Assembly (NCBI RefSeq): GCF_028737205.1
Contig: NZ_JAQZAL010000010.1
Coordinates: forward strand, 1-64,000
Source of the DNA: Actinomycetospora lutea
GTDB taxonomy: Bacteria > Actinomycetota > Actinomycetes > Mycobacteriales > Pseudonocardiaceae
Direction: 5' to 3'
DNA: 64,000 nt
The notes below the pieces were generated by a model, which worked only from the letters and a program-made list of their open reading frames with translations, ran no database searches and was not told the origin of the DNA. The position numbers were made by a program, and so were the translations under genes. This document shows positions 1-64,000 of the stretch, piece after piece (position 1 is the first letter of the stretch; every line of letters starts with the position of its first letter).

Positions 1-73
1 CTGCTCGCCAGCCTCGTGCTCTGGTCCCGGTCGTGATCCAAGAGACACGCCCTAGGCGGGCCATACTCCGCGC

Positions 74-1252
74 ATGACGGTCGCGTCGGGTCCCGGCACG
101 CTCGCCGACGTCACGCCCTCGTTGGCCGCCGCCCTGGGCGTCGCGGGGTTCGACGACGTGCTGGGCGTCGGCGAGGCCCGCGGGGTGGCGCTGCTGCTGG
201 TCGACGGGCTCGGCGCCGAGCTGCTCGACGCCCACGCCGACCGGGCGCCGGCCCTGGCCGAGCTCGCGGCGCGCGGCCGCACGCTGGTCGCCGGGTTCCC
301 GGCGACCACGGCCGTCAGCATCGCGAGCCTCGGCACCGGGCTGCCCTCCGGCGAGCACGGGATCGTCGGCTACAGCATGGGCGTGCCGCCGCTGGACGAC
401 CCCGCGGCGCCCGCCGACCTCGTGCTCAACACGCTGCGCTGGTGCGCGCACGGCGCCACCGACCCGGTCGACCTGCGCCGGGACCTCCCGCCCGAGCAGG
501 TGCAGGCCGCGCCGACGGTGCTGGAGCGCGCGGCGCGGGCGGGCGTCGCGGTCACCACCGTCGCCCCGGAGATCCAGCGCCGCTCGGGGCTGACGCGCGC
601 GGCGCTGCGGGGCGGGCGGTTCCACGGGGTGTCGGCGCTGGGCGACCTCGGTGCCGCGGTGCTCGACGCCCTGGACACGGACACCGCGGCGGAGCGGACG
701 TTCTACTACGCCTACCACGGCGAGCTCGACATGATCGGGCACACGCACGGCCCGGGGAGCCGGCCCTGGCGCCTCCAGCTCGCGGTGGTCGACCGCCTCG
801 TCGCCGCGATCGCCGAGGACCTGCCCGCCGACACCGTCCTGGCGGTCGTCGCGGACCACGGCATGATCGGCACGGACGCCGGCTGGCGCATCGACATCGA
901 CACCACCCCCGCCCTGCTCGGGGGCGTGCGGCGGCTGGCCGGGGAGGCGCGCGTCCGGCACGTGTTCGTCGCCGACGGCGCCCTCGACGACGTGGCCGCG
1001 GCCTGGCGCGCCGAGCTGGGCGACGCGGCGTGGGTGCGCACCCGGGACGAGGCGATCGAGGCGGGCTGGTTCGGTCCCGAGGTCACCGAGGCCACCCGCG
1101 GCCGCATCGGCGACGTGGTGGCGGCGGCGCAGGGCAACTGGACGCTCGTGCGCTCGCGGATCGAGCCGATGGAGACCGGGCTCGTCGGGCACCACGGCTC
1201 GCTCACCGACGCCGAACAGCAGGTGCCGCTCCTGCTCGCCCGCGCCGTGTGA
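74..1252 (+). CDS. Alkaline phosphatase / nucleotide pyrophosphatase superfamily hydrolase
   Basis: A 392-residue protein of the type I phosphodiesterase / alkaline phosphatase fold, probably a soluble phosphodi- or phosphomonoesterase with two active-site metals. Visible family landmarks are the N-terminal metal aspartate in VDGLGAELL (about D44), the nucleophile segment PATTAVSIASL (about residues 77-87), the DMIGHTHGP block (about 218-226), VADHGM (about 261-266) and GHHGS (about 373). There is no signal peptide. The ATG start puts the metal aspartate where the family has it. It stands alone on this strand and is convergent with the two-component pair that ends 28 bases downstream. The exact substrate cannot be read from the sequence; nucleotide pyrophosphatase is the usual label. 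Confidence 0.85.
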   Translation: MTVASGPGTLADVTPSLAAALGVAGFDDVLGVGEARGVALLLVDGLGAELLDAHADRAPALAELAARGRTLVAGFPATTAVSIASLGTGLPSGEHGIVGYSMGVPPLDDPAAPADLVLNTLRWCAHGATDPVDLRRDLPPEQVQAAPTVLERAARAGVAVTTVAPEIQRRSGLTRAALRGGRFHGVSALGDLGAAVLDALDTDTAAERTFYYAYHGELDMIGHTHGPGSRPWRLQLAVVDRLVAAIAEDLPADTVLAVVADHGMIGTDAGWRIDIDTTPALLGGVRRLAGEARVRHVFVADGALDDVAAAWRAELGDAAWVRTRDEAIEAGWFGPEVTEATRGRIGDVVAAAQGNWTLVRSRIEPMETGLVGHHGSLTDAEQQVPLLLARAV

Positions 1253-1280
1253 GTCCGGGCCCACCGTCGCCGCGAAGGAC

Positions 1281-3158
1281 TCACGGCGGGCCGACGAGCG
1301 GCAGGCGCGCGAGCACCCGGCCGCCGTCGGGGGTCGCGCCGGCCTCGAGCGTCCCGCCGAGCTGCGCGAGCCGCTCGCGCATCGAGGTCAGGCCGACCCC
1401 GGGCGTCCAGGCGGCGTCGCGGCACCCGTCGTCGGCGACGAGGAGCTCGAGGGTCGCGTCCTCGCGGCGGACCGTGACCCGCGCGTGGCGCGCCCCGGCG
1501 TGGCGCACGACGTTGAGCACCGCCTCGCTGACCACCCGGTAGGCCGCGACCTCCACCGCCGCGGGCAGCGTCCCGACCGCGCCGGCCTCGACCGTCACCG
1601 CCGGCCCGGCCCCGTCCTGCGTGACCCGCTCGGCCTGCTGGCGCACCGCCGCGACGAGCCCGAGCTGGTCGAGGACCGGGGGCCGCAGGTCGTGCACCAG
1701 CCGGCGCACCTCGGCGATGGCGCCGCCGACGTCCTCGCGCAGCGTGGCGAGCAGCTCCGCCGACCGCTCCGGGCGCGCGTCGAGCACGTTGCGCGCCGCG
1801 TCCGCGGTGTAGCCGACGCCCGCGAGCACCGGGCCGAGGCCGTCGTGCAGGTCGCGGCGCAGGCGTCGGCGCTCCTCCTCGGCGGCGAGCACGACGAGGC
1901 GGCGCGACTCCTGCAGCTGCGCGGCCAACCGGGCGCTCTGCAGCGCGCGGGCCAGCGGGCCGGCCACGAGGCGCAGCACGGCGTCGGTGGCGCGGGGCAG
2001 CTCGCGGTGGTGCTCGGGCAGCCCGACGACGAGGTCGCCGACGTGCTCGTCGCCGGCGTGCAGGGCGATCGTCGTGACCGGCTCGACCGGGCGCCCGGAC
2101 GTCGCGACGACCTCGTCGTCGTGGTGCAGCGCCGCCCACGGCAGGTCGACCGAGGCCCGCAGGGCGTCGAGCCACTGCTGCGGACCGCCGCCGCGGCGGA
2201 ACTCGTCGCCCAGCGACGACACCACGCCCACCGGGTCGGGGCGGCCGCCGAACAGGACCTGGTCGAGGGTCTCGCGCACCCGCACGAGGGCCGGGTGGAA
2301 GCCGGCGGCCACCACCACGCAGACCACCGAGGCCACCGCCCGCGGCGGCGGGCGCCCGGTGATCGCCTCCAGGGTCGCGAGCGTGCCGGCGAAGACGCCC
2401 AGCGCGAGGTCGACCATGACGATGACGACGGCGACCCCGGAGATCGCGCGGCGAACATCGGTGACGCGGGGCGCCACGAGCGCGACGACCAGCGCCGCCG
2501 GGATGCCGAGCCCGCACAGCAGGACCACGGTGAGCAGGGCGGTCTCGACGGCCGAGCCCGCGAACTGCTCGGCGGCGAAGAGCAGGTGCCCGCCGACGAC
2601 CACGACCGTGCCCACGCCGAGGAGGACCCAGAGGATCCGCTCGCGGTCGAGGTCGCGCGAGCGCTCGAAGCGCGCCCACACCGCCCCGACCACCGCGGTG
2701 CACAGCAGCACCCCGGCCGGGAGGGCGACCGGCTCGACGGGCGCGACCACGACGGCGAGCCCGCACGCGGCGACCACCCCGGCCGCCACGCGGTCGGTGA
2801 GGTGCTCGAGGCGCCCGGTCGGGAAGGTGATCACCAGGCCGGGCACGAGCAGCGCCAGCACCGCGGCCAGCACACGCAGCTCGACGCCGCGCAGGCCCGG
2901 GTCGTGGTCGACCGCGGACTCGAGCACGGCCAGCACCAGCAGCGCGGCGCCGGTGACCGTCATCCCGGCGGCCGGGCCCCGCGCGCCGCCGAGACGGCGC
3001 ACCACCGCGGCCCCGACGAGCCCCGCCGCACCCAGCACGAGCGCGCCGGCCGTCCACGCCGCGCCCGTGCCGGTCACCGGCGGGCGGGCCACGACCGCCC
3101 CGGCCGCCGCGAGCACGGCCGCGCCGGCGGCGAGCTCGCCGGCGGTCGGGCGCGTCAC
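1281..3158 (-). CDS. Membrane sensor histidine kinase, NarL/DesK-type (HisKA_3)
   Basis: A 625-residue sensor kinase. The N-terminal half has a long run of hydrophobic segments (roughly residues 10-290), then a GAF-like middle, the dimerisation/phosphoacceptor box RRDLHDGLGP with H438, and a C-terminal HATPase with N-box NVVRHAGA and a GVGLTSMRERL G-box. The GTG start overlaps the TGA of the upstream response regulator (GTGA), so the pair is translationally coupled. The N-box is canonical, but the first G-box reads DDGCRDAAWTPGVGL, slightly altered from DDGxG. The membrane part probably senses an envelope or membrane signal; none can be named. Its regulator carries a frameshift, so the pair may be non-functional. 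Confidence 0.85.
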   Translation of the reverse strand: MTRPTAGELAAGAAVLAAAGAVVARPPVTGTGAAWTAGALVLGAAGLVGAAVVRRLGGARGPAAGMTVTGAALLVLAVLESAVDHDPGLRGVELRVLAAVLALLVPGLVITFPTGRLEHLTDRVAAGVVAACGLAVVVAPVEPVALPAGVLLCTAVVGAVWARFERSRDLDRERILWVLLGVGTVVVVGGHLLFAAEQFAGSAVETALLTVVLLCGLGIPAALVVALVAPRVTDVRRAISGVAVVIVMVDLALGVFAGTLATLEAITGRPPPRAVASVVCVVVAAGFHPALVRVRETLDQVLFGGRPDPVGVVSSLGDEFRRGGGPQQWLDALRASVDLPWAALHHDDEVVATSGRPVEPVTTIALHAGDEHVGDLVVGLPEHHRELPRATDAVLRLVAGPLARALQSARLAAQLQESRRLVVLAAEEERRRLRRDLHDGLGPVLAGVGYTADAARNVLDARPERSAELLATLREDVGGAIAEVRRLVHDLRPPVLDQLGLVAAVRQQAERVTQDGAGPAVTVEAGAVGTLPAAVEVAAYRVVSEAVLNVVRHAGARHARVTVRREDATLELLVADDGCRDAAWTPGVGLTSMRERLAQLGGTLEAGATPDGGRVLARLPLVGPP

Positions 3159-3803
3159 GGCGACCCGCCCAGCCCGCCCCGGCGCGCGAGCACCGCCGCC
3201 TCGGCGCGGGTCTCGACCCCGAGCTTCGCGAGGATCGCCGACACGTGGTTGCCGACCGTCTTCGCCGCGAGCCCCAGCTCGGCGGCGATCGCGCCGTTGC
3301 GCCGGCCCCGCGCCACGGCGGCGAGCACCTCGCGCTCGCGGACGGTGAGCTCGGGGAACGGGACCGTCGGCGCGGGGGCGGACAGGCGCGCGAGCACGTG
3401 CGCGGCCGCGCTCGGCGCCACGATCATCTCCCCGGCCACGACGGCGTGCACCGCGCCGGATCTCCTCCTGGTCGGCGCCCTTGAGCAGGTAGCCGCGCGC
3501 GCCGGCCCGCAGCGCGGCGACCACGGTCTCGTCGTCGTCGTGCATGGTCAGCACGAGCACCGCGACGCCCGGGCTCGCCGCCGCGATCCGCCGGCTCGCC
3601 TCCACCCCGTCGAGGTCGGGCATCTGCACGTCCATGAGCACGACGTCCGGCGCGAGCAGCTGGGCCTCGCGCACCGCCTCGCGACCGGTCGACGCCTGCC
3701 CGACCACCTCGACGCCGTCCACCGACTCGAGCAGCGCCGCGAGCCCGCGCCGGACCACCGGGTGGTCGTCGGCGAGCACCACGCGGATCGGCGGGCGGGA
3801 CAC
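3155..3803 (-). pseudogene. NarL/FixJ-family response regulator, interrupted by a +1 frameshift
   Basis: The receiver domain starts at GTG 3803 (ADDHP acid pocket, phospho-acceptor D58 in VVLMD, LLKGADQEEI at the end). The LuxR-type HTH (LTVREREVLAAVARGRRNGAIA, KTVGNHVSAIL) lies in another frame from about 3451 to 3155. The two join well if one C near 3453-3458 is removed, giving EEIR followed by AVHAVVAGEMIV, a normal NarL linker. The span is 649 nt, one more than a multiple of three. As written, the receiver frame misses its HTH and runs into the kinase gene. It could be a real inactivating insertion, a programmed shift or a sequencing error in a GC run (CGGCGCGGTG). Confidence 0.8.
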
Positions 3804-3970
3804 GATCCCGATCGTGACACCTCGTGGCCACGGTGTCCCCGTCCTCGCGCGCCCGGTTCACCCGGGAAGATGCCCGATCCGGTCGGGACCGCGCCCGTTG
3901 TCACCGGACGTGTTCGGCGCGCACGCTCGTCGACGTCCCGCCGCCCAGCACCCGTACCAGGAGCACCGCC

Positions 3971-4351
3971 ATGAGCACCCTCACGACCCGCGCCACGGTC
4001 GGGTTCTGGCTCGCCGTCGTCCTCGCGGTCGCCGACATCGCCGGCGTGTTCGTCCCGCTGCCCGCCGACGGCCAACCGGGGCCGCCGCTGGTGGTCATGG
4101 TCTTCTGCGCCGTCATGGGCGTCGTGACCCTCGCCGCCGCGGTGGTCGTCGCGCGCACGGGCAGCCGGGTGGGGGTCCGGGTGATCGCGGTGACGCGGAT
4201 CCTCGCGGCGATCACCTCGCTGCCGGCGTTCTTCGTGCCCGACGTCCCGCCGCCCCTCGTCGCGTGGGGTGCGGCCACCGTCGTCCTCACGGTCGTCGCC
4301 GTGGTGCTGCTGATGAGCCGCGCCCGCGCCCGGGTGCCCGCCGGCTCCTGA
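3971..4351 (+). CDS. Small four-helix membrane protein of unknown function
   Basis: A 126-residue integral membrane protein. Hydrophobic segments are at about residues 8-27, 39-60, 70-90 and 97-115, joined by very short loops, with a positively charged C-terminus (SRARARV). The ATG at 3971 is preceded by AGGAG 8 bases upstream, which selects it over an upstream in-frame ATG at 3824. It is transcribed divergently from the frameshifted response regulator and ends before a strong hairpin. No family-specific motif was recognised; it resembles the many small unassigned actinobacterial membrane proteins. Confidence 0.75.
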   Translation: MSTLTTRATVGFWLAVVLAVADIAGVFVPLPADGQPGPPLVVMVFCAVMGVVTLAAAVVVARTGSRVGVRVIAVTRILAAITSLPAFFVPDVPPPLVAWGAATVVLTVVAVVLLMSRARARVPAGS

Positions 4352-4370
4352 ACCCGTGGTCCCCCCGGGG

Positions 4371-4415
4371 CGAGGGACGCCCTCGCTGCTCCCCAGGCAG
4401 CGAGGGCGTCCCTCG
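4371..4415. terminator. Perfect 19-bp inverted repeat, probable intrinsic terminator
   Basis: Arms 4371-4389 and 4397-4415 are exact reverse complements (CGAGGGACGC... pairing with ...GCGTCCCTCG) around a 7-nt loop. It sits 20 bases after the membrane-protein gene and just before the ankyrin gene. There is no U-tract, as is common for actinobacterial hairpin terminators. The perfection of the arms also fits a dispersed intergenic palindrome. Confidence 0.65.
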
Positions 4416-4442
4416 CTGCGTCCGTCCCTAGACTCGGCGCCG

Positions 4443-4844
4443 ATGAGCGACGAGCCGGACCAGCCCGACGACGCCGTCCGCGACCTCGCGAGCCGGGTGT
4501 TCGACCTCGCCCGCGCCGGCGATGCGGCATCGCTGGCGGCCTACGTCGACGCCGGGGTGCCCGCGAACCTGACGAACGAGAAGGGCGACACGCTGGTCAT
4601 GCTCGCCGCGTACCACGGGCACGCCGGCGCGGTGGCCGCGCTGGTCGCGCGCGGCGCCGACGTCGACCGGCTCAACGACCGCGGCCAGTCGCCGCTGGCC
4701 GGGGCGGTGTTCAAGGGCGAGGACGCCGTGGTCCGCGCCCTCGTCGCGGGTGGCGCCGACCCGCACGCCGGCCACCCCACGGCGGTGGACACGGCCCGGA
4801 TGTTCGGGCGGGAGGATCTCCTGGAGGTCCTCAGAGCGCCTTGA
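4443..4844 (+). CDS. Ankyrin-repeat protein
   Basis: A 133-residue protein made largely of ankyrin repeats. After an acidic N-terminus (about 1-40) come repeats with the consensus pieces [38 protein letters not shown] and [26 protein letters not shown]. This is a compact protein-binding module with no catalytic domain. The ATG at 4443 follows the hairpin and fits the usual length of single-domain bacterial ankyrin proteins. Its 3' end overlaps the convergent pntB gene by 14 bases, so the two transcripts must collide or terminate inside coding sequence. The partner is unknown. Confidence 0.85.
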
Positions 4845-6234
4845 TGATGTCCTCCACGCGCACGCGCGCGTCGCCGAAGATCATCGAGGTGTTCTCGCGG
4901 AAGAACAGCGGGTTCTGCACGCCGGCGTAGCCCACGGCCATCGAGCGCTTGAACACGACGACGTCCTTGGCCTCCCACACGCGCAGCACCGGCATGCCCG
5001 CGATCGGGCTGGCCGGGTCCTCCATCGCCGCCGGGTTGACGGTGTCGTTGGCGCCGATGACGAGCACGACGCTGGTGGAGGCCAGGTCGTCGTTGATCTC
5101 GTCCATCTCGAGCACGATGTCGTAGGGGACCTTGGCCTCGGCGAGCAGCACGTTCATGTGCCCGGGCAGGCGGCCGGCCACCGGGTGGATGCCGAAGCGG
5201 ACCTCGACGCCACGCTCGACCAGCCGGCGGGTGAGGTCGGCGACCGGGTACTGCGCCTGCGCCACCGCCATGCCGTAGCCGGGGACGATCACGACCGACG
5301 AGGCGTCGGTGAGCATCGCGGCGACCTCGTCGGCGGTGACCTCGCGGTGCTCGCCCTCGACGGCCGCCGAGGTGCCCGACTCCACCCCGAAGCCGCCGGC
5401 GATGACCGACAGGAACGAGCGGTTCATCGCCTGGCACATGACGTAGGAGAGGTAGGCACCGGACGAGCCGACGAGCGCGCCGGTGACGATCAGCAGCGTG
5501 TTGTCGAGCAGGAAGCCCGAGGCGGCCGCCGCCCACCCCGAGTAGCTGTTGAGCATCGACACGACGACGGGCATGTCCCCGCCGCCGATCGACGCGACGA
5601 GGTGCCAGCCCAGCGCCAGCGCGACCGCGGTGATCGCGATCATCAGGCCGAGCGAGGGGGCCACGGTGAACCCGACCGTGAGCGCGGCGAAGGCCACCAG
5701 CGCGCCGAGGTTCAGGGCGTTCTTGCCCGGCAGCGCCAGCGGGCGCGACTTCATCCGCCCGGAGAGCTTGCCGTAGGCGACGAGCGAGCCGGTGAAGGTC
5801 ACTGCGCCGATGAAGACGCCGATGCCGACCTCGACGGAGTGGATGCCCAGCAGCTCCGGCGCCACCGTGGTCTGGGCCGGCCCGAGTGCTTCGACCTCGA
5901 GGTAGCCGTTCCACCCGACGAGCACCGCGGCGAGGCCGACGAAGCTGTGCAGCAGGGCGATGAGCTCGGGCATGCCGGTCATCTCGACCACGCGGGCGCG
6001 CCACAGCCCGATGCCGCCGCCGACGACCATGGCGACGGCCAGCAGCGCGACGGCGCCCGCGGAGACCGACTCGGCCACCATGACCACGGTCGCGACGAGG
6101 GCGACCGCCATGCCGGCGATGCCGTAGGCGACGCCCGAGCGCGCGGTCTCGTGCTTCGACAGCCCGGCGAGGCTCATCACCGTGAGCAGCGCCGCGACGA
6201 CGTAGGCCGCGGTGGCGGCGGCTCCGGCGCTCAC
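4831..6234 (-). CDS. pntB: NAD(P) transhydrogenase subunit beta
   Basis: A 467-residue subunit of proton-translocating transhydrogenase, which couples hydride transfer between NADH and NADP+ to proton movement across the membrane. The N-terminal half (about 1-265) holds a series of membrane helices with family motifs such as [12 protein letters not shown] and [16 protein letters not shown]. The C-terminal domain III binds NADP(H), with [32 protein letters not shown] and [14 protein letters not shown]. The GTG start lies in a GTGA overlap with the pntA stop, and the length is typical. The gene is convergent with the ankyrin gene. Confidence 0.95.
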
Positions 6235-7778
6235 TGGGCGGATCCCTTCGTGAACATGGCCAGCATCCGGCGCGTCACCGCGAAGCCGCCGACGATGTTG
6301 ATGCTGGCCAGCAGCACGGCGACGAACGCGAGCACCGAGACCACGGTGCCGTGCTGGCCGAACTGCAGCAGCGCCCCGACCACGACCACGCCCGAGATCG
6401 CGTTGGTCACCGACATCAGCGGCGTGTGCAGGGCGTGGTGGACCTTGCCGATGACGTAGTAGCCGATCACGACGGCCAGCACGAACACCGTGAGGTTGGT
6501 GGCGAGCTCCGGGGGCGCGAACGCCGTCGCGACGAAGAGCAGCGCGAACGCGAGCGCGACGAGCCCGTAGCGCCGCGCCGGCGACATCGGCCGCTTCGGC
6601 TCCACGACCGGCGTCGACGCCGCCGGCTCGACCGGCACGCCCCCCGCCGCGGAGTGGGCCGCCGACACGGGGATCGGCGGGGGCGGCCAGAGCACGTCGC
6701 CGTGGTGGGTCACGGTCATCGAGCGGATGACCACGTCCTCGAGGTCGAGGACCAGGCGGCCGTCCTTCTCGGGGACCAGGAGCTTGAGCAGGTTGAGCAG
6801 GTTGGTGCCGTAGAGCTGGGAGGCCTGGGCGGGCAGGCGGGCCGCGAGGTCGGTGTCGCCGACGATGGTGACGCCGTTGTCGGTGACGACGACCTCGTCG
6901 GCCACCGAGCCCTCGACGTTGCCGCCCTGGCCCGCCGCCATGTCCACGACGACGCTGCCGGGCTTCATGCTCGCGACGTCGGCGGCGGTGAGCAGCCGCG
7001 GCGCCGGGCGGCCCGGGATCAGGGCGGTGGTGACGACGACGTCGACGTCCGCGGCCTGCTCGCTGTAGATCTCGGCGGCGCGGGCGTCGTAGGCCTCGGA
7101 GGTGGCGCGGGCGTAGCCGTCGCTGCTCGCCTCCTGCTCGACCTCGACGGCGAGGAACTCCCCGCCCAGCGACCGCACCTGCTCGGCGACCTCGGGCCGC
7201 GGGTCGGTGGCCCGCACGACGGCGCCGAGGCTGCTCGCCGCGCCGATCGCCGCGAGCCCCGCGACGCCGGCACCCGCCACCAGCACCGTGGCCGGTGGGA
7301 CCTTGCCCGCGGCGGTGACCTGGCCGGTGAAGAAGCGCCCGAAGCGGTGGGCGGCCTCGACCACCGCGCGGTAGCCCGCGATGTTGGCCATCGAGCTGAG
7401 CACGTCGAGCGACTGGGCCCGCGAGATCCGCGGCACCGCGTCGGTGGCCAGCACGGTCAGACCGCGGGCGGCGAGGTCCTCGAGCACCGCGGGATGGCGG
7501 GCGAGGCCCACCATCGCCACCAGCGTCGTGCCGGCCGCCATGCGGTCGAGGCGTGCGGCGTCGGGCGTGCGGAGCGCGAGCACGACGTCGGCCGACCACG
7601 GGTCACCGAGCTCGGCCCCGGCGGCGACGTAGTCCGCGTCGGGGAAGCTCGCCAGCTCCCCCGCGCCCGGCTCGACGACGACCGTCGCCCCCAGATTGAT
7701 CAGACCCACCACGGTGGCCGGGGTCGCGGCCACCCGGGTCTCGTGCTCCCCGGTCTCCCGGGGCACACCGATGCGCAC
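6231..7778 (-). CDS. pntA: NAD(P) transhydrogenase subunit alpha
   Basis: A 515-residue alpha subunit in the undivided form. It has an alanine-dehydrogenase-like NAD-binding domain (RVAATPATV near residue 15, Rossmann [21 protein letters not shown] near 166-186, the RQD-loop-like region), a linker, then a C-terminal membrane part from about residue 405 with four helices (including [38 protein letters not shown]). Many actinobacteria split this into pntAA and pntAB; here they are one polypeptide. It is first in the pntAB operon and has a 217-bp divergent spacer to the flavin oxidoreductase gene. Confidence 0.95.
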
Positions 7779-7995
7779 GGTCGTGCTCCCTACTTCCCCA
7801 CCGCCGGCGCCGTCGCCGGATGTTCACCGGATGATCGCGCCTGCGACCACCCGACGGTCGTGACCTTAGTCTCCGCAGGTGACATCCCCCGTGCGGGCTC
7901 GCTCACACCGGGTCCCGGGTGGTACATCGCGGACGACCGTCACACCGCAACACGACGGCGGAACACGCGCACGACGGAGCGACGTTGCACCGGAC

Positions 7996-9087
7996 ATGCG
8001 CGATCTCGAGCTCTCGGTCCTGGACCTCTCGCCGGTGCCCTCCGGCTCGTCGACGTCGGCGGCCCTGCACGAGACCGTCGAGCTCGGCCGGATCGTCGAG
8101 CGCGCCGGCTACCGCCGCATGTGGCTGGCCGAGCACCACGGCATCCCGAGCGTCGCGAGCTCCAGCCCCGAGATCCTCATCCAGGCCGTCGCCGACGCCA
8201 CGAGCACGCTGCGCGTCGGCTCCGGCGGGATCATGCTGCCCAACCACTCGCCGCTGAAGGTGGCCGAGACGTTCCGCGCGCTGGCCGGCCTGCACCCGAG
8301 CCAGGATCCCTCGGGGACACGCATCGACCTCGGTCTCGGGCGTGCCCCGGGCACCGACCCGCGCACCGCGATCGCGCTGCGCCGCAGGGTCGGAGACCCG
8401 CTCCGCGGTGGCGTCGAGGCGCTCACGGCCGACGACTTCCCCGAGCAGTTCGCCGAGCTGCGCGGCTACGTCGACGGCCTGCCCGCCGACCACCCCTTCG
8501 CCGGCATCGAGGCGATGCCGAACGACGTGCCGCTGCCGCCGGTCTGGATCCTCGCCTCGAGCTATTACGGCGGGCAGGCGGCGGCCGCGTTCGGCACCGG
8601 CTTCGCCTACGCCGGGCACTTCGGCGGCGCCGACCCGGGCGAGGCGACGCGCATCTACCGCCGGCAGTTCCGGCCCAGCGACGCGGCGGGCGCGCAGGAC
8701 CCGCACGTCATCCTCGCCGCCGCCGTGATGTGCAGCGAGGACCCCGGGCGCGCCCGCGCGATGGGCCGCGCGCACGCCCTGTCGATGGCGCGCCTGCGCA
8801 CCGGCAACCCGGGCCCGCTGCCGAGCCCGGAGGAGGCGGACGCCCACGACTGGAGCCCCGTCGAGCTGCAGGTCGAGCAGGGCATGGCCGCGAAGATGAC
8901 CGCCGGGACGCCCGACGAGGTCCGCGCCGACCTCGAGCGCCGCGCGCAGGAGGCGGACGCCGACGAGATCATGATCGTGAGCCCGATCCACGACAGCGAC
9001 GAGCGCCGCCGCTCCTACGAGCTCATCGCGGACGCCTTCGGCGTGACGGGGACGACGGCGGATCGGGCAGCCGTAGCGTCCGCGTAA
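7996..9087 (+). CDS. LLM-class flavin-dependent oxidoreductase (luciferase-like monooxygenase)
   Basis: A 363-residue bacterial-luciferase-fold enzyme, probably FMN-dependent. It has the family signatures LDLSPVPSGS at the N-terminus, RMWLAEHHGIPSVASSSPEIL, VGSGGIMLPNHSPLKVAE and IDLGLGRAPGTDP. The ATG at 7996 begins right before the conserved N-terminus, so the longer upstream reading is not used. Two short loops look added relative to the usual family pattern: SQDPSGT, which splits the normal LHP-RIDLGLGRAPG run (about residues 101-107), and VGDPLRGGVE before LTADDFPEQ (about 133-142). It is followed 35 bases later by the nitrate reductase gene, but a functional link is not established. Confidence 0.85.
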   Translation: MRDLELSVLDLSPVPSGSSTSAALHETVELGRIVERAGYRRMWLAEHHGIPSVASSSPEILIQAVADATSTLRVGSGGIMLPNHSPLKVAETFRALAGLHPSQDPSGTRIDLGLGRAPGTDPRTAIALRRRVGDPLRGGVEALTADDFPEQFAELRGYVDGLPADHPFAGIEAMPNDVPLPPVWILASSYYGGQAAAAFGTGFAYAGHFGGADPGEATRIYRRQFRPSDAAGAQDPHVILAAAVMCSEDPGRARAMGRAHALSMARLRTGNPGPLPSPEEADAHDWSPVELQVEQGMAAKMTAGTPDEVRADLERRAQEADADEIMIVSPIHDSDERRRSYELIADAFGVTGTTADRAAVASA

Positions 9088-9122
9088 CCACGCGGCAACG
9101 CCGCCCCCGCAGCGTGGGGGGC

Positions 9123-11234
9123 ATGGCCGGGCCTCCTGCGCAGGGCGTCACGACGCACTGCCCGTACTGCTCGCTGCAGTGCGCGATGACGCTGACCCCG
9201 CGCGAGGACGGCGCCGGCCCGGTGCTCGAGGTGACCGGCGCGGCGTTCCCGACCAACCGCGGGGGCCTGTGCGAGAAGGGGCTGTCGTCCGCGGAGCTCC
9301 TCGCGCACCCCGACCGCCTGACCACCCCGCTGGTCCGCGACGCCCGCGACGAGCCGTTCCGCGCGGCGGGCTGGGACGAGGCGCTGCACCGGATCGCCGA
9401 CGGCCTCACCGTCGCCCAGGAGCGCCACGGCCCGGACGCCGCGGGCCTGTTCGGCGGCGGCGGGATGACCAACGAGAAGGCCTACCAGGCCGGCAAGTTC
9501 GCGCGGGTGGCCCTGCGCAGCGCGTCGATCGACTACAACGGCCGCTTCTGCATGTCGTCGGCCGCCGCGGCCGCGACCAGGGCGTTCGGGATCGACCGCG
9601 GCATGCCGTTCCCCCTCGCCGACCTCGCCCGCGCGGACACGGTGCTGCTCGTCGGCTCCAACCCCGCCGACGTCATGCCGCCCGCGATGCGGTGGTTCGC
9701 CGAGGGGCGCGAGCGCGGCGCGCAGCACGTCGTCGTCGACCCCCGCCGCACCGCCACCGCGGCCGCGTCCGACGTGCACCTCCAGCCGGTGCCCGGCACG
9801 GACCTCGCGCTGGCGAACGGCCTGCTGCACCTCGCCGTGCGCCACCGGCTCGTCGACACCGCCTACATCGCCGAGCGGACCACCGGCTGGCCGGCCCTCA
9901 GGCGCGCGGTGCGCCAGTACTGGCCCGACCGGGTCGAGCGGATCACCGGTGTCCCGGTGCCGGCGATGGAGCGCGCGATCCGGGTGCTCGCCGCGTCCCG
10001 GGCGACGATGATCCTCTCCGGCCGCGGCGCCGAGCAGCACGCGAAGGGCTCGGACACCGCGCTCGCGTGGATCAACCTCGCGCTCGCGCTCGGCCTGCCG
10101 GGCCGCCCGCACGCCGGCTGGGCGACGATGACGGGCCAGGGCAACGGGCAGGGCGGGCGGGAGCACGGGCTGAAGGCCGACCAGCTGCCCGGCTACCGGC
10201 GGCTCGCCGACCCCGCGGCGCGCGCCCACGTCGCCGGCGTCTGGGGCGTCGACCCCGAGGAGCTCCCGGCGCCCGGCGTCTCGGCCTACGAGATGCTCGA
10301 CCGCCTCGGCACCGCCGGCGGGGTCCGCGCGCTGCTGGTCATGGCGTCGAACGTCGCGGTCTCCGCGCCGCACGCCGCGCACGTGCGCGAACGCCTGCAG
10401 AGCCTGGACTTCCTCGCCGTCACCGACATCTTCCTGTCCGAGACCGCCGAGCTCGCCGACGTCGTCCTGCCCACCACCCAGTGGGCCGAGGAGAACGGGA
10501 CGATGACCAACGTCGAGGGCCGGGTCCTGCGCCGACGCCGCGCCACCGACGCGCCCGACGGCCCGCGCAGCGACCTCACCGTGCTCGCCGACCTCGCCGG
10601 GCGTCTCGGGCGCGGCACCTTCGACGACGACCCGCGCACCGTCTTCGAGGAGCTGCGCCGGGCCAGCGCCGGCGGCACGGCCGACTACGCGGGCGTCACC
10701 TGGGAGCGCATCGACGCCGAGGACGGCGTGTTCTGGCCGTGCCCGTCGACCGACCACGACGGCACGCCCCGGCTCTTCGCCGACGGGTTCGCGACCCCCG
10801 ACGGGCGGGCCCGCTTCCACGTCGTGCACCACCGCGACGCCGCCGAGCTGCCCGACGACGAGTACCCGTACCGCCTGACCACCGGCCGCAGCCGCGCGCA
10901 CTACCAGTCGGGCACGCAGACGCGGCGCACCAAGGCCCTGCTCGACGCCGAGCCCGAGCCCGCCGTCGAGGTCCACCCCGACCTCGCCGCCCGGCTCGGC
11001 GTCGGCGAGGGCGGCGACCTGCTGCTGCGCACCCGGAGGGGCAGCGCCCGCCTGCGTGCGCACCTGACGACCGACGTGCGCCCCGACACCGTCTTCGCCC
11101 CGTTCCACTGGGCGGGCGAGCAGACGATCAACGACCTCACCAACCCGGCGCTGGACCCCGTCTCGCGGATGCCGGAGTTCAAGGTGTGCGCGGTCGCCCT
11201 GGAGGCCGCCGGGCAGCGCGAGGGGAGCCGATGA
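9123..11234 (+). CDS. nasC: Assimilatory nitrate reductase catalytic subunit (Mo-bisMGD)
   Basis: A 703-residue cytoplasmic molybdopterin oxidoreductase that reduces nitrate to nitrite for nitrogen assimilation. The N-terminal [4Fe-4S] motif is C13-x2-C16-x3-C20-x29-C50. The Mo ligand region DYNGRFCMSSAAAA holds C143, the cysteine ligand type of Nas/Nap-like enzymes. Molybdopterin contacts follow (LLVGSNPADVMPP, GRGAEQHAKGSDT, GQGNGQGGREHG) and a C-terminal dinucleotide-binding domain (LTTGRSRAHYQSGTQTRR). There is no Tat signal, consistent with an assimilatory enzyme. It is coupled by an ATGA overlap to the electron-transfer gene. The Bacillus name nasC is used by analogy; other systems call the catalytic subunit nasA or narB. 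Confidence 0.9.
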   Translation: MAGPPAQGVTTHCPYCSLQCAMTLTPREDGAGPVLEVTGAAFPTNRGGLCEKGLSSAELLAHPDRLTTPLVRDARDEPFRAAGWDEALHRIADGLTVAQERHGPDAAGLFGGGGMTNEKAYQAGKFARVALRSASIDYNGRFCMSSAAAAATRAFGIDRGMPFPLADLARADTVLLVGSNPADVMPPAMRWFAEGRERGAQHVVVDPRRTATAAASDVHLQPVPGTDLALANGLLHLAVRHRLVDTAYIAERTTGWPALRRAVRQYWPDRVERITGVPVPAMERAIRVLAASRATMILSGRGAEQHAKGSDTALAWINLALALGLPGRPHAGWATMTGQGNGQGGREHGLKADQLPGYRRLADPAARAHVAGVWGVDPEELPAPGVSAYEMLDRLGTAGGVRALLVMASNVAVSAPHAAHVRERLQSLDFLAVTDIFLSETAELADVVLPTTQWAEENGTMTNVEGRVLRRRRATDAPDGPRSDLTVLADLAGRLGRGTFDDDPRTVFEELRRASAGGTADYAGVTWERIDAEDGVFWPCPSTDHDGTPRLFADGFATPDGRARFHVVHHRDAAELPDDEYPYRLTTGRSRAHYQSGTQTRRTKALLDAEPEPAVEVHPDLAARLGVGEGGDLLLRTRRGSARLRAHLTTDVRPDTVFAPFHWAGEQTINDLTNPALDPVSRMPEFKVCAVALEAAGQREGSR

Positions 11235-12871
11235 CGCCCGCGCGCCTCGTGGTCGTCGGCAATGGGATGGCCGGCGCCCGCCTCCTCGAGGAGGTCCTCG
11301 CGCGCGGCGGCGGCGACCGGTACACGATCACCGTCTTCGGCGACGAGCCCCACGGCGGCTACAACCGCATCCTGCTCTCCGAGGTGCTCGCCGCCGGCGG
11401 CGCCGAGGACTCCGACGAGCTCTTCCTCAACCCCCACGACTGGTACGACGACCACGGGATCACGCTGCACGCGGGCGTGCGGATCGTGCGCGTCGACCGG
11501 CGCGAGAAGGTCGTCCTCGGCGACGACGGGTCGGTGACGCCGTACGACGTGCTCGTCCTGGCCACCGGCAGCCGCTCGTTCTTCCCGCCGATCGAGGGTC
11601 TGTGGGCGTCGCCGAGCGCCCTGACGCCCGGGGTCTTCGGGTTCCGCTCGCTCGACGACGTGACCGCACTGCTCGCGCACGTCCGCCGGCCGCGGACCGC
11701 GGTGGTCGTCGGGGGCGGGCTGCTCGGCCTCGAGGCCGCGGCGGGCCTGCAGGCGCACGGCGCCGCGGTCCACGTGGTGCACCCCACCGAGGTGCTGATG
11801 GACCAGCAGCTCGGCGCCGAGGCGGCGGGGGTGCTGCGCGGCACCCTCGAGCAGCGGGGGCTGCACCTGCACCTCGGGGTGCGGGCGAGCGAGATCCTGA
11901 CATCGGATGGCAGCGTCTCCGGCGTCCGCTTCACCGACGGCTCCGAGCTCGCCGCCGACACGGTCGTCGTCACCGCGGGCGTCCGGCCCAACGTCGGGCT
12001 CGCCGCGGCCGCCGGGCTCACCACGCAGGCCGCGATCGTCGTGGACGACACGCTGCGCTCGGTCGACGACGAGGCCGTCCACGCCGTCGGCGAGTGCGCG
12101 CAGCACCGCGGCGAGGTCTACGGGGTCGTCGCCCCGCTATGGGAGCAGGCCGCGGTGCTCGCCGACGTGCTCACCGGCGCGGACCCGGCCGCCGCGTACC
12201 GGGGCTCGCGCCTGGCGACGAAGCTGAAGGTCGCGGGCGTCGAGGTCGCGCAGATGGGTCTCCGCGCGCCCGAGCGGTCCTCCGACGAGGTCGTGCGCTA
12301 CGCCGCGAGCGGGCGCGGCGTGCACCAGAGCCTCGTCATCCGCGACGGCGCGCTGGTCGGCGCGACGCTGGTCGGCGACGTCAGCAGGGTCGCGGCGCTG
12401 ACCCAGGCGCTCGACAGCCGGTCGGCGCTGCCCGCGGACCGCGCGCAGCTGCTCTTCGACCTCGGCGCGCCCGGGGCCGGCGCAGTCGCCGACCTGCCCG
12501 ACGACGCCCGCGTCTGCCAGTGCAACCGGGTCTCCAAGGGCGACCTCCTGGCGTGCGTGGCGCGCGGCGCCGACTCGGTGGCGGCCTGCGCGGCCGCGAC
12601 CCGCGCGGGGACCGGCTGTGGGTCCTGCCAGCCGCTGGTGAAGGAGATCGTCGAGGCGGCGCTCGAGGCGGAGGGCCCCGAGGACCCGATCGTCGTGGGC
12701 GGCGTGACCTCGCCCGACCAGCTGCGCCACATCGCCGACGTCGCCGAACGCCACGACGTCCCGGTGGTCGAGCTCCTCGGCGGGTCCGGCGTCGCGTTGC
12801 GCGGCGTGCCCCCGGCCACGCGGCGGGCGCTGCGCGAGGACCTCGACCGGTGGGTCCCCCGCGCGCCGTGA
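11231..12871 (+). CDS. nasB: Nitrate reductase electron-transfer subunit: FAD/NAD(P) oxidoreductase with BFD-like [2Fe-2S] domain
   Basis: A 546-residue NirB/NasB-like protein that should pass electrons from NAD(P)H to the catalytic subunit. It starts with an FAD Rossmann motif (VVVGNGMAGARLL), has a second NAD(P) motif VVVGGGLLGLEAAAGLQ (about 159-175), a pyridine-nucleotide-disulfide-reductase-like core, and a BFD-type cluster site C429-x-C431 ... C463-GS-C466. The C-terminus continues into GGVTSPDQLRHIADVAERHDVPV, which resembles one ferredoxin-like half domain of sirohaem nitrite reductases, then stops. The sirohaem/[4Fe-4S] catalytic part of NirB (about 800 residues) is absent. This fits an electron-transfer role rather than a nitrite reductase. 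Confidence 0.85.
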   Translation: MTPARLVVVGNGMAGARLLEEVLARGGGDRYTITVFGDEPHGGYNRILLSEVLAAGGAEDSDELFLNPHDWYDDHGITLHAGVRIVRVDRREKVVLGDDGSVTPYDVLVLATGSRSFFPPIEGLWASPSALTPGVFGFRSLDDVTALLAHVRRPRTAVVVGGGLLGLEAAAGLQAHGAAVHVVHPTEVLMDQQLGAEAAGVLRGTLEQRGLHLHLGVRASEILTSDGSVSGVRFTDGSELAADTVVVTAGVRPNVGLAAAAGLTTQAAIVVDDTLRSVDDEAVHAVGECAQHRGEVYGVVAPLWEQAAVLADVLTGADPAAAYRGSRLATKLKVAGVEVAQMGLRAPERSSDEVVRYAASGRGVHQSLVIRDGALVGATLVGDVSRVAALTQALDSRSALPADRAQLLFDLGAPGAGAVADLPDDARVCQCNRVSKGDLLACVARGADSVAACAAATRAGTGCGSCQPLVKEIVEAALEAEGPEDPIVVGGVTSPDQLRHIADVAERHDVPVVELLGGSGVALRGVPPATRRALREDLDRWVPRAP

Positions 12872-12888
12872 CGCGCGAGGATGGCGTC

Positions 12889-13707
12889 ATGCCGACGGTG
12901 CCGCGGTTCCTCGAGGAGATCACCCAGCACACGAAGGGCTTCGCCGACGCCGTCCGGGCCGCCGGCCACGACGCGCCGGTGCCGTCCTGTCCGGACTGGA
13001 CCGTGCGCGACCTCGCCGACCACCTCGGCGGCGTCCACCGCTGGTGCACCGTGACCGTCGGCAACCCGGGGACGAAGCTCCAGCGCCGCGGGGCGACCAC
13101 CCCGCCGATGCCCGACGACGAGTCCGAGGTGTCGCTCTGGCTGCTCGAGGGCGCCGCCGCGCTCGTGCAGGCGATCCGCGACGCCGGCGAGGACACGCTC
13201 GTGGGCGGCTTCGGCGGCCCGGTGCCGGTGTCGTTCTGGGCGCGGCGGCAGTGCCACGAGACGCTCGTGCACCGGGCCGACGCCGAGATCGCCGCGGGGG
13301 TGCTGCCGCTCACCGACGTCGACCCGGTGATCGCGGCGGACGCCGTCGACGAGCACCTGGAGATGGTCGCGAGGGGCGCGAAGCGGCGGCCCGACCTGCG
13401 CGCCGACGGCGCCACGCTGCACCTGCACGCCACCGACGAGGGGCTCGGCGAGGACCGGACACGAAGCAATCAGGGGAGCACGCCGATAGGGGAGCTGGAC
13501 CATCGGCTCGGTGAGTGGGTCGTGACCCTCGGCGCCGACGGCCCGACGATCGAGCACGCGCACCGCAAGAGCGACACCGCCGTGCGCGGCCCCGCGCGGG
13601 CCCTGCTCACCGTGCTCACGGCCCGCGAGGGCCCCGAGGTCGCCGGTGTCGACGTCCTCGGGGCCCCGGACCTGCTCACGCGGTGGCGCGAGCACGGCGC
13701 GGTCTGA
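12889..13707 (+). CDS. Maleylpyruvate isomerase family mycothiol-dependent enzyme
   Basis: A 272-residue DinB-fold protein of the mycothiol-dependent maleylpyruvate isomerase family. The N-terminal four-helix domain carries a metal-site-like pattern: VPSCPDWTVRDLADHLGGVHRW near residues 29-49 and RRQCHETLVHRADAE near 120-135. A C-terminal SCP2-like part follows. Residues about 190-206 (TRSNQGSTPIGELDHR) are encoded by a 49-bp dispersed element that also occurs in an unrelated gene at 62982-63030. This is an in-frame insertion between the two domains. The substrate is unknown; the family includes aromatic-ring catabolic isomerases and mycothiol S-transferases. Confidence 0.85.
   Translation: MPTVPRFLEEITQHTKGFADAVRAAGHDAPVPSCPDWTVRDLADHLGGVHRWCTVTVGNPGTKLQRRGATTPPMPDDESEVSLWLLEGAAALVQAIRDAGEDTLVGGFGGPVPVSFWARRQCHETLVHRADAEIAAGVLPLTDVDPVIAADAVDEHLEMVARGAKRRPDLRADGATLHLHATDEGLGEDRTRSNQGSTPIGELDHRLGEWVVTLGADGPTIEHAHRKSDTAVRGPARALLTVLTAREGPEVAGVDVLGAPDLLTRWREHGAV
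13458..13506 (+). repeat. 49-bp dispersed element, copy A (inside the maleylpyruvate-isomerase-family gene)
   Basis: It begins GACACGAAGC and ends GAGCTGGACCATCGG. It matches copy B (62982-63030, minus strand) at 45 of 49 positions without gaps; the differences are at element positions 11, 20, 30 and 31. Both copies are read in the same codon phase, giving TRSNQGSTPIGELDHR here and TRSDQGGTPRGELDHR in copy B. The host genes are unrelated, so homology of the proteins does not explain the match. Confidence 0.9.
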
Positions 13708-14143
13708 TCAGAGGGTGCCGGTGAAGACGGCCGCGTCGTGGTCGAACGACGGGGTGACGTCGACCTGGGCCTCGCCGCTGTTCGTCGTGGTGGAGAACGC
13801 GACGTCGTAGGTCATGCTGCGGCCGGGCTGCAGCTGGTTCTGCGGAGGCATGCCCGACTCGGCGTCGACGATCTGGGTGGCCGGGCCGCCGCCGGTGCTC
13901 ATGGCGGCGTGGAGCAGCACGGGGTCGAACGCGGCGCCGGTGTTGTTCGTGACCCGGACGGTGACGCTGTAGGCGTCGGGGTTGGTGTTCCCGGCGGCGT
14001 AGCGGGAGGGCTCGTAGGCCGTCGGCGCGCTCACGGTGACCGCGAGGCCGTCGGCGTAGGTGAAGGTCTGCCCGAACGCGACGGCGGAGGTCGCCGGCGC
14101 CGGGGTGCCGGCGGGTGCGCGGTGGCGGCTGGACGACGGTCAT
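13708..14143 (-). pseudogene. DUF4352-like secreted/telokin-type protein, frameshifted near its start
   Basis: The body encodes an immunoglobulin-like DUF4352-type domain (FGQTFTYADGLAVTVSAPTAYEPS, VTVRVTNNTGAAFDPVLL, PGRSMTYDVAFSTTT). In its own frame no start codon exists upstream of the internal GTG at 14034, although conserved sequence extends at least 25 codons further back. An ATG at 14143 with GGGGGA upstream gives MTVVQPPP in another frame. Dropping one C at 14119 joins this to APAGTPAPATSAVAFGQTF. The 436-nt span is a multiple of three plus one. Usual relatives have a signal peptide or lipobox, which is missing here. It may be a real lesion or a base error; a short version from 14034 is the alternative. 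Confidence 0.6.
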
Positions 14144-14303
14144 GGCGGTGGATCCCCCGACGAGATGAGTGGTGGCCGCCGATCGGCGGTCCTGCCGCCC
14201 ATGTCGTCGGGGGTCCTCTGCCGTGAGCACCCGTCACCGGAACGAGGGAGGGTGTGCGCAGGCCGCCGTCGTCCACGGTCTCCGCGCGGATGCCGAGAAC
14301 TGT

Positions 14304-15251
14304 TCAGAGCGTGAGCACGAGCTTGCCGAACGTCGAGCCCTTCTCCAGTTCGCGGTGTGCCGACGCCGCGTCCTCGAGCGGGAAGGTGCCCGCGACGCGC
14401 ACGGTCAGCGCGCCCTCCGCCATGAGCCGGGCGATGCCGGTGAGGGCGACCCCGTCGGGCTCGACGAGGAAGTCGGTGATCCGCTTGCCCTCCGCGTGCG
14501 CCTGCTCCGTGAGCCCCGCGGGCACGCCGGAGGGCACGCAGACGAGCAGCCCGCCGGGGCGCATCACGGCGAGCGAGGCCGGGCCGTTGATCTCGGTGAG
14601 GTCGACCGCGACGTCGATGTCGCGGGTCGCCTGCGCGATCTCCTGCGTGTGGTGGTCGATGGCCTCGTCGAGGCCCAGGGCGGCGAGGTCGGCGTGCTTG
14701 CCCGCCGACGCCGTCCCGATGACGTACGCCCCCCGCGTCTTCGCGATCTGCACGGCGAGGTGCCCGACGCCCCCACCGGCCGCGTGGACGAGGACGCGCT
14801 GGTCGCGCTGCACGTCGGCGGCGTCGACGACGATCTGCCAGGCGGTCAGCGCGGCGAGCGGGGTCGCCGCGGCGGTGATGTCGTCGACGCCGTCGGGGAT
14901 GTGTGCGAAGTGCCGGGACGGGGCGGTGACGTACTCGCCGTAGCCGCCGGCCTGGCGCGGGAACCAGGGCATGCCGAACACCCGGTCGCCCACGGCGAAC
15001 CGCGTGACGCCCATGCCCACCGCGTCGACGACCCCGGCGACGTCCCAGCCGACCGTGAACGGCGGCGCGGTCATGTCCCCGCCGGCCGAGCCGAGCCCGG
15101 CGCCGCCGGCCCGGACCTTGGTGTCCACCGGGTTCACGCCCGCCGCCGTCACGCGCACCCGGATCTCGGTCGGGATCGGCTCGGGGACCGGGGCGTCGGT
15201 GACGTGCAGGACCTCGGGTCCGCCGGCCGTGTCCTGGGTGATGCGGCGCAT
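14304..15251 (-). CDS. NADP-dependent oxidoreductase, zinc-independent MDR / quinone-reductase-like
   Basis: A 315-residue medium-chain dehydrogenase/reductase of the quinone oxidoreductase type. It has the GroES-like N-terminal domain (AAGVNPVDTKVRAG, GWDVAGVVDAVG) and a Rossmann domain with VLVHAAGGGVGHLAVQIAKTRGAYVIGTAS (about 147-176). No zinc-binding cysteines are seen. I chose ATG 15251, which gives MRRITQD, over an ATG 11 codons upstream because the family starts here. It is divergent from valS with an 83-bp spacer. It probably reduces alpha,beta-unsaturated carbonyls or quinones with NADPH. Confidence 0.85.
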   Translation of the reverse strand: MRRITQDTAGGPEVLHVTDAPVPEPIPTEIRVRVTAAGVNPVDTKVRAGGAGLGSAGGDMTAPPFTVGWDVAGVVDAVGMGVTRFAVGDRVFGMPWFPRQAGGYGEYVTAPSRHFAHIPDGVDDITAAATPLAALTAWQIVVDAADVQRDQRVLVHAAGGGVGHLAVQIAKTRGAYVIGTASAGKHADLAALGLDEAIDHHTQEIAQATRDIDVAVDLTEINGPASLAVMRPGGLLVCVPSGVPAGLTEQAHAEGKRITDFLVEPDGVALTGIARLMAEGALTVRVAGTFPLEDAASAHRELEKGSTFGKLVLTL

Positions 15252-15319
15252 GGTCCCGGCGTGCCCGGGCAGGCTGGTACGCACACCCGTGAGCAGGCCG
15301 GAAGTCGCGTGAGGTCGAT

Positions 15320-15335
15320 TAGTAAACTGGTGTGA
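15320..15335 (+). promoter_or_regulatory. Probable valS promoter -10 element, near-leaderless transcript
   Basis: TAGTAA at 15320-15325 is an AT-rich hexamer in otherwise GC-rich DNA. It lies 9 bases before the valS ATG (15335), so transcription would start at or next to the start codon. No Shine-Dalgarno sequence is visible. No clear -35 box was found. Confidence 0.45.
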
Positions 15336-17929
15336 TGGTGCAGTCCGACCCCGGCACGCGCGTGCCCGAGAAGCCGACCCTCGACGGCCTCGAGGACCGG
15401 TGGGCGCGCGTATGGGCCGACGAGGGCACCTACGCGTTCGACCGCTCCGCGACGCGCGAGCAGGTGTTCTCCGTCGACACCCCGCCGCCGACGGTGTCCG
15501 GGTCGCTGCACGTCGGGCACGTGTTCAGCTACACGCACACCGACATCGTCGCCCGCTTCCAGCGCATGCGCGGCAAGAAGGTCTTCTACCCCATGGGGTG
15601 GGACGACAACGGCCTGCCCACCGAACGCCGCGTGCAGAACTACTACGGCGTGCGCTGCGAGCCGAGCCTGCCGTACGACCCGGACTTCACCCCGCCCGAG
15701 AAGCCCGGCAAGCAGCAGATCGCGGTGTCGCGCCGGAACTTCGTCGAGCTCTGCGAGACGCTCACCGCCGAGGACGAGAAGGCGTTCGAGGCGCTGTGGC
15801 GGCGCAACGGCCTGTCGGTCGACTGGTCGCACGGCTACCAGACGATCGACGCCCGGGCCCGCGCGATCAGCCAGCGCGCGTTCCTGCGCAACGTCGAGCG
15901 CGGCCAGGCGTACGTGTCGATGGCCCCGACGCTGTGGGACGTCACCTTCCGCACCGCGGTCGCCCAGGCCGAGCTCGAGGACCGCGAGCACACCGGCGCC
16001 TGGCACCGGATCGCCTACCACCAGGGAGAGCGGAGCGACGGGGGATCCCACGGTGCGCAGGACGTCTTCATCGAGACGACCCGCCCCGAGCTGATCCCCG
16101 CGTGCATCGCGCTGGTCGCGCACCCCGACGACGAGCGCTACCGGGCGCTGTTCGGGACGACGGTGCGCTCGCCGCTGTTCGACGTCGAGATCCCCGTGCT
16201 CGCGCACCCGGCGGCCGAGATGGAGCGCGGCGCCGGCATCGCGATGTGCTGCACGTTCGGTGACCTCACCGACGTGCAGTGGTGGCGCGAGCTCGACCTG
16301 CCCAACCGCACGGTGATCAACCGCGACGGCCGCCTGCTGCGCGACGTCCCCGAGTGGATCACCTCGGAGCAGGGCCGGAAACGCTACGAGGAGATCGCCG
16401 GCGCGACGGTGCACACCGCCAAGGAGCGGATCGTCGCGATGCTCCAGGAGACCGGCGAGCTCGACGGCGACGTCCGCCCCGTCACGCGACCGGTGAAGTT
16501 CTACGAGAAGGGCGACAAGCCGCTCGAGATCGTCTCCAGCCGCCAGTGGTACATCCGCAACGGCGGGCGCGAGGCCACCATGCGCGACGAGATGATCGCC
16601 CGCGGCCAGGAGCTGCAGTGGCACCCCGAGTACATGCGCCACCGCTACGAGGACTGGGTGCGCGGGCTCAACGGCGACTGGCTGGTCAGCCGCCAGCGCT
16701 TCTTCGGCGTCCCGGTGCCGGTCTGGTACCGCCTCGACGACGAGGGCGAGGTCCGGCCCGACCAGGTCCTCACGCCCACCGACGACGCGCTGCCCGTCGA
16801 CCCCTCCACCGACGTCCCGCCCGGCTTCACCGCCGAGCAGCGTGACGTCCCCGGGGGGTTCACCGGCGACCCCGACATCCTCGACACCTGGGCCACCTCG
16901 TCGCTCACCCCGCAGATCGCGGGCATGTGGACCGTCGACGACGACCTGTTCTCGCGGGTCTTCCCGATGGACCTGCGGCCCCAGGCCCACGACATCATCC
17001 GCACCTGGCTGTTCTCCACGGTGCTGCGCAGCCACCTCGAGCACGACGCCCTGCCCTGGGCGCACGCCGCGCTCTCGGGCTGGATCCTCGACCCGGACCG
17101 CAAGAAGATGTCGAAGTCCAAGGGCAACGTCGTGACGCCCATGGGGCTGCTCGAGGAGTACGGCTCCGACGCCGTCCGGTACTGGGCCGCCGGCGGGCGC
17201 CCGGGCGTCGACACGGCCTTCGACCGCGGCCAGATGAAGGTCGGCCGGCGGCTCGCGATGAAGCTGCTCAACGCGTCGAAGTTCATCCTCGGCGTCGGGG
17301 TGCCGGCCGGTGAGCCCGACCTGTCGGCGGTGTCGACGCCGCTCGACCGTGCGCTGCTGGCCCGGCTCACCGAGGTCGTGCAGAAGGCCACCGCGGCGCT
17401 CGAGGGCTACGACTACGCGGTCGCGCTCGAGCTCACCGAGCAGTTCTTCTGGTTCTTCTGCGACGACTACCTCGAGCTGGTCAAGTCCCGCGCCTACGGC
17501 GAGTTCGACGAGGCCGGCCGCGACTCGGCGCGCGCCACGCTCGCGGCCGCGCTGCGGGTGCTCCAGCGGCTGTTCGCCCCGGTGCTGCCGTTCGTCGCCG
17601 AGGAGGTCTGGTCGTGGTGGCAGGAGGGCTCGGTCCACCGCGCCCCGTGGCCGGACATCCACGAGCTCGCGACCTCCGCCGAGGTCGACCCCCAGGTCCT
17701 GACCATCGCCTCCGACGTCATCGGCGGCATCCGTCGGGCGAAGTCGGAGCAGAAGCTCTCGATCCGCACCGAGGTCGAGAGCCTCTCGGTGCAGGCCGCG
17801 CCGGCCGCGCTCGAGGCGCTGCGCGAGGCCCTGTCCGACGTGCGCGCGGCGGGCCGCGTGCGCGACGTGGAGCTGGTCGTGTCCCCGGACGGCGAGCTGG
17901 TCACCACCGTCGGCGGTCCGACCGCCTGA
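15335..17929 (+). CDS. valS: Valyl-tRNA synthetase
   Basis: An 864-residue class I aminoacyl-tRNA synthetase that charges tRNA-Val. The HIGH signature is HVGH (59-62), the lysine signature is KMSKS (591-595), with an editing domain between them (ETTRPELIPACIALVAHPDD) and the anticodon-binding domain after about residue 660 (LELTEQFFWFFCDDYLELVK). It belongs to the shorter ValS type without the long C-terminal coiled coil. Residues about 231-241 (ERSDGGSHGAQ) form a loop just before the editing motif that looks like an in-frame insertion relative to the family. A GTG one codon upstream is an alternative start. Confidence 0.95.
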   Translation: MVQSDPGTRVPEKPTLDGLEDRWARVWADEGTYAFDRSATREQVFSVDTPPPTVSGSLHVGHVFSYTHTDIVARFQRMRGKKVFYPMGWDDNGLPTERRVQNYYGVRCEPSLPYDPDFTPPEKPGKQQIAVSRRNFVELCETLTAEDEKAFEALWRRNGLSVDWSHGYQTIDARARAISQRAFLRNVERGQAYVSMAPTLWDVTFRTAVAQAELEDREHTGAWHRIAYHQGERSDGGSHGAQDVFIETTRPELIPACIALVAHPDDERYRALFGTTVRSPLFDVEIPVLAHPAAEMERGAGIAMCCTFGDLTDVQWWRELDLPNRTVINRDGRLLRDVPEWITSEQGRKRYEEIAGATVHTAKERIVAMLQETGELDGDVRPVTRPVKFYEKGDKPLEIVSSRQWYIRNGGREATMRDEMIARGQELQWHPEYMRHRYEDWVRGLNGDWLVSRQRFFGVPVPVWYRLDDEGEVRPDQVLTPTDDALPVDPSTDVPPGFTAEQRDVPGGFTGDPDILDTWATSSLTPQIAGMWTVDDDLFSRVFPMDLRPQAHDIIRTWLFSTVLRSHLEHDALPWAHAALSGWILDPDRKKMSKSKGNVVTPMGLLEEYGSDAVRYWAAGGRPGVDTAFDRGQMKVGRRLAMKLLNASKFILGVGVPAGEPDLSAVSTPLDRALLARLTEVVQKATAALEGYDYAVALELTEQFFWFFCDDYLELVKSRAYGEFDEAGRDSARATLAAALRVLQRLFAPVLPFVAEEVWSWWQEGSVHRAPWPDIHELATSAEVDPQVLTIASDVIGGIRRAKSEQKLSIRTEVESLSVQAAPAALEALREALSDVRAAGRVRDVELVVSPDGELVTTVGGPTA

Positions 17930-17943
17930 CCGGCCCCGTCGGT

Positions 17944-18930
17944 ATGGACGACCTCCTCGCCTGGGTGGACGACCCCGACGCGGGCTGGAGCGTCGGGACC
18001 TTCGGCGCGCTCGCCGAGTTCCTGCGCGACCCGGACGAGGCCGCCGCGGTGACGCGCACGCCGGGCGGGGCGTCCGTCGCGACGCCGCGCGGCGGGATCG
18101 CCGTGGACCTCACCGGCGACGTCGTGCCGGTGGCGTGGGAGCGCCGGGCCGGCGACAGCTGGAGCCAGGCCCTCGCGCTGTGCGTGCTCGCGGACGGCGG
18201 CGGCCGTTCGGTGATCACCGAGCTCGGCCCCGACGTCGACGCGCTGCGCGCCGAGGACCGCGAGGCCGTGCTCGTCGACCTCGGCGTCGGCGCGCCGCAC
18301 CTCGCGGCGTGCGTGCGGACGAGCGATGCGGCATTGCTGGCGGCGTTGCGCGCCGTCGAGGGCCGGCCCCTGGCCGAGGCGGGTGCCGTGGCCGGGCTGC
18401 TGGTCGAGGCGGGGCCGCACCGGGTGTTCCGCACGGCGATCGCGCGCCTCGAGGTGTTCACGCCGATCCCGCCGCCCGACGGGACGAGCCCCGAGGGGCC
18501 GCACACCCACCTGATCCCGCGCCTGCTCGCGCAGGGGCGGACCCACGCGGCGACCGACCCGATCCCGCCCGGCCGCGCGCCCGGCGCGACGGTGCACCTC
18601 CCGCACCCGACCCGGTCGGTCGAGGGCGGGCGGATCCCCCCGCACCCGGGGCGTCACCGACGGGCGCAGGACGTGCTCGCGCGGTACGGGGAGCCGGAGG
18701 CGGTCGCGGCGAAGGCGGCGGTGACCGAGGCGCTGGCGACGTCGGCCGAGCCGCCGCCGTGGGCGCTGACGCGCGGGTACCGGGCGACGGTGGAGCTGGC
18801 GCTACGACAGACGGAGGAGCTGGAGCCCGCGCATCCGCACCTGGCCCGGTGGCGGGCCCGGGTGCCGCGGTCGGAGGGCGGGCCCGACGGTGCGGGGCAG
18901 CCGCTCACCCACGACCCGGCACAGGGATGA
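17944..18930 (+). CDS. Protein of unknown function near valS
   Basis: A 328-residue soluble protein with no membrane segments or signal peptide. The N-terminal two thirds look like a folded alpha/beta domain (WVDDPDAGWSVGTFGALAEFLRD, GGIAVDLTGDVVPVAWE, ALCVLADGGGRSVITELG, HRVFRTAIARLEVFTPIPPP). A proline- and histidine-rich segment follows (THLIPRLLAQGRTHAATDPIPPG) and an arginine-rich helical C-terminus. It starts 14 bases after valS on the same strand and may be co-transcribed. I do not recognise the family. Codon use matches the neighbours, so it is a normal chromosomal gene. Confidence 0.7.
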   Translation: MDDLLAWVDDPDAGWSVGTFGALAEFLRDPDEAAAVTRTPGGASVATPRGGIAVDLTGDVVPVAWERRAGDSWSQALALCVLADGGGRSVITELGPDVDALRAEDREAVLVDLGVGAPHLAACVRTSDAALLAALRAVEGRPLAEAGAVAGLLVEAGPHRVFRTAIARLEVFTPIPPPDGTSPEGPHTHLIPRLLAQGRTHAATDPIPPGRAPGATVHLPHPTRSVEGGRIPPHPGRHRRAQDVLARYGEPEAVAAKAAVTEALATSAEPPPWALTRGYRATVELALRQTEELEPAHPHLARWRARVPRSEGGPDGAGQPLTHDPAQG

Positions 18931-18953
18931 CGCGCGCCGGGCCGCGCGGGCGC

Positions 18954-19271
18954 TCAGTCCTGGAGCTCGGACTGCGGCGTGATGGCGAAGCGGAACTCGT
19001 CGCCGTCGCCGCGCTCGGCGTCGGGCACGCGCTCCACGTCGAGGACCTTGTCGTCGAGGGCCGACGCGGCCTGGGGCTCGAGGAAGATGACGGCGCCGCC
19101 GCCCTCGAGCACCGTGTCGTCCGCGGCGGGCGTCGGGGCCACCGAGAGCTCGAGACCTTCCTCCGCCATGTTGGGGGTGGCCGCGATGCGCAGACCCGAC
19201 CCCTCGGGCATCTCGTTGGACTCGAGGATGGACGAGATGGCTTCGGCCGCCGTCTCCGTCAGTGCCAGCAT
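18954..19271 (-). CDS. HesB/IscA-fold protein lacking the cluster-binding cysteines
   Basis: A 105-residue protein with the IscA/HesB shape (LTETAAEAISSILESNEMPEGSGLRIAATP, then LEGGGAVIFLEPQAASALDDKVLDVE). A-type Fe-S carriers use three cysteines; this protein has none, so it is unlikely to carry a cluster. Actinobacterial members of this kind are often annotated as adhesin-like. A TATGGT -10-like box on the minus strand (19280-19285) sits just upstream of the ATG, suggesting a leaderless message. It is convergent with the gene ending at 18930 and divergent from the helix-turn-helix gene. Confidence 0.75.
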   Translation of the reverse strand: MLALTETAAEAISSILESNEMPEGSGLRIAATPNMAEEGLELSVAPTPAADDTVLEGGGAVIFLEPQAASALDDKVLDVERVPDAERGDGDEFRFAITPQSELQD

Positions 19272-19388
19272 GCCTCGTTACCATACGGGTCACGGATTGG
19301 TCACGCACGCGGATGCGCGAGCCGTCACGCGACGGAAATCCCCAGCTCAGGCCAGAACGGCAGCCCGAACACGGAGGGGAACGACAGG

Positions 19389-20360
19389 ATGGCCCTCCCG
19401 GTGAGCCCTGACCCCACCGATCGGCGTGCTGCGGTGCTCCGAATGCTCGAGGAGTCACCGGACGGGCTGACCGACGCCGCCCTCGCGCGGCAACTCGGTG
19501 ACGGTGTCCGCCCGCAGACCGTCAACCAGCTCTGCCGGCGCCTGGTCGCCGAGGGAGCGCTCGAGCGCGTCGGCACCCGCCCGATCCTCAACCGCCTGCC
19601 GGCCCCTCCGCCACGGAAGGTGCGCCGCCCGCGCAAGCCCGCGGCGGTCGTGGTCCCCGACGAGGGCGCTCCGGCACCCGGAGCATCCTCGGCGCCGCAG
19701 GAGGACCCGGGGCCCGCGCCGAGGACCCGCCGCTCGCGGAAGAAGGAGCCCGCAACAGCGTCGCCGCCCGCCGAGGCCGTCCCCTCCGAGCAGAACGCGT
19801 CGACGACCGGAGCATCTCCCGCGGAGAAGGCGACGCCCAAGGCGCCCGTCGTCGACGGGACGCCCGCACCGCAGCCCGAGGACCAGCCCGAGGACCAGCC
19901 CGAGGACCAGCCCGAGGACCAGCCCGAGTCCCCGGCGTCCTGCGGTCCCCCGCCCTACGACGCGCTGCAGGCGTGGTCGCGGGTGGTCAACGTGCAGTCG
20001 CTCGTGGCCGGGTGGCTCGTGCGGCGGGGCGCGACGCTGCGGTGGGCGTCGGTCGACGGCACCGGGCCCGCGCGCGACCTCGTCGCGTCGCTCGACGGGG
20101 ACGACGTGCACGTCGAGGTCACCGGGTGGCCGGCCGACGGGGCGCGGACGCACCCGACGACGATCGCCGGCGACTGGTTCGCCGCCGCCGAGCACGCCGC
20201 GGCCGAGCGGCGGCGCGCCCACCCGCGGGCGCGGATCGTCATCGCCCTGCCCGACACCCGGCGCTACCGCAGCCTCACCGAGCAGCGCGCGACCTCGCTG
20301 GACGGCGCGCGGGCCGAGGTGTGGTTCGTCGATGCGGCGGGGGCCGTCCACGCGAGGTGA
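19389..20360 (+). CDS. Winged-helix protein with a PED-repeat linker and a PD-(D/E)XK-like C-terminal domain
   Basis: A 323-residue three-part protein. Residues about 10-70 form a winged-helix domain (AVLRMLEESPDGLTDAALARQLG, TVNQLCRRLVAEGALERVG). Residues 75-180 are a basic, proline/alanine-rich linker ending in a PEDQ tandem repeat. The C-terminal 140 residues (LVAGWLVRRGATLRWASVDG, ARDLVASLDGDDVHVEVTGWP, THPTTIAGDWFAAAEHAAAERR, ARIVIALPDTRRYRSL) resemble a restriction-endonuclease-like core with D...VEV. The usual catalytic lysine is replaced (VEVTG rather than VxVKG), so nuclease activity is doubtful. The RBS/ATG at 19389 (GACAGG ATG) is the best start. Confidence 0.7.
   Translation: MALPVSPDPTDRRAAVLRMLEESPDGLTDAALARQLGDGVRPQTVNQLCRRLVAEGALERVGTRPILNRLPAPPPRKVRRPRKPAAVVVPDEGAPAPGASSAPQEDPGPAPRTRRSRKKEPATASPPAEAVPSEQNASTTGASPAEKATPKAPVVDGTPAPQPEDQPEDQPEDQPEDQPESPASCGPPPYDALQAWSRVVNVQSLVAGWLVRRGATLRWASVDGTGPARDLVASLDGDDVHVEVTGWPADGARTHPTTIAGDWFAAAEHAAAERRRAHPRARIVIALPDTRRYRSLTEQRATSLDGARAEVWFVDAAGAVHAR
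19872..19928 (+). repeat. 12-bp in-frame tandem repeat, 4.75 copies
   Basis: The unit CAGCCCGAGGAC is repeated exactly four times (19872-19919), followed by a partial unit ending CAGCCCGAG. It encodes QPED repeats in the linker of the surrounding gene. Exact units suggest recent slippage and likely length variation between strains. Confidence 0.95.
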
Positions 20361-20432
20361 GGCTGCCCTTCCGGTTCTGTGCGGCGCGCCCGGGGTAGCT
20401 CGGGGACGCCACCACGCGAACGGAAGGTCTCC

Positions 20433-20942
20433 ATGTCCGCCGACATCACCGAGATGATCCTCGACGACCACGACTGGTTCCGGCGCCAGTTCCTGCACCT
20501 CGCCGACCTGCGGGAGCAGCCCGAGGAGGCCGAGAAGGTCTGGAATTCGCTGGCCGTCCAGCTCGAGATCCACGCCTCCGCCGAGGAGCAGCACTTCTAC
20601 CCCTCGATGGCCCGCCGCGTCGACGACGAGGACGCGTCGGCCACCGAGGACGCGATCGGCGACCACGACGAGATCCGCGAGAGCACCGAGAAGGCGCGCC
20701 GGGCGGAGGTCGGCAGCCAGGAGTGGTGGGACGCCATCGACGAGACCGACCAGGCGAACAACCACCACATGGCCGAGGAGGAGCGCGACGACCTCGCGCC
20801 CTTCCGCAAGGAGACGACGCTGGCGTTCCGCCAGGAGCTCGGGGCCAAGTTCGAGCAGTTCAAGGTCGTGCACGCCGAGGGTCGCGGGCTGTCGTTCGAG
20901 GAGAAGGACCCCGAGAAGTACGTGGAGGCCGTCACCTCCTGA
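20433..20942 (+). CDS. Hemerythrin domain-containing protein
   Basis: A 169-residue hemerythrin-like HHE protein expected to bind a di-iron centre and O2, NO or iron. Metal-ligand helices are visible in order: ILDDHDWFRRQFLH (about 9-22), IHASAEEQHFYP (about 50-61), IGDHDEIRE (about 78-86) and NNHHMAEEERDDL (about 110-122). The ATG is preceded by GGAAGG. The C-terminal FKVVHAEGRGLSFEEKDPEKYVEA is a short amphipathic tail. It stands alone and is convergent with the Hsp70-like gene, whose stop lies 7 bases away. Confidence 0.9.
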   Translation: MSADITEMILDDHDWFRRQFLHLADLREQPEEAEKVWNSLAVQLEIHASAEEQHFYPSMARRVDDEDASATEDAIGDHDEIRESTEKARRAEVGSQEWWDAIDETDQANNHHMAEEERDDLAPFRKETTLAFRQELGAKFEQFKVVHAEGRGLSFEEKDPEKYVEAVTS

Positions 20943-20949
20943 TCGCGGC

Positions 20950-22086
20950 TCAGCGGCCGCCGTCACCGCCGGCACGGTCGAAGCCGACCGGGACGACGGG
21001 CGACAGCGACCCCGCGTCCGCGGCCGGCGCGGGGCCGGGAACCGGGGCGGTGGCCAGCACCGTCCCGGCCCCGGCCAGGCTGAGCACGAGCAGGCCCGCG
21101 AGGGCCGGGACCGCCCAGATCGGGAGGCGGTCGCGGCCCGACGTCTCGCGCGGCAGCGGGACGACCGCGGTCTCGCGGGGCGCGCGGCCGGGCAGCCGGA
21201 GGCCGTCGGTCGGGGTCGGGTCGTCGACGCCGTGCGGGCGCGGCAGGACCAGGGCGGCCGCGCCGTCCAGCGAGGTCGTGCCCGCCGGCGCGGGGAGCAC
21301 CGCCCCGCCGGGGGTCGCGGCGAGCTGCTCGACGATCGGCGTGGTGCCGGGCGCGACGACGAGGGTGTGCGCGGCGTCCTCCGCGACGGTGCCCTCGACG
21401 GTGTCGCGCAGGGCCTGGTCGACGAGACCGGTGAACTCCTCGCGGGTCACGTAGACCTCGGCGTCGCCGGCGGTGACGACGAGCTCCTCGCCGTCGGTGG
21501 CGCTCATCAGCCGGCGGGCCTCGTGCAGCTCGTGGCCGAGGTGTGCCGCGTCGCGGCGACCGACGGCGTCGGTGCGCAGCCGCAGGGCCTCGGCGATCCC
21601 TGGCGCGACCACCGCGAGCTTGGCGTGCACGACGCCGGTGAGCAGGGCGTCGAGCCGCCCCCCGAGGTCGAGCGGGGCCCCCTCGCCGATCGCGACGCCG
21701 TCGTCCGCGGTCCGGATCGGCCAGGCCACGAGGTCGTCGCCGCGGGTGTCCACGACGGTCACCGGTGTCCCGGAGCCCCAGCCCGCGAGGTGCTCGCCGG
21801 CCCACGACACGGCGTCGGGCAGCCAGGACGGCTCGGGGAAGCGGGCGAGCCGGACCGCCTCGGTCAGCGCCGCGAAGCGCTCCTCGTCGAGGTCGCCGGG
21901 CACGACCAGGACGAGGTGGTCCGGCCGGCCGCCCTCCACCTCGACCGTGGCGAGGAGCGACGCGCTCAGGGTCCCGGCGTCACCGTCGGCGAGCTCGACG
22001 TCGATCGGGCGGTGGTGGTCGTCGTGGACGCGGACGGCCCGCAGCGATCCCGGCACCGCTTCCAGCACCATCGTCCACCGGTCCAC
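20950..22086 (-). CDS. Hsp70/actin-fold-like protein with a C-terminal membrane anchor
   Basis: A 378-residue protein. The N-terminal region resembles a degenerate Hsp70/actin-type ATPase domain (VDVELADGDAGTLSASLL, HLVLVVPGDLDEERFAAL, TPVTVVDTRGDDLVAW, DAEVYVTREEFTGLVDQALRDTVEGT; the last is typical of actinobacterial Hsp70-like proteins). One membrane helix lies near residues 325-347 (WAVPALAGLLVLSLAGAGTVL), followed by a short acidic tail. The phosphate-binding loops are weak, so ATPase activity is uncertain. The start is GTG 22086 (MDRWT); an ATG five codons later is possible. It is divergent from the MacS kinase. Confidence 0.65.
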   Translation of the reverse strand: MDRWTMVLEAVPGSLRAVRVHDDHHRPIDVELADGDAGTLSASLLATVEVEGGRPDHLVLVVPGDLDEERFAALTEAVRLARFPEPSWLPDAVSWAGEHLAGWGSGTPVTVVDTRGDDLVAWPIRTADDGVAIGEGAPLDLGGRLDALLTGVVHAKLAVVAPGIAEALRLRTDAVGRRDAAHLGHELHEARRLMSATDGEELVVTAGDAEVYVTREEFTGLVDQALRDTVEGTVAEDAAHTLVVAPGTTPIVEQLAATPGGAVLPAPAGTTSLDGAAALVLPRPHGVDDPTPTDGLRLPGRAPRETAVVPLPRETSGRDRLPIWAVPALAGLLVLSLAGAGTVLATAPVPGPAPAADAGSLSPVVPVGFDRAGGDGGR

Positions 22087-22340
22087 GTCTCCCCCTCTGG
22101 TGCGCGGTCGTCCCCCGAGCAGGTGCCCTGGTACTGACCTGTTCGGCGCAGCGTCGCGCGACGTTAGCCCTTTCCGGGATCGTGATCCACGGTTGATACC
22201 TCACGGTAGTCCGCTCGCCGATCCGTGGGTGACGAGAAGGCGTGGCGGTCCGGGTAATTCCCCGCATCCGGCGCCGGGTGACGCACGCCAGGGTGTCCGG
22301 CGTGCCCGTTACGCTCGCGCCCCGCGCTCCGGGAGGTGAC

Positions 22341-23510
22341 GTGACGACCGCCGACGTCTCCCTGCGCGCGCGGGCGCACCCCCACCTCGTCCCGCTCTGG
22401 CGCGGGCTCGTCGTCTACCGCGCGGTGGCGCTGGTCGCGGTGGTCGTGAACCTGGTGCGCTTCCACGACCAGTGGGCGCGCCCCTCCCTCGGGATCGCCG
22501 TCGTCGCCGCGATGGCGGTGTGGACCGTGGTGTCCTCCACGCGCTACCTGCGCACGGGCGATCCCGTCACCGCGTGCCTCGACCTCGTCCTGACCGCCCT
22601 GGCCACGGCGTCGACCCTGCTCGTCGACACGCCGCAGCGGGTCGCCGACGGCGGACCGGTGATCACCACCGTGTGGTCGGCGGGCCCGGTGCTGGCGCTG
22701 GCGATCGCGCTGGGCTGGCGGGGCGGGCTCGCCGGCGCGCTCGTCACCGTCACCGTCCTGTTCGGCGTGCGGCGTGTCGTCGACACCGACCTGCTGTTCG
22801 ACGCGCAGCTCCTCCTGGTCGCCGGGCTCGCGGTCGGGCTGGCCGCGGACACCATGCGCCGCTCGGTCGAGAAGCTCCGCGCCGCCACCGCGCTCGAGGC
22901 GGCCACCGCCGAGCGCGAGCGGCTCGCCCGCGACATCCACGACGGCGTGCTGCAGGTCCTCTCGCTGATCAAGCGCCGCGGTGACGAACTCGCGCGTACC
23001 GACCGGGACGCGCCCGGCCTCGAGCTCGCCCGCCTCGCCGGCGAGCAGGAGGTCGCGCTGCGCCGGCTGATCACCTCGACGCCCGTGGCGGGCCCCGACG
23101 GGACGGTCGACCTCTCCTCGCGGCTCGCCGGGGTCGTGCCGGCGCACGCCTCGCTGGCCGTGCCCGCGGAGCCGGTGCTGCTGCCCGCCGCGGTGGTCGA
23201 CGAGCTCGCCGCCGTGGTGCGCGAGGCCGCCCACAACGCCGCCGCCCACGCGGGCGAGGACGCCGGGCTCTGGGTGCTGGTCGAGGACGACGCCGCGCGC
23301 GTCACGGTCAGCCTGCGCGACGACGGCGTCGGGATCCCCGAGGGCCGCCTGGAGCAGGCGGCGGCCGAGGGGCACCTCGGCGTGGCCGGGTCGATGCGCG
23401 GTCGCGTGCAGGGCCTCGGCGGCACCATCGACCTGCACACCGCGCCCGGCGAGGGCACCGAGTGGGAGATCATGGTGCCGCGCAGCCTGCGGAGCCGGCA
23501 CCGACAATGA
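22341..23510 (+). CDS. MacS-family sensor histidine kinase
   Basis: A 389-residue sensor kinase. The N-terminal half has about five membrane helices (including VALVAVVVNLVRF, LGIAVVAAMAVWTVVSS, AGPVLALAIALGW). The phosphoacceptor box ERLARDIHDGVLQVL carries H200, and the HATPase domain has N-box REAAHNAAAHAGED and G-boxes DDGVGIP and GVAGSMRGRVQGLGG. The GTG at 22341 with GGGAGGTGAC upstream is a better start than a longer in-frame reading from 22242. The cognate LuxR-type regulator begins 28 bases downstream, so they form one operon. The signal is unknown. Confidence 0.85.
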   Translation: MTTADVSLRARAHPHLVPLWRGLVVYRAVALVAVVVNLVRFHDQWARPSLGIAVVAAMAVWTVVSSTRYLRTGDPVTACLDLVLTALATASTLLVDTPQRVADGGPVITTVWSAGPVLALAIALGWRGGLAGALVTVTVLFGVRRVVDTDLLFDAQLLLVAGLAVGLAADTMRRSVEKLRAATALEAATAERERLARDIHDGVLQVLSLIKRRGDELARTDRDAPGLELARLAGEQEVALRRLITSTPVAGPDGTVDLSSRLAGVVPAHASLAVPAEPVLLPAAVVDELAAVVREAAHNAAAHAGEDAGLWVLVEDDAARVTVSLRDDGVGIPEGRLEQAAAEGHLGVAGSMRGRVQGLGGTIDLHTAPGEGTEWEIMVPRSLRSRHRQ

Positions 23511-23538
23511 CCGTCCCCCGCACGAGGAGGAGCTCCTC

Positions 23539-24177
23539 GTGGTCCGCGTGATGGTCGTCGACGACCACCCGATCTGGCGCGAGGGCGTCGCCCGCGACCT
23601 CGCCGAGCGCGGCGTCGATGTCGTCGCCACCGCCCCCGACGGCGCGGCGGCCGTGCGGATCGCCCGCGCCGTGCGTCCCGACGTCGTCCTCATGGACCTG
23701 CAGCTCCCGGAGCTGTCCGGCGCGGAGGCGACCGCGCAGGTCCGCGCGGCCCTGCCCGACACCCAGGTGCTCGTGCTCTCGGCGAGCACCGAGCACGGCG
23801 ACGTCCTCGGTGCCGTACGGGCCGGGGCGACGGGCTACCTGACGAAGTCGGCGGCGATGGAGGAGCTGGTCGACGCGATCGGGCGCACCGCCGCGGGGCA
23901 GGCGGTGTTCTCCCCGGGGCTCGCGGGCCTGGTGCTCGGCGAGTACCGCCGCCGTGAGGCCGAGGCCCCCGACGAGCCGCAGCTGACCCCCCGCGAGACC
24001 GAGGTCCTGCGCCTCGTCGCGAAGGGCCTGACCGCCCGGGCGATCGCCGCGCGGCTGACGCTCTCGCACCGCACGGTGGAGAACCACGTCCAGAACTCCC
24101 TGCGCAAGCTGCAGCTCACCAACCGCGTCGAGCTGACGCGGTACGCCATCGAGCGCGGTCTGGACGCCGACGACTGA
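23539..24177 (+). CDS. LuxR/NarL-type response regulator, partner of the MacS kinase
   Basis: A 212-residue response regulator. The receiver has the acid pair DD (8-9), phospho-acceptor D53 in VVLMD, the T/S switch VLSAS and the K of GYLTKS. The HTH (LTPRETEVLRLVAKGLTARAIAARL, SHRTVENHVQNSLRKL) occupies the last 65 residues. The GTG start follows a perfect AGGAGGAG. It is intact, unlike the regulator at 3155-3803. Its stop codon overlaps the first base of the PadR-type operator in front of the next gene. Confidence 0.9.
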   Translation: MVRVMVVDDHPIWREGVARDLAERGVDVVATAPDGAAAVRIARAVRPDVVLMDLQLPELSGAEATAQVRAALPDTQVLVLSASTEHGDVLGAVRAGATGYLTKSAAMEELVDAIGRTAAGQAVFSPGLAGLVLGEYRRREAEAPDEPQLTPRETEVLRLVAKGLTARAIAARLTLSHRTVENHVQNSLRKLQLTNRVELTRYAIERGLDADD

Positions 24178-24197
24178 CATGTCCTGATTGACATGTC
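24176..24197. promoter_or_regulatory. PadR-type operator 1 (upstream of the membrane-protein gene)
   Basis: Two copies of the self-complementary octamer GACATGTC at 24176-24183 and 24190-24197 are separated by CTGATT. Inside it is ATGT-N8-ACAT (24179-24194), the classic PadR half-site arrangement. It shares 19 of 22 bases and the exact 14-bp phasing with operator 2 at 25484-25505. TTGACA at 24188-24193 within the site could be a -35 box, so binding would block transcription of the gene at 24201. Confidence 0.8.
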
Positions 24198-24200
24198 GCA

Positions 24201-24917
24201 GTGGACAGGTGGATGCTCCCCGTCATGGAGCGCGAGAGCGGCACCGAGGAGCGGGAGGGGCGCGGGGGCGTCCTGCAGCACTTCTCGGGCCTGCTGGGGG
24301 ACGTCGGCCTGCCGCTCGTCGGCTACTACGGGCTGCACGCCCTCGGCGCGTCCGACTGGGTGGCCCTGCTCGTCGCCACCCTCGCGGCCGGCGTGCGGCT
24401 CGTGTGGGTCGCGGTCCGGGCCCGGCAGGTGACGTGGTTCGCCGCGGTCATGCTCGCGGTGTTCGGTCTCGGCCTCGTCCTGGCGTTCGTCGGCGGCGAC
24501 CCGCGGTTCCTGCTGGTCAAGGACTCGTTCGGCACGGCCCTGGTGGGCCTCGTGTTCCTCGCGAGCCTGGCCGCCGGCAAGCCCCTGACGCTCTCGGCGT
24601 TCCAGACATGGCAGCCGCGCGGGGCGCAGGAGATGGAGGAGTTCTACCGGACCCTCCCGCCGATCAGGACGATGTTCCGCCGCAGCGCGGTGGTCTGGGG
24701 CGTCGGGCTGCTGCTCGAGGCGAGCCTGCGCATCCCGCTGATCTACCTACTGCCGATCGAGGTCATGGTCGGGCTGTCGACGGCGATGATGGTGACGACG
24801 ATCGTCGGGCTCTCGATCTGGAACGCCTGGTACGGCCGGCGGGCCGGGGCGACGGCGCGCGCGTGGGCGGCCGAGCACCTGGACGAGCAGGACGACGAGC
24901 GTCCCGCCGTCGCCTAG
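24201..24917 (+). CDS. VC0807-like multispan membrane protein, probable PadR target
   Basis: A 238-residue membrane protein with about six helices (roughly residues 31-47, 52-72, 80-97, 109-125, 165-185 and 188-207). The pattern LVGYYGLHALGASDWVALLVATLAAGVRLVW and FLLVKDSFGTALVGLVFLASLAAGKPL is typical of VC0807/DUF3159-like proteins, whose function is not established. The start is uncertain: GTG 24201 lies directly after operator 1, while ATG 24225 would give a leader. It sits between operator 1 and the convergent padR gene, with a 4-nt 3' overlap. This suggests repression by that regulator. Confidence 0.75.
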   Translation: MDRWMLPVMERESGTEEREGRGGVLQHFSGLLGDVGLPLVGYYGLHALGASDWVALLVATLAAGVRLVWVAVRARQVTWFAAVMLAVFGLGLVLAFVGGDPRFLLVKDSFGTALVGLVFLASLAAGKPLTLSAFQTWQPRGAQEMEEFYRTLPPIRTMFRRSAVVWGVGLLLEASLRIPLIYLLPIEVMVGLSTAMMVTTIVGLSIWNAWYGRRAGATARAWAAEHLDEQDDERPAVA

Positions 24918-25459
24918 GGACGTCCGGCCGGGGCCGCCACGCCGAGGCGCTCGAGGCTCCAGAGCGCCCACCCGTGCACCGCCTCGTACTGCCGCAGGCC
25001 GTACTCACCGGCCAGGCGGCCGAACGGCAGCGGGTCGCCCGGGGTGTGCTCGGCGTCCTCGGCCTCCATGATCGGGCGCAGGTTCTCGATCTCGGCGGCA
25101 CAGTGCGCGGCGATGCCCTCGAGCAGGCGGCGGGCGTCGTCGGGCTCGAGCGACTGCACGAGGAACATCCGCAGCACGGTCTCGTCGCGCACCGACGTCT
25201 GCTCGGGCCAGTGCAGCATCCAGCGCCGCAGCTCGTGGCGGCCCGCCTCGGTCAGCGCGTAGGTCTTGCGCCCCCGCGCGCCCGTCTCCTCGACAACGAC
25301 CTGCCCGGCCTCGCTCATCTTCGCCAGCTCCGGGTAGATGCGGCTGTGGCCGGCCTGCCACGCGTAGCGGCCGATGCTGCCGTCGAACGCGCGGGTGAGG
25401 TCGTAGCCGCTCGCCGGACCGTGGGCGAGCAGACCCAGCAGGGCGTGGCGCAACGACAT
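24914..25459 (-). CDS. PadR-family transcriptional regulator
   Basis: A 181-residue PadR repressor. The N-terminal winged helix (LRHALLGLLAHGPASGYDLTRAFDGSIG, GHSRIYPELAKMSEAGQVVVEE, RKTYALTEAGRHELRRW) is followed by a helical dimerisation domain of the PadR_C (Vir_act_alpha_C) type (about residues 90-175). PadR proteins respond to phenolic or hydrophobic effectors. Two operator sites with this family's ATGT-N8-ACAT pattern flank the gene: one in its own divergent promoter region and one in front of the 24201 gene. It probably represses itself, the carotenoid oxygenase and the membrane protein. The effector is unknown. Confidence 0.9.
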   Translation of the reverse strand: MSLRHALLGLLAHGPASGYDLTRAFDGSIGRYAWQAGHSRIYPELAKMSEAGQVVVEETGARGRKTYALTEAGRHELRRWMLHWPEQTSVRDETVLRMFLVQSLEPDDARRLLEGIAAHCAAEIENLRPIMEAEDAEHTPGDPLPFGRLAGEYGLRQYEAVHGWALWSLERLGVAAPAGRP

Positions 25460-25465
25460 GCGATG

Positions 25466-25493
25466 ACGCTACCAGTCCGCCCGGACATGTCCA
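25466..25493 (-). promoter_or_regulatory. Probable padR promoter
   Basis: On the minus strand TGGACA (25493-25488) and TAGCGT (25471-25466) are separated by 16 bp, and the ATG at 25459 lies 6 bases past the -10 box. This points to a leaderless transcript. The -35 box lies inside operator 2, so autorepression is expected. Confidence 0.45.
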
Positions 25494-25505
25494 TGTTGAC
25501 ATGTC
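25484..25505. promoter_or_regulatory. PadR-type operator 2 (between padR and the carotenoid oxygenase gene)
   Basis: GACATGTC at 25484-25491 and 25498-25505 are separated by CATGTT, with ATGT-N8-ACAT at 25487-25502. It is nearly identical to operator 1. TTGACA at 25496-25501 on the plus strand is a plausible -35 box for the carotenoid oxygenase gene. The site covers both divergent promoters. Confidence 0.8.
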
Positions 25506-25530
25506 GTCGGTCGCGGGTGAGGGTGGCCGG

Positions 25531-26904
25531 GTGACCACCACCCCCTCGTCGATCGGCCGCCGCCCGGAGCTGGGCGGGCGCTTCGCACCGGTGCCCGACG
25601 AGATCGACGCCGTCGACCTGCCCGTCGAGGGTGCGCTGCCGCCGGAGCTGACGGGGCGGTACGTCCGCAACGGCCCGAACCGCCTGCCGGGCGAGGAACC
25701 GGGCCACCTGTTCACCGCGCACGGGATGCTGCACGGCGTGCGCCTGCGCGACGGGCGTGCGGAGTGGTACCGCAACCGCTGGGTGCGCACCGGCGCGCTC
25801 GAGGGCCGGCCGTTCCTGTCCGACGCGGGCGTCGACCTCACCGCCGTCCCCGCCAACACCCACGTCGTCGAGCACGGCGGGCGGCTGTTCGCGCTGGTCG
25901 AGAACGGCCTGCCCCACGAGGTCGACGGCGAGCTCGCGACGCTCGGTCCGTGTGACTTCGACGGCCGGCTCACCACGGCGATGACCGCGCACCCCAAGAC
26001 CGACCCGGTCACCGGCGACCTGCACTTCTTCGGCTACTCGCCGTTCCCGCCGTACCTGACCTACCACCGGCTCTCCGCCGACGGCCGCGACCTCGTGAGC
26101 CGCGAGGTCGCCGTCGCGGGACCGACGATGATGCACGATTTCGCGATCACCGACGAGCACGTCGTGTGGCTCGACCTGCCGCTGACCTTCCAGTGGGAGC
26201 GGATGGCGTCGGGCATGCCGTTCGGGTGGGACGACGGCTACGGGGCGCGGCTCGGCGTGATGCGCCAGGACGACCCGACGTGCACGGTGACCTGGTTCGA
26301 CGTCGACCCCTGCTACGTGTTCCACGTCGGGGGCGCCTGCACCGACACCGACGGGCGCGTGGTGGTCGACGGCGCGCGCTACGCCCCGGCGGACGTCGCG
26401 CTGATGTGGGGCACGCCGGTGCCGGCCGAGCCGGCGGCGGCGGCCGCGGCCACGGGCGCCGCGCGCCTGCACCGCTGGGTGCTCGACCCGCGCGACGGCT
26501 CGGTCGCCGAGACGGCGCTGGAGGACCGGGGCGTCGAGTTCCCGACGATCGACGAGTCGCTGGTCGGGCGGCCCTCGCGCTGGCGCTACGCGATCGCCGA
26601 CCGGGGGGTGCGCGGCGAGCGGGCCGGGGCGGTGGTCAAGGTCGACGCCGACGGGACGCTCGCGACGCACGAGCTCGGCCCGGACGTCGTGGCCGGCGAG
26701 GCGGTGTTCGTGCCGTCCGCGGCGCCCGGCCGGGCCGAGGACGACGGCTGGCTGATCACGATCACGACGACGCGCGACGGGGCGGCCTCGCGGCTGCTCG
26801 TGCTCGACGCCACGGACGTCGCGGGCGCCCCGGTCGCCGCCGTCACCCTGCCCCGCGGCGTGCCTTCGGGCTTCCACGGTTCGTGGTTCCCGGACCCCAT
26901 GTGA
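25531..26904 (+). CDS. Carotenoid cleavage oxygenase (RPE65 / retinal pigment epithelial membrane protein family)
   Basis: A 457-residue non-haem iron oxygenase of the seven-bladed propeller family that cleaves carotenoid, apocarotenoid or stilbene/phenylpropanoid double bonds. The four iron-binding histidines are visible: H154 (TAHPKTD), H202 (MMHDFAIT), H265 (YVFHVGGA) and H449 (GFHGSWFPDP). The N-terminus carries the family GRYVRNGPNR block. I prefer GTG 25531 because an upstream ATG at 25501 lies inside the operator. PadR control (phenolic-responsive in other bacteria) hints at a phenylpropanoid-type substrate, but that is inference. Confidence 0.9.
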   Translation: MTTTPSSIGRRPELGGRFAPVPDEIDAVDLPVEGALPPELTGRYVRNGPNRLPGEEPGHLFTAHGMLHGVRLRDGRAEWYRNRWVRTGALEGRPFLSDAGVDLTAVPANTHVVEHGGRLFALVENGLPHEVDGELATLGPCDFDGRLTTAMTAHPKTDPVTGDLHFFGYSPFPPYLTYHRLSADGRDLVSREVAVAGPTMMHDFAITDEHVVWLDLPLTFQWERMASGMPFGWDDGYGARLGVMRQDDPTCTVTWFDVDPCYVFHVGGACTDTDGRVVVDGARYAPADVALMWGTPVPAEPAAAAAATGAARLHRWVLDPRDGSVAETALEDRGVEFPTIDESLVGRPSRWRYAIADRGVRGERAGAVVKVDADGTLATHELGPDVVAGEAVFVPSAAPGRAEDDGWLITITTTRDGAASRLLVLDATDVAGAPVAAVTLPRGVPSGFHGSWFPDPM

Positions 26905-26942
26905 GCGAACTTCGGGGCTATCGCCCCGAAGTTCGCTCACAT
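26899..26942. terminator. Perfect 20-bp hairpin, probable bidirectional terminator
   Basis: Arms 26899-26918 and 26923-26942 pair perfectly (left arm ATGTGAGCGAACTTCGGGGC) around TATC. It contains the stop codon of the carotenoid oxygenase and ends 2 bases before the stop of the convergent SirB1-like gene, so it can serve both. Such perfect palindromes are also common as dispersed intergenic repeats in this lineage. Confidence 0.8.
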
Positions 26943-26944
26943 GG

Positions 26945-27757
26945 TTAGTTGAGGTGCGCGAGCCAGCTGCGGGCGTGCCGGCGCAGGGCCGGGGCATCGT
27001 CGGGGAGCACCTCGGCCCACTCCTCGAGCAGCTCGGCGGCCTCGCGGAACGCCGCGCGCCGGCCCCGGACCTCGGCGAGCTCGGCGACCTCGACCGCGGT
27101 GACCCCGGGCAGGCCCAGGCGCATGCGCAGCACCCAGCCGAGCTCGGCGAGGTCGCCGCGCGAGCGGTGGATGCCGCGCAGGTTGGCCAGCATGCGCACG
27201 AGCACGGCGTCGGTGCCGATCGGGGCGAGCAGCGTGTCGTCGAACGGCACGTGGGGCCCGAGCCCGGTCGACTCGCGGAACCGGCGGATGCACTGCTCGC
27301 GGTCGAGCATCTCGCCGGTGAACGGGTCGAGGTGCTGCAGTGCGCCCACCGGGTGCACGAGGAAGTGGCCCGGCATGCCGACCGGCTCGAGCACGAGCCC
27401 GGCGCGCCGCCCGACCTCGATGCACACGACCGCGAGGGTGATCGGGATGCCGGTGCGCCGGTCGAGGACCTGGGTCAGCGAGGAGTTGCGCGGGTCGTAG
27501 TAGTCCTCGCGGTCGCCGTGGAAGCCCTCCTCGACGTACAGGCGGCGCACGAGCGCGTCGAGATCGCCCAGCCCCCTCGCCAGGCGGTCGAGCTCGGCGC
27601 GGGCGGCGTCGACGTCGGCGTCGGGGTCGGCCGCGCGGGCGATCTCCAGGGCGCCCTCGAGCAGGTCGGGCGTGCCGTTCCGGACCAGCGTCAGGAACCG
27701 GTGCACGGCTCCGTCGACGGCCGCGCGCCGTGCCGCGTCGTCGTCCACCCCGCGCAT
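26945..27757 (-). CDS. SirB1-family transglutaminase-like protein
   Basis: A 270-residue protein with the SirB1 / transglutaminase-like N-terminal domain: YVEEGFHGDREDYYDPRNSSLTQVLDRRTGIPITLAVVCIEVGRRAGL (about 72-118), then VGMPGHFLVHP and DPFTGEMLDREQC. A short helical repeat region follows at the C-terminus (MLANLRGIHRSRGDL..LGWVLRMRLGLPG). The catalytic cysteine expected in active transglutaminases is not in the usual place (SLTQVL), as in other SirB1 proteins, so enzyme activity is uncertain. It stands alone and is convergent with the carotenoid oxygenase. Confidence 0.85.
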   Translation of the reverse strand: MRGVDDDAARRAAVDGAVHRFLTLVRNGTPDLLEGALEIARAADPDADVDAARAELDRLARGLGDLDALVRRLYVEEGFHGDREDYYDPRNSSLTQVLDRRTGIPITLAVVCIEVGRRAGLVLEPVGMPGHFLVHPVGALQHLDPFTGEMLDREQCIRRFRESTGLGPHVPFDDTLLAPIGTDAVLVRMLANLRGIHRSRGDLAELGWVLRMRLGLPGVTAVEVAELAEVRGRRAAFREAAELLEEWAEVLPDDAPALRRHARSWLAHLN

Positions 27758-27779
27758 CCTGCCGTGCTCCGAGGCAGTG

Positions 27780-27812
27780 CGCTGAGGGGACGCTGAGGGG
27801 GCGCTGAGGGGA
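27780..27812. repeat. 11-bp tandem repeat, three copies
   Basis: CGCTGAGGGG plus one variable base (A, G, A) is repeated three times between the amidase gene and the SirB1-like gene. The 11-bp period is close to one helical turn. No function is evident. Confidence 0.85.
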
Positions 27813-27821
27813 CGGAACGGC

Positions 27822-29387
27822 TCAGACGCCGCCGCGCACCGCGCCCGTCGCCCGGTCCCAGGTCAGCGCGCCGTGCTCGAACGCCTGGGCGCGCCCGCCG
27901 GGCACGTCGTGCTCGGCCCCGGTCGGGTAGCCCAGCGGCGAACCCTCGGCACCGGCCCCGCGCCAGTGGTCGGCGATGGCGCCGGTGACGGTCCAGGCCC
28001 CCGTGCGTGGTGACCAGATCACGGTGCCGTGCTCGAAGGTCGTGACCCGCCCGGTCCCGTCGGCCGTCGGCGACTCGACCCGGGTCGGCTCGCCGAGCGA
28101 CGCGCGCTGCGCCGACCAGGCCGTCCGGACGTCAGTCGCGGACCCGGCGATCAGCCGCTGCACCTGGTCGCGCAGCGGGTCCATCTGGGCGTAGCCGGTG
28201 TCGCCCGGGCACGAGGTGTTCCCGACGTCGCGGTGGGCGAACAGCGCGGGCACCGTCGTCGACTGCCCCTTCGGAAAGCGCGACGTCCCGCCGCCCGCCG
28301 AGGTGAGTTGCACCTGCTCGCGCGGGTCGCGGTAGAGCCCACCGAGCTTCCACGCCGCCAGCGAGGCGACGGAGTTCAGGGTGGCCGGGGTCGGGGCCTC
28401 GGTCATGTAGTTGCCCATCATCGCGATGCCCCACGTCTCGCGGTTGAACCCGCCCGCGTGGGCCGCCACGACGGCCTTGTCCATCCCGCCGGCCCGACCC
28501 TCGAAGATCGTTCCGTACCTGTCGACGAGGGCGTTGTAGCCGATGTCGCCCCAGCCCTGCTTCTGCGTGTGGTATGCGAAGATCGCGCGGACGATCGCCG
28601 GCGAGTCGGCCGGGCCGTAGTCGTTCGACTCGCTGGTGTGGTGGATCGTCACCGCGCGCACGGTGGGCGTGATCTCCGGCCCCCAGGTCGCCTTCGACTC
28701 GTCGGCGCCCCACTGCGACCGCGTGACGTACTGCGGCGCGGCGGGCCCGCGCGCGGCGCCCAGCGCACCGATCGCCTGGTCGTTGCTCCCGATCCCCGGG
28801 TCGATGCGCACGACCTGCACCTCGTCGGTGACGGGCAGGCCGGCGCGCAGCGCGCGCACCTGGACCGCGGTGCGCTCACCCACCCAGATCGGGTCGGTGC
28901 CACCGGGCGCGGTCCCGGGCGCGGCGTCCGGCGTCGCGTCCCGCTCGCTGCCCGCCGGGTCGAGGTCGGTCCACGTCCCCCACTGCCCGGCGGCGTCGGT
29001 GGAGCGCACGGCGACGGCGTCCGGCGCGGAACCGGACCAGGTCACGGCGACGAGGCGCAGCGGCTGGGCACCACGAACCTCGCGCGCGCCGGTCGCGTCC
29101 CGGCCGCCCGGCGTGAAGCCGACCGACGACACGCCCGCCGCCACCGGGGACGCGGGCGGCAGCGCGGCCGGCGGCATCACGGCGTGCGCGGGGTCGAGCT
29201 GGCGCACGCCCGCCGGTGCCGCATCCGGCACGACCGGTCCCGCCGGCACACCCGGGTCGCTCGGCGCCGGCCGGGCCACGGCCGGGGCGGGCAGCAGGAG
29301 CATCGCGGCCGCCGTCAGCGCCACCGTGCCCATCCGCGCCCGCGCCGCGCGCCGCACACGCCCCGTCGGGGCTCCGGACCCGGCCAT
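27822..29387 (-). CDS. Secreted N-acetylmuramoyl-L-alanine amidase (PGRP-type) with LGFP repeats
   Basis: A 521-residue exported peptidoglycan hydrolase. The N-terminus has arginines, a hydrophobic core (MGTVALTAAAMLLLPAPA) and an AxA-like cleavage site. A low-complexity and beta-rich region comes before the amidase_2/PGRP domain (about 220-400), which starts at YVTRSQWGADES. Zinc/catalytic residues appear in TIHHTSE, YNALVDRYGTIFEGR, HAGGFN and HRDVGNTSCPG. At the C-terminus LGFP-type repeats (WRGAGAEGSPLGYPTGAEHDV) probably anchor it to the cell wall. I use ATG 29387; a GTG one codon earlier is possible. It may act in wall turnover. Confidence 0.9.
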   Translation of the reverse strand: MAGSGAPTGRVRRAARARMGTVALTAAAMLLLPAPAVARPAPSDPGVPAGPVVPDAAPAGVRQLDPAHAVMPPAALPPASPVAAGVSSVGFTPGGRDATGAREVRGAQPLRLVAVTWSGSAPDAVAVRSTDAAGQWGTWTDLDPAGSERDATPDAAPGTAPGGTDPIWVGERTAVQVRALRAGLPVTDEVQVVRIDPGIGSNDQAIGALGAARGPAAPQYVTRSQWGADESKATWGPEITPTVRAVTIHHTSESNDYGPADSPAIVRAIFAYHTQKQGWGDIGYNALVDRYGTIFEGRAGGMDKAVVAAHAGGFNRETWGIAMMGNYMTEAPTPATLNSVASLAAWKLGGLYRDPREQVQLTSAGGGTSRFPKGQSTTVPALFAHRDVGNTSCPGDTGYAQMDPLRDQVQRLIAGSATDVRTAWSAQRASLGEPTRVESPTADGTGRVTTFEHGTVIWSPRTGAWTVTGAIADHWRGAGAEGSPLGYPTGAEHDVPGGRAQAFEHGALTWDRATGAVRGGV

Positions 29388-29539
29388 CACGCACGCACCT
29401 CCCGCTCACTCGGCGGTATCCCGGTGATCCGCCGGCGCCCACCATGACCCCCACACGAGCACCACTGGCCACACCACGCGCCAAAGGCGCCCAGTCGGGT
29501 GACTTTGCGTGACAATCCGGGTGCGGTGCGTCAGACAGG

Positions 29540-30154
29540 TCAGAGGTGCGCCTGCGCGAACATCGCCACCGTCCGCATCGCCATCGCGTCCGCCCCGGCA
29601 CCGATCGGACCCGCGACGACCGGGATGAGCTTGGTGACGTTGAGCGCGCCGCGGCGCGTGAAGCGCGAGGTCAGCCGGAAGCCGATCCGCGTGTCGAGCT
29701 GCGCGCGGACCTCCGGTGGCAGGCCGCGCAGCCCGTGCAGCAGGGAGGCGTTGACCAGGTCGAGCCCGGTCCGCTCGGCGAGCTCGATCCCGTCGCCGCC
29801 GAGCACGCAGACCAGGACGGCGGTGCGCACGACCGGGTCGGCGAGGTCGCGCCCGCGCAGGTGGGCCACGGCCGCGGACAGCCGCGCGCCGAGCAGGTAG
29901 AGCCCCGTGGTGCCCGCCGGGGCGGTGACGACGAGGGTCGCCGCGCCACCGAGGCTCGTCAGCAGGCCCGAGCTCGCCGCGAGCCGCACGTGCGAACCGA
30001 CGACCCACCGGACCGCGGCCTCGGCGTCGTCGTCGGTGGCCGCCAGCGCGTCCTCGGCCACCGCCGCCGCCCCCGCGAACGGCCCGATCCCGCCGACGGC
30101 GCGGCGCCACAGCTCGTCGACCAGGGTGTCGGGGAGACCGCGCGAGCTCGCCAC
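29540..30154 (-). CDS. EcsC family protein
   Basis: A 204-residue EcsC-like protein. It shows the family layout: an amphipathic N-terminal helix, a glycine/alanine-rich hydrophobic hairpin (SSGLLTSLGGAATLVVTAPAG), LLGARLSAAVAHLRGRDLADPVVRTAVLVCVLGGD and the C-terminal GFRLTSRFTRRGALNVTKLIPVVAGPIGAGADAMAMR. EcsC proteins are membrane-associated; their role is poorly defined. The GTG 30154 start gives ASSRGLPD, the normal beginning. The next gene upstream on the strand ends 26 bases away and may share the transcript. Confidence 0.8.
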   Translation of the reverse strand: MASSRGLPDTLVDELWRRAVGGIGPFAGAAAVAEDALAATDDDAEAAVRWVVGSHVRLAASSGLLTSLGGAATLVVTAPAGTTGLYLLGARLSAAVAHLRGRDLADPVVRTAVLVCVLGGDGIELAERTGLDLVNASLLHGLRGLPPEVRAQLDTRIGFRLTSRFTRRGALNVTKLIPVVAGPIGAGADAMAMRTVAMFAQAHL

Positions 30155-30179
30155 GCCCCCCAGTGTCGCGCCCCGCTGA

Positions 30180-30827
30180 TCACCCGGCGAGGTCGCACGC
30201 CGCCGTGAGCGTGCCGACCCAGGGCCGGCCCCGGTCCCGGTCGCGGGCCCGCTCGAGGCGGGCGCGCTGCGCGTCCTGCCGCGCCCACGCGAGGACCTGC
30301 GGGTCGATGCGGGCGCCGTAGAACGCGTCGACGACGAGCTCGGCGAGGTGGTGGTCGGCGCTCGCGATCTCCTTGTACTCCCAGATCGCGAGCAGCCGGT
30401 CCGGCGGCTCCCCCAGGGCGCCGATGCTGTCGAGCATCGCGACCGCGGTCGCGCTCCCCGGCGCGTCGGGGTGCGTGTCGAGCAGCGCGGTCCACACGGC
30501 GTCGACGACGTCACGCACGGCGTCGCACTCGAGGTCGCGCCAGCCCGCCCACTCCTCGGCGATGCGGGTGAGCACGGTGCGCAGGTCGACGCGGTCGCCG
30601 GTGAGCGCCCGCCGCAGCAGCCACGGGGTCAGCGCGCGCAGGTCGTCCGCCGTGCCCAGGGTGTTGCCGAGGGCGAGCGCGAGGGTCAGCGGGTCGGCGT
30701 CCGCCACCCGCACCTCGCCGTGACAATGCGGGCAGCCGGCCAGCGTCTCCGGGGGCGGCCACGCCACGAAGGCGGCCTCGAGTCCCCACAGCGCGGCATC
30801 GACCCCCGCGTCGGTCTGCACGTCCAT
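30180..30827 (-). CDS. Protein of unknown function with a CPHC motif
   Basis: A 215-residue mostly helical protein. The only motif is LAGCPHCHGEV (about residues 30-40), a CxxC pair that could bind zinc or a redox partner but lacks a second pair. Other segments are DPLTLALALGNTLGTADDLRALTPWLLRR and IAEEWAGWRDLECDAVRDVVDAVW. The ATG at 30827 starts MDVQTDAG. No membrane helices or signal peptide are present. It may be co-transcribed with the downstream EcsC gene. I do not recognise the family. Confidence 0.65.
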   Translation of the reverse strand: MDVQTDAGVDAALWGLEAAFVAWPPPETLAGCPHCHGEVRVADADPLTLALALGNTLGTADDLRALTPWLLRRALTGDRVDLRTVLTRIAEEWAGWRDLECDAVRDVVDAVWTALLDTHPDAPGSATAVAMLDSIGALGEPPDRLLAIWEYKEIASADHHLAELVVDAFYGARIDPQVLAWARQDAQRARLERARDRDRGRPWVGTLTAACDLAG

Positions 30828-31056
30828 CGCGACAGATCCTGAGCATCCGCAACGCGACACGCTGGGCCGATAGGGCGAACATCGCTCTGTTGTGTGACCG
30901 AGCGTGGCCCGAGGTACCGCCGAGCGTGTCGGCACGCCCACTCGTCTTGTGGCTCAGAGGGCCCGCGGGCCCGCGCGACACGCCCGGGACGGGTGACGAC
31001 GGGCTCCTCGGTCACATCCGCGGGCGGCGGCACCCCGCATCCCACATACTCGAGGT

Positions 31057-32604
31057 ATGCGATCGCGGCAGCAGATCACCGTGCCGGGCCCGGAGGTCAA
31101 GACCACCGGCGGCGTCGTCCGCGGCATCACCACCCACGGCGTGCACACCTGGCGCGGCATCCCCTACGCCGCGCCGCCGGTCGAGGAGCTGCGGCTCCGC
31201 GCCCCGCAGCCGGTGGTGCCGTGGGAGGGCGTGCGCGACGGGTCGCGGTTCGGCCCCGTGCCGGTCCAGGAGCGGATCGGCGAGTTCATCGGCGCCGGCA
31301 AGGACACGCCGATGGGCGAGGACTGCCTGACCCTCAACGTCACCGCGCCGACCACGGCCCATCTCGATGGTCCGGCTCCGCAGGGCTCCGTGTCCGGCGA
31401 CGCGCCGCGCCCGGTGATGGTCTGGTTCTACGGCGGCGCGTTCGTCGTCGGCGCGTCGTCGGCCCCGACCTACCGCGGCTACGACTTCGCCCGCCGCGGC
31501 GACGTCGTCTACGTCAGCGTCAACTACCGCCTCGGCGCCCTGGGCTACCTCGACTTCTCCGCCTACGGCACCCCGGAGCGGCCGATCGAGGCGAACCTCG
31601 GCCTGCGCGACCAGATCGCGGCGCTCGAGTGGGTCCGCGACAACATCGCGGCCTTCGGCGGCGACCCCGAGCAGGTCACGATCTTCGGCGAGTCCGCCGG
31701 GGCGATCTCGGTGACGACGCTGATGGCGACGCCGGCGGCCCGCGGGCTCTTCCACCGGGCGATCGCCGAGAGCTCGGCGCCCGGCATGGTGTTCGGTCAG
31801 CGGCGCGCGCGGGAGTGGGCCGCCCGCTTCGTCACCGCGCTCGGGGCCGACGACGACCCGCTCGCCGGGCTCCTCGACGCCACCCCCCGGCAGCTCCTGG
31901 GCGCCGCGCAGGTCCTGCGCAACGACCTCGGCGACCAGCCCGGCACCATCCCGACCGCGCCCGTCGTCGACGGCGACCTCCTGCCCGAGTCCCCGCTCGA
32001 CGCCTTCGAGGCCGGCCGCGCCGCCGACGTTCCGCTGATCATCGGCACCAACGACACCGAGGGCCGCCTCTTCGAGCTGCCGCGCATGCGCCTCGACATG
32101 CTCGTCAGCGAGGAGCGCGCGCACCGCATGTTCGCGCTGACCCAGCCTGAGCTGCGCGACCAGGTGCTCGCCGCCTACGAGGGCCGGCCGTTCCGCAAGG
32201 ATCTCGGCGGCGACTACATGTTCTGGTACCCGTCGGTACGGATCATGCAGTCCCACCGCGGGCCGGTCTGGGCCTACCGCTACGACCTGACGACGCCGGT
32301 CCTGAACCTCATAGGGGTGCGCGCCACCCACGGCATGGAGCTCTACGCCGTCTTCGGGCTCGCCGACTCGGGCACCGCGAAGTGGCTGACCGCCCTCGGC
32401 GGCCGGCGCGCGCTGCGGGCGCTGCAGCGGCGGGTCCAGGACGACTGGACCCGGTTCGCCCGCGACGGCGCGCCCGCCTCGCACTGGCCGACCTACGACG
32501 CGACGACCCGCCTGACGAAGATCCTCGATCGCACCGACCGCATCGAGTCCGACCCGCGCCGCGAACGCCGCCTCGCGTGGGAGGGGTTCCGCGGGTACGA
32601 CTGA
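31057..32604 (+). CDS. Type-B carboxylesterase/lipase
   Basis: A 515-residue alpha/beta-hydrolase of the cholinesterase/para-nitrobenzyl-esterase family. Landmarks are GIPYAAPPVEELRLRAP, EDCLTLNVTAP, the oxyanion hole FYGGAF, the nucleophile elbow GESAGA (about residue 212), the acid in NDTEGRL and the catalytic histidine in THGMEL. Between EDCLTLNVTAP and RPVMVW lies an extra segment, HLDGPAPQGSVSG. Its DNA, read on the other strand, matches both ends of the 49-bp dispersed element with the middle deleted. No signal peptide is seen, so the enzyme is cytoplasmic. Confidence 0.9.
   Translation: MRSRQQITVPGPEVKTTGGVVRGITTHGVHTWRGIPYAAPPVEELRLRAPQPVVPWEGVRDGSRFGPVPVQERIGEFIGAGKDTPMGEDCLTLNVTAPTTAHLDGPAPQGSVSGDAPRPVMVWFYGGAFVVGASSAPTYRGYDFARRGDVVYVSVNYRLGALGYLDFSAYGTPERPIEANLGLRDQIAALEWVRDNIAAFGGDPEQVTIFGESAGAISVTTLMATPAARGLFHRAIAESSAPGMVFGQRRAREWAARFVTALGADDDPLAGLLDATPRQLLGAAQVLRNDLGDQPGTIPTAPVVDGDLLPESPLDAFEAGRAADVPLIIGTNDTEGRLFELPRMRLDMLVSEERAHRMFALTQPELRDQVLAAYEGRPFRKDLGGDYMFWYPSVRIMQSHRGPVWAYRYDLTTPVLNLIGVRATHGMELYAVFGLADSGTAKWLTALGGRRALRALQRRVQDDWTRFARDGAPASHWPTYDATTRLTKILDRTDRIESDPRRERRLAWEGFRGYD
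31365..31394 (-). repeat. Probable shortened, inverted copy of the dispersed element inside the esterase gene
   Basis: On the minus strand this 30-bp segment begins GACACGGAGC (9/10 match to the 49-bp element start) and ends GAGCCGGACCATCG (13/14 match to its end). The middle is 18 bp shorter, a multiple of three, so the host frame is kept. It encodes an extra loop in the esterase. Confidence 0.55.
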
Positions 32605-32862
32605 TCAGCCCGCGCGGGCCCTGCGCTTGCGCTGCGCCGCGTACAGCGTGATCGCCCCGGCGACCACCGCGACCACGACGAAGACGATCCCGAGCACGAC
32701 GCTGTGCTCGACCAGGAAGAAGATCAGGGCGACGCCGATCGACAGGATCGTCCCGATCGTGCCGATCCCGACGTTGAGCTTGAGCTCGCTCTGCTTCTCC
32801 GGGGTGTGGTCCGGCTCGGCGGCGGGGTTGCGGGCCCGGCGGGCTGCGCTGTCCTCGGTCAT
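32605..32862 (-). CDS. Small two-helix membrane protein
   Basis: An 85-residue protein. After a charged N-terminus of about 27 residues (MTEDSAARRARNPAAEPDHT) come two hydrophobic segments (VGIGTIGTILSIGVALIFFLV and VVLGIVFVVVAVVAGAITLYA) and a basic tail (QRKRRARAG). ATG 32862 was chosen over a longer upstream reading because it begins the charged head. It is convergent with the esterase, whose stop is adjacent. Function unknown. Confidence 0.7.
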   Translation of the reverse strand: MTEDSAARRARNPAAEPDHTPEKQSELKLNVGIGTIGTILSIGVALIFFLVEHSVVLGIVFVVVAVVAGAITLYAAQRKRRARAG

Positions 32863-32906
32863 GGGGCCGGGGCTACCCGACCACCTGCTCCCCCTGAACC
32901 CCCGCA

Positions 32907-32938
32907 GCACCCCTGGAGCACCCCTGGAGCACCCCTAC
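32907..32938. repeat. 11-bp tandem repeat, about 2.9 copies
   Basis: GCACCCCTGGA is repeated twice exactly and then partially between the small membrane protein and the carrier gene. Its last bases reach the stop codon of the carrier gene. No function is evident. Confidence 0.8.
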
Positions 32939-34224
32939 AGCCAGCCCGGCAGCACCAGCAGCGCCCAGGCCAGCAGCGGGCCCACGGCCACGACGATCCC
33001 GCTGTAGACGAGCATCCGCCGGTAGAACGCCTCGCGGTCGATGTCCTCCGGGGCCGAGGCCAGCACGAGCGCCCCGTTGGTCGAGAACGGGCTGACGTCG
33101 ACCACCGTGCTCGCCACGGCCAGCGCCGCGACCATCCCGATCGCGCTCACCGAGCCCTGCTGGAGGAACGGCAGCGCCAGCGGGATCAGGACACCGAGGA
33201 TGCCCGCCGACGACGCGAACGCCGACAGCACGCCGCCGAGGTAGCACAGCAGCAGGGCGGCGATCAGGGGCACGCCCAGCGCGACGATCCCGTTGCCGAC
33301 GACGTCCACGGTGCCGGCCTCCTGCAGCACGCCGACGTAGGTGAGCACGCCGCAGACCAGCAGGACCGTCGACCACGCGATGCCCTTGGCCGCCTCGCGG
33401 TGCCCCGCCGGACACAGGATCCCGAGGGTCACCGCGATCGCCAGCGAGAGCACGCCGACGTCGAGGTTGAACGCGACCGTGCCGACGGCCAGCACCAGGA
33501 TCCCGATGAGCGTCAGCACCTGCGGGCGCCCCACGACCGGGGCCTCGTCCGGCTCCTCGGTGTCGTGCTCGTCGGCGACGGTCTCCGGGTCGGTCCCCGC
33601 CGGCGCCCCGTGGGCGACCCTCACCCCGGTCAGCCTCCGGCCCCCGAGCAGCACGAAGATCACCCCGGCGATCACCACGTTCACCAGCAGCGGCGCGAGG
33701 AAGAGCGTCGTCGAGCTGAACGGGATGCCGGTCGGCACGACGACGCCGGCCACGAAGGTGCCGTAGACGCTGATCGGCGAGAACGCCCCCGCCAGCGACC
33801 CGTGGATCACCATCATGCCCATGAGCAGCAGATCCACCCCGTAACGGCGGGCGAACGGCATCGCCAGCGGCGCCACGATCGCCACCGCGAACAGCGCGCC
33901 GATCGCCGAGAACACCGCGGACAACGTGAAGAAGATCCACGGCGCGGCGACGAGGTGGCCCCGCACGAGCCGCATCGACCACCGCACGATCAGGTCGACC
34001 GTGCCGTTCTGGTGCGCGACCGCGAAGAGGTACGTCAGGCCGACGAGGATGAGGAACAGGTCGCCCGGGAACTCGGCGAGGACGTCGTCGAGGCTCATCC
34101 CCACCAGCAGCACGCCGACGCCGGCCGCGGCCACGAAGCCGAGCGCGCCGAGGTTCACCGGCAGCAGGGTCGCGATGACGAACATCGCCACCAGCACCAC
34201 GATCGAGACGATCACGGCCGTCAT
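32935..34224 (-). CDS. SLC13-type permease, dicarboxylate carrier MatC-like
   Basis: A 429-residue integral membrane transporter with about 11-12 helices. The N-terminal part (LPVNLGALGFVAAAGVGVLLVGMSLDDVLAEFPGDLFLILVGLTYLFAVA) matches the MatC N-terminal dicarboxylate-carrier pattern. Two repeat halves are joined by an acidic cytoplasmic loop near residues 205-225 (PETVADEHDTEEPDEAPVV). The second half has the permease signature SAFASSAGILGVLIPLALPFL and STVVDVSPFSTNGALVLA. It probably imports dicarboxylates such as malonate or succinate; the substrate is not shown by the sequence. It stands alone upstream of the recCBD operon. Confidence 0.85.
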   Translation of the reverse strand: MTAVIVSIVVLVAMFVIATLLPVNLGALGFVAAAGVGVLLVGMSLDDVLAEFPGDLFLILVGLTYLFAVAHQNGTVDLIVRWSMRLVRGHLVAAPWIFFTLSAVFSAIGALFAVAIVAPLAMPFARRYGVDLLLMGMMVIHGSLAGAFSPISVYGTFVAGVVVPTGIPFSSTTLFLAPLLVNVVIAGVIFVLLGGRRLTGVRVAHGAPAGTDPETVADEHDTEEPDEAPVVGRPQVLTLIGILVLAVGTVAFNLDVGVLSLAIAVTLGILCPAGHREAAKGIAWSTVLLVCGVLTYVGVLQEAGTVDVVGNGIVALGVPLIAALLLCYLGGVLSAFASSAGILGVLIPLALPFLQQGSVSAIGMVAALAVASTVVDVSPFSTNGALVLASAPEDIDREAFYRRMLVYSGIVVAVGPLLAWALLVLPGWL

Positions 34225-34311
34225 CCACGCACCTCCCGCCGGCGGGCGGCGCCGCCCGCGAGGGGGATGATTCGCCCATACGGGTGGGGCTACGTCAAAC
34301 CGGCGTGAAGT

Positions 34312-36168
34312 TCACGGCCGGCGGCGCAGCCCCGACGCGCGGCCGATCGGGCGGGCGATCGCGGCCCGCACCGCGTCCTCGCTCCCGATGAGCCGGACGT
34401 GCACCCGCGCGCGGGTCACCGCCGTGTAGAGCAGCTCGCGCGTGAGCAGCGGCGACTCCGCGGGCGGCAGGACCACCGAGACCCGCGCGAACTGGCTGCC
34501 CTGCGCCCGGTGGACGGTCATCGCGTACACGGTCGCGATCCCGTCCAGCAGGCTCGGCGCGATCTCGACCGGCGCGCCGCCCCGCGCGAACGCCGCCCGC
34601 GGGCCGCGCGGCGTCCCGATGACCACGCCGGTGTCGCCGTTGTAGATGCCGCGGTCGTGGTCGTTGGCGGTCACCAGCAGCGGGCGGCCGGGGTACCACT
34701 CCTCGTCGCGGTCGGCGACGGGCCCGGCCTCGAGGAGCCAGCGCTCGACGTCGGCGGCCCACCGGGTCACGCCGTAGGGCCCGCGGCGGTGCGCGCACAG
34801 CAGGCGGTGCTCGTCGAGCCGCGACAGGGCGAGGGCCGCGTCGCCGTCGAGCGCGGCGAGCTCGGTCTCCGCCGCGCTGCCGACGACGTCGTCGCGCAGC
34901 TCCGCGAGCCCGGCCGGGTCGCGCACGGTCAGGTCGCTGTCCTCGACGAACGCGACGTCGTGCTCGCCGGCGCGCAGGGCGGCCACGGCCTCGTCGGCGT
35001 CGCCGGAGCGGATCGCCGCCGCGAGCCGCGCGATCGTGCCGTGGAACCGCCAGGTCCGGTCGAGGACGGTGACCCCGCCGCGCACCGGCGGGCCCGTCGC
35101 GGCCACGCGCTCGAGCGCGCGGTCGAGCTCCGGCTCGGGGTCGGCGGGGGCGGCGACCAGGTCGCCGAGCACGGCGCCGGCCTCGACCGACGCGAGCTGG
35201 TCGGGGTCGCCGACGAGGACGAGACGCGCGTCGGGCCGGACCGCCTCGAGCAGCCGGGCCATCAGGGTCAGCGACACCATCGAGGTCTCGTCGACGATGA
35301 CCACGTCGAAGGGCAGGTGCCGGTGCCGGTCGTGGCGGAACCGCGACGACCCGCGGATCGGCCCGAGCAGCCGGTGGATCGTCGACGCCGACAGGCCGTC
35401 GATGCGCGCGCGGTCGGCGGCGGGCAGGTCGACCTCGGCGAGCGCCTCCTGCATCCGCGCCGCCGCCTTGCCGGTGGGCGCGGCGAGGGCGACGCGCAGG
35501 CTCGGGTCCTGGTCGCGCAGGACCGCGAGCAGCGTGGCCACGGTGGTGGTCTTGCCGGTACCCGGGCCGCCGGCGAGCACGCTGGTCCAGCGCAGCGTGC
35601 ACACCGCCACCGCGCGCCGTTGCGCGTCTCCGGGACCGGCCTGCGTGAACAGCCGGTCCAGCGCGCCACGCAGCCGGTCGGCGTCCACCGCCGGCGGCGC
35701 CGCGGCCGAGCGCCGGGCCAGGGTCTCGCGGACCTGCTGCTCCTGGCGCCAGTAGCGGTCGAGGTAGAGCAGGCCGTCGACGAGGCGCAGCGGGCGCCCG
35801 GTCGCCGTCCCGTCGTCGCCCCCGACCAGCGGCGAGGCCCGGCACGCCGCCGTCCACGGCCCGGGGTCGGGCCAGGGGAGGTCGGAGGTGTCGACGACCT
35901 CGTCGCCCTCGGCGAGCACGGTGCGGTCCACGGCGGCCAGATCGAGACACACCGACCCGGCGCGCAGGGCCCGCACGACCAGCGCCGCGGCCAGCAGGAC
36001 CTGCTCGTCGTCCTCGCCGCCGAGACGCCCGAGACGGCGCGCGACGTGCACGTCGGTGGCGGCCAGCACACCGCGGACGTTGAACGCGGCGAGTAGCCCG
36101 GTGGCGCGCGTGGCGAACCGGATGCCGTCCTCGACGAGCAGGTCGGCCGTCACGGTCGCACCGCTCAC
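34312..36168 (-). CDS. recD: Exodeoxyribonuclease V subunit alpha (RecD helicase)
   Basis: A 618-residue SF1B helicase, the 5'-3' motor of RecBCD. An N-terminal domain (about 1-150) precedes Walker A LAGGPGTGKTTT (about 195-206), the DETSM Walker B/motif II (about 290), the GDPDQLASVEAGAVLGDL motif III, and the C-terminal TVHRAQGSQFARVSVVLP and LYTAVTRAR motifs V/VI. The GTG start overlaps the recB stop (GTGA), so it is translated with recB. It is last in the recC-recB-recD operon. Length and motif order are normal. Confidence 0.95.
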   Translation of the reverse strand: MSGATVTADLLVEDGIRFATRATGLLAAFNVRGVLAATDVHVARRLGRLGGEDDEQVLLAAALVVRALRAGSVCLDLAAVDRTVLAEGDEVVDTSDLPWPDPGPWTAACRASPLVGGDDGTATGRPLRLVDGLLYLDRYWRQEQQVRETLARRSAAAPPAVDADRLRGALDRLFTQAGPGDAQRRAVAVCTLRWTSVLAGGPGTGKTTTVATLLAVLRDQDPSLRVALAAPTGKAAARMQEALAEVDLPAADRARIDGLSASTIHRLLGPIRGSSRFRHDRHRHLPFDVVIVDETSMVSLTLMARLLEAVRPDARLVLVGDPDQLASVEAGAVLGDLVAAPADPEPELDRALERVAATGPPVRGGVTVLDRTWRFHGTIARLAAAIRSGDADEAVAALRAGEHDVAFVEDSDLTVRDPAGLAELRDDVVGSAAETELAALDGDAALALSRLDEHRLLCAHRRGPYGVTRWAADVERWLLEAGPVADRDEEWYPGRPLLVTANDHDRGIYNGDTGVVIGTPRGPRAAFARGGAPVEIAPSLLDGIATVYAMTVHRAQGSQFARVSVVLPPAESPLLTRELLYTAVTRARVHVRLIGSEDAVRAAIARPIGRASGLRRRP

Positions 36169-39100
36169 CGGGCACCCCCGTCGAGCAGCGTCGACAGCTC
36201 CACGACCAGCGCAGGCGGCGGGCTCCACGCGAACACCCCGCACGTCGTGCCGTCGACGACCGGGGTGTCGGCGCCGCACATGCCGCGCAGGAACAGGTAG
36301 AGCACCCCGCCGAGGTGGGTCTGCGGGTCGTAGCCGCGCAACCGCCAGCGCAGGAAGCGGTGCAGGGCGACCGCATAGAGGATCGCCTGCAGGGGGTAGT
36401 GCGAGCCGATCATCGCCGTGGCCATCGCCGTCGGCCCGTAGTGCGCGACGGTCAGCGGGGCGCGGCCCGTCGGCCCGACCGGACCGAGCCAGTTGGTCTT
36501 GTAGTCGACGACGACGAAGCGGCCGTCGGGACCGCGGAGCACGCCGTCGATGCTGCCGGTGAGGTAGCCGCGCAGGACCTGCTCGCCGAGCCCGTGGGCG
36601 CCCGGGTGATCGAGGGCGTCCGGGTAGCCGGCGAGCGGGTCGTCGGCGGGCAGGTGCCGGCGCAGCAGCGCGGCCACGGCGGCGAGGGTGACCGGTGGCG
36701 CGCCCGCGCGGGTGCGGTCGCCGCCGGCGAGCGGCAGCTCGAAGTCGAGCTCGGCGAGCCGGTCGCGCGGGGCGACGTCGGCGAGGGTCGGCGGCCCACC
36801 GGCCGGCAGCGGCGTGGTCATCACCGGGAGCAGGGCGTCGGCGAGCGTGGCCGCGTCGACCTCGGCGTGCGGACGGTGCGCGAGCTCCGCGGCGGCGGCC
36901 TCGACCAGCGCGGCGTGGACGTCGCCGGTCCCGGTGTCGACGGTCTCGAGCACGGAGTGCACGAGCGTGCCGAAGGCCGGGCCGACCGGCAGGTCCGCCA
37001 TCGGCGACGAGATCGGCTCGACCTCGTCGGCGACCTCCGGCACGCCGCCCTCGTCGTCGGGGTCGGCCTCGTCGGCGAGCGTGCGCTCCTCGGGCTCGCT
37101 GCCGACCGGCCCCGGTCCGTGGGCACCGACGGTGAGCGAGGAGTACGACGAGCGGCGCCACGCCAGGTCGAGGGGGCGGTCGAACGGGGCGGCGGCGAGC
37201 GCGTGGGCGGCGCCGGCGGCCGGCACGTAGGGCACGGGCCAGCGGGGCTCGACGCGTTCGACGGCGATGTCCCCGTCGGACTCGTCGGCGAGGCCCTCGA
37301 GGTGCGCGAGCACGCGCTCGTCCTCCCAGACCGGGTAGGCGCGGTCGGGGCTGGTGCCGGGCGCGGGACGGCCGACGAACAGGCGGTGGACCGCCGAGGG
37401 CTTGGTGTTCGTCGACGGCGCCCACCAGCACACGACCTGCCCCTGGGCGCGGGTCAGCGCGACGTAGAGCAGCCGCAGGTCCTCGCCGTCGTCCTCGTCG
37501 CGGGCGGCGGCAACGTGGTCGCGCCAGGCCGGGTCGGTCTCGCCGCCGACCGCGCGCACCCGCTTCCCGTGCTCGTCGTGGTGGGTGACGACCCTCGGCT
37601 CGTCGGAGACCCAGCGGTCCCACCCGAACGGCACGTAGACCACCGGGTACTCGAGCCCCTTGCACTTGTGGATCGTCAGCACCTGGACCGCGCTCGCGTC
37701 GGATTCGAGACGCCGGCTGCGCTCGGGCCGCAGCTCGCCGGTGCCGGCGGCGGCCTCGGCCATGCGCGCCCGCAGCCACTCGACGAGCGCGACCACGCCG
37801 AGGCGCGACTCGGCCGCCGCCGCGTGCAGGACCTGACCGATGTGGCGGACGTCGGTGATGCGCCGCTCGCCGTCGACGCGCGCGAGCACCCGCGCCGCGA
37901 GGCCCGTCTCGGCCGCGACCGCCTCGAGGAACGCCGCGACCCCGCGGTCGTGCAGCACCGCACCCCAGCGCCGCAGCGCGGCGCCGACCTCGGGGAGCAC
38001 CGTGTCGGCGTGCGCGTCGAGGTCGGCGGCGGCGTGGCCGAGGAACACGGTGAGCGCGGCCGCCCGCACCCGCGTCGGGCGCCCCGGCTGCTCGACGGCC
38101 TCGAGGAGCGTGAGCCACTCCTCGGCGCTCTCGGTGGTGAACACGCTGGTGGCGCCCGCGAGCACGGACGGGATGCCGGCCGCGGTGAGGGCCTCGCGCA
38201 CGAGGCTGGCGTTGGCGTTGGTGCGCACGAGCACGGCGATGTCGCCGGGCCCCAGCGTCGGGTCCTCGCGCCCGTCCTCCCAGCGGGAGTCGGCGGCGAC
38301 CAGCTCGGCGATGTCGGCGGCGAGGTCGGCGGCGACCTTCTCGCGCACGCCCCCGACGATCGGCAGGCTGCTCCTGTAGGTGCTGCGCAGGCCCTCGCGG
38401 GGCAGCACGCGCAGCCGGAACGGCGCCGGCCGCGGCGCCCCGACGAGCCGGCGCTGCGGGTGGGCGGAGGCCACCGGCGGCACGACGATCTTCTCGTCGC
38501 CCAGCGCCGCGCCGTTGAAGATCTTCTCGAGCGCCCGGACCAGCGGCGCGTCGCTGCGCCAGTTGGTCGCGAGCCCCGACTTCGTGCCCGCCGAGTCGAC
38601 GGCCTGCAGGTAGCTGACGACGTCGGCGCCGCGGAAGGCGTAGATCGCCTGCTTGGGGTCGCCGATGAACGTCAGGGCGCTGTGCCCGTGGAAGGCGACG
38701 CGCAGGATCTCCCACTGGATCGGGTCGGTGTCCTGGAACTCGTCGACGAGGACCACCGAGAACCGGTCGCGCAGCCGCGCGCAGGCCGCCTCACCCAGGC
38801 TCCTGTTCGTCAGCGCGGTGCGCAGCCGGGTGAGCATGTCGTCGAAGGTGAACAGGCGCCGCCGCCGCTTGCGCCGCTCGACCTCCTGGCGCACGGCGCG
38901 CGCGAACGACGCCCGCGCGCCGGCGGGGCCCTCGATGTCCTGCTCGGGCGCGATCCCGGCGGACGGGTCGTTGACGACGGCGCGGCCGATCTCCAGCGCG
39001 ACGGTGCGGTCGAAGTGGGGCGCGGGCGCGCCGGGCACGGCGTACTTGCGCAGGTAGAAGTCGTCGACGACCTCGGTGACCACGTCGTCGATGCGCTCGA

Positions 39101-39560
39101 CGAACGTGCCGTCGGGATCGGTGTCGCCGACGATGCCCAGCCCGGTGAGCATGTCCTGGCAGAACTGGTGGGTGGTCGCGATCGTCGCGGCGTCGAACCC
39201 CGCGAGCGCCGCGGTCAGCCGGGCGCGCCGTTCCGCGACGATGTCGTCGTCGGCCCGCGCCAGGTGCTGCGTGACGGGGTCCTTCTCGTCGAGGCGCGCC
39301 GCCTCCGGGTCGGCCAGCCCGCGCTCGGTGCGGACGAACCGCTCGCGGACGCGTTCGCGCAGCTCGCGGGTGGCCTCGCGCCCGAAGGTCACGAGCATGA
39401 CCTGCGGCAACGTGGCGTGGCCCTCGGCGACGTAGCGGGCCGCGAGCGCGGCGATCGTGAACGTCTTGCCCGTGCCGGCGCTGGCCTCGAGCACGGTGGT
39501 GGCGGTGGGCAGCGGGCCGCAGACGTCGAACGAGGTCGGCGCCTCGAGGGTCGCGGTCAC
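36165..39560 (-). CDS. recB: Exodeoxyribonuclease V subunit beta (RecB helicase-nuclease)
   Basis: A 1131-residue UvrD-like helicase with a C-terminal nuclease domain; the 3'-5' motor and nuclease of RecBCD in double-strand-break repair. Walker A is EASAGTGKTF (25-34, K32). Later motifs are VVLVDEFQDTDPIQWEIL (about 268-285), GDPKQAIYAFRGAD, VLTIHKCKGLEYPVVYVPFG and LRLLYVALTRAQ. The RecB-type nuclease motif is GSIDGVLRG...FVVVDYKTNWLG (about residue 1015), with the D...DYK residues intact. It is coupled at both ends by GTGA overlaps. Confidence 0.95.
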   Translation of the reverse strand: MTATLEAPTSFDVCGPLPTATTVLEASAGTGKTFTIAALAARYVAEGHATLPQVMLVTFGREATRELRERVRERFVRTERGLADPEAARLDEKDPVTQHLARADDDIVAERRARLTAALAGFDAATIATTHQFCQDMLTGLGIVGDTDPDGTFVERIDDVVTEVVDDFYLRKYAVPGAPAPHFDRTVALEIGRAVVNDPSAGIAPEQDIEGPAGARASFARAVRQEVERRKRRRRLFTFDDMLTRLRTALTNRSLGEAACARLRDRFSVVLVDEFQDTDPIQWEILRVAFHGHSALTFIGDPKQAIYAFRGADVVSYLQAVDSAGTKSGLATNWRSDAPLVRALEKIFNGAALGDEKIVVPPVASAHPQRRLVGAPRPAPFRLRVLPREGLRSTYRSSLPIVGGVREKVAADLAADIAELVAADSRWEDGREDPTLGPGDIAVLVRTNANASLVREALTAAGIPSVLAGATSVFTTESAEEWLTLLEAVEQPGRPTRVRAAALTVFLGHAAADLDAHADTVLPEVGAALRRWGAVLHDRGVAAFLEAVAAETGLAARVLARVDGERRITDVRHIGQVLHAAAAESRLGVVALVEWLRARMAEAAAGTGELRPERSRRLESDASAVQVLTIHKCKGLEYPVVYVPFGWDRWVSDEPRVVTHHDEHGKRVRAVGGETDPAWRDHVAAARDEDDGEDLRLLYVALTRAQGQVVCWWAPSTNTKPSAVHRLFVGRPAPGTSPDRAYPVWEDERVLAHLEGLADESDGDIAVERVEPRWPVPYVPAAGAAHALAAAPFDRPLDLAWRRSSYSSLTVGAHGPGPVGSEPEERTLADEADPDDEGGVPEVADEVEPISSPMADLPVGPAFGTLVHSVLETVDTGTGDVHAALVEAAAAELAHRPHAEVDAATLADALLPVMTTPLPAGGPPTLADVAPRDRLAELDFELPLAGGDRTRAGAPPVTLAAVAALLRRHLPADDPLAGYPDALDHPGAHGLGEQVLRGYLTGSIDGVLRGPDGRFVVVDYKTNWLGPVGPTGRAPLTVAHYGPTAMATAMIGSHYPLQAILYAVALHRFLRWRLRGYDPQTHLGGVLYLFLRGMCGADTPVVDGTTCGVFAWSPPPALVVELSTLLDGGAR

Positions 39561-42500
39561 CGGGACGCCATCTCCTCGACCTCGCGCAGCGGGGTCCACA
39601 GCCGCGTCGCGAGCCCGGCGAAGCGGCTCGGGGCGTCCCCGTCGGCGGGGCCGACGAGGTCGTCGAGGGCGCGCCGGCGGCCCCACACCAGCACGTGCGC
39701 GGGGTCGTCCTGCTCGGCGCCGTAGCGGTCGGTCCACCGGTCGCGGGCGCGGTTCATCGCCGCGACGTCGCCCTTCGTGGCCCGCGCCTGCGCGTACGCC
39801 TCCGACGTCCGGCACATCAGCGGCAGCGGCTCGAGCATCCCGTCGGCGTGCAGCGCGAGGAGGTCGGCGAGGACCTTCTGCGCCACCTCGGGCTCGAGCG
39901 GGCCGAGCGTCGACATCGCCGTCGGGGCGTCGCGGCCGCCGCGTCCGACCGTGACCGCCCGCCACGGCCGGTCGGGGTGCGCGGCGGTGAGCGCGAGCAG
40001 GCCCACCCACGCCCGCAGCCGGTGCTTCGGCGCGAGCCGCGAGAACGTCACCGTCACCAGCGTCGTGTCGTGCACCCCGCCGACCGACCCGACGAGGCCG
40101 TCGGTGGTGATGTCGACGTCGACCGCGGCGGTGCTGCGCAGCTCGGCGACGGCCCGGGTCAGCGGCTCGGCCTGGCCGCCGAGCTCCCGGACGAGCCGGT
40201 CGCCCAGCGGGCCGGGCGGGAGCTCGCCGCGCCGGCGCTCGCCCTCCATGCAGGCGGTGACGTCGCGGCCGGCGAGGCGGTCGCGCAGCAGGCGCTCGCC
40301 GATGGCCCAGCGCGCCAGCCCGTCGGGCTCGACCGGCACCGCCTCGACCGTCTCCTCCTCCTCGCCGCGGGCGAACACCCCGAGGCGCTGGCGCAGGAAC
40401 GCGCGCACCGGGTGCTCGACGAACCGGGCGAGGTCCTCGAGATCGAGCACCTCGCGCGCCCGGGCGGGCAGCGGGCCGGGCAGGAACGGGACGGGCGCGG
40501 TCCGCTCACGGCGCAGGGCCCGCGTGCCCGCCAGCGCCGCGCCGTCGAAGGAGAAGGGGCCGTCGGCGTCGAAGTCGCCGGCGTCGAACGGCTGCAACGG
40601 GTTGCGCCGCGTGAGGTGGTCGCGGGCGCGCCGGCCGTCGCCGAGGTCGAAGCTCGCGTCGAGGGTGTCGAGCAGCTCGCCGATCGGCACCGCCGGCGGC
40701 CGGTCGGCACCCGTGCGCTCGTCGGCGCCGGAGTGGACGACGACGAGGTGGTCGGTGGCGGCGACGATCGCGTCGAGCAGCAGCTGGCGGTCCTCGGCGG
40801 CCGGGTCGCGCTCGCCGACGCGCGGGTCGCGCGCCAGGACGTCGTCGCCGTCCGCCCGGGTCTCGCGGGGGAACACCTGGTCGTCCATGCCGAGCAGGCA
40901 CACCACGCGGTGGGGCACCGAGCGCATCGGCATCAGCGTCGCGACGGTGAGCGTGCCGGTGCGGAAGTTGGCGCGCGTCGGGCGTCCGGCGAGCCGGTCG
41001 GCGAGGACCGCGCGGACGTCGTGCAGCGTCATGGCGGGGTCGTGCAGGGCGCTCTCGAGCACGGCGGTGAGCTCGCCGCGGGCCTGCGCGAGCTGCCAGG
41101 CGTCCGCGGGGACGGTCGCGGTGAGCCCGTCGAGCCCGAGCCGCAGGGCGTCGATCCACGCGGAGAGGGGCTTCTCGCCGCGCAGGCCCTCGATCACCGC
41201 GCCGACCCGGTCGGCCAGCTCCCCGAGCCGCCCGACCCGCTCGACGTCGCCGGAGTCGACCTCGTCAAGCGGCAGCGCGTCGCCCAGCCAGTCGCCGCCG
41301 TCCGCGGACATCGCGACACCGACCAGCAGCCGGTCGAGCCCCTGGGACCAGGTGTTGTCGGGGAACCGGGCGAGGGAGAACGCGGCGCGGTGGGGCGCGT
41401 CGAGCCCCCAGCGGACCCCGGAGCGCTCGGCGAGCTCGCGCAGGCGCGGGAGGTCCTCGTCGTCGAAGCGGAAGCGGCGCCGCACCGGGTCGGACTCGGC
41501 GAGGTCGAGCAGCTGGGACGCGGTGACGCGCGCGTCGGCCAGGTCGAGCAGCGTCGCGAGCGTCCCGAAGAGCGGGTTGACCTCGCGCAGCGAGCGGTCG
41601 GCGAGGCGGACCCGCAGCCGGTGACCGGGGTGCGCCGCCTCCTCGCCCTCGCCGGGCCCGAAGGAGGCGGTGACGAGCGGCGCGAACGTCTCGATGTCGG
41701 GGCACAGGACGATGACGTCGCGCGGCTCGAGGGTCGGGTCGGCGCGCAGCAGGCCGAGGATCGTCTCGCGCAGCACCTCGACCTGGCGGTCCGGCCCGTG
41801 GCAGCGGTGGATGCGGATGCTGCCGTCGTCGGTCGCGGGTTGCGCCGAGGGCGCGCGGTCGTGGCGCAGGTCGTCCTGGAGGCGGGCGAGGAGCGTCCTC
41901 CCCGGCGCGTCGAGGGCGTGGTGGTGGTCGGTGTACGGGAGGCGCGTGAGACGCAGCTGCAGTTCGCGGACGTCGCGCCCGAGGCTCGCGAGCAGGGGGT
42001 GGGCGACGCTCTCGGCGCTCGTGTCGTCGGCGCGCCGATCGGCGTCCCGCCGCTCGAGATGCGTCCAGAGCGCCGGCGAGGGGTGCGGCAGCCAGAGGTG
42101 CACCTCGTGGTCGACGGCGAGCGCGTCGAGGACGCCGAGCTCGGTGTCGGAGAGGCGGGTGGCGCCGAAGAGACTCACGCGCGTCGGGAAGCCGGTGGGG
42201 GGCGCGATGTGGGCGACGGTCTCGGCGGGGCTGCTCGCGGCCAGGCGCGTCCGCAGGCGGCGCCACAGCTCGGGCTGCCAGCGCAGGTCGTCGGGCGTCC
42301 CCGCGTCGTCACCGGCCGCCCAGGCGCGGACCAGCGCGGGCCGGTGGTCGGCGTAACGGGTGAACAGGCGCGCGAGGTGGCGCGCAGCGGCGAACCGTCG
42401 CCCGCGCCGCGTGCCGGTGGTGTCGCCGACGACGCCGAGGAACGTGCCCAGCGGGGCGCACCAGGGCTCCTCGGCGCACTCGTCGATGGTCTCCAGCAGC

Positions 42501-42784
42501 GGCCAGACCAGCCGCTCGGGCCGCCACGGGTCGTCGTCCGGGAGGGCGAGCACCCGGGCCACGACCTCGCCGGGCGAGGGGAACACGACGTTGGCGCACA
42601 CCCCGTCGTCGCCGCCCGTGACACCCAGCCGGTGGGCCAGACGCTGGGCGAGCCACCGCTCGATCCCGCGCGTCGGCACCGCGACGAGCTCCGGCTCGAA
42701 GGGGTCGTCCAGCGGGTCGGCGAGGACGTCGGCCAGGGCCTCGACGAGCCGGTCGGCGCGCTCGGCCCGGTGCACGTGGAGCAC
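39557..42784 (-). CDS. recC: Exodeoxyribonuclease V subunit gamma (RecC)
   Basis: A 1075-residue RecC subunit, a catalytically dead helicase relative that scans for Chi in the enterobacterial enzyme. It starts with LHVHRAERADRLVEALADVLADPLDDPFEPELVAVPTRGIERWLAQRLA, the conserved N-terminus. It lacks Walker A and contains IRIHRCHGPDRQVEVLRETILGLL, VIVLCPDIETFAPLV and RVVCLLGMDDQVFPR. GTG 42784 follows GGGAGGTGCGGG, fixing the start; the longer upstream frame is shadow. It is first in the operon. Whether this actinobacterial enzyme recognises any Chi sequence is unknown. Confidence 0.95.
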   Translation of the reverse strand: MLHVHRAERADRLVEALADVLADPLDDPFEPELVAVPTRGIERWLAQRLAHRLGVTGGDDGVCANVVFPSPGEVVARVLALPDDDPWRPERLVWPLLETIDECAEEPWCAPLGTFLGVVGDTTGTRRGRRFAAARHLARLFTRYADHRPALVRAWAAGDDAGTPDDLRWQPELWRRLRTRLAASSPAETVAHIAPPTGFPTRVSLFGATRLSDTELGVLDALAVDHEVHLWLPHPSPALWTHLERRDADRRADDTSAESVAHPLLASLGRDVRELQLRLTRLPYTDHHHALDAPGRTLLARLQDDLRHDRAPSAQPATDDGSIRIHRCHGPDRQVEVLRETILGLLRADPTLEPRDVIVLCPDIETFAPLVTASFGPGEGEEAAHPGHRLRVRLADRSLREVNPLFGTLATLLDLADARVTASQLLDLAESDPVRRRFRFDDEDLPRLRELAERSGVRWGLDAPHRAAFSLARFPDNTWSQGLDRLLVGVAMSADGGDWLGDALPLDEVDSGDVERVGRLGELADRVGAVIEGLRGEKPLSAWIDALRLGLDGLTATVPADAWQLAQARGELTAVLESALHDPAMTLHDVRAVLADRLAGRPTRANFRTGTLTVATLMPMRSVPHRVVCLLGMDDQVFPRETRADGDDVLARDPRVGERDPAAEDRQLLLDAIVAATDHLVVVHSGADERTGADRPPAVPIGELLDTLDASFDLGDGRRARDHLTRRNPLQPFDAGDFDADGPFSFDGAALAGTRALRRERTAPVPFLPGPLPARAREVLDLEDLARFVEHPVRAFLRQRLGVFARGEEEETVEAVPVEPDGLARWAIGERLLRDRLAGRDVTACMEGERRRGELPPGPLGDRLVRELGGQAEPLTRAVAELRSTAAVDVDITTDGLVGSVGGVHDTTLVTVTFSRLAPKHRLRAWVGLLALTAAHPDRPWRAVTVGRGGRDAPTAMSTLGPLEPEVAQKVLADLLALHADGMLEPLPLMCRTSEAYAQARATKGDVAAMNRARDRWTDRYGAEQDDPAHVLVWGRRRALDDLVGPADGDAPSRFAGLATRLWTPLREVEEMASR

Positions 42785-42901
42785 CCCCGCACCTCCCGAT
42801 CTCGCTGTGGCGCCGACGCTAGACGAGGGGTCCGACGGCGTTCGTGTCCGGGGACCCGTGTCGCTTGACCTCGACCGCTGTCCAGCGTCGAGCCTCGGGG
42901 C

Positions 42902-43843
42902 ATGGACGTGGTGCAGGTCGAGAGATTCGGTGGACCCGAGGTGCTGCGGGCCGCGACCGTCGCGGACCCGTCGCCGGGAGCGGGCGAGGCGGTGATCGAG
43001 GTGACCGCCTCCGACGTGATGTTCCTGGACACGCTGCTGCGCGCCGGGTGGGGCGAGGACTTCTTCCCCGTCCGCCCGCCCTACGTGCCGGGCAGCGGGG
43101 TGGTGGGCCTCGTCGACGGGCGGCGCGTCGTCGCCGACACCAAGCAGGACGTGGGCGGCTCCGAGATCCCTGTCGGCGGCTACACCTCGCGGGCCGTCGT
43201 GGCGGAGTCGGAGCTGATCCCGGTGCCGGCGGCCCTGACCGATCAGCAGGCCGTGGCGCTGCTGCACGACGGTCCGACGCTGCAGTCGTTGCTGTCCGAC
43301 GTCGGCGCTCCTCGGCGGGTGCTCGTGGCCGCCGCGGCCGGGGGCGCCGGGGTCCTGCTGGTGCAGGAGCTCGCTGCTCGCGGCGTGCACGTCGTGGCCG
43401 CGGCACGCGGGGAGGCGAAGACGTCGCTGCTGCGCTCGCTCGGGGTGGCGGAGGTCGTCGACTACGGGTCCTCGTCGTGGACGTCCCGGGTGGCGCCGGT
43501 CGACACCGTGCTCGACGGGGCGGGCGGCGCGCTGGGCCGGGCCGCGTTCGAGCTGGTCGCCGATGGCGGCCGCTTCGTGTCGTACGGGACGGCGGGCGGG
43601 GAGTTCGCCGCGCCCGACCCGGCCGTCGCTGCCCGTCGGGGCGTCACCGTGGGCGGCCTGACCGACCTGCCCCGGCTGACGCGCGCCCGCCGGCGCGCCC
43701 TGGTGGAACGGAGCCCGGCCGAGGCGGCGGAGGGGCGGTACCGGCCGGTGATCGGGCAGACGTTCCCGCTGGCGCGTGCGGCGCAGGCGCACGCGGCGAT
43801 CGCGGCGCGCGAGGCGGTCGGGAAGACGCTGCTGGTGCCGTGA
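42902..43843 (+). CDS. Quinone-oxidoreductase-like MDR protein
   Basis: A 313-residue zinc-independent medium-chain reductase. N-terminal GroES-like domain: QVERFGGPEVLRAATVADPSPGAGEAVIEVTASDVMFLDTLLR and YVPGSGVVGLV. The nucleotide-binding region VLVAAAAGGAGVLLVQELAARGVHVVAAARGEAK (about 139-172) fits NADP(H) binding. The ATG at 42902 gives the normal N-terminus. It is divergent from recC with a 117-bp spacer and is followed by a hairpin. It is a second member of the family also found at 14304-15251, though the two are not close copies. Confidence 0.85.
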   Translation: MDVVQVERFGGPEVLRAATVADPSPGAGEAVIEVTASDVMFLDTLLRAGWGEDFFPVRPPYVPGSGVVGLVDGRRVVADTKQDVGGSEIPVGGYTSRAVVAESELIPVPAALTDQQAVALLHDGPTLQSLLSDVGAPRRVLVAAAAGGAGVLLVQELAARGVHVVAAARGEAKTSLLRSLGVAEVVDYGSSSWTSRVAPVDTVLDGAGGALGRAAFELVADGGRFVSYGTAGGEFAAPDPAVAARRGVTVGGLTDLPRLTRARRRALVERSPAEAAEGRYRPVIGQTFPLARAAQAHAAIAAREAVGKTLLVP

Positions 43844-43946
43844 GGGGCGGTGATCGCGACCCCGGTGACGGGAGCGGGCAGATCCGACCGGTTTCGTCAC
43901 CGGGACGGTGATCTCGGGCGAGGGGAGGACGCGCCTGGTGGGTCGT

Positions 43947-43974
43947 GCAACCCGTGTCCTCGGACACGGGTTGC
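43947..43974. terminator. Hairpin between convergent genes, probable terminator
   Basis: Arms 43947-43959 (GCAACCCGTGTCC) and 43962-43974 are perfect reverse complements with 2 bases between them. It lies 103 bases after the reductase gene and ends 6 bases before the stop of the DUF3558 gene on the other strand, so it can end both transcripts. Confidence 0.7.
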
Positions 43975-43979
43975 GGGAG

Positions 43980-44525
43980 CTACTCGCCGGGGAGGGGAGG
44001 GAGCGCGGCGACGAGGAGCTGCCCAGCCCGCTCGGCCTGCTCGCAGGCGCTGCGCGGATCGCTGGCGGTCGAGTCGGACACGAATCCTTGCCCGATGGCA
44101 GTGCCGACGGTGACGGTGCAAGTCGTCGAGTCGGGGTAGCTCTGCTCACTAGTAGCCGGCAGGCCAGCAACTTGGATCGGCGTGAACACCGCGAACTGGC
44201 GCGTCCGATACGTGTCCACGAGAACGTCTCGATCGGCGATGACGATGATCGTGAGATAGCGAGCGCCATCAGCCGATCTCCAGTCGCAGGCGCGGTCCCC
44301 GGTCTGCAGAGTCTTCGGGCGTCCGTTCGCCGTCATCCCGATATCGGCCAGGTCGGCAGCAGTCAACGCCAGACACGGATCGCTCTTCTGTCGGACATCT
44401 CGAGGCGCCGCCACCAGTGGGGCCCCGAACCGATCGGCGGTCGGCGAAGGCGCCGGAGCGGCCGGAATGCCGCAGGCGGCGACCAGTGCGACAGCGAGGG
44501 CCGCGAGCCCTAGGAGCCGGCTCAC
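43980..44525 (-). CDS. DUF3558-type lipoprotein
   Basis: A 181-residue predicted lipoprotein: a short basic N-terminus, hydrophobic stretch LLGLAALAVALVA and lipobox VAAC (C18), followed by a proline/serine linker. The body has the DUF3558 pattern DPCLALTAADLADIGM ... ACDWRSADG ... LTIIVIADRDVL, with paired cysteines (DPC/ACDW and CTVTV/SACEQA). It is anchored outside the cytoplasmic membrane. The GTG start overlaps the stop of the upstream WXG-like gene (GTGA), so the two are a coupled pair. DUF3558 proteins often sit beside ESX-like small proteins; their function is unknown. Confidence 0.85.
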   Translation of the reverse strand: MSRLLGLAALAVALVAACGIPAAPAPSPTADRFGAPLVAAPRDVRQKSDPCLALTAADLADIGMTANGRPKTLQTGDRACDWRSADGARYLTIIVIADRDVLVDTYRTRQFAVFTPIQVAGLPATSEQSYPDSTTCTVTVGTAIGQGFVSDSTASDPRSACEQAERAGQLLVAALPPLPGE

Positions 44526-44863
44526 GACGAGATCGACAGCCCGGAGTTCGCGGCATCGTCGGCTTCTTCATAGGCGGCGAAACCCTCGCGCAGCGAGAGG
44601 ATCATCCGCTCGAGCTCTGCGATGCCGGCCTCCAGCGCGTGTTGGAGTGAACCTGGCCCGCCCGTCGCCTTGAGGCCGAGGACATGAGCGGCATCCCGAC
44701 TGACCAGATCGTTCGTCGGCGGGTCGACATGGCCCAGCTGAGTCGCCTCCTGCCGGATGCTCCTCAACTCTTCGAGCGCTCCTTGCAACTCCCGGATCGC
44801 TTCGGGCGCACGGGTGATGTCGACGTCGAACGATCCGCCACCGACGGGCACCGGTTGCGTCAT
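44522..44863 (-). CDS. WXG100/PE-like small helical protein coupled to the DUF3558 lipoprotein
   Basis: A 113-residue helical protein without membrane segments or signal peptide. The centre (APEAIRELQGALEELRSIRQEATQLGHVDPP and LQHALEAGIAELERMILSLREGFAAYEEADD) fits a two-helix hairpin of the ESX/WXG100 kind. The C-terminal YEEADDAANSG resembles the YxxxD/E secretion motif of type VII substrates. No WXG tripeptide is present at the turn. ATG 44863 begins MTQPVPVGG. It is first in the pair with the lipoprotein. Secretion through a type VII system is inferred. Confidence 0.7.
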   Translation of the reverse strand: MTQPVPVGGGSFDVDITRAPEAIRELQGALEELRSIRQEATQLGHVDPPTNDLVSRDAAHVLGLKATGGPGSLQHALEAGIAELERMILSLREGFAAYEEADDAANSGLSISS

Positions 44864-44948
44864 GACGGCCCCTCCCGAACGTCGCCGACCCGCGAGCACG
44901 CTAGCGACGAGGCCCGCCGCGCGGGTGCGGATCCGCGGAGATCGACGC

Positions 44949-45602
44949 TCACCTCTCCGCGTCGTGCACGAGCAGCGCGATCTGGGTGCGGTTCTCCAGG
45001 TCCAGCTTCGCGAGCACGTGCGACACGTGCGCCTTGACCGTCGACAGGCTCATGGACGCCTCGGACGCGATCTCGGCGTTGGACCGCCCGCGCGCGATCG
45101 CCACCGCCACGTCGTACTCCCGCTCGGACAGCGCGCGCAGGGCGTCGCGGGCACGCTCCCGCTCGCCCGCGTCGGCGCCGGCCTGGTCCATGAGCCGCCG
45201 GGTGACCGTCGGCGACAGCATCGGGTCGCCCGCGGCCACGCGCTGCACGGCCTCGACGATCTCGGCCGGCGGCGTGTCCTTGAGCAGGAAGCCACCGGCG
45301 CCGGCGCGCAGCGCGTGCAGGACGTTCTCGTCGCTGTCGAAGGTCGTCAGGACGAGGACCTCGGGCGGGTCGGGGCGCTCGCGCGCCCGCCTCGTCGCCG
45401 CAAGGCCGCCGAGGCGGGGCATGCGCAGGTCCATCAGCACGACGTGCGGGGCGTGGGCGTCGACGAGGGCCGGCACCTCGTCGCCGTCGGTCGCCTCGCC
45501 GGCCACGCGGATGCCGTCCGCGCCGTCGAGCATCATCGTGAGCGCACTCCGCACGAGGGCGTCGTCGTCGACCACCAGCACACGGATCTCCGGGGCGCTC
45601 AC
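44949..45602 (-). CDS. LuxR/NarL-type response regulator
   Basis: A 217-residue response regulator. The receiver has DDD at 12-14, phospho-acceptor D58 in VVLMD, and K in FLLKDTPP. The HTH spans about 150-210 (LSEREYDVAVAIARGRSNAEIASEA, SLSTVKAHVSHVLAKLDLENR). The GTG start sits in a GTGA overlap with the kinase gene upstream, fixing both. It is an intact member of a common actinobacterial two-component layout (kinase first, regulator second). Confidence 0.9.
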   Translation of the reverse strand: MSAPEIRVLVVDDDALVRSALTMMLDGADGIRVAGEATDGDEVPALVDAHAPHVVLMDLRMPRLGGLAATRRARERPDPPEVLVLTTFDSDENVLHALRAGAGGFLLKDTPPAEIVEAVQRVAAGDPMLSPTVTRRLMDQAGADAGERERARDALRALSEREYDVAVAIARGRSNAEIASEASMSLSTVKAHVSHVLAKLDLENRTQIALLVHDAER

Positions 45603-46741
45603 TCCGGCCACGGTAGTTCCGCGAGCAGGCGGAACTCGCCGTCGGCGGTCCGCCCGTGCTCGAGACGGCCACCCACCGACGCGGCGCGCTCGACGAGCCC
45701 CACGAGACCGGTGCCGCGCCCGTCGGGCGCCACCGCGCCGACCGGCAGGCGGTTGACGACCTCGACCCGCAGCACCTCGCCCTCCGCCCCCGCGACGACC
45801 ACCGACACCGGCACCCCCGCCGCGTGCTTGCGCGCGTTCGTCAGCCCCTCCTGCACGATCCGGTAGGCGGTGCGGCCGAGCGTCTCGGGCGGATCGCCCT
45901 CCACCGACGAGGACAGCGACACCGACAGCCCCGCCTCCCGCGACTCCTCGACCAGCGCCGGGAGGTCCGCGGACGTCGGCTGCGGGCGCGCGTCGCCGGA
46001 GACGCCGACCAGGTCGTCCGCGCGCAGCACCCCGATCACCTCCCGCAGCTCCTCCAGCGCCTGGTGCGCTCCGGCGCGGACGACGCCGGCCGCGCGCGCG
46101 ATCTGCTCGGCGGGCGCGTCGGGCCGGTACTCCAGCGCGCCGGCCGACGCGGCGACCAGCGAGAGCCGGTGACCGAGCACGTCGTGCATCTCGCGGGCGA
46201 TCGTCGCGCGCTCCTGCCGCCGGGCCGCGGCGATCCGCGCCGCCTGCTCCGCCTCGGCGCGTCGGCGCTCCTCCTCGCGGGCGGCCGTCCGCAGCCGCAC
46301 CAGCGCACCCCAGGCGACCAGGGCGGCGTGGGTGACGACGTCGATCACCAGCAACCAGCCGTAGGGCAGCCCGGGGATCGGACGGACGAGGCCCTGCACC
46401 GCGTGGGCGACCGCGCCGGCCGCCCCGACCGCCACCGCAGTCGCCAGCGGCCGGACGGTCGCCACCCGCAGCACGCCGATCGTCGCGGCCGGGGTCGCCG
46501 CCGGCGAGAACGCGGCCAGCACCGCCATCGCCAGCGCCCCGGCGACGGGCCGCCGGATGAGCAGCGGCACCAGCGCGCAGGCGACGAGCGTGGCGCCGGC
46601 GTCGACGACGATCGCGAGCGTCGACCCGCGGATGTCCGTCCGGCTGATCAGGGTCAGGCCGCCGAGGACCAGCACCACGGCCCCCGTCGTCCACGCCGCC
46701 CACCGCTCGGCGGACCGGTCGGGCGGGCAGGTCGCGTCCAC
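45599..46741 (-). CDS. Sensor histidine kinase, NarL/DesK-type
   Basis: A 380-residue membrane kinase. About five or six membrane helices occupy residues 18-150, then a coiled linker (RTAAREEERRRAEAEQAARIAAARRQ), phosphoacceptor box ERATIAREMHDVLGHRLSLV with H186, and a HATPase domain with N-box QEGLTNARKHAAG and GTGLVGLVERAASVGG. GTG 46741 is used; another GTG three codons earlier is possible. It is coupled to the response regulator downstream. Signal unknown. Confidence 0.85.
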   Translation of the reverse strand: MDATCPPDRSAERWAAWTTGAVVLVLGGLTLISRTDIRGSTLAIVVDAGATLVACALVPLLIRRPVAGALAMAVLAAFSPAATPAATIGVLRVATVRPLATAVAVGAAGAVAHAVQGLVRPIPGLPYGWLLVIDVVTHAALVAWGALVRLRTAAREEERRRAEAEQAARIAAARRQERATIAREMHDVLGHRLSLVAASAGALEYRPDAPAEQIARAAGVVRAGAHQALEELREVIGVLRADDLVGVSGDARPQPTSADLPALVEESREAGLSVSLSSSVEGDPPETLGRTAYRIVQEGLTNARKHAAGVPVSVVVAGAEGEVLRVEVVNRLPVGAVAPDGRGTGLVGLVERAASVGGRLEHGRTADGEFRLLAELPWPE

Positions 46742-46866
46742 GGGCCGGGACACTAGGTCGGTCGCGCGGCAGGGCACATCCGACCGAAGTGCAGGCCGAC
46801 CCCGACCTCCGGCCACCGCCGCGCGCCCACGCCCGACGCGACCGGCCGCGGCGACCTGGCGCCGGC

Positions 46867-47649
46867 TCAGCCCTGACGCGCCGCGTTGGCGTGGACCGCG
46901 TCGTGGACGTACTGCGCGAGCCCGGTCGCCTGCTCCTCGTAGGTCCTCGCGAAGCGCTCGTCGTTCACGTACATCTCCGAGATGCACGCGTGGAACTCCG
47001 GCGAGCAGTCGAAGAACCACCGCGCCATGTGCTGCCGGTGGGCCTCGGCGACGTCCATGGCGCGCTCGCCGTCGGCCGGCTCGCCGGCCTGCAGGGCGGC
47101 GACGAAGCGGGCGTTGACGTCGTCCATCTCCGCCTTGATCGCCTCCCAGTCCGCCTTCGTGTACTGCGCCGTGCGCTGCTGCGACTGGCGCCACGCCTCG
47201 GTGTCGCCCCGGCGCTCCCGCGCCTCCTGCTGGTACTCCTCCTTGAAACCCTCGCCGAACAGCTCCCGCTGCTCGTCGGGCGTGAGCTGGATTCCGGACA
47301 CCTCTGCCTCCAGGGCTCGGTCGATGGCCGTGACGAGCTCGGCGAGCTCGTCCAGCCGGGACATGACCTCGGCCCGTTGCCGGCGCAGGTGCGCGGCGAC
47401 GTCGGCGTCGGGGTCGTCGAGGAGCACCGCGGCCTCCTCGAGCGAGAACCCGAGCCGCCGGTACACGACGACGTGCTGCAGGCGCACGAGGTCCTCCTGG
47501 GTGTAGAGCCGGTACCCCGCCGCACTGCGACGGCTCGGGCGCAGCAGCCCGATCTCGTCGTAGTGGTGCAGGGTCCGGATCGTCACCCCGGAACGCTCGG
47601 CGACCTGACCCACCGTCCAGGTGGTCGTCCCCGCTGCCGTCTCGGTCAT
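46867..47649 (-). CDS. MerR-family regulator with TipAS-like ligand domain
   Basis: A 260-residue TipA-like activator. The N-terminal MerR winged helix is VGQVAERSGVTIRTLHHYDEIGLLRPSRRSAAGYRLYTQEDLVRLQ (about 12-57), a dimerisation coiled coil follows, and the C-terminal TipAS domain (ELFGEGFKEEYQQEARERRG ... YTKADWEAIKAEMDDVN ... HRQHMARWFFDCSPEFHACISEMYVNDERF) binds thiopeptides or other cyclic compounds in relatives and contains a conserved cysteine. Relatives autoregulate and induce multidrug resistance. ATG 47649 is used; a GTG three codons earlier has a better-placed RBS-like GAAGGG. Confidence 0.9.
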   Translation of the reverse strand: MTETAAGTTTWTVGQVAERSGVTIRTLHHYDEIGLLRPSRRSAAGYRLYTQEDLVRLQHVVVYRRLGFSLEEAAVLLDDPDADVAAHLRRQRAEVMSRLDELAELVTAIDRALEAEVSGIQLTPDEQRELFGEGFKEEYQQEARERRGDTEAWRQSQQRTAQYTKADWEAIKAEMDDVNARFVAALQAGEPADGERAMDVAEAHRQHMARWFFDCSPEFHACISEMYVNDERFARTYEEQATGLAQYVHDAVHANAARQG

Positions 47650-47683
47650 GGGAACCACCCTCGGCCCTTCCGTCGCGTGAGGG

Positions 47684-48049
47684 TCAAGTCTCCCGCACGA
47701 ACCCGATGAGACGGGGCACGAGGACGTCCGGACGGAAGTCGCCGACGACGTCCTGCTCGGGCTCGCCGTACATCGCCAACCGCTCGACCTCGCAGTGCTC
47801 CATCACGTCGGCGATGTAGGGGTCCGAGAGCTCCCAGTGGCGCACGATCGCCGCGGAGTCGGGGTAGAGCTGGAAGCTGTGGGCGAGCAGGTGCTCCTCG
47901 TCGACGAACACCTGGACCGCGAGCTGCGGACCGTGCTCCTCGACGAACGCGACGGCCCGCTCGACCGCGGCCCGGAACTCCGCGACGTGGCCCTCGGTGA
48001 TCCGCATCGTGTTGTGCAGCAGCAGGGGCGCGTGCCGGGTGGACCTCAC
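47684..48049 (-). CDS. Small ABM/dimeric alpha-beta-barrel-like protein
   Basis: A 121-residue protein resembling antibiotic-biosynthesis-monooxygenase / dimeric alpha-beta-barrel folds: a strand LLLHNTMRITEG, a long helix HVAEFRAAVERAVAFVEEHGPQ, strands LAVQVFVDEEHLLAHSFQLYPD, then a helix SAAIVRHWELSDPYIADVM. No catalytic residue can be assigned. The GTG start overlaps the stop of the QueA-like gene (GTGA), so it is the last gene of a three-gene operon with an SDR and a QueA-like protein. Confidence 0.7.
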   Translation of the reverse strand: MRSTRHAPLLLHNTMRITEGHVAEFRAAVERAVAFVEEHGPQLAVQVFVDEEHLLAHSFQLYPDSAAIVRHWELSDPYIADVMEHCEVERLAMYGEPEQDVVGDFRPDVLVPRLIGFVRET

Positions 48050-49086
48050 GACGCCTCCCCGGGCAGCAGGAGCGTCGAGTCGCCGAACTCGTGCCAGAGG
48101 TAGCGCGCGGCGACCGCCGCCGCGTACGTCTCCCCGACCAGCGCCGGGCCGGCCACCGCCTCCAGGAGCGCGAGGTGGCTCGCCTCCGGCTCGTGGAGGC
48201 CCGAGATGAGGCCGGTGATCGTGCGGGCCGGACGGTGGGCGCCGAGGACGAGGTCGGTCCACCCGTGTCCCGGAGACACGGTTCCGTCGGGTGCGGCGAC
48301 GGTCTCCAGCGCGCGCACCACCGTCGTCCCGACCGCGACGACCCGTGACCGGGCCTCGTGCGCCGAGTTCACCAGCCGTGCCGTGGCCGCCGGCACCGCG
48401 TAGGGCTCGGGCGAGGGCGGCTCGTGCTTCTCGGGGCTGGACACCCCGGCGTGCAGCACGAGCGGCGCGATCGTGATCCCGCGCGCCATCAGCCGCACGA
48501 GCAGGCGCTCGGACAACGGTCGGCCCGCGCTCGGCATCTCCGCGCTGCCCGGGACGGTGGCGTAGACGGTCTGGTGATCCGCGAGCGGGAACCGGCCGGC
48601 GAGGTGCCCGTAGGCGATCGGGCGGCCGTAGGTCGCGAGGTACCCGGCGAGCCCGACCGGCGGCCACGGGCGCGCCCGCCAGAGCCGCCGCGGCGCGTGC
48701 CCGTCCGGATAGGGCGCGATGAGCGTGAGGACGAGCCCCGGCGGGCCGAGCCGGTCGCCGGCGGCGACGTCGGTCTCGGGACCGTCCGGACGGCGCGGCT
48801 CGACGACCCAGTCGCCGTCGTCGAGCGCGGTCGCGACGTGCAGGGTCATCGCCCGCCCGTCGTCGTGGCGGACATCGAGGGCGGCCGGGAGCGTCGCGGA
48901 GGTGTTGACGACGAGCAGGTCGCCGGGGTCGAGGATCTCCGCGAGCTCGTCGAAGCGGTGGTGCTCGACCGCCCCGGGGCGCGCCACGAGCAGGCGCACC
49001 CCGTCGCGGGCGAGCCCGCGGTGCTCCGGCGGCTCGTGCGCCTCGCCGCGGGGCGGGAGGACGAACCGGGTCGACGGCAGCACCAT
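48046..49086 (-). CDS. QueA-like S-adenosylmethionine:tRNA ribosyltransferase-isomerase family protein
   Basis: A 346-residue QueA-family protein. Family blocks are visible: DGVRLLVARPGAVEHHRFDELAEILDPGDLLVVNTSATLPAAL, GYLATYGRPIAYGHLAGRFPLADHQTVYATVPGSAEMPSAGRPLSERLL, and GTTVVRALETVA ... GWTDLVLGAHRPARTITGLISGLHEPEASHLALLEA. Genuine QueA makes epoxyqueuosine in tRNA, but this copy is in an operon with an SDR and a small barrel protein and not beside tgt or queG. It may have been recruited to another SAM-dependent reaction. The ATG overlaps the SDR stop; a GTG one codon before is possible. Confidence 0.85.
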   Translation of the reverse strand: MVLPSTRFVLPPRGEAHEPPEHRGLARDGVRLLVARPGAVEHHRFDELAEILDPGDLLVVNTSATLPAALDVRHDDGRAMTLHVATALDDGDWVVEPRRPDGPETDVAAGDRLGPPGLVLTLIAPYPDGHAPRRLWRARPWPPVGLAGYLATYGRPIAYGHLAGRFPLADHQTVYATVPGSAEMPSAGRPLSERLLVRLMARGITIAPLVLHAGVSSPEKHEPPSPEPYAVPAATARLVNSAHEARSRVVAVGTTVVRALETVAAPDGTVSPGHGWTDLVLGAHRPARTITGLISGLHEPEASHLALLEAVAGPALVGETYAAAVAARYLWHEFGDSTLLLPGEAS

Positions 49087-49784
49087 CACGACGTCACCGC
49101 CGGGGTCAGGTCGGCGGCGCGGTAGCGGCCGCTGGGGTGGTCGCCGTCGATCAGCGCGCGCAGCGCGGGCACGACGGTCGCGGGCTCGGGGCGGTCGCTG
49201 ATGTCCTCGCCCGGGAAGGCCTCCTGGTGCATGACGGTGCGCATGTCGCCGGGGTCGACGACGTGCACGCGCCACTGCGGGTTCTCGACGGCCAGCACGG
49301 CGCCGAGGTGCTCGAGCGCGGCCTTCGAGCTGCCGTAGCCGCCCCAGCCGGCCATCGCCTCGGCGCCGGCGTCGGAGGTGATCGCGAGGATCCTGGCGCC
49401 GGGCCGCAGCAGCGACCGCAGCGCCTGCACCAGGCCCAGCGGGGCGAGGACGTTGACGCGGTAGACCTGCTCGAGGACGTCGAGCGGGTAGTCGGCGAGC
49501 TCCGGCTGCGGGCTGGGGCCGAGCAGGCTCGCGTTGAGGACGAGCAGGTCGAGGCCGCCGAGGTCGTCGGCCGCCTCGGCGAGCACGGCGCGGTGCGCGG
49601 GGTCGGCGACGTCGCCGGGGACGTCCACCACGCCGGGCAGGCCGGCGACGGCGCCGGCGAGCTGATCGCCGTGCCGCGCGTCGACGACGACCCGCCACCC
49701 GGCGGCGGCGAGGTCGGCCGCGAGCGCGAGCCCGAGTCCGCGGGAGGCGCCGGTGATGAGTGCGGTGGGTTGCTGAGCGTTCAT
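49086..49784 (-). CDS. Short-chain dehydrogenase/reductase (SDR)
   Basis: A 232-residue classical SDR. Cofactor motif ALITGASRGLGLAL (7-20), the NAS of LVLNASLL, and the catalytic WGGYGSSKAALEHL with Y and K in the YxxxK spacing are present. The acidic/basic residues after the second strand (VDARHG) suggest NADP or NAD binding without a clear choice. ATG 49784 gives MNAQQPTALITG; the upstream extension is not coding. It is first in the SDR / QueA-like / small-protein operon and is divergent from the WXG100-like gene with 94 bases between them. Confidence 0.9.
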   Translation of the reverse strand: MNAQQPTALITGASRGLGLALAADLAAAGWRVVVDARHGDQLAGAVAGLPGVVDVPGDVADPAHRAVLAEAADDLGGLDLLVLNASLLGPSPQPELADYPLDVLEQVYRVNVLAPLGLVQALRSLLRPGARILAITSDAGAEAMAGWGGYGSSKAALEHLGAVLAVENPQWRVHVVDPGDMRTVMHQEAFPGEDISDRPEPATVVPALRALIDGDHPSGRYRAADLTPAVTS

Positions 49785-49878
49785 GTGCTCGACCGTGCGA
49801 CCTGCACGAAGGTCGAGGTCAAGCACCGGTCTCCCGAAATCGCACCCGGGGCGGAACCGCAGGTGCCACCCTCCGGGC

Positions 49879-50196
49879 ATGGCCGGTGGCTACGCGGTGG
49901 ATCTCGACGCCCTCCACCGCGCGGCCCAGGGGGTGCGGGCCACGGTCGACCAGGTCGGGGGCACCCGGCTCGACGGCGTCGGGACGGCCGCCGGCCACGA
50001 GCGGCTCGGCGCGGCACTCGCGGAGTTCGCCACGCGATGGCAGCGGGGCGTGGAGGCCCTCGTCGAGGACGGCCGGGCGGTCGCCGACCGGCTGGGCGCC
50101 GCCGAGCACGGCTATCGCCGCGCCGAGTCGGGCGCGGTCCGCCGCCTCGACGGCCTGCTCCGGGGCTCCGGTCCGGACCCGGGTGGTGGTGGATGA
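49879..50196 (+). CDS. WXG100-like small protein, probable type VII secretion partner
   Basis: A 105-residue alpha-helical protein. It has the EsxAB-like length and hairpin: AVDLDALHRAAQGVRATVDQV, then a turn and HERLGAALAEFATRWQRGVEALVEDGRAVADRLGAAEHGYRRAE. No exact WXG is found at the turn, but ATRWQRGVEAL follows the usual pattern and YRRAE near the C-terminus resembles the YxxxE export motif. It is translationally coupled (ATGA) to the toxin-like gene, consistent with a chaperone-like partner. Confidence 0.75.
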   Translation: MAGGYAVDLDALHRAAQGVRATVDQVGGTRLDGVGTAAGHERLGAALAEFATRWQRGVEALVEDGRAVADRLGAAEHGYRRAESGAVRRLDGLLRGSGPDPGGGG

Positions 50197-51350
50197 CGGA
50201 GCTGGGGGTCACCGAGGACCCGGTGGCACTCGTCCCCGGCAACCCCGTCGTCCTCCGGACCGCCGGCGAGACCTACCGCCGCTACGGACGGATGCTCGCC
50301 GACGCCGCGGGCGGGCTCGGCCGTCTGGGCTCGCCGGAGGGGTGGTCCGGGCCGGCGGCGGACGGCTTCCGCGCCGCCTTCGCGCCCGAGCCCCGGCGAT
50401 GGCAGGACGCCGCCACGGCGTTCGGCGACGCCGCCCGCGTCGTCGACGACCACGCCGACGCGATCGAGTGGGCGCGCGGACGGGCCGGTGAGGCGGTGGC
50501 TCGCTGGCGGGAGGGCCGGGCCGCGTCGAGCGCCGCGCGAGCACAGTACGACCAGGCCGTCGCCGGCGGCGCCGTGCCCGTGCCCTTCGTCGACCCCGGT
50601 GAGAGCGCACGCGCCGATGCGCAGGCGGTGCTGGCGGACGCGCGCCGCCAGGTACGCGCATCCGGGGACAGGTCGGCCGCGGCCGTCACCGCTGCGTGCG
50701 GCGCCGCGCCTGCCGCGCCCGGGTTCCGGGGCCGGATCGCCGACGGCGCGGGGGCCGTCGCCGCGGGGCTCGGCAACGCGAGCGCGTCGGTCGGCAACGC
50801 CCTGCTCGACCACCCCGCGAACGTGGCGGCGATGCTCGGCGGGGGCGCGCTCGCGGGTGTCGGTGCCGTCGGTGTGGCGGGCGCGGCCGGCGCCACCGCC
50901 ACCGGCGTCGGCGCTCCCGTCGGCGTCCCGCTCGGCGGGCTCTCCGCGGCCGGCGTCGCGACCGGGGCCGCCATCGCCGGCCTCGGTGCCGCCGACACCG
51001 TCCGGCACGCCCTCACCGACGACCGCGTCGCACCGTTCACCGTGGCGACGGACGCGGACGCCGACGAGGCCGCACCGTTGTCGCCTCCGGACCGCATCAC
51101 GACGGTGGGCGACCCGGGAATCAACCCCAACGTCCGACAGCTGGCGGACGATCAAGCCGTACGCGAGTTCTACGACGAGCTCGCGGAGGACGGCACACCC
51201 GTCACCTGGGATGGGTACCGCGGAACCTCGGTACGCCTCCCGGACGGCACGGAGATCGGTCTCCGGGGTCTGTCGAACTCCGGTGGGACGACAATGGACG
51301 CGAAACTCCCGAACGGAGAGCAATGGAAGGTCCACATCCCCCGACGCTGA
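50193..51350 (+). CDS. Polymorphic-toxin-like protein with an N-terminal WXG-type domain
   Basis: A 385-residue modular protein. Residues about 15-135 form a helical type VII export domain (GNPVVLRTAGETYRRYGRML, EGWSGPAADGFRAAFAPEPRRW with a WSG turn). Residues about 165-280 are a glycine/alanine-rich, partly hydrophobic spacer (LGNASASVGNALLDHPANVAAMLGGGALAGVGAVGVAG). The last 75 residues, after GDPGINPNVR, form a compact domain (VREFYDELAEDGTPVTWDGYRGTSVRLPDGTEIGLRGLSNSGGTTMDAKLPNGEQWKVHIPRR) resembling the small basic C-terminal toxin domains of polymorphic toxins. The activity is not assigned. A short acidic gene overlaps its 3' end, as expected of an immunity gene. Confidence 0.7.
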   Translation: MTELGVTEDPVALVPGNPVVLRTAGETYRRYGRMLADAAGGLGRLGSPEGWSGPAADGFRAAFAPEPRRWQDAATAFGDAARVVDDHADAIEWARGRAGEAVARWREGRAASSAARAQYDQAVAGGAVPVPFVDPGESARADAQAVLADARRQVRASGDRSAAAVTAACGAAPAAPGFRGRIADGAGAVAAGLGNASASVGNALLDHPANVAAMLGGGALAGVGAVGVAGAAGATATGVGAPVGVPLGGLSAAGVATGAAIAGLGAADTVRHALTDDRVAPFTVATDADADEAAPLSPPDRITTVGDPGINPNVRQLADDQAVREFYDELAEDGTPVTWDGYRGTSVRLPDGTEIGLRGLSNSGGTTMDAKLPNGEQWKVHIPRR

Positions 51351-51721
51351 CCGAACAGGACGGCGCCGCGCAGATCCTGCTGCGCGGCATCGACGACTGG
51401 GTCAGCCTCGCCGAGGCCCGCTTCGTGGTCCACCTCGCCGACGGCACTGACGTGCCGTACCGGGACCGCGACCCCGTGACCCTCCGTGAGGCGACGTTGG
51501 ACGCGATCGCGATCCTGCTCGACAACGACCTGGCACGAGCCGGCGCGCTGGGCGAGGAGTTCGAACCCTGGAATCTCGCTCCGGACGACGCCATGTCACG
51601 GCTCCGCCGGGAGTGGTGGGACCCGGAGAAGGACCTCGTCCCCGGCAACATCTGCTGGCTGGAGAACACCCCGGCCGGGACCGAGGTCGGCCTGGCGCTC
51701 GAGGCCGCTCGCGGTACTTGA
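51323..51721 (+). CDS. Probable immunity protein for the upstream toxin
   Basis: A 132-residue acidic protein, starting 28 bases inside the toxin gene at ATG 51323. Sequence features are HPPTLTEQDGAAQILLRGIDDWVSLAEARFVVH, DAIAILLDNDLARAGAL and an acidic tryptophan-rich end (EEFEPWNLAPDDAMSRLRREWWDPEKDLVPGN). Net acidity opposite the basic toxin tip, small size and overlap are the usual marks of an immunity protein. No family was recognised. It would act in the cytoplasm of the producer. Confidence 0.65.
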   Translation: MEGPHPPTLTEQDGAAQILLRGIDDWVSLAEARFVVHLADGTDVPYRDRDPVTLREATLDAIAILLDNDLARAGALGEEFEPWNLAPDDAMSRLRREWWDPEKDLVPGNICWLENTPAGTEVGLALEAARGT

Positions 51722-51790
51722 GTCCGGACCCGTTCCTCCCGACCCCGGACCGCAGTAGCGTCGCCGGTCACGGAGCCAGGGCGGTCGGGC

Positions 51791-52657
51791 ATGGACATAC
51801 GAGAACTCCGCTATGTGGTGACCCTCGCGGAGGAACGGCACTTCCGGAAGGCGGCGGAGCGGCACTACATCGCTCCCCAGGCCTTCGGTCGGCGTGTCCG
51901 CGCCCTGGAGAAGGAGGTCGGCGCGCGGCTGTTCGACCGCACCAGCCGGCGGGTCGAGCTCACCGCCGCGGGTGCGCGGCTGGTCGAGCGGGCCCGCGAC
52001 GTGCTGGCCCGTGTCGACCACCTCGCCGCCGCCGTCCGCGACGCGCCGCCCGCGCCCGACGACGCCGTGGTGCGGGTCGGTGTCCTCGGCTTCGGGGCGG
52101 CCGACCGCTGGCCCGACCTGCGCGAGCTCGTCCGCGCCCAGCTCCCGGGGCGCACGCTCGTGCACATCGAGCTGGACTGGGACACGCAGTACGAGGCCGT
52201 GCGTGACGGGGACGTCGACGTCGCCGTCATCCACGACGTCGGGCCGGTGGAGGGCGTGCGCCTCGACCGGCTGTTCGTCACCCCGCGGGTCGCCGTCGTC
52301 CCCGCCGCCTCGCCCTTCGCCGACGCGGACCGCCTCGACGAGGACGACGTCGAGGGCCACCCGTGGGTCGCGCCCGCGGGCCGTCACCCCGGCCTCGGCG
52401 CCTGGGCCGGGTTCACGGGCCAGGCGTCGCGGCGCAGCCCGGTCGTGCGCACCCCGGCGGCGATCCCCGCCGCCGTCGCCACCTCGGGGATGCTCGGGGT
52501 CCACGGCGAGCTCGCGCGACGCTTCTTCCCCCGCCCCGACGTGTGCTTCGTGCCGCTCGCGGGCCCGGAGGCGCAGGTCTCGGTGGCCACGCGCGCCGAC
52601 GACGACTCGCGCACCGCCGTCGCGTTCCGCCAGGCCGCCGGGCTGCTCGCGACCTGA
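51791..52657 (+). CDS. LysR-family transcriptional regulator
   Basis: A 288-residue LysR protein. The N-terminal winged helix (MDIRELRYVVTLAEERHFRKAAERHYIAPQAFGRRVRALEKEVGARLFDRTSRRVELTAAG) is followed by a periplasmic-binding-protein-like effector domain (about 92-285). It is transcribed in the same direction as the MetE-like / FAH / metallo-beta-lactamase genes that follow 110 bases later, rather than divergently as is common. It probably regulates that operon; its inducer would be a pathway metabolite. Confidence 0.9.
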   Translation: MDIRELRYVVTLAEERHFRKAAERHYIAPQAFGRRVRALEKEVGARLFDRTSRRVELTAAGARLVERARDVLARVDHLAAAVRDAPPAPDDAVVRVGVLGFGAADRWPDLRELVRAQLPGRTLVHIELDWDTQYEAVRDGDVDVAVIHDVGPVEGVRLDRLFVTPRVAVVPAASPFADADRLDEDDVEGHPWVAPAGRHPGLGAWAGFTGQASRRSPVVRTPAAIPAAVATSGMLGVHGELARRFFPRPDVCFVPLAGPEAQVSVATRADDDSRTAVAFRQAAGLLAT

Positions 52658-52767
52658 CCGTGTCAACCCCGGATCGCAACCGAACCGGCACGTGATCCGG
52701 GTCGCGGTCCGCGCCACGGTGGGCACGACAAGCTCGACGACCCCCTCGACGATGTGGGAGGCCCACC

Positions 52768-53859
52768 ATGGCCCGCCGGCTCAGCGACCACTTCGGCCAC
52801 CTGTTCCCGACCACCGCGGTGGGCTCCTACCCGCGGCCGAAGTGGAACACCTTCGACCTCGGCGGCGAGGACATCCGCGTGGCGATGCGCCGCGGCGACT
52901 TCGCCGAGGCCTACAGCGACGGCGTCCGCGCCATGATCGGCGACCAGGTGGACGCCGGCGTCGACCTGCCCACCGACGGCCACCTCTGGTACGACCGCCA
53001 CGAGGGCTTCATCTCCTCGTTCCTGCTCTACCCGGCCTACCACCTCGACGGCATCACGGTGGAGCCCGCGCCCAACCACCTGTTCGACATGTTCGGCACC
53101 GAGACCGCCGCGCCGTTCGCCGGCACCTGGAGCGAGGTCGCCGTCGACGGCCCGATCGGGCGCGGCACCATGCACCTCGCCGACCTGTGGACCAGCGCCC
53201 GCGCCGTCAGCCCCCGCACCGTCAAGTTCTGCAGCGGCATGGGCCCGGCCAACCTCGCCGGCTGGCTGACCGACCGCCACTACCACGACAAGAAGGCCCT
53301 GTACCGCGACCTCGCGGCCGCCTACAACGCGGAGTTCAAGGACGCGGTCGCCGCCGGCGTGGAGGTGCTGCAGCTCGACGACGTCGGCTTCACCCTGCAC
53401 CAGCCCGAGGACTACCCGCTGGTCGTCGAGACGCTCAACCAGGCGCTCGACGGCGTCGAGGCGCTCACGATCTTCCATATCTGCCACCTGGCCAGCGGCG
53501 TCCCCGTCGGCATCACCCCGTACGCGGGCTTCCACGAGCTCGTCGCGAACGAGCTGCAGGTCGACGCCGTCGAGTACGCCTTCGCCGAGACCGGGTTCCC
53601 GGACGACGACTTCGACCTGTGGTCGCGCTACCCCAGCGACAAGGGCATCGGCGTGGGGTGCATCGACATCAAGCGCCTCGTCGTCGAGACGCCGGACGCG
53701 ATCGTCGCCGGCGTGCGCAAGGCCCTCGAGCACGTCTCGCCCGACCGCGTGCACCTGACCTCGGACTGCGGACTGTTCTCGCTGCCGCGTCCGATGGCGC
53801 GCGGGAAGCTGGTGTCGATGGCGAAGGCGGCCGAGCAGCTGCGGGCCGAGTTCAGCTGA
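52768..53859 (+). CDS. MetE C-terminal-domain-like protein (UroD/MetE fold)
   Basis: A 363-residue single-domain protein resembling the catalytic half of cobalamin-independent methionine synthase. Zinc ligands are in place: H237 and C239 (IFHICHLAS), E269 (VEYAFAET) and C334 (TSDCGLFSLPR). The N-terminal folate-binding half of MetE is absent. Such stand-alone proteins act as methyltransferases or in catabolic demethylation. Good ATG with GGGAGG upstream. It is the first structural gene of the LysR-linked operon. The substrate is unknown; housekeeping methionine synthesis is unlikely. Confidence 0.85.
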   Translation: MARRLSDHFGHLFPTTAVGSYPRPKWNTFDLGGEDIRVAMRRGDFAEAYSDGVRAMIGDQVDAGVDLPTDGHLWYDRHEGFISSFLLYPAYHLDGITVEPAPNHLFDMFGTETAAPFAGTWSEVAVDGPIGRGTMHLADLWTSARAVSPRTVKFCSGMGPANLAGWLTDRHYHDKKALYRDLAAAYNAEFKDAVAAGVEVLQLDDVGFTLHQPEDYPLVVETLNQALDGVEALTIFHICHLASGVPVGITPYAGFHELVANELQVDAVEYAFAETGFPDDDFDLWSRYPSDKGIGVGCIDIKRLVVETPDAIVAGVRKALEHVSPDRVHLTSDCGLFSLPRPMARGKLVSMAKAAEQLRAEFS

Positions 53860-53868
53860 GGAGGAGCG

Positions 53869-54774
53869 TTGCGCTGGAGCACGTACCGGACGACCGACGG
53901 GGACGAACAGGTCGGCCTCTGGCGGGGCGACCGGCTCCACCCCGTCCCGGGGACGTCGTCGCTGCTCGAACTGATCGCGCGCGAGCGGCTGGCGACGGCG
54001 GCCGAGCAGGTCGGCGAGCCGATCGACCCGAGCACCGTCGTCCTCCTCCCGCCGATCCCCCGGCCGCCGTCGATCCGCGACTTCATGGCGTTCGAGGAGC
54101 ACGTCGTCACGGCCAGCGCGGCGATCGGGCTGACCGTCGACCCGCTCTGGTACCAGCAGCCCTGCTTCTACTTCACCAACCCGGCGTCGCTGCGCGGCCC
54201 GCACGACGAGATCCCGGTGCCGCCCGGGAGCGCCGCGCTGGACTACGAGCTCGAGATCGCGGCGGTGATCGGCCGGGAGGGGCGTGACGTGGCCCCGGCC
54301 GACGCGGCCGACCACATCGCGGGCTACCTGCTCTTCTGCGACTGGAGCGCCCGCGACCTGCAGGGCACCGAGATGAAGCTGAACCTCGGCCCGGCAAAGG
54401 GCAAGGACTTCGCCTCGAGCTGCGGGCCGTGGATGGTCACGCCCGACGAGCTCGTGCCGACCGCGGCGATGGCGGCCTCGGTGAACGGCCGGCCGTGCAG
54501 CGCGGGCCGTCTCGACGCCCTGTACTGGAGCTTCGCGCAGATGATCGCCTACGCCTCGCGCGGCACCCGCGTGGTGCCGGGCGACCTCATCGGTTCGGGC
54601 ACGGTCGGCACCGGCTGCCTGCTCGAGCTCTCCCGGGTCCACGGCGGCGACGCCTATCCGTGGCTGCAGCCCGGCGACCGTGTCCACCTCGAGGCCGAGG
54701 GGCTCGGCGCCATCGACGCCGGCATCGTCCCGGGCCCGGCTCCCGTCCCGCTCCGACCGGAAGGCACCTCGTGA
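53869..54774 (+). CDS. Fumarylacetoacetate hydrolase family protein
   Basis: A 301-residue FAH-fold protein, starting with TTG 53869 behind GAGGAGGAG. The N-terminal capping part is typical, and the C-terminal catalytic domain has PCFYFTNPASLRGPHDEIPVPPGSAALDYELEIAAVIGREGRDV, with the metal-binding D...E...E pattern, and LLFCDWSARDLQ. The family hydrolyses carbon-carbon bonds of beta-diketone-like ring-cleavage products or decarboxylates oxaloacetate-type acids. Its place after the MetE-like gene and before the metallo-hydrolase supports a catabolic operon. GTGA overlap with the next gene. Confidence 0.9.
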   Translation: MRWSTYRTTDGDEQVGLWRGDRLHPVPGTSSLLELIARERLATAAEQVGEPIDPSTVVLLPPIPRPPSIRDFMAFEEHVVTASAAIGLTVDPLWYQQPCFYFTNPASLRGPHDEIPVPPGSAALDYELEIAAVIGREGRDVAPADAADHIAGYLLFCDWSARDLQGTEMKLNLGPAKGKDFASSCGPWMVTPDELVPTAAMAASVNGRPCSAGRLDALYWSFAQMIAYASRGTRVVPGDLIGSGTVGTGCLLELSRVHGGDAYPWLQPGDRVHLEAEGLGAIDAGIVPGPAPVPLRPEGTS

Positions 54775-55748
54775 GCAGCAGCACCGTCGACATCACCGTG
54801 CCCGGACCCCCGCGGTGCGAGGAGGTCTCCGACGGCATCCACGCCTACGTCCAGCCCGACGGCACGTGGTGGATCAACAACACCGGGTTCGTCGTCGGGC
54901 CGCAGGGCGTGGTCGCGATCGACGCGTGCTCCACCGAGCGGCGCACCCGCGCGTTCCTCGACACGATCGCGTCGGTCACCGACCGGCCCGTGCGCACCCT
55001 GGTGAACACCCACCACCACGGCGACCACACGTTCGGCAACGCGCTCTTCGGCGGCGCCGCGATCGTGGCGCACGAGCGGACGCGCTCGGAGGCGATCGCG
55101 TTCGGCCCGGCGCGCGAGCTGCCCTACTGGCACAACCCCGAGTGGGGCGACCTCCCCCTCGACCCGCCGTTCGTCACCTACACCGACCGGATCGCCGTGC
55201 ACGCCGGCGACCTGCGCGGCGACGTCCTGTACGTCGGCACCCCGGCGCACACGACCAACGACTCGATCGTCTGGTTCCCCGACCGCTCGACGCTCTTCTG
55301 CGGAGACCTGATCTTCAACGGCGGCACGCCGTTCCTGCTCATGGGCTCGGTGGCGGGCGCGATCGACGTGCTCGAGAACGTCATCGCGCCGCTGGAGGCG
55401 CAGACCGTCGTGCCCGGGCACGGCCCGGTGTTCCACGACCGCGCCCCGCTCGACGCGACGCTGGACTACCTGCGCTTCGTCCTCGACGTCGCCCAGCGCG
55501 GCCGCGCTGCCGGCGTCAGCCCGCTGCAGGCGGCCCGCGACACCGACCTCGGCCGGTTCACCGACTGGCCCGACGCCGAGCGCATCGTCGGCAACCTGCA
55601 CCGCGCCTACGCCGAGCTCGGTGGGATGCGCAGCGAAGCGGAGCCGGACCCGTCGCCGGCGCTGGAGCGCGGCGGGCAGATCGACGTGTTCGGGGCGCTC
55701 GACGACATGGTGACCTACCACGGCGGCCCGCTGACCTGCTTCGCCTGA
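54771..55748 (+). CDS. Metallo-beta-lactamase-fold hydrolase
   Basis: A 325-residue MBL-fold enzyme. The dinuclear metal motif THHHGDH is intact (H81, H83, D85, H86), with later ligands in GTPAHTTNDSIVWF, LFCGDLIF and VPGHGPV. It is probably a thioesterase- or lactonase-like hydrolase rather than a beta-lactamase. The GTG start overlaps the FAH stop. The C-terminal segment GGMRSEAEPDPSPALERGGQ (about 283-302) looks like a local insertion before the conserved end. It is the last gene of the LysR-linked operon. Confidence 0.85.
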   Translation: MSSSTVDITVPGPPRCEEVSDGIHAYVQPDGTWWINNTGFVVGPQGVVAIDACSTERRTRAFLDTIASVTDRPVRTLVNTHHHGDHTFGNALFGGAAIVAHERTRSEAIAFGPARELPYWHNPEWGDLPLDPPFVTYTDRIAVHAGDLRGDVLYVGTPAHTTNDSIVWFPDRSTLFCGDLIFNGGTPFLLMGSVAGAIDVLENVIAPLEAQTVVPGHGPVFHDRAPLDATLDYLRFVLDVAQRGRAAGVSPLQAARDTDLGRFTDWPDAERIVGNLHRAYAELGGMRSEAEPDPSPALERGGQIDVFGALDDMVTYHGGPLTCFA

Positions 55749-55775
55749 ACCCAGCGCACCGTCGTCTCCACGCTC

Positions 55776-55805
55776 GGTTGCCACTCGCGGGGACGGTCTC
55801 GTAGA
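55776..55805 (+). promoter_or_regulatory. ECF-like promoter element, upstream copy
   Basis: GGTTGCCA (55776-55783), a 16-bp spacer, then CGTAGA (55800-55805). The same pair occurs 78 bases downstream. The -35 GGTTGCC plus -10 CGTAGA layout resembles promoters of extracytoplasmic-function or related alternative sigma factors. Confidence 0.5.
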
Positions 55806-55853
55806 AGCTGTCCCGGGCGTCACCCCCGGGCCCGAAATCTCCTCCTGCCCGCC

Positions 55854-55882
55854 GGTTGCCATCCGCCACCGGCGTTCGTAGA
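55854..55882 (+). promoter_or_regulatory. ECF-like promoter element, downstream copy
   Basis: GGTTGCCA (55854-55861), a 15-bp spacer, then CGTAGA (55877-55882), ending 31 bases before the ATG of the 132-residue gene. The match to the upstream copy is exact in both boxes. Spacer lengths differ by one, so one of the two may be weaker. Confidence 0.55.
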
Positions 55883-55913
55883 TGCTCGTGAGGACCCTGA
55901 CAGAGGAGCAGTC

Positions 55914-56312
55914 ATGAGCATCAGTAGGTGGTGGTCGCGGGTACGACCGCAGCAGTCGACGACGGACGAGCACGAGTCCGCAGCGGACGCGCTCGCGTTC
56001 CTTCCGCCCGAGGCCCAGGACGTGCTCGCGAGTCTTCACGGAGCGCCGCCGACCGTGTGCCAGGCGGTTGTTCAGCTCCTGCCACTCGGCTCTCGCATCG
56101 CACTGGAGCAGAACGGTCTCGCACGCCAACGGGACGTTCCCGGCGACCACTACCGGCTGGTGCTCACCTCCAAGGCCTTCGAAGTGATGGAGGTTGCCGC
56201 AGCGTGCGCGGAGGGCTACGACCTCGAGACCGACATCGAGGACGACGAGCTGGACCAGCGGGCGCGTGCAGCCCTTGTTGCCCGGTCCGCCACACGGGAC
56301 CCGCGCACCTGA
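55914..56312 (+). CDS. Small protein of unknown function, possible degenerate winged helix
   Basis: A 132-residue protein. The middle (AFLPPEAQDVLASLHGAPPTVCQAVVQLLPLGSRIALEQNGLAR, then VPGDHYRLVLTSKAFEVMEVAAACAEG) has the alternation of helix and wing seen in MarR-like domains, but no confident match. The C-terminus is strongly acidic (YDLETDIEDDELDQRARAAL). ATG 55914 follows AGAGGAG. It lies behind two ECF-like promoters and is convergent with a sigma-like gene, which suggests membership in a small regulatory island. Confidence 0.65.
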   Translation: MSISRWWSRVRPQQSTTDEHESAADALAFLPPEAQDVLASLHGAPPTVCQAVVQLLPLGSRIALEQNGLARQRDVPGDHYRLVLTSKAFEVMEVAAACAEGYDLETDIEDDELDQRARAALVARSATRDPRT

Positions 56313-56333
56313 TCGCCGGGCGAGCGCGCGTGC

Positions 56334-56948
56334 TCAGTCACCGGAGCTCTCGCGCAGGTGCGCGCGAAACCGCTCGAGGGCCTTCGCCACGCCGGTATGG
56401 CTGAGACCGCAGAGTTCGGCCACCCGCCGATTGCTGGGCACGTCCCCGGTCGTCTCGATCTGGTCCAGCAGGCAGGTGGCGACCCGGAAGGCCGTCGCAT
56501 CTCCGCTCCTCCGCACAGCCGACAAGGCCGAGCGAACGAGATCCACCGTGGCGCGGCGCTCGAGTTTCGCCACGACTTCGGCATCAGCGAATTTCTCCGG
56601 CAGGTGCTCGGGCGAGACGGTGAACTCCCGCCCGTGCCGGGCGCTCTTGATGTGGTCGATCCCCCCGTGTCGCACAGCGGTCATGAGGTATCCCGGCACC
56701 TGCTCGGGGTCGACGCGCGCCTCGGCGACCTTACGCAGTACACCCACAACCGCGTCCGCCGCGATGTCACGCGCGTCGTCGTCTGCGATCGTCGGAAAGC
56801 GACGCCGCAAGTATCCCTCCAGAAACCGGAGAGCATCGGCCGTGAGGGCTCGGTCCGGGTCTGGACCGCCGGCGAGCGCCTTGCTGAAGTCCGCCAGACG
56901 ATCCTGCGTCGCGAAGGGCCCCCTGCCGACCGGATTCTCGTCAGCCAC
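56334..56948 (-). CDS. Sigma-70-like / RNA polymerase sigma factor-like protein
   Basis: A 204-residue protein with a sigma region 2-like core (FLEGYLRRRFPTIADDDARDIAADAVVGVLRKVAEARVDPEQVPGYLMTAVRHGGIDHIKS, about 43-105) and a C-terminal HTH (NRRVAELCGLSHTGVAKALERFRAHL, about 172-197) resembling region 4. Region 1.2 and a clear anti-sigma partner are missing. The GTG start overlaps the upstream Cys-rich gene by 8 bases, so they are co-translated. It is the natural candidate for recognising the tandem promoters at 55776-55882. It could also be an unrelated DNA-binding regulator. Confidence 0.7.
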   Translation of the reverse strand: MADENPVGRGPFATQDRLADFSKALAGGPDPDRALTADALRFLEGYLRRRFPTIADDDARDIAADAVVGVLRKVAEARVDPEQVPGYLMTAVRHGGIDHIKSARHGREFTVSPEHLPEKFADAEVVAKLERRATVDLVRSALSAVRRSGDATAFRVATCLLDQIETTGDVPSNRRVAELCGLSHTGVAKALERFRAHLRESSGD

Positions 56949-57744
56949 GGACGTTCACCGCATCCTCCGCCATGGAGCGCGCGAATTCCTCGACCGCCGC
57001 TCTGACCGAATCGGCGGTGATGGGTCCTAGCCGGTACTGCCGTTCGCGCGCTCGGAGTTCCTCGGCGAGTTCCTGCCAGCTCACGGTGACCATCTCGTCG
57101 ACCCCGCCCTCGAGCCGATCCAGGAAGTGGGTCACGGCCAGATACTGGAGCTTCTGCGCGGGGTGCAGCGGCCTGGCCGACCGCAGGGCGCCGAGGGCCT
57201 CACGCACGGCCGCGACCGACGACTCCGTCCCGAACGCACGTCGGACCAGATGACGATCCCGCGCCTCGGTGCGTGCGAGACTCGCCCTGTCCGACGAGCA
57301 CGAGTGGCCGAAACCGCAGTCCTCCGACGCCCAGCAACCTCTGGCGATCATGCATTGCCGCTGCCGGATCGCCTCGTTGTCAGCGTCGCTCAGGAGAGCA
57401 TCCGCGTTGATGGACCGGGGTTGCCGAGCGTAGACCGGCGCGATGAACTCGACCGTCGTGCGCCAGGCGATGCGCTGCACGCTCTGCGTCGGGAGGATCA
57501 CACCGAAGGCGTCCGCGAGGTACCGCTCCACCGCTTGGATCAATTCATTGCACGCGTGTCGGACCGTGGCTTGATGGTGTCGGCGCATAACACGTACGGA
57601 GTAGGCGCGCGAGTTCACCCTCGCGACAGAGGCACGGACCCGACGCCGCGCGACATCTGATCTCCCTCCTGATTGCATCTCGGTCCGCCGCGCCTGAATA
57701 TCCGTCAGCGCGAGTTCCCCCGTAGGAGACTGATCTTCTCCCAT
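56941..57744 (-). CDS. Protein of unknown function with an evenly spaced cysteine array
   Basis: A 267-residue protein. ATG 57744 has AAGGGGGG upstream. An arginine-rich N-terminus precedes a helical domain (HACNELIQAVERYLADAFG, VQRIAWRTTVEFIAPVYARQP). Residues 131-149 hold C131, C137, C143 and C149, each separated by exactly five residues (CMIARGC, CWASEDC, CGFGHSC), then a helical C-terminal part (VREALGALRSARPLHPAQKLQYLAVTHFLDRLE). Such spacing could bind zinc or an iron-sulfur cluster, but it fits no family I know. It is coupled to the sigma-like gene and may sense a redox or metal signal for it; that is inference. Confidence 0.65.
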   Translation of the reverse strand: MGEDQSPTGELALTDIQARRTEMQSGGRSDVARRRVRASVARVNSRAYSVRVMRRHHQATVRHACNELIQAVERYLADAFGVILPTQSVQRIAWRTTVEFIAPVYARQPRSINADALLSDADNEAIRQRQCMIARGCWASEDCGFGHSCSSDRASLARTEARDRHLVRRAFGTESSVAAVREALGALRSARPLHPAQKLQYLAVTHFLDRLEGGVDEMVTVSWQELAEELRARERQYRLGPITADSVRAAVEEFARSMAEDAVNVRG

Positions 57745-57866
57745 CGGCGGCCCCCCTTCGGACCGCACGTGCTCTATTGGGCAGTCCACCGCTCGGTGAT
57801 ACGGTACGCACACAACGACCGCGACGTGTTAACCCATAAGGGTGACCGTGTTGACCGGGGGCAGCT

Positions 57867-58529
57867 ATGTCGTTGCTGGCAGCAATCATGACCTCCTCGG
57901 TCTTCGCATTCTTCGGTTTTCCATTTCGTTACTACGCCTGCTGGTGGTCGTTCTCCCGGCTCGGCTCGACGACGCTGGTCTTGGTCTATTTCTTCGTCGC
58001 CGGCGCCGGCGGCGGCTTTCTCGGCTGGCTCCTGGGACGGGCCGCGAACCTGCACCCCACGTCCAGCCTTGCTGCAGACGGCATCTTCTACGGCCTGGCG
58101 GGCGCCATCGCTCTGCGGGCCGACTTCGGACCACGGAAACGGCGATCACCGACGGACAGGACCGACCCGGTCCTTCAGGATGTGCGTTCGATCCTCGGGT
58201 TCGCGGTGACGTGGGTCGAAAAAGCCTTGGATGACCTGACGGAGATGAAGGCCGGCAACTGGCTGAACAGAATGACAGACGAGAACCTGAGCGAGCAGGC
58301 CAACGCGATCCAGTCCCGCATCAAAGGTCGATCCGACGTTCCCGCCAAGGCCAAGAAGCAGATGCGCGAACGGCTCGTCTCCAGCCTCGAGAGCCTCGGG
58401 TCCGCCAATGGCGCCGAGGCGCGTGGAGACATCGTGTGGTTCTGCGCCGAGTACTATTCGACTTCACACATCCCTCGTCTGGAGAGTCGATTGCGTCCGC
58501 AATCGCGCCGGGTATCGACCACGGCTTGA
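57867..58529 (+). CDS. Membrane protein of unknown function with a soluble C-terminal domain
   Basis: A 220-residue protein. The first 90 residues contain two or three membrane segments (LLAAIMTSSVFAFFGFPF, STTLVLVYFFVAGAGGGFLGWLLG and SLAADGIFYGLAGAIAL). Residues 95-220 are soluble, charged and helical (VTWVEKALDDLTEMKAGNWLNRMTDENLSEQANAIQSRI). Base composition here is visibly less GC-rich than the flanking genes, suggesting acquisition. It is divergent from the Cys-array gene with a 122-bp spacer. ATG 57867 is the first good start. Function unknown. Confidence 0.65.
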   Translation: MSLLAAIMTSSVFAFFGFPFRYYACWWSFSRLGSTTLVLVYFFVAGAGGGFLGWLLGRAANLHPTSSLAADGIFYGLAGAIALRADFGPRKRRSPTDRTDPVLQDVRSILGFAVTWVEKALDDLTEMKAGNWLNRMTDENLSEQANAIQSRIKGRSDVPAKAKKQMRERLVSSLESLGSANGAEARGDIVWFCAEYYSTSHIPRLESRLRPQSRRVSTTA

Positions 58530-58761
58530 AACGAGAGGCGTGCTCCGACGAACCTCCAGCGACCGTCGTCCGACCCCCGGGGTCGGCTGATCGCACCGCG
58601 GGACACGGCGGAACCTCGCCCCGCGATGACCGTCGAAGGAGGTGACACCGCGACGACGAGCCAGTGGCCCGATCACCTCGACGCCAGGGCGCGGGCGGCG
58701 GCGCCCGCGACAACCCCGGCCGGCGGTGCCACCCTGAGGGATGTCCGCAGGGAGGCAGCGC

Positions 58762-59961
58762 ATGACGACGATCTCCGGCGCGCGGGTGTTCGACGGGACC
58801 GATGTCCTCGGCACGGCGAGCGTGTCGTTCGAGGACGGCGTCATCACCGAGGTCCGCCCCGGATCGGACCACGACGGGGACGTCGACGGCCGCGGGATGA
58901 CGCTGCTCCCGGGGCTCATCGACGCCCACGTGCACCTGCGCGGTGCAGGCAACCTCGGGCAGGACATGCGCTACGGCGTCACCACCGTGCTGGACATGTT
59001 CTCGGCGCCCCCGCAGTTCACCGCCATGCTGCGACGTCGCGCGGCGCGGCACACCGAGGAGGCCGACCTGCGCAGCTCCGGGCTCATGGCCGGCGCGGTC
59101 GACGGCTGGCCCGCGGTCATCCTGCCGCCCGACCCCTCGGGCTGGCGGATGCCCGGGCTCTCGGGTCCCGAGGACGCCGAGCAGTTCGTCGCCGACCGCG
59201 TCCGTGAGGGCTCCGACTACCTCAAGGTGTTCGTCGAGAACAGTGCCGACGTCGATCGGCCGGTGCTCAGCCCGGAGACGGTCGCCGCGGTGTGCGCGAG
59301 CGCGCGCTCGCACGGCCTGCAGACCGTCGCCCACGCGCCGACCCGCTGGGCTTTCCGCACCGCGATCGAGGCCGGCGTCGACGTCCTCACCCACGTCCCG
59401 CTCGACGGCCCGATGGACGACGACCTCGACCTCGCCGGCCTCGTCGTCTGCCCGACCCTGACGATGATGCGGGCCCGCGCCGACGCCCGGAGCACCGACG
59501 AGCTGCTCGCCGACCCGCGCCTGCTCGCCGGCCTCGACAAGGAGGTCACCGACGCGCTGCGCGCCGGCGACCGGGGCCACCTGCCGGTCAGCAAGCGCCC
59601 CGGCACCGACTACGCGCACGCCGCCGAGAACCTCGCGCGGCTGGCCGAGGGCGGCGCCACGGTGCTCGCCGGCACCGACGCCAACGACGTCCCGGGCCAC
59701 GCGGCGGCCGTGCTCCACGGCGCGTCGATGCACCTCGAGCTCGCGCTGCTCGCCCGCGCCGGCATGACCCCGCGGGAAGTGCTGCGCGCCGCGACGTCGG
59801 TGCCCGCCGCCGTCTTCGGGCTCGCCGACCGCGGCCGCATCGCGCCCGGACAGCGCGCCGACCTGCTGCTCGTCGCCGGCGACCCGCTCACCGACATCAC
59901 GGCGACCCGCGACGTGCGCGGCGTCTGGCGGTCCGGTGTCCGGTTCTCTGACGATCCCTAG
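58762..59961 (+). CDS. Amidohydrolase family protein
   Basis: A 399-residue metal-dependent amidohydrolase with the composite-domain layout. N-terminal strands (TTISGARVFDGTDVLGTASVSFEDGVITEVRPG) lead into LLPGLIDAHVHLRGAG, carrying the HxH metal motif, then DYLKVFVENSAD, AHAPTRWAFRTAIEAGVDVLTH, and the catalytic-aspartate region LAGTDANDVPGHAAAVLHGASMHLEL. The C-terminal GLADRGRIAPGQRADLLLVAGDPL is the typical closing motif. ATG 58762 follows GGGAGGC. It resembles imidazolonepropionase/prolidase-type hydrolases; the substrate is unknown. Confidence 0.9.
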   Translation: MTTISGARVFDGTDVLGTASVSFEDGVITEVRPGSDHDGDVDGRGMTLLPGLIDAHVHLRGAGNLGQDMRYGVTTVLDMFSAPPQFTAMLRRRAARHTEEADLRSSGLMAGAVDGWPAVILPPDPSGWRMPGLSGPEDAEQFVADRVREGSDYLKVFVENSADVDRPVLSPETVAAVCASARSHGLQTVAHAPTRWAFRTAIEAGVDVLTHVPLDGPMDDDLDLAGLVVCPTLTMMRARADARSTDELLADPRLLAGLDKEVTDALRAGDRGHLPVSKRPGTDYAHAAENLARLAEGGATVLAGTDANDVPGHAAAVLHGASMHLELALLARAGMTPREVLRAATSVPAAVFGLADRGRIAPGQRADLLLVAGDPLTDITATRDVRGVWRSGVRFSDDP

Positions 59962-60290
59962 CGCTCTCTCGCGTCCGCGCTAGACAGCGCGAGAATGGGC
60001 GAGGAACACGCGCATCCGGGTGTATCGGGCCGTCTCGCGATCACGCTAGACGACCGGAGACAGTCCGAGATCCGCCAGGACGGGCACGGTCATCGGCCTG
60101 AACCGCCGCCCGGTCGACCCCGAGGTCGTCGACCAGGAGCCGCTGCTCGACCTGCTCTCCAGCCTCCTGTCCTCGGTGCTCGAGGCCGACACGGCCGCGG
60201 TCGACTCGGCGCGGGCCCCTCGAGCGCGCGGTCAGCGAGAGCGAGTCCGACGCGCTGACCGGGCCGTGAGCCGCCGGACCTGCCGACGCT
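59962..60290. other. Intergenic stretch over 300 bp with a gene remnant
   Basis: The 329 bases between the amidohydrolase and GntR genes hold the GGDEF remnant (60085-60270) and, before it, imperfect palindromes built on CTCTCGCG/CGCGAGAA (about 59963-59993). No intact gene, RNA or clear terminator is seen. Confidence 0.6.
60085..60270 (+). pseudogene. Remnant of a GAF-GGDEF (diguanylate cyclase-type) gene
   Basis: In one frame the DNA encodes GTVIGLNRRPVDPEVV and EPLLDLLSSLLSSVLEADTAAVDSARA, which looks like the end of a GAF domain and a linker helix. After a frame change near 60219 it continues LERAVSESESDALTGP and then stops. DALTG is the start of GGDEF domains, which normally continue LYNRR. 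The start, the catalytic GGDEF motif and most of the protein are missing. This is a decayed gene fragment with no product. Confidence 0.6.
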
Positions 60291-60962
60291 CTAGCCCGTG
60301 AGCTGGGCGGTCGCGGTCTCGGCGGCGTGGCGGATGTGCAGGACGCACGCCTCGGCGGCCGCGTCCGCGTCGCGGGCCTCGATGGCGTCGACGACCGCGC
60401 GCAGCTCGGCGGCCGCGCGGGCGGGGCGGCCCGGCGCGGACAGCGAGGTCGCGCGCAGCAGCCGCACCCGCGCCTGCAGGCCGGCGAGCGTCTGCTGCAG
60501 CGGCCCGCTCGCCGAGCCCTCCATGAGCACCTCGTAGAAGCGGTCCTTGGCGCCGAGGTGGTCCCCGTCGCCGTCGGCGCTGCGCGCGATCTCGTCGACG
60601 GCCGCCCGCAGCGCGCGGACCTGCTCCTCGCCCGCGCGCTGCACGAACCGGCGCACCGCGAGCGCCTCGAGCGAGGCCCGCATCTCGTAGATGTCGGCGG
60701 CGTCGGACGCCGACAGCGAGGTCACCTCGGCCCCGCGCTGCGGCACGACGGTGACCAGGCCCTCCGCCGCGAGCTGGCGGATCACCTCGCGCACCGTGGC
60801 CCGCGACACCCCCAGGCTCTCGGTGAGCTCGCGCTCGATCAGCCGCTCGCCGGGCTTGAGCCGCAGGTCGAGGATCGCCGCGCGCACCCGGTCGGTGACC
60901 TGCTCGCGCAGCGGCGCGGCCACCCGCGGCAGCGGCTCGGATCCCCAGACCGACGACCTCAC
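60291..60962 (-). CDS. GntR-family regulator with FCD domain
   Basis: A 223-residue FadR/VanR-subfamily repressor. The N-terminal winged helix is LREQVTDRVRAAILDLRLKPGERLIERELTESLGVSRATVREVIRQLAAEGLV (about 17-70). The C-terminal all-helical FCD domain (IYEMRASLEALAVRRFVQRAG ... DRFYEVLMEGSASGPL ... AVVDAIEARDADAAAEACVLHIRHA) binds a metal and an organic acid in relatives. Its GTG overlaps the stop of the tandem carboxymuconolactone-decarboxylase gene, so it is the last gene of the catabolic operon. It probably controls that operon. Confidence 0.9.
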   Translation of the reverse strand: MRSSVWGSEPLPRVAAPLREQVTDRVRAAILDLRLKPGERLIERELTESLGVSRATVREVIRQLAAEGLVTVVPQRGAEVTSLSASDAADIYEMRASLEALAVRRFVQRAGEEQVRALRAAVDEIARSADGDGDHLGAKDRFYEVLMEGSASGPLQQTLAGLQARVRLLRATSLSAPGRPARAAAELRAVVDAIEARDADAAAEACVLHIRHAAETATAQLTG

Positions 60963-61732
60963 GCGTCGATCGTGCCATCCGCTCCCGCGAGCTCGGCGAG
61001 GATCGGCGCGGCGGTCGTCGCCGCGTGGATGCCGACGAGGCTGGCGATCTCGAACATCTCGAGGATCTCGGCGACGGTCGCGCCGTGGCCCAGCGCGTTG
61101 CGCAGGTGCAGCTTCAGCCCCGGCACGTAGAGGTGGGTCGCCGAGGCGTCGAAGGCGCAGTAGACGAGCTCCTTGACCTTCGGCTCGAGCGTGCCGGTGT
61201 GCCAGGGCACCGAGGAGAACGCGACGTAGGCCTCGAACAGGTCCGGGTCCAGCTCGAGGATCTCGTCCCAGAAGGAGTGCCAGTAGCCGCGGGTCGCGGT
61301 GAACTCGGCCTTGAGCCGCTCCTGGCGCTCGTCGAGCGGCGCCGGCCCGTCGCGCAGGCCCTCCTCGACCAGCACCTCGACCAGCAGCGGCACCCCGATG
61401 TTGGCGGCGTGGATGCCCAGCGTGCTCGTGAGCTCGAGGACCTCCATGATCTCGGCCGGCGTCGCCCCGGCGTCGAGCGCGGCGGCCACGTGCTGGCGGA
61501 CCCCGGGCGTGTGGAGGTGGGTCGCGGCCGCGTCGACGGCGATGTGGAGCAGCTCGCGGACCTTCGGGCTCAGAGCGCCGGGCTCGCGGCGCCACGGCAC
61601 CGCGGCGAAGTCGAGGTAGGCGCGCACGAACGCCGGGTCGAGCTCGAGCATGCGCTCCCAGGGCTCGCCCCAGGTCCCGCGGACGCGGACGAACTCGTCC
61701 TTGATGGCCTGTTGCCGGTCGGTGAGGGTCAC
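60959..61732 (-). CDS. Tandem carboxymuconolactone decarboxylase (AhpD-fold) protein
   Basis: A 257-residue protein made of two AhpD/CMD domains. The first contains PGALSPKVRELLHIAVDAAATHLHTPGVRQHVAAALDAGATPAEIMEVLELTSTLGIHA, the second TGTLEPKVKELVYCAFDASATHLYVPGLKLHLRNALGHGATVAEILEMFEIASLVGIHA. Neither carries the CxxC of AhpD, so a peroxidase role is unlikely. Their similarity indicates internal duplication. It is coupled by GTGA overlaps to the genes on either side in the catabolic operon. Confidence 0.85.
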   Translation of the reverse strand: MTLTDRQQAIKDEFVRVRGTWGEPWERMLELDPAFVRAYLDFAAVPWRREPGALSPKVRELLHIAVDAAATHLHTPGVRQHVAAALDAGATPAEIMEVLELTSTLGIHAANIGVPLLVEVLVEEGLRDGPAPLDERQERLKAEFTATRGYWHSFWDEILELDPDLFEAYVAFSSVPWHTGTLEPKVKELVYCAFDASATHLYVPGLKLHLRNALGHGATVAEILEMFEIASLVGIHAATTAAPILAELAGADGTIDA

Positions 61733-62595
61733 GCCGTCTCCTTGCGCTCGCGTAGCCAGCGGGCGATCTCGGTGTGGTCCGCGGCGGGACCGAGGGCGGC
61801 GAGGGCCTCGTCCCAGAGCGCGACGGTCGCCGCGGCGTGCCGGGTGGGGACGCCGGTGCTCCCGGCGAGGTCGAGGGCGATGTGGATGTCCTTGACCATG
61901 AGCCCGATCCCGAAGCCGGCCCCGTACGTGCCGGGCAGGATGTGGTTCGGCCACTTGTTCTCCGTCGAGCCGCTGCGCCCCGACGACCCGTTGACGACCT
62001 CGAGCATCACCACCGGGTCGAGCCCGAACTCCTCGCCGACGAGCACCGCCTCGGAGCTCGCGACCAGGTGTGCGGCCGACATGAGGTTGTTCAGCGCCTT
62101 GAGCGCGTGCCCGGCGCCGACCGGCCCGACGTGGCGCGGCCGCCCCATCGCGGCGAGCAGGGGCTCCAGCTCGCCCACGACCTCCTCGGGGCCCCCGACC
62201 ATGATCGCGAGCGTGCCGGCCCGGGCGCCCGAGACACCGCCGGAGACCGGCGCGTCGACCAGCACGCGGCCGGTCTCGGCGAGCTGTGCCGCCAGCGCGC
62301 GGGTGCGCAGCGGCTCCGACGAGCTCATGTCGACGACCACCCGTGCGGCGTCGAGCTCGGCCACCACCGCCTCGACGACGTCGGAATTCGGCAGGCAGAG
62401 CAGCACCGCCTCGGCGCCGGTGGCCGTCTCCCCCGCCGACCCCACGACCGTCGCGCCGGGCACCGCCGCGGCGAACGCATCACGGGCGTCGGGCGACGCG
62501 TCGTACGCCCGGACCGTGACCCCGGCGTCGACCAGCCGCGACGCCATCGGCGTGCCCATGTGCCCGAGGCCGACGAACCCCACGGTGCGCGTCAC
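61729..62595 (-). CDS. 3-hydroxyisobutyrate dehydrogenase-like NAD(P)-dependent oxidoreductase
   Basis: A 288-residue beta-hydroxyacid dehydrogenase. The Rossmann motif FVGLGHMGTPMASRLVDAG is at 7-25, the substrate-binding DAPVSGGVSGARAGTLAIMVGG near 116-137, and the catalytic lysine block VGPVGAGHALKALNNLM near 158-174. Family members oxidise 3-hydroxyisobutyrate, tartronate semialdehyde or similar acids. GTG start in a GTGA overlap with the CMD gene. A second, different member is encoded at the right edge of the window. Confidence 0.9.
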   Translation of the reverse strand: MTRTVGFVGLGHMGTPMASRLVDAGVTVRAYDASPDARDAFAAAVPGATVVGSAGETATGAEAVLLCLPNSDVVEAVVAELDAARVVVDMSSSEPLRTRALAAQLAETGRVLVDAPVSGGVSGARAGTLAIMVGGPEEVVGELEPLLAAMGRPRHVGPVGAGHALKALNNLMSAAHLVASSEAVLVGEEFGLDPVVMLEVVNGSSGRSGSTENKWPNHILPGTYGAGFGIGLMVKDIHIALDLAGSTGVPTRHAAATVALWDEALAALGPAADHTEIARWLRERKETA

Positions 62596-63041
62596 AGCCG
62601 CCCCTCCTCGGCCAGCACCTTCTCGGCGACCCGGAACGCCTCCAGCCCCGCCGGCGCGCCGCAGTAGACGGCCGCCTGGAGCAACGCCTCCTGGATCTCC
62701 CCGGTCGTGCACCCGGTGCTCAGCGCGCCCCGCACGTGCACGGCGAGCTCGTGCGAGCGGCCGAGCGCCGTGAGCATCACGAGGTTCAGCAGGCTGCGCG
62801 TGCGCCGGTCGAGACCCGGCCGGTCCCAGACCTCGCCCCAACAGGCGCGGGTCACCCACTCCTGCATGGGCCGCGAGAACTCGCTGACGTCGGCCATCGA
62901 GCGCTCGACGTGGGCCTCGCCGACGACCTCCTTGCGGACCGCGAGACCGCGCTCGAAGCGGGGATCGCTCCCGTTGCCGTCCCGATGGTCCAGCTCCCCC
63001 CTCGGCGTGCCCCCCTGATCGCTTCGTGTCCCGCCGCTCAT
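62592..63041 (-). CDS. Carboxymuconolactone decarboxylase family protein with an added N-terminus
   Basis: A 149-residue protein. The body matches 4-carboxymuconolactone decarboxylases: RFERGLAVRKEVVGEAHVERSM, FSRPMQEWVTRACWGEVWDRPGLDRRTRSLLNLVMLTALGRSHELAVHVRGALSTGCTTGEIQEALLQAAVYCGAPAGLEAFR. Its usual start lies near RFERG. Here the first 27 residues are extra, and residues 5-20 (TRSDQGGTPRGELDHR) come from copy B of the 49-bp dispersed element. ATG 63041 overlaps the cupin stop (ATGA). It probably acts in beta-ketoadipate-like ring-product catabolism. Confidence 0.85.
   Translation of the reverse strand: MSGGTRSDQGGTPRGELDHRDGNGSDPRFERGLAVRKEVVGEAHVERSMADVSEFSRPMQEWVTRACWGEVWDRPGLDRRTRSLLNLVMLTALGRSHELAVHVRGALSTGCTTGEIQEALLQAAVYCGAPAGLEAFRVAEKVLAEEGRL
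62982..63030 (-). repeat. 49-bp dispersed element, copy B (at the start of the CMD gene)
   Basis: Read on the minus strand it matches copy A at 45/49 positions, with the same boundaries and the same reading frame relative to the host gene. It begins 11 bases after the A of the ATG start codon and supplies most of the extra N-terminus of the CMD protein. Confidence 0.9.
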
Positions 63042-63427
63042 CGCCCGGCCTGCCCGTACTCGTCGGTGGACACCTCGTGCAGCCAGGTCGTCGTGCCCAG
63101 CGAGACGGCGAGGTGGGTCATGATCGAACCGGGGCCGGCGCCGTGCCAGTGCTGCTCGCCCGGCGGCACCCAGACGACGTCGCCGGCCGTCAGCGGCTGC
63201 GGCGCCTCGCCGTGCGTGCACACCCAGCCCGTGCCGGCGGTGACGTGCAGGATCTGGCCGCCCTCGTGGTGGTGCCAGAACGTGCGCGCGCCCGGGGTGA
63301 ACGTCACCGAGTTGATCGTGGTGCCGTCGGTGGTGGGCAGGACGGGGTCGCCCCAGACCGTGCCGGTGAAGGTGGCGCTGCGGGCTTCGGTCGTCGCGCC
63401 CTCGGCGCGGCCGTGGACGATCTTCAC
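63038..63427 (-). CDS. Cupin domain protein
   Basis: A 129-residue single-cupin protein. Motif 1 is FWHHHEGGQILHVTAGTGWV (about 50-69) with the metal histidines and glutamate, and motif 2 is AGDVVWVPPGEQHWHGAG. It probably binds one divalent metal and may act as a dioxygenase or isomerase of small acids or as an accessory to the neighbouring CMD protein; cupin-CMD pairs and fusions are common. GTG start overlaps the stop of the dehydrogenase gene upstream. Confidence 0.88.
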   Translation of the reverse strand: MKIVHGRAEGATTEARSATFTGTVWGDPVLPTTDGTTINSVTFTPGARTFWHHHEGGQILHVTAGTGWVCTHGEAPQPLTAGDVVWVPPGEQHWHGAGPGSIMTHLAVSLGTTTWLHEVSTDEYGQAGR

Positions 63428-64000
63428 GAGGCCTCCTCGCTGGTGGACGGCTGCTGGATGCGGACGCCGCCGGCGAGGTCGCCGAGGGCGTCCACGACGC
63501 GGTTGGAGATGAGGTCGCCGTAGCCGAGGTGGGCGGCCATCCCGAACGAGGCGACCGGTCCGGCGGCGTTGAGCGAGGGCACGCCGAGGCGGGCGAGCAG
63601 CTCGGTGTAGAGCGTGACGTCCTTGGTCATGAGACGGCTGGTCAGCCCGCCCTCGAGGTAGTCGCCCTCGACGATGCGCGGGAAGCGGTTGCTCGACGCG
63701 AACGACTGCCCGCTGCCGCCGTTGATCGCCGCGAGCAGGGTGCGCAGGTCCAGCCCGGCGCGCTGCCCCGCGACCATGACCTCGGCGGTCGCGGCGAGCG
63801 TGACCGCGTTGAGGAAGTTGTTGAGCAGCTTCGCCGTGTGCCCGGCACCGACCGGCCCGAGGTGGTGCACGGTCGCGGCCAGCGGCGCGAGCACCGGGCG
63901 GACCGCGTCCAGGGCCGCGGCGTCCCCGCCCGCCATGATCACGAGCGTGCCCTTCTCGGCCGCCGCCGCGCCGCCGGAGATGCCGGCGTCCAGCACCGTG
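63424..64000 (-). CDS. 3-hydroxyisobutyrate dehydrogenase-like oxidoreductase (5' end outside the window)
   Basis: The last 192 codons of a beta-hydroxyacid dehydrogenase. Visible are the substrate-binding TVLDAGISGGAAAAEKGTLVIMAGG, the catalytic-lysine block LGPVGAGHTAKLLNNFLNA and the C-terminal all-helical domain up to PSTSEEAS. The Rossmann domain and start lie beyond base 64000. It is the first visible gene of the operon and is coupled to the cupin by a GTGA overlap. It is a different paralogue from the enzyme at 61729-62595. Confidence 0.88.
   Translation of the reverse strand, partial: TVLDAGISGGAAAAEKGTLVIMAGGDAAALDAVRPVLAPLAATVHHLGPVGAGHTAKLLNNFLNAVTLAATAEVMVAGQRAGLDLRTLLAAINGGSGQSFASSNRFPRIVEGDYLEGGLTSRLMTKDVTLYTELLARLGVPSLNAAGPVASFGMAAHLGYGDLISNRVVDALGDLAGGVRIQQPSTSEEAS

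Follow-up and report, generated by a model that had tools for sequence, protein, structure and literature searches.

Small Mobile Repeats of Bacteria

Very small mobile repeats are known in several bacteria, and how a few dozen bases move is mostly unsolved. Among the closest described systems are the Rickettsia palindromic elements (RPEs), which in the account of PMC10969869 are about 150 bp long and encode a conserved peptide. As far as that account extends, the repeats of Actinomycetospora that we describe here resemble RPEs in being small mobile elements that lie in frame within unrelated protein genes in many copies, but differ in having a unit of 36 or 54 bp, in using several frames, and in occupying gene junctions with many of their copies. 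Of the RPE features that were tested, presence within genes and in frame was found, but a single conserved peptide frame was not. Mycobacterial interspersed repetitive units (MIRUs), in the portion of PMC12548453 that introduces them, insert at the start codons of genes with a coupled ORF at -4 nt. The present repeat is likewise short, actinobacterial and apparently mobile, a likeness by description; unlike the MIRU as described there, it is directly followed by an ATG in only 15 of 150 Actinomycetospora copies, and many copies lie within genes.

REP-type repeats are treated in PMC3116915 and PMC3733652, where, in the sections that concern them, Y1 transposases (RAYTs) are the proposed movers and CGTC-type REPs are also presented as being without a known transposase. 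Compared with REPs and REPINs as outlined in these sources, the Actinomycetospora repeats are similarly small hairpin repeats of high copy number with no transposase gene of their own, but no Y1 transposase was detected in 18 genomes of the genus, the stem is short, with conserved mismatches and no palindrome, and copies are frequent in genes. A hairpin-forming strand, as in REPs, is indicated by covariation of the stem, and minimum-energy folds came out without that stem. As to the GTAG or CGTC tag that REPs have at one end, 10 of 148 right tails start with CGTC. What might correspond to the terminal inverted repeats of a MITE is limited to four covarying pairs at GG..SR / YS..CC. The small dispersed repeats (SDRs) of cyanobacteria, which go back to Elhai et al. 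in 2008, are reportedly very small mobile repeats of about 21-27 bp; they share with the present family the very small size and the lack of a known mover, and the host differs. By these comparisons the family would be classed as very small non-autonomous dispersed repeats.

Four Copies in the Window

The window, a stretch of 64,000 nucleotides of the Actinomycetospora lutea genome, contains two near-identical 49-bp segments, at 13458-13506 (+) and 62982-63030 (-). Their ungapped alignment has 4 mismatches in 49 positions, in agreement with the 45 identical bases reported at these places in the first-pass annotation, and a pattern covering both stretches with up to 3 mismatches matched exactly twice in the window and never in 100 dinucleotide shuffles. 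The host genes had been named as a mycothiol-dependent isomerase-like gene and a gene of the CMD family, which Pfam confirms: host gene 1 carries PF11716 (MDMPI_N) at residues 9-132 and, at 28.3 bits and hence under its cut-off of 29.5, PF07398 (MDMPI_C) at residues 148-263, and host gene 2 carries PF02627 (CMD) at residues 59-140. Four family copies are present in total, copies 3 and 4, both of the short form, being additional to the two named earlier. The features are as follows.

12889-13707, + strand: host gene 1, mycothiol maleylpyruvate isomerase-like (Pfam)
13457-13510, + strand: copy 1, 54-bp unit (pattern, alignment and nine congener orthologues without the element)
13457-13501, + strand: conserved 45-mer of copy 1 (GGACACG...GGACC), followed by its 9-bp variable tail at 13502-13510
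13468-13490, + strand: 23-bp core cassette of copy 1 (AATCAGGGGAGCACGCCGATAGG), in place of one GNAGC of the 27-mer form (long and short forms at the same sites across species)
31360-31395, - strand: copy 4, degenerate 36-bp unit (27-mer at 31369-31395 plus 9-bp tail)
55624-55659, + strand: copy 3, 36-bp unit (27-mer at 55624-55650 plus 9-bp tail), in a PF00753 metallo-beta-lactamase-superfamily gene
62592-63041, - strand: host gene 2, carboxymuconolactone decarboxylase (CMD) family (Pfam)
62978-63031, - strand: copy 2, 54-bp unit (conserved 45-mer at 62987-63031 plus 9-bp tail at 62978-62986)

Copy 4 lies antisense within a PF00135 carboxylesterase gene (31057-32604, +). Copies 1 and 2 are indeed translated in the same frame. 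As to their placement, copy 2 does lie N-terminally, as had been proposed, and is inserted behind the third codon, but copy 1 is not strictly between domains, since it forms about residues 190-207, within the stretch assigned to the C-terminal domain of host gene 1. The ATCGG at the right end of the 49-bp stretch belongs to a loose tail, the unit being 36 or 54 bp.

Copy 1 is absent from nine congener orthologues of host gene 1, with a length difference of 54 bp in eight and 51 bp in one (nine orthologues were counted, six further matches being partial), and is the only long copy that was seen empty in nine congeners. Copy 2 is absent from three congeners (length differences of 54, 54 and 45), and in a fourth, G007, its site holds the 27-bp short form with an identical 9-bp tail, ATCGGGACG, and a length difference of 18. 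Copy 2 is not simply a fresh 54-bp insertion, as the short form stands at that site in another species. Copies 3 and 4 each show a 36-bp difference from four congeners.

A Genus-wide Family in Two Lengths

Both window stretches belong to a family of very small, non-autonomous dispersed repeats that extends through the genus. The base element, or short form, has 27 bp and reads GGASRC-(GNAGC)3-YSGACC; in the long form, of 45 bp, a 23-bp cassette of roughly RNYCAGGGGAGCACGCCGATAGG replaces one GNAGC. In the alignment of long copies, the conserved part runs from a left end near GGGA to a right end at GACC, with 45 bp from GGA to GACC and a loose tail beyond. The A. lutea genome (6.53 Mb in 106 contigs) contains more than 200 family copies. 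With up to 3 mismatches allowed, searches of this genome placed the 24-bp core AGGGGAGCACGCCGATAGGGGAGC at 68 positions and the 27-mer at 184, where the reversed controls gave 1 and 0, respectively; a variable-gap pattern of the two ends matched 150 times and its control twice. The short form is the commoner of the two. The outcomes that would have counted against the first-pass annotation did not appear: the genome has other copies, and orthologues in distant genera with the segment did not turn up, in a comparison that covered congeners.

The 27-mer also forms tandem arrays, with periods of 35, 36 and 38 bp in G002 (L401-L404) and of 36 bp in both A. lutea (L437) and G097. The spacers in the G002 and A. 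lutea arrays bear a partial likeness to the outer flanks.

The family is genus-wide in Actinomycetospora and nearly absent from related genera. The 24-mer was found in 18 of 297 genomes of the taxonomic family, all 18 belonging to Actinomycetospora, and in none of the 279 outside the genus, and the end pattern occurs in all 18 Actinomycetospora genomes with 2 to 163 matches per genome. Among 110 genomes, the 20-bp core was restricted to four, all Actinomycetospora, and the 27-mer to 12, comprising the same genus with four genomes of 111-184 matches each, seven genomes outside it with one match each, which is the level of the reversed control, and G097 with 3. In G097, which represents another genus of the same taxonomic family, the three 27-bp units stand in tandem with a 36-bp period (L438, G097:C1:231700-235800), a possible case of horizontal transfer. 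Viral contigs and plasmid and phage collections gave no match to the family, an Rfam scan gave none in the window, and the literature searched, mostly without subscription journals, yielded no description of it. The last 16 bases of the element, used as an exact pattern against genome contigs, gave among the matches listed mostly unrelated records and some from Actinomycetospora.

Filled and Empty Sites Define the Unit

For 20 further long copies, including window copy 2, the flanks were searched in six congeners and the orthologous stretches were aligned. Across the 21 long loci, the difference from the closest usable congener of the first set was 54 bp in 14 and 53 bp in 3, with 57, 51, 45 and 18 bp once each; this set, which has G016 for all 20 loci and otherwise mostly short-span rows, favors empty sites. 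Short loci, taken as the first 15 of 25 short matches, showed a 36-bp difference from at least one congener in 12 cases. The unit is therefore usually 27+9 or 45+9 bp, and its length is the same for copies in genes and between genes. With many copies and exact-unit presence or absence at orthologous sites, the initial proposal of a short mobile or recombinogenic element is supported, its mover and role being putative.

We used the 27 of 35 loci that passed the identity filter to place the edges of the unit. Up to position -3 from the first G of the element, the left flank agrees with the empty site (0.56-0.96 per position), as the right flank does from +2 on (0.67-0.93 per position), and in the CSGG zone between them left and right both match about half. 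At the expected target position GG is found in 41 of 128 single copies, compared with 6-20 at most other right-flank positions and 29 and 30 at two. A GG-like site marks the edges of the unit, in most cases with no target duplication, which as a rule is short or absent; three tests did not find a systematic 8-9 bp target duplication as the rule. Direct repeats of 6-7 bp occur at 3 of the 19 loci tested (L123, L150 and L176), all of them start/stop junctions, and the left and right 9-mers agree at 58 of 167 positions, against 46.8 (s.d. 5.4) in shuffles, of which 54 in 2000 reach 58 (L143 was excluded and L137 skipped). Given these repeats and this slight agreement, there may be a weak or lost target duplication. 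The right tails are alike across loci, with 264 identical 5-mer pairs compared with 46 in column shuffles, whereas the left flanks are not.

Shared Sites and Switching between Short and Long Forms

Among 19 congener stretches of longer span (at least 19 longer), 12 hold the element at or near the site and 7 do not match, two of the latter resembling degraded units. Overall, the element is also present in at least one congener at 9 of 21 long and 5 of 15 short loci, cells without detectable anchors being left unknown in the site-occupancy table, and the occupied sites are often empty in closer relatives. The 9-bp tail agrees with that of A. lutea at 7 or more of its 9 positions in 13 of 20 occupied cells; in the other 7 the tail differs, in part through another register (L123) or an off-register variant (L143). 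Where A. lutea has the long form, 12 of 14 occupied congener cells have the short one, with a difference of exactly 18 bp in 10 of these 12.

On a tree of the joined flanks, A. lutea and G016 form one pair and G007 and G015 another; even so, A. lutea and G007 have sites in common that neither G016 nor G015 has, and 10 of the 14 shared loci require 2 or 3 changes on this tree. Many copies are therefore old, shared or exchanged rather than recent insertions. One site can hold the short form, the long form or nothing in three species, and from this patchy presence and the 18-bp differences it follows that gain, precise loss and short/long switching are all in play. It is in exact units that a site is filled, emptied or exchanged, and the cassette comes and goes in place; at single sites, insertion and loss would look alike in these sequence comparisons. 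As a separate observation, G015 and G007, although paired on the flank tree, have 2 and 163 end-pattern matches, respectively, a contrast that suggests either wholesale exact loss or rapid gain.

A Covarying Stem and Its Orientation in Genes

The two ends of the element can pair on one strand. In an alignment of 50 long copies, the four pairs GG..SR / YS..CC are formed in 89.5% of 200 cells, compared with 69.0% in shuffles and 16-47% at shifts of 1-3 columns, and the covariation score of the stem is 0.543 as opposed to 0.199 in the control. This set derives from 68 copies, 55 of which were kept by two conserved positions before 5 more were dropped as off-register or odd. At one pair of the stem, 28 of the 50 copies have C-G and the other 22 have G-C; before the 5 were dropped, the same pair was C-G in 30, G-C in 23, T-G in 1 and G-G in 1. 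Both inner pairs are strictly complementary in 97 of 128 single copies of both forms. The element had been called not palindromic, which is right in that there is no DNA palindrome but overlooks the covarying stem that the ends form on one strand. On either side of the stem the columns left unpaired read GA, which would give tandem G.A pairs on the pairing strand only. The repeated CGNAG resembles GCGNAGC, which we take to be a stable mini-hairpin with a GNA loop. GCGAAGC is given as a short hairpin in the relevant part of PMC5430850. Minimum-energy folds of the consensus strings contained neither the proposed stem nor tandem G.A pairs nor mini-hairpins.

Using a codon model trained on the window, we found 43 of 156 copies to be in-gene, that is, with one open coding frame on both sides. 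The pairing strand is the mRNA sense strand in 37 of these 43 (p about 2e-6 if independent, which copies from related genomes are not) and in 67 of 82 co-directional junction copies, again from related and hence not independent genomes. As 32 of the 37 sense copies would remain open if reversed in place, stops do not explain the bias. The sense bias makes an RNA route thinkable, and selection after insertion or replication direction could also yield it. In nearly all frames of either strand the short form reads open, and of 84 long copies 53 are closed in one sense frame. In-gene 27-mer copies are read in frames +0 (12 copies), +1 (7), +2 (3), -0 (3) and -1 (1), and 45-mer copies in +1 (8), +2 (7), -0 (1) and -1 (1). 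The proposal that the element is selected to stay open in one frame was therefore not borne out, as in-gene copies use several, and the frame common to the two window copies is no rule. Of 150 copies, 15 have an ATG at one of the first three offsets that follow the element, and further on there are 0-4 per offset.

How the Repeats May Spread

The best explanation, to which we give somewhat better than even chances, is that of small non-autonomous repeats that spread via one folded strand, with exact loss and in-place exchange of the cassette. The units would spread through a single strand, of DNA or RNA, folded as a stem with tandem G.A mismatches around GNA-loop mini-hairpins and presumably handled by a factor other than a Y1 transposase; PF01797, the Y1 transposase family, had no match in the 18 Actinomycetospora genomes, and control genomes were positive in 5 of 14. 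Slippage from one edge's CSGG-like repeat to the other may account for exact loss, and copies would exchange the 23-bp cassette in place. With a length divisible by three and most frames open, in-gene copies would be tolerated, and the added peptides would be by-products. A bolder reading, which we think unlikely, has a 36-nucleotide element, which would rank with the smallest mobile elements known, spreading as folded sense-strand RNA into transcribed regions without target duplication, in frame-keeping units of 36 or 54, with exact removal and with short/long switching in place by a 23-bp module that is also found in unrelated hairpin repeats of Actinomycetospora.

The main rival, possible though clearly less probable than the folded-strand explanation, is replication slippage, template switching and recombination alone: hairpin-promoted slippage at CSGG-like repeats would remove or multiply units, copying at 2-4 bp microhomology would seed sites, and recombination between species or copies would shuffle their states. 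Such processes would fit the unit edges in the CSGG zone, the frequency of GG at the predicted target site (41 of 128 copies), the tandem arrays near 36 bp, the exact and phylogenetically scattered presence or absence, and the contrast between 163 end-pattern matches in G007 and 2 in its flank-tree sister G015. However, neither whole units at hundreds of unrelated sites nor the strong sense orientation is expected from random microhomology events. It is improbable that the repeats are MITEs moved by an ordinary DDE transposase whose 8-9 bp target duplication has since decayed. The constant 9-bp surplus beyond the conserved 27 or 45 bp, the direct repeats of 6-7 bp at L123, L150 and L176, and the weak similarity of left and right 9-mers would be remnants of that kind, and the age of many sites leaves time for decay; yet agreement of the right 9-mers with the empty site is poor, at 71 of 167 positions compared with a mean of 46.8 in shuffles and with 84-96% for the anchor flanks, right tails are alike across loci and left flanks are not, and the tail is often conserved across species at the same site (at least 7 of 9 bases in 13 of 20 cells), so decay is not general.

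Classical REPs or REPINs moved by a RAYT (a Y1/HUH tyrosine transposase) are of similar size and, going by what PMC3116915 says of them, likewise have one strand that pairs, many copies, clusters, and target duplication that is slight or absent. The 0 of 18 genus genomes with PF01797 (5 of 14 controls positive) and the 43 of 156 copies that lie in genes make this more doubtful still, and the REP/RAYT system was rejected on the absence of PF01797 from the genus genomes. A conserved regulatory RNA motif, maintained gene by gene through selection as a leader, attenuator or ribosome-binding module, would have the covarying stem on the sense strand, the 15 of 150 copies with ATG within the first three offsets, and the sites common to several species in its favor, but is very unlikely given that most of the congener sites compared are empty, that many copies lie in unrelated genes, and that Rfam had no match in the window. 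Ordinary protein homology or chance convergence might be read from the similar in-frame peptide of the two window copies, and we hold it to be negligible: 45 of 49 bases are identical in unrelated genes, copies lie in several frames and between genes, and nine orthologues of gene 1 are without the segment, such empty sites refuting it.

With hundreds of copies, exact filled and empty sites, two interchangeable lengths, a covarying strand, a sense bias and no Y1 transposase found, the family makes gain, exact loss and form switching directly testable. As the unit usually adds whole codons (36 or 54 bases), it can sit within genes without breaking them, and the family is a frame-neutral source of short protein insertions.

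The Core Cassette outside the Family

The exact core GAGCACGCCGATAGGG has 34 matches in the A. lutea genome, 7 of which are without the family ends, and one such end-less copy (L239) is flanked by 9-bp inverted arms. A different repeat of G001 contains the core in six copies (L386-L391), of which three have GAGTG/CACTC-like arms; in G002 (L394) the core stands between GCCAGC and GCTGGC. These sequences suggest that the cassette may be a loop module common to unrelated hairpin repeats. A core-only sequence that encodes LGEHADRGAR stands at the same place in apparent orthologues of A. lutea (L153) and G004 (L207), and some core copies are therefore old and shared.
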